A DNA stretch of 16,790 nt. Source: a bacterium (GTDB lineage: Bacteria > JAJRZV01). The stretch spans positions 1-16,790 of the forward strand of contig JAJRZV010000126.1 in assembly GCA_024275095.1 (NCBI GenBank), read 5' to 3'. The first letter of the stretch is position 1. Each line of letters begins with the position of its first letter. The position numbers and the translations under genes are program-made. The notes beneath the pieces were generated by a model. It was not told the DNA's origin. It did not search any database and saw nothing but the letters and a program-made list of their open reading frames with translations. Below are positions 1 to 16,790 of the stretch, one piece after another.

Positions 1-2
1 CC

Positions 3-1019
3 GTGCTGCAAAAATTTGCTTCTATGGGCATTATTGATGCACCAGGGCTTAAACAGGAAGATGAATGTGACCTCTCCGAAAAAGAGCGTCGCGAAATCGA
101 CGTTTTCGTGAAAAAATTAGAAGAAAAAAACTACTTTGAAATTCTCGGAGTCTCTCCGGAAGCGGATACAGAAGAAATCAAAGACGCGAGTATCATGCTC
201 ATACGACGCTTCCATCCGGACCGTTTCTTTCGACGAAAACTCGGGCCTTACAAAAGAAAACTTGAACATATTGTCACCCGCCTTCAAGCGATTTCAGAAA
301 CACTGGCCAATCCAGAATCGAGAAAAATATATGCTGAACAATTCGGCGCACCACGCAAATCCACACATGCCGTGCGTGTAGAATACGAAGCCGTTCGGGA
401 GGAAAAGGAGGAAAAAAAGAAAGAACAAGCGGTACCCGAGAAAGACACCGCTGGTAGACCACACCGTAAAAAACCGGGTGTCGAACTGATACGAGAACGC
501 ATAAAAAAAGCCCGCAGGCTTTTTGAAGAGGCCGCTCAGAAAGAAAAAAACGGTGACATTTCCGGAGCAATACTCGACCTCCAGCTCGCTCTCGCATATG
601 ACCCCTTCTGCCGTGAATATCAGGAAGCTCTGTCTCGATTGAAAGAGTTACACGAACGGAAAACAGGCAGCTGGGAGAACTTCTACCAGGAGGCTCTTTC
701 ACTTATCGCACAGGGCGAAACGGAAAAAGCTGAAAAGGTTCTTCTTCGCTGCATCACACAGAAACCTTCCTCTCCTGATCCATATCGTGACCTGGCCAGC
801 CTGCTTCTGGAAAAAGGCAAGGAAGACAAAGCACTGGAGATAGCAAAAATAGCCACGAACGAGTTTGAAGACAACCTCGAACTTCGAATGATGCTCGTAT
901 CCATATACGAACGAATGCTTCAGTACGATAGAGCACTGGCGGAGATGAAAAAAATTTTGAAATTTTTAGTTAAAGAAGGGCGAATAGATGGTAAAATTGT
1001 GCAAAGTTTTGTCAGATAA
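3..1019 (+). CDS. J-domain (DnaJ-like) protein with C-terminal TPRs, probably truncated at 5' end
   Basis: The visible 338 residues start with a short segment ending in 'FASMGIIDAP'. A J domain follows at about residues 43-115 with the diagnostic HPD tripeptide at 71-73, which in J proteins stimulates Hsp70 ATP hydrolysis. A charged Lys/Glu-rich linker (about 120-170) leads to TPR-like helix pairs from about 170 to 335. There is no Gly/Phe-rich region or zinc finger, so this is a class III J protein and not DnaJ itself. The frame is open to the window edge and the GTG at base 3 has no visible ribosome site. The first residues resemble the end of the winged-helix-like domain in the gene at 2661, so the true protein probably starts upstream. 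An Hsp70 gene begins 16 bases downstream and is the obvious partner. The J domain is certain; the client and role are unknown. Confidence 0.85.
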   Translation: MLQKFASMGIIDAPGLKQEDECDLSEKERREIDVFVKKLEEKNYFEILGVSPEADTEEIKDASIMLIRRFHPDRFFRRKLGPYKRKLEHIVTRLQAISETLANPESRKIYAEQFGAPRKSTHAVRVEYEAVREEKEEKKKEQAVPEKDTAGRPHRKKPGVELIRERIKKARRLFEEAAQKEKNGDISGAILDLQLALAYDPFCREYQEALSRLKELHERKTGSWENFYQEALSLIAQGETEKAEKVLLRCITQKPSSPDPYRDLASLLLEKGKEDKALEIAKIATNEFEDNLELRMMLVSIYERMLQYDRALAEMKKILKFLVKEGRIDGKIVQSFVR

Positions 1020-1022
1020 GTA

Positions 1023-1033
1023 AGGGGGTGGGG
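1023..1033 (+). promoter_or_regulatory. G-rich ribosome binding site of the Hsp70 gene
   Basis: A run of AAGGGGGTGGGG lies directly before the ATG at 1036, in the 16-base gap after the J-protein stop codon. It is purine-rich and contains an AGGGGG core at a workable distance. It fixes this ATG as the start and points to translation from one shared transcript. Confidence 0.6.
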
Positions 1034-1035
1034 AT

Positions 1036-2607
1036 ATGAGCGTGCCTGTGGGAATCGACCTGGGAACCACCAATTCAGCCGTGGCATACATAGACGGCGA
1101 CCAGCCCAGAATTATCACCGATTCAAGCGGACAGAACACGTTCCCATCTGTATTTGCCGTCACCAAGGACGGGAGCCGTCTGGTGGGAAACCTCGCCAAA
1201 CGACAGATGATCATTAATCCAGAAAATACCATTTACGCAGTAAAAAGACTTATTGGCCGACGCTTCGACTCGGAAGAAGTACAGGAGGCCATAAAAAAAC
1301 TCCCCTACCGCATTGTACGCGGGCCCAACGACGATGTGAGAATAGAACTGCCTGACAAAATTTACAGCATCCAGGAAATTTCCGCTGCCATTTTAATTTA
1401 TCTGAAAAAAATCGCAGAAGAGGCTCTTCAAACAGAAGTCCACGAAGCTGTTATTACCGTTCCTGCTTACTTTAATGACAATCAACGCCAGGCAACCAAA
1501 GACGCTGGCATTATCGCGGGACTGGATGTGCTGCGCATCATCAATGAACCCACAGCGGCTGCGCTTTCTTTCGGACTTCACAAAAAGACCGACAGGGCCA
1601 CTATTGCTGTTTACGACCTGGGAGGTGGCACATTTGACATTTCCATACTGGAGATGCGCAAGGGTAATTTTGAGGTCCTTTCCACGGCTGGTGATACATA
1701 CCTGGGAGGAGAGGATTTCGACAGGCGCCTGATGGAATACATGATGGAAAAATTTAAAAAAGAAACAGGGGTAGATCTATCAGAAGATAAAATGGCGATG
1801 CAGCGCCTCAAAGAAGCAGCGGAAAAAGCAAAATGTGACCTGTCATTCACCAGCGAAATTGAAATAAAACTTCCTTTTATTGCGATGGGGGAAACCGAGC
1901 CTCTTCATCTGAACCTCGTCATCACAAGAGAAATCTTCGAGGATCTCGTAGCCGCGCTGGTACGCACAACCATCGAAACATGTGCCCAGGCACTGGAACT
2001 TGCGGGGAAGAAGCCCTCGGACATTGATGAAGTCCTTCTCGTGGGCGGCCAAACCCGCAGTCCCATCGTCCAGAGAGAGGTGGAAAAGTTCTTCGGTCGC
2101 AGACCTTCCAAAAACGTGAATCCTGATGAAGCAGTGGCCCTTGGAGCAGCGGTACAGGCTCATGCCCTTACCAGCGGGGGTGAAATATTTCTCTACGATA
2201 TTACCCCCTTCAGCCTGGGCATTGAAACGGCAGGGGGCAAATTCGCGCGCATTATCGAACGAAACTCCACGGTCCCTGTTACGAAAACACGGGTGTTCAC
2301 CACGTCTGAAAACGATCAGCAGGCTGTAAAAATCCGCGTGTATCAGGGTGATAAAGAAATCGCTGAAGAAAATGTCTTTCTCGGCGAATTTGTGCTCTCA
2401 GGAATCAGGCCTGCACCAAAAGGGGTCCCACGCATTGAGGTAAGCTTTCACATTGACTCTGACGGAATTGTCAATGTTTCAGCTAAGGATCTGGACACGG
2501 GCAAAGAACAGTCCATTACAATTACGTCATCAAGTGGCCTTACAGAAGCGGAAGTTCAGGAAATGGCAGAAGAAGCAAAAATTTACGAGCTGGAGCTGGA
2601 AGTATAA
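1036..2607 (+). CDS. Hsp70/DnaK-family chaperone lacking the C-terminal lid
   Basis: The 523-residue protein has a full Hsp70 ATPase domain. Visible motifs are phosphate-1 GIDLGTTNSAV (6-16), IINEPTAAAL (168-177), phosphate-2 YDLGGGTFD (193-201) and the adenosine motif VLLVGGQTRSP (333-343). A complete beta substrate-binding domain follows (about 390-500). The sequence stops at residue 523, just after the 'SSGLTEAEVQEM' start of the lid, so about 100 or more residues found in a normal DnaK of roughly 600-640 are absent. The interdomain linker reads IFLYD where DnaK usually has VLLLD. The next 53 bases do not encode lid-like sequence, so this is a natural short form and not a frameshift. Its position behind a J-domain gene and ahead of a TPR gene suggests a dedicated chaperone, distinct from a housekeeping dnaK. 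No grpE is seen. Confidence 0.93.
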   Translation: MSVPVGIDLGTTNSAVAYIDGDQPRIITDSSGQNTFPSVFAVTKDGSRLVGNLAKRQMIINPENTIYAVKRLIGRRFDSEEVQEAIKKLPYRIVRGPNDDVRIELPDKIYSIQEISAAILIYLKKIAEEALQTEVHEAVITVPAYFNDNQRQATKDAGIIAGLDVLRIINEPTAAALSFGLHKKTDRATIAVYDLGGGTFDISILEMRKGNFEVLSTAGDTYLGGEDFDRRLMEYMMEKFKKETGVDLSEDKMAMQRLKEAAEKAKCDLSFTSEIEIKLPFIAMGETEPLHLNLVITREIFEDLVAALVRTTIETCAQALELAGKKPSDIDEVLLVGGQTRSPIVQREVEKFFGRRPSKNVNPDEAVALGAAVQAHALTSGGEIFLYDITPFSLGIETAGGKFARIIERNSTVPVTKTRVFTTSENDQQAVKIRVYQGDKEIAEENVFLGEFVLSGIRPAPKGVPRIEVSFHIDSDGIVNVSAKDLDTGKEQSITITSSSGLTEAEVQEMAEEAKIYELELEV

Positions 2608-2660
2608 TAATGCGTGGTGGCTTGCCGGAGTTTAACTGCCACATTGTTTAAGACATAACC

Positions 2661-3209
2661 GTGAGAACACACATTCGAGAATTACTTGACAAAGGGCTTG
2701 AACATTATGGATACGGGAAATACAAGGAAGCAATCGAATGCTGGAAGCAGGTTCTCAGGATAGACCCCACCAACGAAGAAGCACGCGATTACCTCACCTC
2801 CGCCGGTGAACCCATCAGCGAATTGCCCCCTTCTCACCCACCGGGCAAAACTGTGGAAAACATGCGTGAAGCCTTTAATAAGGGGGACTTCGCTTCAGCC
2901 TGTGTTCTGGCAACCATGTTCACACAGCCTTCCATACCTACAGAAACGCATCAAATATACGTTCTTTCAGCATTGAACCTGATCGATTACTACTTGAATA
3001 ATAAAAAATTCCGAGAGGTTCGACCTGTACGAACAGAAAAAAATGCGGACATAGAAAATTTTGTCCTCACAACCCAGGAAGCCTTTATTCTGGGGCTCTG
3101 TGACGGCCAAACCACGGTGGAGGAACTAAAAAGTCTTTCACAATTGAACGAAATGGAAACAACGCGTGCACTGCTGCGGTTGAAAAGCATGGGATTGATA
3201 AAATGGTGA
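2661..3209 (+). CDS. small TPR protein with C-terminal winged-helix-like domain
   Basis: The product has 182 residues. Residues about 8-42 form a clear TPR unit (Gly-rich turn, 'YKEAIECWKQVLRIDP'), and a Pro-rich linker follows at 55-63. Residues about 134-182 ('LTTQEAFILGLCDGQTTVEE' onward) match the pattern of the short helical C-terminal domain common in Desulfobacterota and Myxobacteria regulatory proteins: a hydrophobic helix, 'DG', a second helix, then 'LLRLKSMGLI'. I read it as winged-helix-like, but it may mediate protein contacts and not DNA binding. The GTG start at 2661 has a weak upstream site. No other start fits the TPR better. The gene lies 53 bases after the Hsp70 and overlaps the next gene by 7 bases, so it belongs to the same unit. 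TPRs often dock Hsp70 tails, but this Hsp70 has no such tail. The function is not known. Confidence 0.7.
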   Translation: MRTHIRELLDKGLEHYGYGKYKEAIECWKQVLRIDPTNEEARDYLTSAGEPISELPPSHPPGKTVENMREAFNKGDFASACVLATMFTQPSIPTETHQIYVLSALNLIDYYLNNKKFREVRPVRTEKNADIENFVLTTQEAFILGLCDGQTTVEELKSLSQLNEMETTRALLRLKSMGLIKW

Positions 3210-4138
3210 ACACACCTGAAACTACAGAAAAGACTCTACTTAAATACCTGCGGACCGGAATTCTGGTACTGACCAGAAAATTTGACGTTTTATACATCAA
3301 TCCTGCAGCAGAAAAATTGTTAAACGTGTCCTCACCTTTTTTGAAAGAAAACAAAAAACTCTCAATTGATGATATTTTCACACAAAAAGAAGCTGGTATT
3401 GTACGGTTATGGGTGGACAACACACGGCGTCATTCAAACGCTTTTCTGGAAATTAAAAAGGATGGAAGAGTGCTCCGATTTGTTGCTCATCCCATTGTGG
3501 AAGGAAGGAACGACCTGGGAACAATAGTGGAAATTATTGATGTAACCTCATGGACAGAAAACATGTCTCGACAGGACGAATTCGTCAATCAACTTGCAAG
3601 AGAAATTACCGGCAAACTATCTGGCAAACTCCCACCAGGATGCGAAGACCTGCCACAGGAGATTGCAGACGAAATCCACAACCTCGCGTCTTGGTACCTT
3701 ACCTCTGCTTTTGGTGAAGGGGTTGAATTTTTCGAACTATCTACAATAGTACATGAGATGCTGGATCGCATGTCTTCAAATCTCAAAAACACCGCCGTAT
3801 TCCACTTCATTCCGGCGATGTTACCTCCGGTTCTGTGTGTGAGAAGCGCTCTTGAAAAAGGGTTCAACTTTCTCATGCGTTTCGTTATCGAACAGGCGGA
3901 CACTAATCACCCCCTTATATTTGCTGTTAAACCCTCCCAGACTGGAAAAGGCCTCGGGGTTCTTATATCATATGCCCTGTTTTTAAAAGATAAGGCTGCA
4001 CTCAGGGGCGATACAAACCTGTCCAGAGGTCGAGCCATGCTGGAAAAGGCAGGTGGCGAGGTTGAAGTTCTCACTCATACCAACGGTTCAGCATGTATAA
4101 CAACCTTTCTACCAGCGTCCCAGAGTGCCGTAGCCTGA
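3203..4138 (+). CDS. PAS-domain protein with degenerate histidine-kinase-like C-terminus
   Basis: The product has 311 residues and no signal peptide or membrane segment. Residues about 12-115 form a PAS fold ('LRTGILVLTRKFDVLYINPA', ending 'GTIVEIIDVTSW'). What follows has the layout of a sensor kinase: a helical segment 'QDEFVNQLAREI' (124-135) where an H-box would sit, a helix pair, 'LEKGFNFLMRFVIEQA' (217-232) where the N-box would sit, and a final 'LSRGRAMLEKAGGEVEVL' like the G2/end region of HATPase_c. The phospho-acceptor His is missing, the N-box Asn is replaced, and no DxGxG is present. It is therefore probably a pseudokinase that senses a ligand or partner through PAS. ATG at 3203 overlaps the upstream gene by 7 bases, implying coupled translation. 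Assignment of PAS is good; the pseudokinase reading is inference from motif loss. Confidence 0.7.
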   Translation: MVNTPETTEKTLLKYLRTGILVLTRKFDVLYINPAAEKLLNVSSPFLKENKKLSIDDIFTQKEAGIVRLWVDNTRRHSNAFLEIKKDGRVLRFVAHPIVEGRNDLGTIVEIIDVTSWTENMSRQDEFVNQLAREITGKLSGKLPPGCEDLPQEIADEIHNLASWYLTSAFGEGVEFFELSTIVHEMLDRMSSNLKNTAVFHFIPAMLPPVLCVRSALEKGFNFLMRFVIEQADTNHPLIFAVKPSQTGKGLGVLISYALFLKDKAALRGDTNLSRGRAMLEKAGGEVEVLTHTNGSACITTFLPASQSAVA

Positions 4139-4165
4139 AAAGATTATTTTTTTCCGGAGTGTGTC

Positions 4166-5377
4166 ATGAAAAACTCTGTGTCAAAAATTGTTCTTGCTTA
4201 CTCAGGCGGCCTTGACACATCTGTCATCCTGTATTACCTCCGTGAGCGGTACCAGTGCGAAGTTATTGCTTTCATCGCTGACCTGGGGCAGGAAGAAAAT
4301 CTCAAGGAAATCAGGGACAGAGCACTGGCGACAGGTGCCTCGAAAGCATATGTGGAAGATGTGAAAGAAGAATTTGTACGGGATTATGTATTTCCCATGA
4401 TGCGGGCAGGAGCAATCTACGAAGGAGTATATCTTCTGGGTACTTCTATCGCGCGGCCCCTCATTGCCAAAAAACAGATAGAAATCGCCGAAAAGGAAGG
4501 AGCGGATGCAGTTGCCCACGGAGCCACGGGAAAAGGCAACGACCAGGTAAGATTTGAACTCACATACTACGCTCTCAAACCCGATATTCAAGTAATAGCA
4601 CCCTGGAGAGAATGGGAATTTGTTGGCCGTCGAGACCTTATAGAGTATGCAAAAAAGCATAATATCCCTGTAGAGGCATCTGAAGAAAAACCTTACAGTA
4701 TCGACAGAAACGTTCTGCACACGAGCTATGAGGGAGGCATACTGGAGGATCCCTGGACAGAACCACCAGAGGACATGTTTTTAAATACCGTATCTCCGGA
4801 AAAAGCACCGGATACGCCGGAATACGTGGAAATCGAATTTGAAGAAGGTAACCCTGTCGCCGTGAACGGTGAAAAACTCAGCCCGTACAAGTTACTCGCA
4901 CGACTCAACACACTTGGCAGCCGTCACGGAATCGGCAGAGCCGACGTCGTAGAAAATCGATATGTGGGGATAAAAAACCGCGGCGTATATGAAACACCGG
5001 GAGGAACCATCATCTACACAGCCCATCGTGCGCTTGAAGGTCTCACACTCGACAGGGAGGTTTTACATCTTCGAGACTCACTCATCCCGCGGTATTCAGA
5101 ACTGGTGTACTATGGCTACTGGTTCTCACCAGAAAGGAAAATGCTCCAGGCAGCCATGGATGAAGTCCAGAAAAACGTCACGGGGATCGTACGGTTAAAA
5201 CTTTACAAAGGAGCCGTCCACGTGGTGGGCCGGCGATCACCCTATTCCCTCTTCGATGCTGATCTGGCCTCGTTCGAGAAATCGGGAGATTACAACCAGC
5301 AGGATGCTACAGGTTTCATCCGCGTCAATGCACTCAGATTGAAAACAATCGCCAGGAAACGAGGAGGACTATCGTGA
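4166..5377 (+). CDS. argG: argininosuccinate synthase
   Basis: Argininosuccinate synthase joins citrulline and aspartate with ATP, forming argininosuccinate, the penultimate step of arginine synthesis, in the cytoplasm. The 403-residue length is normal for the family. The N-terminal ATP pyrophosphatase P-loop is visible as YSGGLDTSV (12-20). Other family signatures are '[14 protein letters not shown]' (about 118-131), '[20 protein letters not shown]' and '[10 protein letters not shown]' near the end. An ATG at 4166 lies 7 bases after a CGGAG site. The 27-base gap from the preceding PAS gene carries no terminator. The stop overlaps the mreB start by 4 bases (GTGA). No other arginine gene is visible in the window, so its place between a signalling group and the cell-shape genes is unusual. 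Confidence 0.98.
5361..5367 (+). promoter_or_regulatory. strong ribosome binding site for mreB inside the end of argG
   Basis: GAGGAGG sits 6 bases before the GTG start of mreB and inside the last codons of argG. It supports GTG at 5374 as the mreB start and efficient initiation despite the overlap. Confidence 0.75.
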
Positions 5378-6414
5378 TCTTTGACAATCTCGTCGGATGG
5401 TTTTCCAAAGACCTGGCCATTGATCTTGGCACTGCCAACACTCTTGTCTACACACGCGATAGAGGAATCATCCTGAGAGAGCCCTCTGTCGTAGCCGTGG
5501 CGCTTGATGAACGTGGAACCAAGCGCATCATTGCAGTGGGAGATGAAGCCAAGGATATGCTTGGAAAAACACCTGGAAATGTACAGGCCATACGTCCACT
5601 GCGAGATGGTGTCATCGCGGACTTCGAAGTGGCTCAGGCAATGCTTCGTTTTTTCATCAGCCGTGTACATCGACGCCGCAGCCTTTTAAGACCCATTATT
5701 GTTATCAGCATTCCACACGGAATCACGGAGGTTGAAAAACGCGCTGTTAAAGAAGCAGCGCTGTCAGCCGGTGCACGCGAGGTTTACCTTGTAGAAGAAC
5801 CCATGGCCGCTGCCATCGGCGCAGAAATACGTGTGGAAGAACCTTCCGGAAACCTCATCGTTGACATTGGAGGCGGCACAACCGAAGTGGCTGTCATTTC
5901 CCTTGCGGGCATCGTTCAGTCACGGTCTGTCAAGGTGGGGGGAGACAAAATGGACGAGGCCATTATTCAATACATCAAAAAACAACACAACATCCTCATA
6001 GGTGAAAAAACCGCAGAAAATATAAAAATAGAAATTGGGAACGCCAAACCCGCTCAAGACGAAGAGCCTCGAAAGACTCTTGTGAGAGGTCGTGATCTGC
6101 TCATGGGAATACCGAAACATGTTGAAGTCTCTGATGCAGAAATCGCGGAAGCGCTCAGACCCACCTTACAAGCTATTGTGGAAGCCATACGTTCAACCCT
6201 GGAGAAGACACCGCCTGAACTTGCTTCAGATATTATTGAAAAGGGGGTTATCCTCACTGGAGGAGGTAGCCTTCTGAAAAACCTGGACATACTCATTCGC
6301 GACGAAGTGCAGTTGCCGGTTACAGTTGTTGAAAATCCTCTCGATTCGGTAGTTCTGGGATGCGGCCAATTGTTAGAAAATCCAGATCTGTTAAGCCGCG
6401 TAGCTGTTGGTTGA
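5374..6414 (+). CDS. mreB: rod shape-determining protein MreB (bacterial actin)
   Basis: MreB polymerises on the inner face of the cytoplasmic membrane and steers the elongasome (MreCD, RodZ, RodA, PBP2). The 346-residue length is typical. Actin-fold nucleotide motifs are visible: [11 protein letters not shown] (16-26), 'LREPSVVAV' (34-42), '[15 protein letters not shown]' (phosphate 2) and '[11 protein letters not shown]' (adenosine motif). The N-terminus '[19 protein letters not shown]' has the short amphipathic start seen in MreBs. Initiation is at a GTG that overlaps the argG stop (GTGA) behind a strong GAGGAGG site. Its stop overlaps mreC by 8 bases. The gene order mreB-mreC-mreD-mrdA-rodA is the classic rod-shape cluster. 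Confidence 0.98.
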
Positions 6415-7210
6415 AAAAATATTCAGATACAAACGAACCCTGTACTACATTTTTCTCCTCTTAATTTCGCTCAACCTTTATTCCACATCCACAATTGGTA
6501 AAGGTCTCCACCGCATAGCACTGGACATACTCGGGTATCCTGTCGCGCAAATACACAGGGTGGTCCTGAAAACAAAAAAACTGCACGAAAAGTATCAACA
6601 CCTTTTAAAAGCACTCGACGAAAATCAAATGCTGAAAAAAAAGCTGGCTCAGCTTACACATGAAAAAACCCGACTCGAAGCCCTGCTGTCAGAGATGGAA
6701 TCTTTTGCACCGGAGTTGAAACGCCTGCGCCGAAGCAACGTCCACATTAAAAGCATATGTCGTATTGTGGGTGAAGTTCGAAATTCGGCTGTATTTATCA
6801 TTGATTGCGGAGAAAAGGAGAGTGTGCAGCCGGGTGATCCTGTGCTCAGCCCGGAAGGTATTGTCGGCAAGGTAAGCAATACCGGTCGATATTTCTCCAC
6901 GGTAATTACAATTTTCAATCCTGAACTGGCTGTGGATGCGATTACGGTTGACTCCCGCTCAAGAGGAATTGTCAAAGGTGGAAAAGACGCGCTTACAATG
7001 CTTTACATCATGCCATCAGCAACCATTGCAATTGGAGATAATGTGGTCACATCAGGGCTGGACGGAACATTTCCTTACGGCATTCCCGTAGGGCAGGTCG
7101 AAAAAGTGCTGCTGGACCGCCAGAAGGTGATGAAACAGGTGGTCTTAAAACCAGCTACAACAATGAATGCTCTCACTGCAGTAATTGTACTGAAAAGGAG
7201 AAGCCCGTGA
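6407..7210 (+). CDS. mreC: rod shape-determining protein MreC
   Basis: MreC is a bitopic periplasmic scaffold that dimerises and activates PBP2/RodA. The 267 residues comprise a short basic N-terminus, one membrane anchor (about 9-27, 'LYYIFLLLISLNLY'), a Lys/Glu/Leu-rich coiled coil (about 45-100, including 'ALDENQMLKKKLAQLTHEK') and a beta-rich domain with 'GDPVLSPEGIVGKVSNTGRY', the typical MreC signature. The start is a TTG at 6407 inside the mreB stop region with no clear ribosome site. No ATG or GTG in frame precedes the anchor, so coupling to mreB translation is likely. It ends overlapping the mreD start by 4 bases. Confidence 0.95.
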   Translation: MVEKIFRYKRTLYYIFLLLISLNLYSTSTIGKGLHRIALDILGYPVAQIHRVVLKTKKLHEKYQHLLKALDENQMLKKKLAQLTHEKTRLEALLSEMESFAPELKRLRRSNVHIKSICRIVGEVRNSAVFIIDCGEKESVQPGDPVLSPEGIVGKVSNTGRYFSTVITIFNPELAVDAITVDSRSRGIVKGGKDALTMLYIMPSATIAIGDNVVTSGLDGTFPYGIPVGQVEKVLLDRQKVMKQVVLKPATTMNALTAVIVLKRRSP

Positions 7211-7683
7211 AGCAAATATTCATTGATGTGGTGCTGGCGATTACGGGTTATACTTTCTCCACTGCGGGAGTCCTTCCTGAATTCATATCGCCGCACTTTT
7301 CAATCGTATTTTTCTCCTGCCTGATAATGAGAAACAGTTACTTTGAAGAAGTAACAGAGGCGTTTTTTCTCGGCATCATTAACGATATTTTTCTCGGACT
7401 TCCAGCAGGCTCTACTCCTCTCCTTTTTATCATTCTTTATCCCCTATCCAAGGTTGTGAAGAACAACCTGTATGTGGAACGCAAAACCGTACTGGTCATT
7501 CTTGCCACAGGACACACTCTTATACTGGCACTGGGATATTACATATTACCGGGGGCAGGGGCCTTCACAAGTACTGGAAACGTCATTCTTAAAACCCTTC
7601 TCAACGGAATATGGGCCCCAGTGTTGTTTTCACTTTCCACGAAAACATACGAGACACTGAGAAAGAAAAAAGGAAAATTGTAA
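7207..7683 (+). CDS. mreD: rod shape-determining protein MreD
   Basis: This is a 158-residue, strongly hydrophobic protein with about five predicted membrane segments. The central stretch 'EAFFLGIINDIFLGLPAGST' matches the MreD family hallmark (conserved G..xD...G.p.G). MreD is the polytopic membrane partner of MreC in the elongasome. GTG at 7207 overlaps the mreC stop (GTGA) behind AAGGAG at 7195-7200. The stop codon directly abuts the ATG of mrdA. Sequence conservation in MreD is low, so position between mreC and the PBP2 gene is part of the support. Confidence 0.9.
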   Translation: MKQIFIDVVLAITGYTFSTAGVLPEFISPHFSIVFFSCLIMRNSYFEEVTEAFFLGIINDIFLGLPAGSTPLLFIILYPLSKVVKNNLYVERKTVLVILATGHTLILALGYYILPGAGAFTSTGNVILKTLLNGIWAPVLFSLSTKTYETLRKKKGKL

Positions 7684-9516
7684 ATGGAGCTCTACTCCAG
7701 TGGAGATATTCTTCTCTTCCGTCGCAGGATTATCTATCTCACTGTTTTGGTTTTCTGCGTGTTTGCGGGTGTCACGTTCAGATTTTTTTACCTCCAGATT
7801 ATCCAGAACCCCCGCTTCAAAGCACTTTCGGAAGAAAACCGGATAAAAACCAAAAGGTTATTTCCAATCCGCGGATTAATATATGATCGGCATCTGCGTC
7901 CAATAGCCGACAATCAACCCTTATATAAAGTGCTCATTCGACCTGAGTACATAAAAAATGAAAAAGAGACAGCCCTGTGGCTTGAAAAAAACCTGAACAT
8001 TTCCCAAAAAGACTTCGAGACCAAGCTCACCAACCACTTAAAAGTTAATCCACCCTTTGTACCCCTTGTTCTCCTGGAAGATGCCACATTTGACCAGGTC
8101 TCAAGAGTGGAAACATCCAAATTCGCTCATCCCGAGCTGGAAGTGGCGGTAGTACCTGTGCGGCACTATCCTTACTCATCTGCTTTTGCTCATGTACTGG
8201 GGTACGTGGGAGAAATCACGCACGACGAACTCAAGCTATACAAACGCTACGGATATCGAATAGGAGATTTTGTCGGCAAGGCCGGAATAGAACTCGCCTT
8301 TGAAAAAAATCTGCACGGCCGCGAGGGAGCCCTCTTTGTTGAAATTGATGCGACAGGTCGAGAACTGCGGGTGGTGAAGGAAATTCCACCTGTCCAGGGA
8401 GATTCGGTAATAACAACTCTCGATCTTCAACTGCAGTTGTATGCTGATAAACTCATGAAAAGCAAATCCGGAGCCTTTGTCGTCATCAATCCTCACTCGG
8501 GGGAAATACTTGCTGCTGGAAGTTATCCATCATTTGATTCAAACATTCCGGCACGACCAAGGCTGCGAAGACAATGGCTCAAACTTTCCAGGTCACCTCT
8601 TCACCCCCTTCTGAACAGGCTTATTCAGGGCTTGTATGCTCCAGGTTCCACTTTCAAACCCGTGGTAGCCCTTGCAGGCCTCGCGGAAAAAATTATAGAC
8701 CCTCAAGAAACCCTGGTGTGCCGGGGACGATACCGAATTGTAAGAAGATGGTTCAGGGATTGGAAACGCTGGGGGCATGGCACCGTCGACATGATCCGTG
8801 CCCTGGCAGTATCGTGTGATGTGTATTTTTATCACCTTGGACTTCTGGTCGGGCCCTGGGAGATTTTCAAGTATGCCAAACTTCTCGGGTTCGGAGAAAC
8901 CACAGGCATTGAAATCCCCGGTGAGAAAACAGGATTTGTCCCCTCTCCATCGTGGAAGGAAAAGGTCATAGGTGAAGGCTGGACAGCGGGTGAAACAGCC
9001 GTTCTATCCATTGGACAGGGGTATATACTCGTCACCCCGCTTCAAATGGCCCTTGCATACGCAGCACTTGTCACGGGCGGGCACATACCTCATCCGTACA
9101 TCGTTTCAGACATCATATCTCCCGATGGAAAAAAAATATGGCATCGAGAACCCGAAATCTTGCGAGATGTTAATATTCAACCAGACGCCCTGGAAATTCT
9201 GAAAGAAGGCCTGTTTGAAGCAGTAAACGCACGAAACGGCACAGGTATCAGGGCCCGATCCCGCATCATCCACATCGCCGGGAAAACAGGTACGGCTCAG
9301 GTCATCGCTTCGCAAAAAGACGAGAAGGAAATACCGGAACACTTGCGTGACCACGCGTGGTTTATAGGAATGGCCCCGGCGGAGGATCCTGAAATCGTTG
9401 TCGCCGTAATTGTGGAACACGGAGGTTCCGGGGGTAAAACGGCTGCTCCCATTGCCCGGGCAATCATAGAAAAATATTTCAGCATACGCTCAGGAGAGTC
9501 CACGGATGTATTTTGA
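7684..9516 (+). CDS. mrdA: penicillin-binding protein 2 (elongation-specific transpeptidase)
   Basis: The product is a 610-residue class B PBP that crosslinks peptidoglycan during elongation together with RodA. It has one N-terminal membrane anchor (about 18-40), then the dimerisation/pedestal region with 'KTKRLFPIRGLIYDRH' (55-70) and 'VGKAGIELAFEKNLHGREG' (197-215). The transpeptidase domain shows all three active-site motifs: S322-T-F-K (nucleophile Ser), S378-C-D and K534-T-G-T. The ATG immediately follows the mreD stop, with an AAGGAAA site 7-8 bases upstream inside mreD. The last 11 bases overlap rodA, as expected for paired RodA-PBP2 synthesis. Confidence 0.97.
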   Translation: MELYSSGDILLFRRRIIYLTVLVFCVFAGVTFRFFYLQIIQNPRFKALSEENRIKTKRLFPIRGLIYDRHLRPIADNQPLYKVLIRPEYIKNEKETALWLEKNLNISQKDFETKLTNHLKVNPPFVPLVLLEDATFDQVSRVETSKFAHPELEVAVVPVRHYPYSSAFAHVLGYVGEITHDELKLYKRYGYRIGDFVGKAGIELAFEKNLHGREGALFVEIDATGRELRVVKEIPPVQGDSVITTLDLQLQLYADKLMKSKSGAFVVINPHSGEILAAGSYPSFDSNIPARPRLRRQWLKLSRSPLHPLLNRLIQGLYAPGSTFKPVVALAGLAEKIIDPQETLVCRGRYRIVRRWFRDWKRWGHGTVDMIRALAVSCDVYFYHLGLLVGPWEIFKYAKLLGFGETTGIEIPGEKTGFVPSPSWKEKVIGEGWTAGETAVLSIGQGYILVTPLQMALAYAALVTGGHIPHPYIVSDIISPDGKKIWHREPEILRDVNIQPDALEILKEGLFEAVNARNGTGIRARSRIIHIAGKTGTAQVIASQKDEKEIPEHLRDHAWFIGMAPAEDPEIVVAVIVEHGGSGGKTAAPIARAIIEKYFSIRSGESTDVF

Positions 9517-10609
9517 ACGCAAGTCTGGCACAGAGCTGGTAGCACCTCTGACTTTGATGGCCATTGTAATGGTGTGCGGTCTCCTGAACTTATCAAGCTC
9601 AACTGCCACCTCGGGGTTTAAAGGACTGCTGGCACGGCAATTCATATGGGACATGTTTGCTGCTGGTATCTTCGTGGCCACGGCTTTCGTAGGCAGACGT
9701 TCCCTGAAAACTTTCGCTTACACCATCTACGCAGCAAGTCTCTTAAGTCTGATAGGGGTACTCATTCACGGCACGGGACCCGGCGATGTAAAACGCTGGC
9801 TCACCCTGGGCCCCTTGAGATTTCAACCCTCCGAATTGACCAAAGCAGGGGTCATCAGCGTAATGGCCGTTTATCTCAGTACAGTTACAGAAAAAGAAAC
9901 CAGGGACCTGTCAAAACTTCTGGGGACAATGTTAGTCAGCGGCGTGCCGGTCATCCTCATTGCTCTGGAACCCGACATAGGAACAGCGGGAGTAGTACTT
10001 CTCTCTGCAGGGTGCCTTCTTCTTATTGCAGGTCTAAACAAACGCACCCTTCTTATACTGACAATCGCTGGCATTGTAGCAATGCCTGTCGTCTGGAAAT
10101 ACGGGCTTAAAGATTACCAGAAGAAACGGATAGAAACCTTTCTCTCACCTGAGAAAGATCCAATGGGTGCAGGGTACCAGAGCATTCAATCCAAAATCAC
10201 AGTAGGCTCCGGGGGACTCTGGGGAAAAGGTTTCCGCAAAGGCACCCAGACTCAGCTTCGCTTCCTGCCCGAGCAACACACCGATTTTGCATTTTCCGTC
10301 TGGGCTGAAGAATGGGGATTTATGGGGTCACTATTTGTTATTGCCATGTATTTTTTTCTTGCATTGATATACGCAGAGGGCGCCGCAAGTGCCCACTCAC
10401 TGGACACCCTGTTTCTCAACGCAGGGGTATGCATACACATTACCCTTCATGCATTTTTTAACCTGGGCATGGTCGCGGGTATGCTGCCCGTTGTAGGTCT
10501 GCCGCTGCCATTTTTCAGTTACGGAGGCTCAACCGCCATTGCCACCGCACTCCTTATGGGTCTGGCAGAAGCCTCAAAAAACGTCTCTCTTTTCGATGCG
10601 CGACTCTGA
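9506..10609 (+). CDS. rodA: peptidoglycan glycosyltransferase RodA (SEDS family)
   Basis: RodA polymerises lipid II into glycan strands in the inner membrane, paired with PBP2. The 367 residues contain around ten hydrophobic segments. SEDS signatures are visible: 'RWLTLGPLRFQPSELTK' (97-113), 'EPDIGTAGV' (155-163), 'EQHTDFAFSVWAEEWG' (256-271; D260 corresponds to the essential Asp) and 'LPLPFFSYGGS' (332-342). The ATG has AGGAGAG at 9492-9498, 7 bases upstream and inside the end of mrdA. It is the last gene of the plus-strand run. The minus-strand prenyltransferase gene ends at the very next base, leaving no room for a dedicated terminator between them. Confidence 0.97.
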   Translation: MYFERKSGTELVAPLTLMAIVMVCGLLNLSSSTATSGFKGLLARQFIWDMFAAGIFVATAFVGRRSLKTFAYTIYAASLLSLIGVLIHGTGPGDVKRWLTLGPLRFQPSELTKAGVISVMAVYLSTVTEKETRDLSKLLGTMLVSGVPVILIALEPDIGTAGVVLLSAGCLLLIAGLNKRTLLILTIAGIVAMPVVWKYGLKDYQKKRIETFLSPEKDPMGAGYQSIQSKITVGSGGLWGKGFRKGTQTQLRFLPEQHTDFAFSVWAEEWGFMGSLFVIAMYFFLALIYAEGAASAHSLDTLFLNAGVCIHITLHAFFNLGMVAGMLPVVGLPLPFFSYGGSTAIATALLMGLAEASKNVSLFDARL

Positions 10610-11518
10610 CTACAACCACTTGTCAACAAACAATCCCGCAACGATAAGAACACCAGCGACTGTTTGCGTTTGAATGGTGGTTGCCTGAGAAGCTACGAGT
10701 TTTGGCGGATTGTCGTAGTTTAACCAGAGATTGGATGTAGCCTTAAGCACCGCGGGGACAGTAATCAATGCGGCAAGTGTGTAATACGAATACACTCCGG
10801 AGATGGCGAGACAGATAATGGAAAGGTAAAACAACATCGCTATCATTGCGTAACCGTAACGGGCTCGAGAAAGTCCCAACCTCACGACAAGATTCCTCTT
10901 ACCTGCGCTCGCATCAGCTTCAAAGTCTGGAAACTCATTGACCCACAAAATATCAGTAACGATAAACCCCATGGGCACTCCCATGAGAAAGTAGGCCCAC
11001 GAAAAAACTCCCTCCACCGCATAACCCGTACCCAGGGTAATCAGCGGTCCGAAAGCGAAGAAAATAACTGCTTCACCAATCCCACGGCTCATGAGTTGAA
11101 TCGGCGCCCAGGAATAGAGAAAACCACACAAAAATCCCACCACCCCGAGAGTAAGCACATGGGGGCGTCCCCTGAAAACCAGGATGCCACCGAACACCCC
11201 GGCCATAGCGAAGCAAAAAAGAGCGAGGTGAAGAATTTCGCGTTTTGTCATGAGGCCTTCAAGAACCACACGCGATCCCCCGGAGAAAGGGGTGGGAAAA
11301 CGATTTATCCGGTCGGACCCTTCTGTGTCGAAATAATCATTGATGACATTGGCTCCGAGGTGTAAAAACATCACCCCGAGCACTGCCAGCAAGCTATTCA
11401 AAAGGTCAAAACTTTGCCCGTATACCCATGCCCACGTCACAGCAATAAGCGCCGGTATTACCGAGGCACTGACGAAAGGAAGTCTCAAAGCCCGAACATA
11501 CACACCCGCCTTCTTCAT
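10610..11518 (-). CDS. UbiA-family prenyltransferase, MenA-like
   Basis: This 302-residue polytopic membrane protein belongs to the UbiA superfamily, which attaches polyprenyl chains to aromatic acceptors. The first Asp-rich motif is 'NVINDYFDTEGSD' (57-69), followed by 'GGSRVVLEG'. The second is 'NEFPDFEADASAGKRNLVV' in the C-terminal half. The NEFPDxExD form is typical of MenA (1,4-dihydroxy-2-naphthoate polyprenyltransferase, menaquinone synthesis), so MenA is the best guess. No other men gene is nearby to confirm the acceptor, and other UbiA members remain possible. The start is well set: a GGAGGT site sits 6 bases before the ATG. It follows rmlD in the same direction after 85 bases. Confidence 0.85.
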   Translation of the reverse strand: MKKAGVYVRALRLPFVSASVIPALIAVTWAWVYGQSFDLLNSLLAVLGVMFLHLGANVINDYFDTEGSDRINRFPTPFSGGSRVVLEGLMTKREILHLALFCFAMAGVFGGILVFRGRPHVLTLGVVGFLCGFLYSWAPIQLMSRGIGEAVIFFAFGPLITLGTGYAVEGVFSWAYFLMGVPMGFIVTDILWVNEFPDFEADASAGKRNLVVRLGLSRARYGYAMIAMLFYLSIICLAISGVYSYYTLAALITVPAVLKATSNLWLNYDNPPKLVASQATTIQTQTVAGVLIVAGLFVDKWL

Positions 11519-11603
11519 ACCAAAACCTCCGAATCATTAAAAATTCTTCTATAAAATTAGCAACAGCTCTGCAATAGAGTCAATGCCGGCCGTGTCTTCA
11601 ATA
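11519..11603 (-). promoter_or_regulatory. spacer upstream of the MenA-like gene with possible weak promoter
   Basis: The 85-base gap between rmlD and the prenyltransferase gene contains GGAGGT just before the start. On the minus strand it also has a TTGACT (complement of 11578-11583) followed about 18 bases on by an AT-rich stretch (TAATTTTATAG) that could act as a poor -10. Independent transcription is possible but unproven. No hairpin terminator for rmlD is evident. Confidence 0.3.
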
Positions 11604-12443
11604 TCAAAGCATGCTCATGTACCTGCGGAGTGCATCCCGCCACGAAGGGAGCAGCCCGGGTTTGACTTCACTCGCGAGAGCGGAATACCGGGGCCTTTTT
11701 GCTTTTCGCTTGAGATGTGCCCATGTCACTTCACGAATTTGCGCCCGAATGCCTGCAACAGCGAGAATCTCCCTGCCCACCTTCACCCATGAAACAGCGC
11801 CCTCATTTGCCATGTGGATTATGCCCGAAGGTTTCTCGGCGAGTATCCCCAAAATTCCTTTCGCCAGATCAAATGTGAATGTGGGGGAGAGCACGTGATC
11901 CTGAACCAGTGTCACCTCTCCCTTTTCTCGAGCAGCTGTTAGTACAAATAGAACAAAGTTATAGGCTCCTTTCCCTTCAAACGATGGCCCGTAAAGTCCT
12001 GATGTTCTTACTACCAGGGCGGAAGGAGAATTGCTGAGAACCAGGTGCTCTCCCGCAAGCTTGCTCACACCGTAAATGCTCACAGGGAAAGGATGGTCTG
12101 ACTCCACGTATGGACTGTTTTTACCGCCGTCAAACACGTAATCCGTGCTGATATGGATAAAGTAGACGCCCCTTTTATGGCACTCTGCAGCCATAAAACC
12201 CGGAGCCACTGCATTAACAGCGAATGCCTGTAGAGGCCGGTCTTCACATCCATCAACGTCTGTATAAGCAGCACAGTTGATGACCACATCAGGGTTGACT
12301 TCCTCCACTGCTCTGACAAAATCCTCGGTGCGGGTAACATCCACATCTTTTTCGCTTCTTGCTTCCAGAACCACATCATCTGCAGCTACCATTTGAAAAG
12401 CCGTTCCAAGTTGCCCGGTACTTCCCGTTACAAGAACACGCAT
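11604..12443 (-). CDS. rfbD: dTDP-4-dehydrorhamnose reductase (RmlD/RfbD-type)
   Basis: The product is an extended short-chain dehydrogenase of about 279 residues. RmlD reduces dTDP-4-keto-L-rhamnose to dTDP-L-rhamnose for LPS or capsule glycans. Seen are the N-terminal NAD(P)-binding turn 'VTGSTGQLG', 'CAAYTDVDGCEDRP', 'ISTDYVFDG' and the catalytic YxxxK in 'YGVSKLAGE'. All are typical RmlD sequences. The ATG at 12443 is preferred over a GTG six bases upstream because AGGGGG (12454-12449) lies 5 bases before the ATG but would abut the GTG. No rmlA, rmlB or rmlC is in the window, so it is an orphan copy, and a related sugar-nucleotide reductase role is possible. Confidence 0.9.
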   Translation of the reverse strand: MRVLVTGSTGQLGTAFQMVAADDVVLEARSEKDVDVTRTEDFVRAVEEVNPDVVINCAAYTDVDGCEDRPLQAFAVNAVAPGFMAAECHKRGVYFIHISTDYVFDGGKNSPYVESDHPFPVSIYGVSKLAGEHLVLSNSPSALVVRTSGLYGPSFEGKGAYNFVLFVLTAAREKGEVTLVQDHVLSPTFTFDLAKGILGILAEKPSGIIHMANEGAVSWVKVGREILAVAGIRAQIREVTWAHLKRKAKRPRYSALASEVKPGLLPSWRDALRRYMSML

Positions 12444-12541
12444 CAGCACCCCCTACATCCTCAGGCAATAAACATTTATAATTGCATAAATCATCCCTGG
12501 TGTCAGGTCATATTACCAGGGCTACCTGAGGAGGACAAGGC
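12444..12541. promoter_or_regulatory. divergent promoter region between rmlD and mltG
   Basis: This is the only divergent gap in the window. On the plus strand a perfect TATAAT lies at 12477-12482 without a good -35. On the minus strand an overlapping TATAAA (12480-12475) has CTGACA about 20 bases upstream. The gap also holds two nested inverted repeats (listed separately). Strong ribosome sites flank it: GAGGAGG at 12528-12534 for the mltG GTG start and AGGGGG for rmlD. Promoter activity is inferred from gene orientation and the AT-rich core. Confidence 0.5.
12495..12521. repeat. 7-bp perfect inverted repeat, possible operator or leader hairpin
   Basis: CCCTGGT (12495-12501) and ACCAGGG (12515-12521) are perfect inverted copies separated by 13 bases. 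They lie just downstream of the plus-strand -10 box and across the likely -35 zone of the rmlD promoter. They could be a repressor site or a short hairpin in the mltG leader. An outer pair, TCCTCAGG (12458-12465) and CCTGAGGA (12525-12532), encloses them. The inner loop has no T-run after it, so it is not a typical terminator. Confidence 0.4.
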
Positions 12542-13594
12542 GTGAAAAAATGGATAGACAAATACCCGCCGCTTCATGAACGTTCCTACTGGAAGAAAAT
12601 CGTCAAAACATTTAAATATTTCCTTGCGTTTATACCCGTTGCCGGTATTGTCTGCGTGTTTTTCCTCCCCCGTTTTCTCGGTGAAGAAAAAATCGTGCTT
12701 GTGGAAAGAGGCCAGTCTCTCAAATCAGTTGCTCAGGTGCTCGAGAAGGAGAAGCTGATAATTGACGACCGCCTTTTCACCGTCGCCGGCCGCATTATGG
12801 GTCTCAGCAAACACATTCAGGCAGGAGAATACCTCATTTCCCCGTTAGAACCGCCTTACAAAATTCTCAGAAAACTTGCACGGGGAGAGGCCCTGCTTCA
12901 TAAGGTTGTTATACCTGAGGGTTCCAACCTCTTCGATATTGCCAGCGCTCTCGAAAAAGCAGGGGTCTGCAGCGGAAAAGAATTTCTCAAGAAAGCCACT
13001 GACAGAAAATTTTTACAGACACTGGGTATCAAGGCTGCAAGCGCAGAAGGTTTCCTGTTTCCGGATACGTATTACTTCCGCCGGGGCACATCACCAGAGG
13101 AAGTCATATCACGCATGGTTGACAACTTCCGAACACGCATCACACCTTCCATGAAAAAAAGGTTGAAAGAACTCGGCTTTTCGCTTTTCGAAATCATTAC
13201 GCTCGCGAGCATCATCGAAAAAGAAACAAGCATAGACAAAGAGCGACCCCTGGTCTCTGCAGTATTTCACAATCGGCTGAAACTGAACATGCCTCTTCAG
13301 GCGGATCCCACGGTCATATACGGGCTTAAAAAATTCGGCCAGCGACTGAGAAAAGCCGACCTTCGTTCACGCAATCCATACAACACGTATATCTATCGGG
13401 GGTTGCCTCCGGGACCAATCTGCAACCCGGGACTCAAATCCATACATGCAGCACTTTACCCGGCTGACGCAGATTACCTCTATTTCGTCTCAAAAAATGA
13501 CGGAACACACGACTTTTCACGCACACTGCGAGAACACAATCGAAAGGTCTACGAATACCAGATCAAACCCTATCTACAAAAGCGCAGACAGTAA
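12542..13594 (+). CDS. mltG: endolytic murein transglycosylase MltG
   Basis: MltG (YceG family) cleaves nascent glycan strands at the inner membrane and is thought to set chain length. The 350 residues start with a basic cytoplasmic segment and one membrane anchor (about 26-44). A LysM-like region follows (about 50-120, including 'VERGQSLKSVAQVLEKEKLI'), then the catalytic domain. The family motif 'LASIIEKET' contains the probable catalytic Glu at residue 226. 'PLQADPTVIYGLKK', 'NPYNTYIYRGLPPGPICNPG' and 'YLYFVSKNDGTHDFS' are further hallmarks. GTG at 12542 follows GAGGAGG by 7 bases. Two bases separate its stop from the converging HhH gene. Its role complements the mre-rodA cluster, but it has its own promoter region. 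Confidence 0.97.
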   Translation: MKKWIDKYPPLHERSYWKKIVKTFKYFLAFIPVAGIVCVFFLPRFLGEEKIVLVERGQSLKSVAQVLEKEKLIIDDRLFTVAGRIMGLSKHIQAGEYLISPLEPPYKILRKLARGEALLHKVVIPEGSNLFDIASALEKAGVCSGKEFLKKATDRKFLQTLGIKAASAEGFLFPDTYYFRRGTSPEEVISRMVDNFRTRITPSMKKRLKELGFSLFEIITLASIIEKETSIDKERPLVSAVFHNRLKLNMPLQADPTVIYGLKKFGQRLRKADLRSRNPYNTYIYRGLPPGPICNPGLKSIHAALYPADADYLYFVSKNDGTHDFSRTLREHNRKVYEYQIKPYLQKRRQ

Positions 13595-13596
13595 AC

Positions 13597-14118
13597 TTAA
13601 CTCTTCTGTTCGTTTTTACACCGGCGGTAATACTCGAATATACGACCAGTCGTTTTCACTCCCACACCCCTGGGCCATGGCTCGCCTCTTGAGAACGCAC
13701 CGGACGCTATGTCCCCCGCGATGAGAGCTGCCCTGGACGGGCCGATGCCGGGAATAGTTGAAAGTTCACGCACAGAGGCATCTCTCAAGCACTTTTTTAA
13801 TCCGAGTGCGCGCAGCACTTGTACGTGCATTGGTTTCTGCCCGGGTTGCTCATCAGGATAAGGCACATACGCGCGACAACCGTTACACACTTCTACATTC
13901 TTTTCGAGGTCCACCGGCACCACGAGTCCGCTTCCACAGGCAATCAGGTCTGAAAAATGAGGTTTTTCGGTGAAAGTACAAATTAAAGGTTCAACGACAT
14001 TTCCCTCCACACGTGCAATAAAAATTTTCTCCGGAGAAGGAGCTATGACAAGGCGTGTTAACGACCACAAACTGCCCAGCACAGCAATGCAGAGCGGAAA
14101 AAGAAAACCCAAATTCAA
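13597..14118 (-). CDS. membrane-anchored helix-hairpin-helix (ComEA-like) protein
   Basis: The protein is small, with one membrane segment near its N-terminus ('GFLFPLCIAVLGSLW'). A middle region has a CxxC pair ('EVCNGCRAY') and other Cys residues. A C-terminal helix-hairpin-helix unit follows, with 'LSTIPGIGPSRAALIAGDIA', the double-HhH pattern of ComEA, which binds DNA during uptake. ComEA-type proteins usually lack the intervening Cys region, so this is a ComEA relative of unclear role. The start is uncertain. An ATG at 14199 would overlap cimA by 76 bases and give a low-complexity N-terminus with no ribosome site. TTG at 14118, 6 bases after the cimA stop, is preferred here. It is the third gene of the lysC-cimA unit. 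Confidence 0.65.
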   Translation of the reverse strand: MNLGFLFPLCIAVLGSLWSLTRLVIAPSPEKIFIARVEGNVVEPLICTFTEKPHFSDLIACGSGLVVPVDLEKNVEVCNGCRAYVPYPDEQPGQKPMHVQVLRALGLKKCLRDASVRELSTIPGIGPSRAALIAGDIASGAFSRGEPWPRGVGVKTTGRIFEYYRRCKNEQKS

Positions 14119-14123
14119 AAATT

Positions 14124-15725
14124 TCAGGTTTTCTTTCTCTGTCGTCTGCGCTTTTCCTTGTTGAGCTTGTACTCCACGCTGTCCAGAAGAGCCTGCCATG
14201 ATGCTTCGATAATATTTTGACTCACTCCCACGGTGGTCCAGGTTTCCTCTCCGTCTCCCGAGACAATAAGCACGCGCACCACAGATGCTGTGCCTTTGCC
14301 CTCGGGAATAACCCTCACCTTGAAATCTTCGAGTTTCAATTCTCGAAGTTCAGGGTAAAACTTCTCAAGCGCTTTCCTCAACGCGTTGTCCAGTGCATTA
14401 ACTGGACCGTTGCCTTCAGCAGCAGTGTGTTCTACATTGCCGTCCACTTCGACCATAATCGTGGCCTCCGAACGAGGCGGCTCACCCAATCTTGTTTTTT
14501 CATCAATTACCCTGAACCCCCGGAACCTGAAAAAGCGCCGCATGCGCCGTTTTACTCGCCGAATGAAAAGTTCCAGGGAAGCATCCGCACCCTCAAACTG
14601 GTAGCCTTCAGATTCCAGCTCTTTAATTCGTTCAAGTATCTTGGCGAGCTGTGGATCCTCCTCACTCAAATCCAGCCCCAGTTCCCTGGCTTTGAGAACA
14701 AGATTACTGCGTCCTGCAAGGTCGGAAACAATAATACGATTCTGATTACCCACAAGAGAAGGATCTATGTGCTCATAGGTGGTGGGGTCCTTGAGCACTG
14801 CACTTGCGTGGATACCACCCTTGTGTGCAAACGCGTTGTCACCTACATAAGGTTGATGTTTGTCTGGAGGAAGATTGGCCATTTCGTAAACAAAAATGGA
14901 CACCTCTCTTAACTTTCTAAGATCCCTTGAATCCAGGCACCTGTAACCCATCTTCAACTGAAGATCGGGGATAATGGCACACAAATCTGCATTGCCACAG
15001 CGTTCACCAATACCGTTAATCGTACCCTGAACGTGGACAACACCCGCGCGCACGGCTGCGATACTGTTGGCCACCGCGAGACCACCATCGTTGTGCGCAT
15101 GGATACCAAGGGGTACGTTCACTTCTTTTGCCGTGTCCTTAACGATTTCTTCAATCTCCCAGGGCAAAGAACCTCCATTGGTGTCACACAGCACAATGAC
15201 ATCCACACCAGCCTCTACAGCAACTTTCAAACACTTTAAAGCATAGGCGCGGTTGGATTTAAACCCGTCAAAATAGTGTTCTGGATCGAAAATGACCATG
15301 TCTGCACGCTTTTTCAGATACGCAATGGTGTCACTGATCATTCTCAGGTTCTCATCAAGCGAAGTTCTCAGTGCTTTTGTGACGTGAAAATCCCAGGTTT
15401 TACCGACAATGGTAAAAACGCCAACATCCGCTTCCAAAAGGGCACGAACGTTCGAGTCTTTCTCTACCTTTACACGCGGACGCCTGGTGGAACCAAAAGC
15501 GGCAATGCGACACTTGCGCAAATTTAGCGATTTTACCTCACGGAAATAGCTGGCATCCTTGGGATTGGAGCCCGGCCAGCCGCCCTCCACGAAATGGATC
15601 CCCAGATCGTCCAGGACTTCGGTAATTTTCAGTTTGTCGTGAAGTGAGAATGAAACGTCTGCAGCCTGAGCGCCGTCGCGCAGGGTTGTATCGTAAACGT
15701 AAATACGCCTGGACCTGGGAGACAT
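14124..15725 (-). CDS. cimA: (R)-citramalate synthase
   Basis: CimA condenses pyruvate with acetyl-CoA to citramalate, which opens the threonine-independent route to isoleucine. The 533-residue length and sequence fit the long citramalate synthase type within the isopropylmalate/homocitrate synthase family. '[10 protein letters not shown]' (11-20) holds the catalytic Arg/Asp. '[15 protein letters not shown]' carries the metal-binding HxH (209, 211), and '[12 protein letters not shown]' follows with the metal-ligand Asn. The C-terminal part (about 400-520) is the regulatory LeuA-dimer type domain. The ATG shares one base with the lysC stop (TAATG), with only a weak ribosome site, so coupled translation is likely. 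2-Isopropylmalate or homocitrate synthase is the alternative reading, made less likely by '[13 protein letters not shown]'. Confidence 0.94.
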
Positions 15726-16790
15726 TATCCACGGTCAAGGCCAAAGGCGCTGTGAAGCACCCTGACAGCCAGTTCGGTGTATTTGTCTTCGATAACACAG
15801 GAAATCTTGATTTCCGAGGTGCTGATCATCAAGATGTTAATTCCTTCACGGGCGAGTGTTTCAAACATTTTAGAAGCAACGCCTGAGTGACTTCTCATGC
15901 CCAGACCCACAATCGAAACCTTGGCAATGTTTTCATCGGCGATCACATCTGCTGCACCAATTTCCTCCGCCACTTTTTTCACCGTATCCAGAGCTCTGCC
16001 CAACTCCGTCTTGGGAACCGTGAACGTAAGATCCGTATATCCTTCAACGCTCACGTTCTGAATGATCATGTCCACCAGAATGTTCTGGTCCGCGAGCGGA
16101 CCAAATATCTTTGCTGCAATCCCCGGTCTGTCAGGCACCCGCATGACGGTAATTTTTGCCTCCTTCTTATCGTAAGTCACCGCGGAAACAACCTGTTCTT
16201 CCATCTCGTCATCCTCCTTCACGACCCAGGTCCCTTCTCCTTTGGAGAAAGTGGACCTGACGTGTATTGGAAGGTTGTATTTCATTGCGATCTCTACTGA
16301 ACGGTGCATAAGCACCTTGGCACCGAGAGAAGCCATCTCCAGCATTTCTTCGTAAGCAAGCCTTTCAATCTTGCGAGCCTTCTCGCACACATTGGGATCG
16401 GTTGTAAAAACGCCCTCTACATCCGTGTATATCTCACACACATCGGCCCCCACCGCCGCCGCCACCGCTACTGCCGTTGTATCTGATCCTCCACGCCCCA
16501 GGGTTGTAATCCGCCCATCGCCTGCAATCCCCTGAAATCCCGCGACAACAGGAATAATGCCCTGTGCAACGTCACGCAGCAGATTGCTTTTCTCTATCTC
16601 CACTATCCGTGCCTTTGCGTGCGCGCCATCGGTTTTAATGGGCACCTGTAAACCAAGATAGGAACGTGACTTCATCCCGAGTTCCTGGATGGCCATGGCC
16701 AGAAGCCCAATGGATACCTGTTCTCCAGACGAGACAACCACATCGTACTCACACGGATCGGGCTTGCTTGATATATCATTCGCAAGACCC
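15725..16790 (-). CDS. lysC: aspartate kinase, N-terminus cut by window edge
   Basis: Aspartokinase phosphorylates L-aspartate, the first step to lysine, threonine and methionine. The frame is open to the right edge. The residues before the first internal GTG (16741) read [17 protein letters not shown] and continue into '[18 protein letters not shown]', so the gene starts outside. About 355 residues are visible of a usual 400-410. Family motifs are '[20 protein letters not shown]', '[15 protein letters not shown]' and '[15 protein letters not shown]'. Two ACT domains follow (about the last 150 residues; '[20 protein letters not shown]', '[20 protein letters not shown]'), which bind feedback inhibitors such as lysine or threonine. 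This is the monofunctional LysC type with no homoserine dehydrogenase fusion. Its stop overlaps the cimA ATG. Confidence 0.98.

Follow-up and report, generated by a model that had tools for sequence, protein, structure and literature searches.

Apart from DnaK and HscA, the Hsp70 paralogues of bacteria mostly have no known job. The HscA/HscB pair, a paralogous Hsp70 with a J protein of its own, both encoded inside a biosynthetic operon as in the module described here, serves Fe-S assembly. The Myxococcus proteins SglK (MXAN_6671) and StkA (MXAN_3474) are, like the module Hsp70, non-heat-shock Hsp70 paralogues, and theirs are social and developmental roles. Of two further Myxococcus paralogues, MXAN_3016 is without the C-terminal tail, and the lid of MXAN_2747 is much shorter (PMC8265645). 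Deletion of MXAN_3016 lowered sporulation and oxidative resistance and left swarming, motility, and predation similar to those of the wild type, and the protein rescued an E. coli dnaK mutant poorly (PMC8265645).

Gene order and continuity of the locus

The window, meaning the whole 16,790-nt stretch of DNA that was analyzed, is one entire contig (C101) of a 2.45-Mb source MAG that is 97% complete. Four plus-strand ORFs lie at its 5' end (Table 1; the first was called as 3..1019), separated first by 16 nt and next by 53 nt, with the last two overlapping by 7 nt, and these coordinates confirmed the co-directional arrangement described in the first-pass annotation. The plus-strand run continues unbroken to position 10609 and contains ten genes, namely the four genes, argG, mreB, mreC, an mreD-like gene, a PBP2-like gene, and rodA; each is narrowly spaced from the next or slightly overlaps it. 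A promoter and terminator scan gave no excess over shuffles, so a common transcript of the ten genes is predicted from their spacing. The four-gene run is not a chance arrangement, because homologous runs are kept in other genomes. On the minus strand of the window, two ORFs (13597-14199 and 14124-15725), labeled from reading the sequence as ComEA/helix-hairpin-helix-like and citramalate/isopropylmalate synthase-like, respectively, overlap by 76 nt.

Table 1. Coordinates of the features in the window
Feature	Position	Strand	Basis or subdivision
Gene 1, HTH-J-TPR protein, 3' part	1..1019	+	J domain ~123..332, TPRs ~507..960
HPD motif of the J domain	213..221	+	Read in sequence; invariant in family alignment
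Gene 2, Hsp70 paralogue without lid, 523 aa	1036..2607	+	Pfam HSP70 2e-208
Gene 3, TPR + C-terminal HTH-like domain, 182 aa	2661..3209	+	Pfam TPR; profile homology
HTH-like domain common to gene 3 and the J N-terminus; wingless, acidic	3045..3206	+	
Gene 4, PAS-pseudo-histidine kinase, 311 aa	3203..4138	+	PAS ~3233..3550, degenerate DHp/ATPase core ~3551..4135
argG, argininosuccinate synthase; conserved 3' neighbor of the module	4166..5377	+	Synteny, similarity
mreB	5374..6414	+	
mreC	6407..7210	+	
mreD-like	7207..7683	+	Inferred from position and hydrophobicity
PBP2 (mrdA)-like	7684..9516	+	
rodA	9506..10609	+	

Gene 1 is truncated by the contig end. Its first ~58 codons are absent from the window and present on another contig, C84, the end of which is identical to window positions 1..141 (an overlap of exactly 141 nt). 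The frame is open across the join and the true start is a GTG at C84:5675, 172 nt upstream of the window; the GTG at window position 3 was ruled out as the start, as the frame continues into C84. A divergent trpC-like gene lies upstream of the completed J gene. We infer that the join represents the true neighborhood, since the terminal overlap has a typical assembly k-mer length and the join completes a domain.

The four encoded proteins

The completed J protein has ~396 aa, and its N-terminus is an HTH-like domain (LTPEESFILSRIDGSVSVMDIVAVTGLEEEKVIAVLQKFASMGI) of the type that also ends gene 3. Pfam matched DnaJ (3.4e-9) and TPR, with no other domains above the cut-off. The HPD motif is intact and the DnaJ Gly/Phe and zinc-finger regions are absent, and the protein is thus a class III J-domain TPR protein, as first annotated. 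The N-terminal HTH of the J protein and the arginine linkage described below are points that the first-pass annotation missed.

The gene 2 product ends just past SBD beta, at the start of the lid, and the Pfam HSP70 match covers residues 5-517 only. With only 53 nt before gene 3, there is no room for a lid, and the description of this protein as an Hsp70 without a lid was borne out. Lidlessness as a defining trait was not, since most relatives keep the lid. Lidless module forms end a few residues into the lid, and the possibility that the lid was merely frameshifted away was rejected because Hsp70s of the G019 and G043 groups stop at the same place. The equivalents of the ATPase and J-contact residues (D8, K70, R167, E171, D194, GGGT, D201, and D393) and the peptide pocket residues are intact, and every module Hsp70, lidded members included, differs at the R445 position. 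A frequent module signature is LLGEFxLxG[IL]R, compared with GIPPAPRG in canonical DnaKs; the Hsp70s of loci L146 and L180 carry DIPPAPRG instead.

In the phylogenetic tree, the window Hsp70 and the other module Hsp70s were placed outside a 17-row canonical DnaK clade (support 100/99), and the copies of the G019 group formed the sister of the window protein (97/94). The branching order of the module lineages lacked resolution, and a single module clade was not rejected (p-AU 0.37). As most relatives are lidded, lid loss is derived, and the fewest lid/lidless changes on this tree were three, with an unrelated lidless family counted. The window protein scored 756 bits against the DnaK model and 542 bits against the HscA model, below the HscA cut-off of 708.55, and two full-length DnaK-type genes are found elsewhere in the source genome. 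Judged from its sequence, the module Hsp70 is a paralogue of DnaK whose ATPase site is intact. Separately, a different lidless Hsp70 family (~532 aa), with a J gene directly downstream (L107 7605-9735, L108 5746-7955, G324:C613, and G182:C6), formed its own clade (100/100), and its Myxococcus member is probably MXAN_2747. An AxxNxLLGEF motif is common to haloarchaeal DnaKs (L109-L188) and module Hsp70s; the two haloarchaeal DnaKs tested in the tree grouped with canonical DnaK.

Gene 3 had been described as encoding a TPR plus winged-helix-like protein. The TPR part was recovered by Pfam and the C-terminal domain is an HTH-like three-helix unit, but only 0-7 residues follow helix 3, leaving no wing. 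Single-sequence searches with gene 3 were too weak beyond the G019 group and profiles were required. Profile positions 67-184 were homologous to REC-TPR-HTH response regulators; no receiver domain was matched by Pfam in gene 3, the N-terminus of which is TPR. Gene 3 thus appears to be a receiver-less relative of these regulators. The gene 3 end and the J start share the HTH consensus LxLTxxEGFILSxIDGxxSVxxLxxLSGL..GVI. An AlphaFold model of gene 3 from a two-row alignment was poor (pLDDT 62), and Foldseek with this model returned TPR-like matches only, none at E <= 0.001. In other genomes, receiver-TPR-HTH proteins of G226 and G084 end in the gene 3 HTH unit, response-regulator-like receiver/TPR-like/HTH proteins are encoded at L062 (5561-5926, minus strand) and L064 (5689-6126, plus strand), and the unit is also found in DUF4388/PATAN-like proteins (the receiver and PATAN labels come from reading the sequences). 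No literature linking DUF4388 with DnaJ was found.

These properties bear on a regulatory reading in line with the first-pass annotation, in which the operon would be controlled by DNA-bound HTH proteins, and the Hsp70 would cycle this regulator on and off, as for HrcA or HspR, under PAS control. The weak profile matches of the HTH-like unit to MarR/AsnC/TrmB HTHs and the kinship of gene 3 with REC-TPR-HTH proteins are consistent with it, but the domains end without a wing, are acidic (KR<DE) in 16/18 cases, and showed no conserved basic recognition helix among the gene 3 proteins, and the unit occurs twice in one DUF4388/PATAN-like protein. A DNA-binding output from a wingless and mostly acidic domain is doubtful, and we consider this reading quite improbable.

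The gene 4 protein showed a weak Pfam match to PAS, and its family profile matched solved histidine kinases across the PAS, DHp, and ATPase parts (best, 1.8e-20; RetS, 3.4e-20; DivL, 4.5e-8). The phospho-acceptor His was absent in 8/8 homologues examined, with N, D, E, A, or R at the aligned site, and none of the eight showed a HisKA match. Pfam matched HATPase_c in 6/8 homologues and not in the window protein, which is the most degenerate. An AlphaFold model of gene 4 alone was too poor to be used (pLDDT 41). These results agree with the earlier description of a PAS protein with a broken kinase core, and the missing phospho-acceptor His together with the lack of a HisKA match suggests that the family has no kinase activity.

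Conservation and arginine linkage of the module

Gene neighborhoods were compared across phylum-level groups, each being a set returned by the genome search as one phylum. A contig scan with a 33-residue Hsp70 signature was dominated by haloarchaeal DnaKs, and the bacterial loci L146, L154, L170, and L180 were followed up from it. Adjacent J and Hsp70 genes were found in at least six phylum-level groups, with the source genome included. In the 30 best loci of each of two groups, Hsp70 was directly downstream of J in 29/30 (G381 group, J protein in 73/140 genomes at E <= 1e-35) and 29/30 (G182 group, J protein in 86/117 genomes), and the upstream gene was argF in 16/30 of the former and argD, argF, or both in 16/30 of the latter; because the loci of a group depend on one another, the counts are a description of conservation and not probabilities. 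As read from gene order, the conserved core is J and Hsp70, frequently followed by TPR-HTH. The proposal that the four genes form one system therefore stood in part: the J-Hsp70 unit recurs in distant groups and TPR-HTH is commonly next, but all four genes were contiguous only in the source genome and one small phylum-level group (the G019 group). The first-pass annotation knew of no named system with this set, and none was found on follow-up; a literature search on argG with Hsp70, J, and TPR gave no title describing a J/Hsp70/TPR-HTH arginine module.

In the G019 group, the genes occurred in two types of cluster. Type A (Hsp70/TPR-HTH/PAS) was present in 7/9 genomes, and type B (Hsp70/TPR-HTH/argG, then mreB wherever the contig reached) in eight genomes. 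In G019 itself, J starts both types, and it was found by profile at both cluster sites in G065 and G064. Paralogous copies lie in one genome at L012 4562-8924 and L013 5231-9736, one with the PAS pseudokinase and the other with argG-mreB; the two contexts are joined in the window. The window looks, by its gene order, like types A and B fused in one place. The type B order with J was also found at L154 (JAJYLN010000002), through rodA.

Arginine genes recurred around the module. An argF, argD, or argB gene adjoined J in five groups, argG was downstream of the module in the source genome and four groups, and the common order was argB/argD-argF-J-Hsp70-[TPR-HTH]-argG. This position between argF and argG would be explained if the Hsp70/J pair were a dedicated arginine-biosynthesis chaperone for ArgF/ArgG or a multi-enzyme complex, which it would fold, hold, or assemble. 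Consistent with this, the order was argB-argD-argF-J-Hsp70-argG in the G043 group (L146; argF-J-Hsp70-argG at L180, with both Hsp70s lidless) and argD-argF-J-Hsp70-TPR/HTH-argG in G182 and G381 (in the latter read as argD-argF-J-Hsp70-HTH-argG), and argG was downstream in 8/8 type B loci of the G019 group. However, the adjoining argG genes belong to two distant families, since the module argG of G182 (L063 6023-7381) is of a second argininosuccinate synthase family with ~30% identity to the window ArgG. The linkage thus tracks the pathway rather than any one protein, and this favors a link by pathway or position over a single client protein. In addition, the type A copy of G019 has no arginine genes around it. 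Arginine enzymes fold without dedicated Hsp70/J help in most bacteria, and we regard an arginine chaperone as unlikely.

The core was also found in other contexts. In the G039 group, the order was argD-argF-J-Hsp70 with a lidded Hsp70, and TPR-HTH and PAS formed a separate, unlinked pair; such a pair was also seen in G192 and G324. J-Hsp70 or Hsp70-TPR-HTH was found with no arginine genes in view in G185, G098, G254, and G135. In G157 and G295, which belong to one group, a HEAT-like protein gene in place of Hsp70 came after argB-argD-argF-J, and in G226 the J gene stood alone, suggesting that J can work otherwise. At L222 4214-6021 and L225 5670-7568, argB-argD-argF-J precedes a small HEAT-like protein gene, beside genes of HD-GYP-like and HEAT-repeat proteins.

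The G182 group probably belongs to the Myxococcota. In the single-contig genome G576 (8.97 Mb), the positions of the Hsp70 genes scale to those of MXAN_3192, SglK, MXAN_3016, and MXAN_2747. The SglK-like gene of this genome lies behind a GrpE homologue, has its nearest relatives among DnaK-type proteins, keeps GIPPAPRG, and has no TPR-HTH or J gene of the module family beside it; the module Hsp70 is at a separate chromosomal locus. The comparison of the window Hsp70 with SglK and StkA made in the first-pass annotation is therefore probably wrong, and the window protein is probably not orthologous to either. MXAN_3016 is probably the Myxococcus member of the module family, an equation drawn through G576 from map position and agreement with the lid description, and not from the MXAN_3016 sequence. 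MXAN_3016 was named in a single paper in the literature search. If the equation holds, PMC8265645 is the only experimental evidence found on the module Hsp70 family.

This evidence bears on a further alternative, that the module serves stress or development physiology and merely keeps an ancestral position in an arginine operon. The arginine linkage may indeed be old gene order rather than function. The phenotype of the MXAN_3016 deletion, with sporulation and oxidative resistance lowered and motility and predation normal, fits this alternative (PMC8265645), and so does the loss of linkage in some relatives. On the other hand, gene order is usually lost over such distances, yet several phylum-level groups still show the linkage, and the phenotype applies to the module only through the equation with MXAN_3016. 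We consider this alternative rather unlikely.

A proposed dedicated Hsp70/J machine compared with known systems

The best-supported reading of these sequences is a non-stress Hsp70/J machine dedicated to a client or a signal. In its full form, that of an ancient machine separate from DnaK/DnaJ with a narrow, dedicated client set in the manner of HscA/HscB, we give this reading about an even chance. In such a machine, J and TPR-HTH would select a client or regulatory partner through their common small docking domain and hand it to the Hsp70. Lidless Hsp70s exchange substrate faster, and in the lidless forms substrate binding would be fast and reversible, so that the machine would remodel or hold its substrate rather than fold it. 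The PAS pseudokinase might sense a ligand or redox state and act on TPR-HTH by protein contacts without phosphotransfer. By linkage only, the arginine enzymes or, at this locus, the MreB elongation complex are candidate clients. A more elaborate form, a phosphorylation-free two-component-like system in which the PAS pseudokinase would sense a cue and relay it by contact to the receiver-less TPR-HTH, which in turn would switch the dedicated Hsp70/J pair, coupling arginine (nitrogen) metabolism and cell-wall elongation through the shared operon, seems quite improbable.

The conserved context common to several phylum-level groups links one of these Hsp70 paralogues of no known job with a defined J partner, with a TPR partner, and with the neighborhood of a pathway. 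The module is probably present in tractable myxobacteria, and its function could therefore be tested by gene removal. It also offers two natural experiments, namely the loss of lids in some lineages with the ATPase site kept, and a histidine-kinase family whose members, as a rule, have lost the phospho-acceptor His.

Among known systems, DivL has no phospho-acceptor His. The RetS/DivL-type kinases and pseudokinases, judged by profile, probably share the kinase fold with the gene 4 family, whereas gene 4 encodes a small soluble PAS protein inside a chaperone operon. DUF4388/PATAN proteins and REC-TPR-HTH regulators have the small HTH-like unit in common with gene 3, but the regulators carry a receiver where gene 3 has TPR at the N-terminus. 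MXAN_3016, with a lid of normal length and no C-terminal tail, agrees with the module Hsp70 of G576; unlike the window Hsp70 it has a lid, and its probable G576 counterpart has no adjoining PAS gene. The module differs from HscA/HscB in its HTH-J-TPR architecture of the J protein and in the loss of the lid in some lineages, and no isc genes were seen in the window. By analogy, and not as a family match, HscA/HscB is the closest functional parallel to the module.
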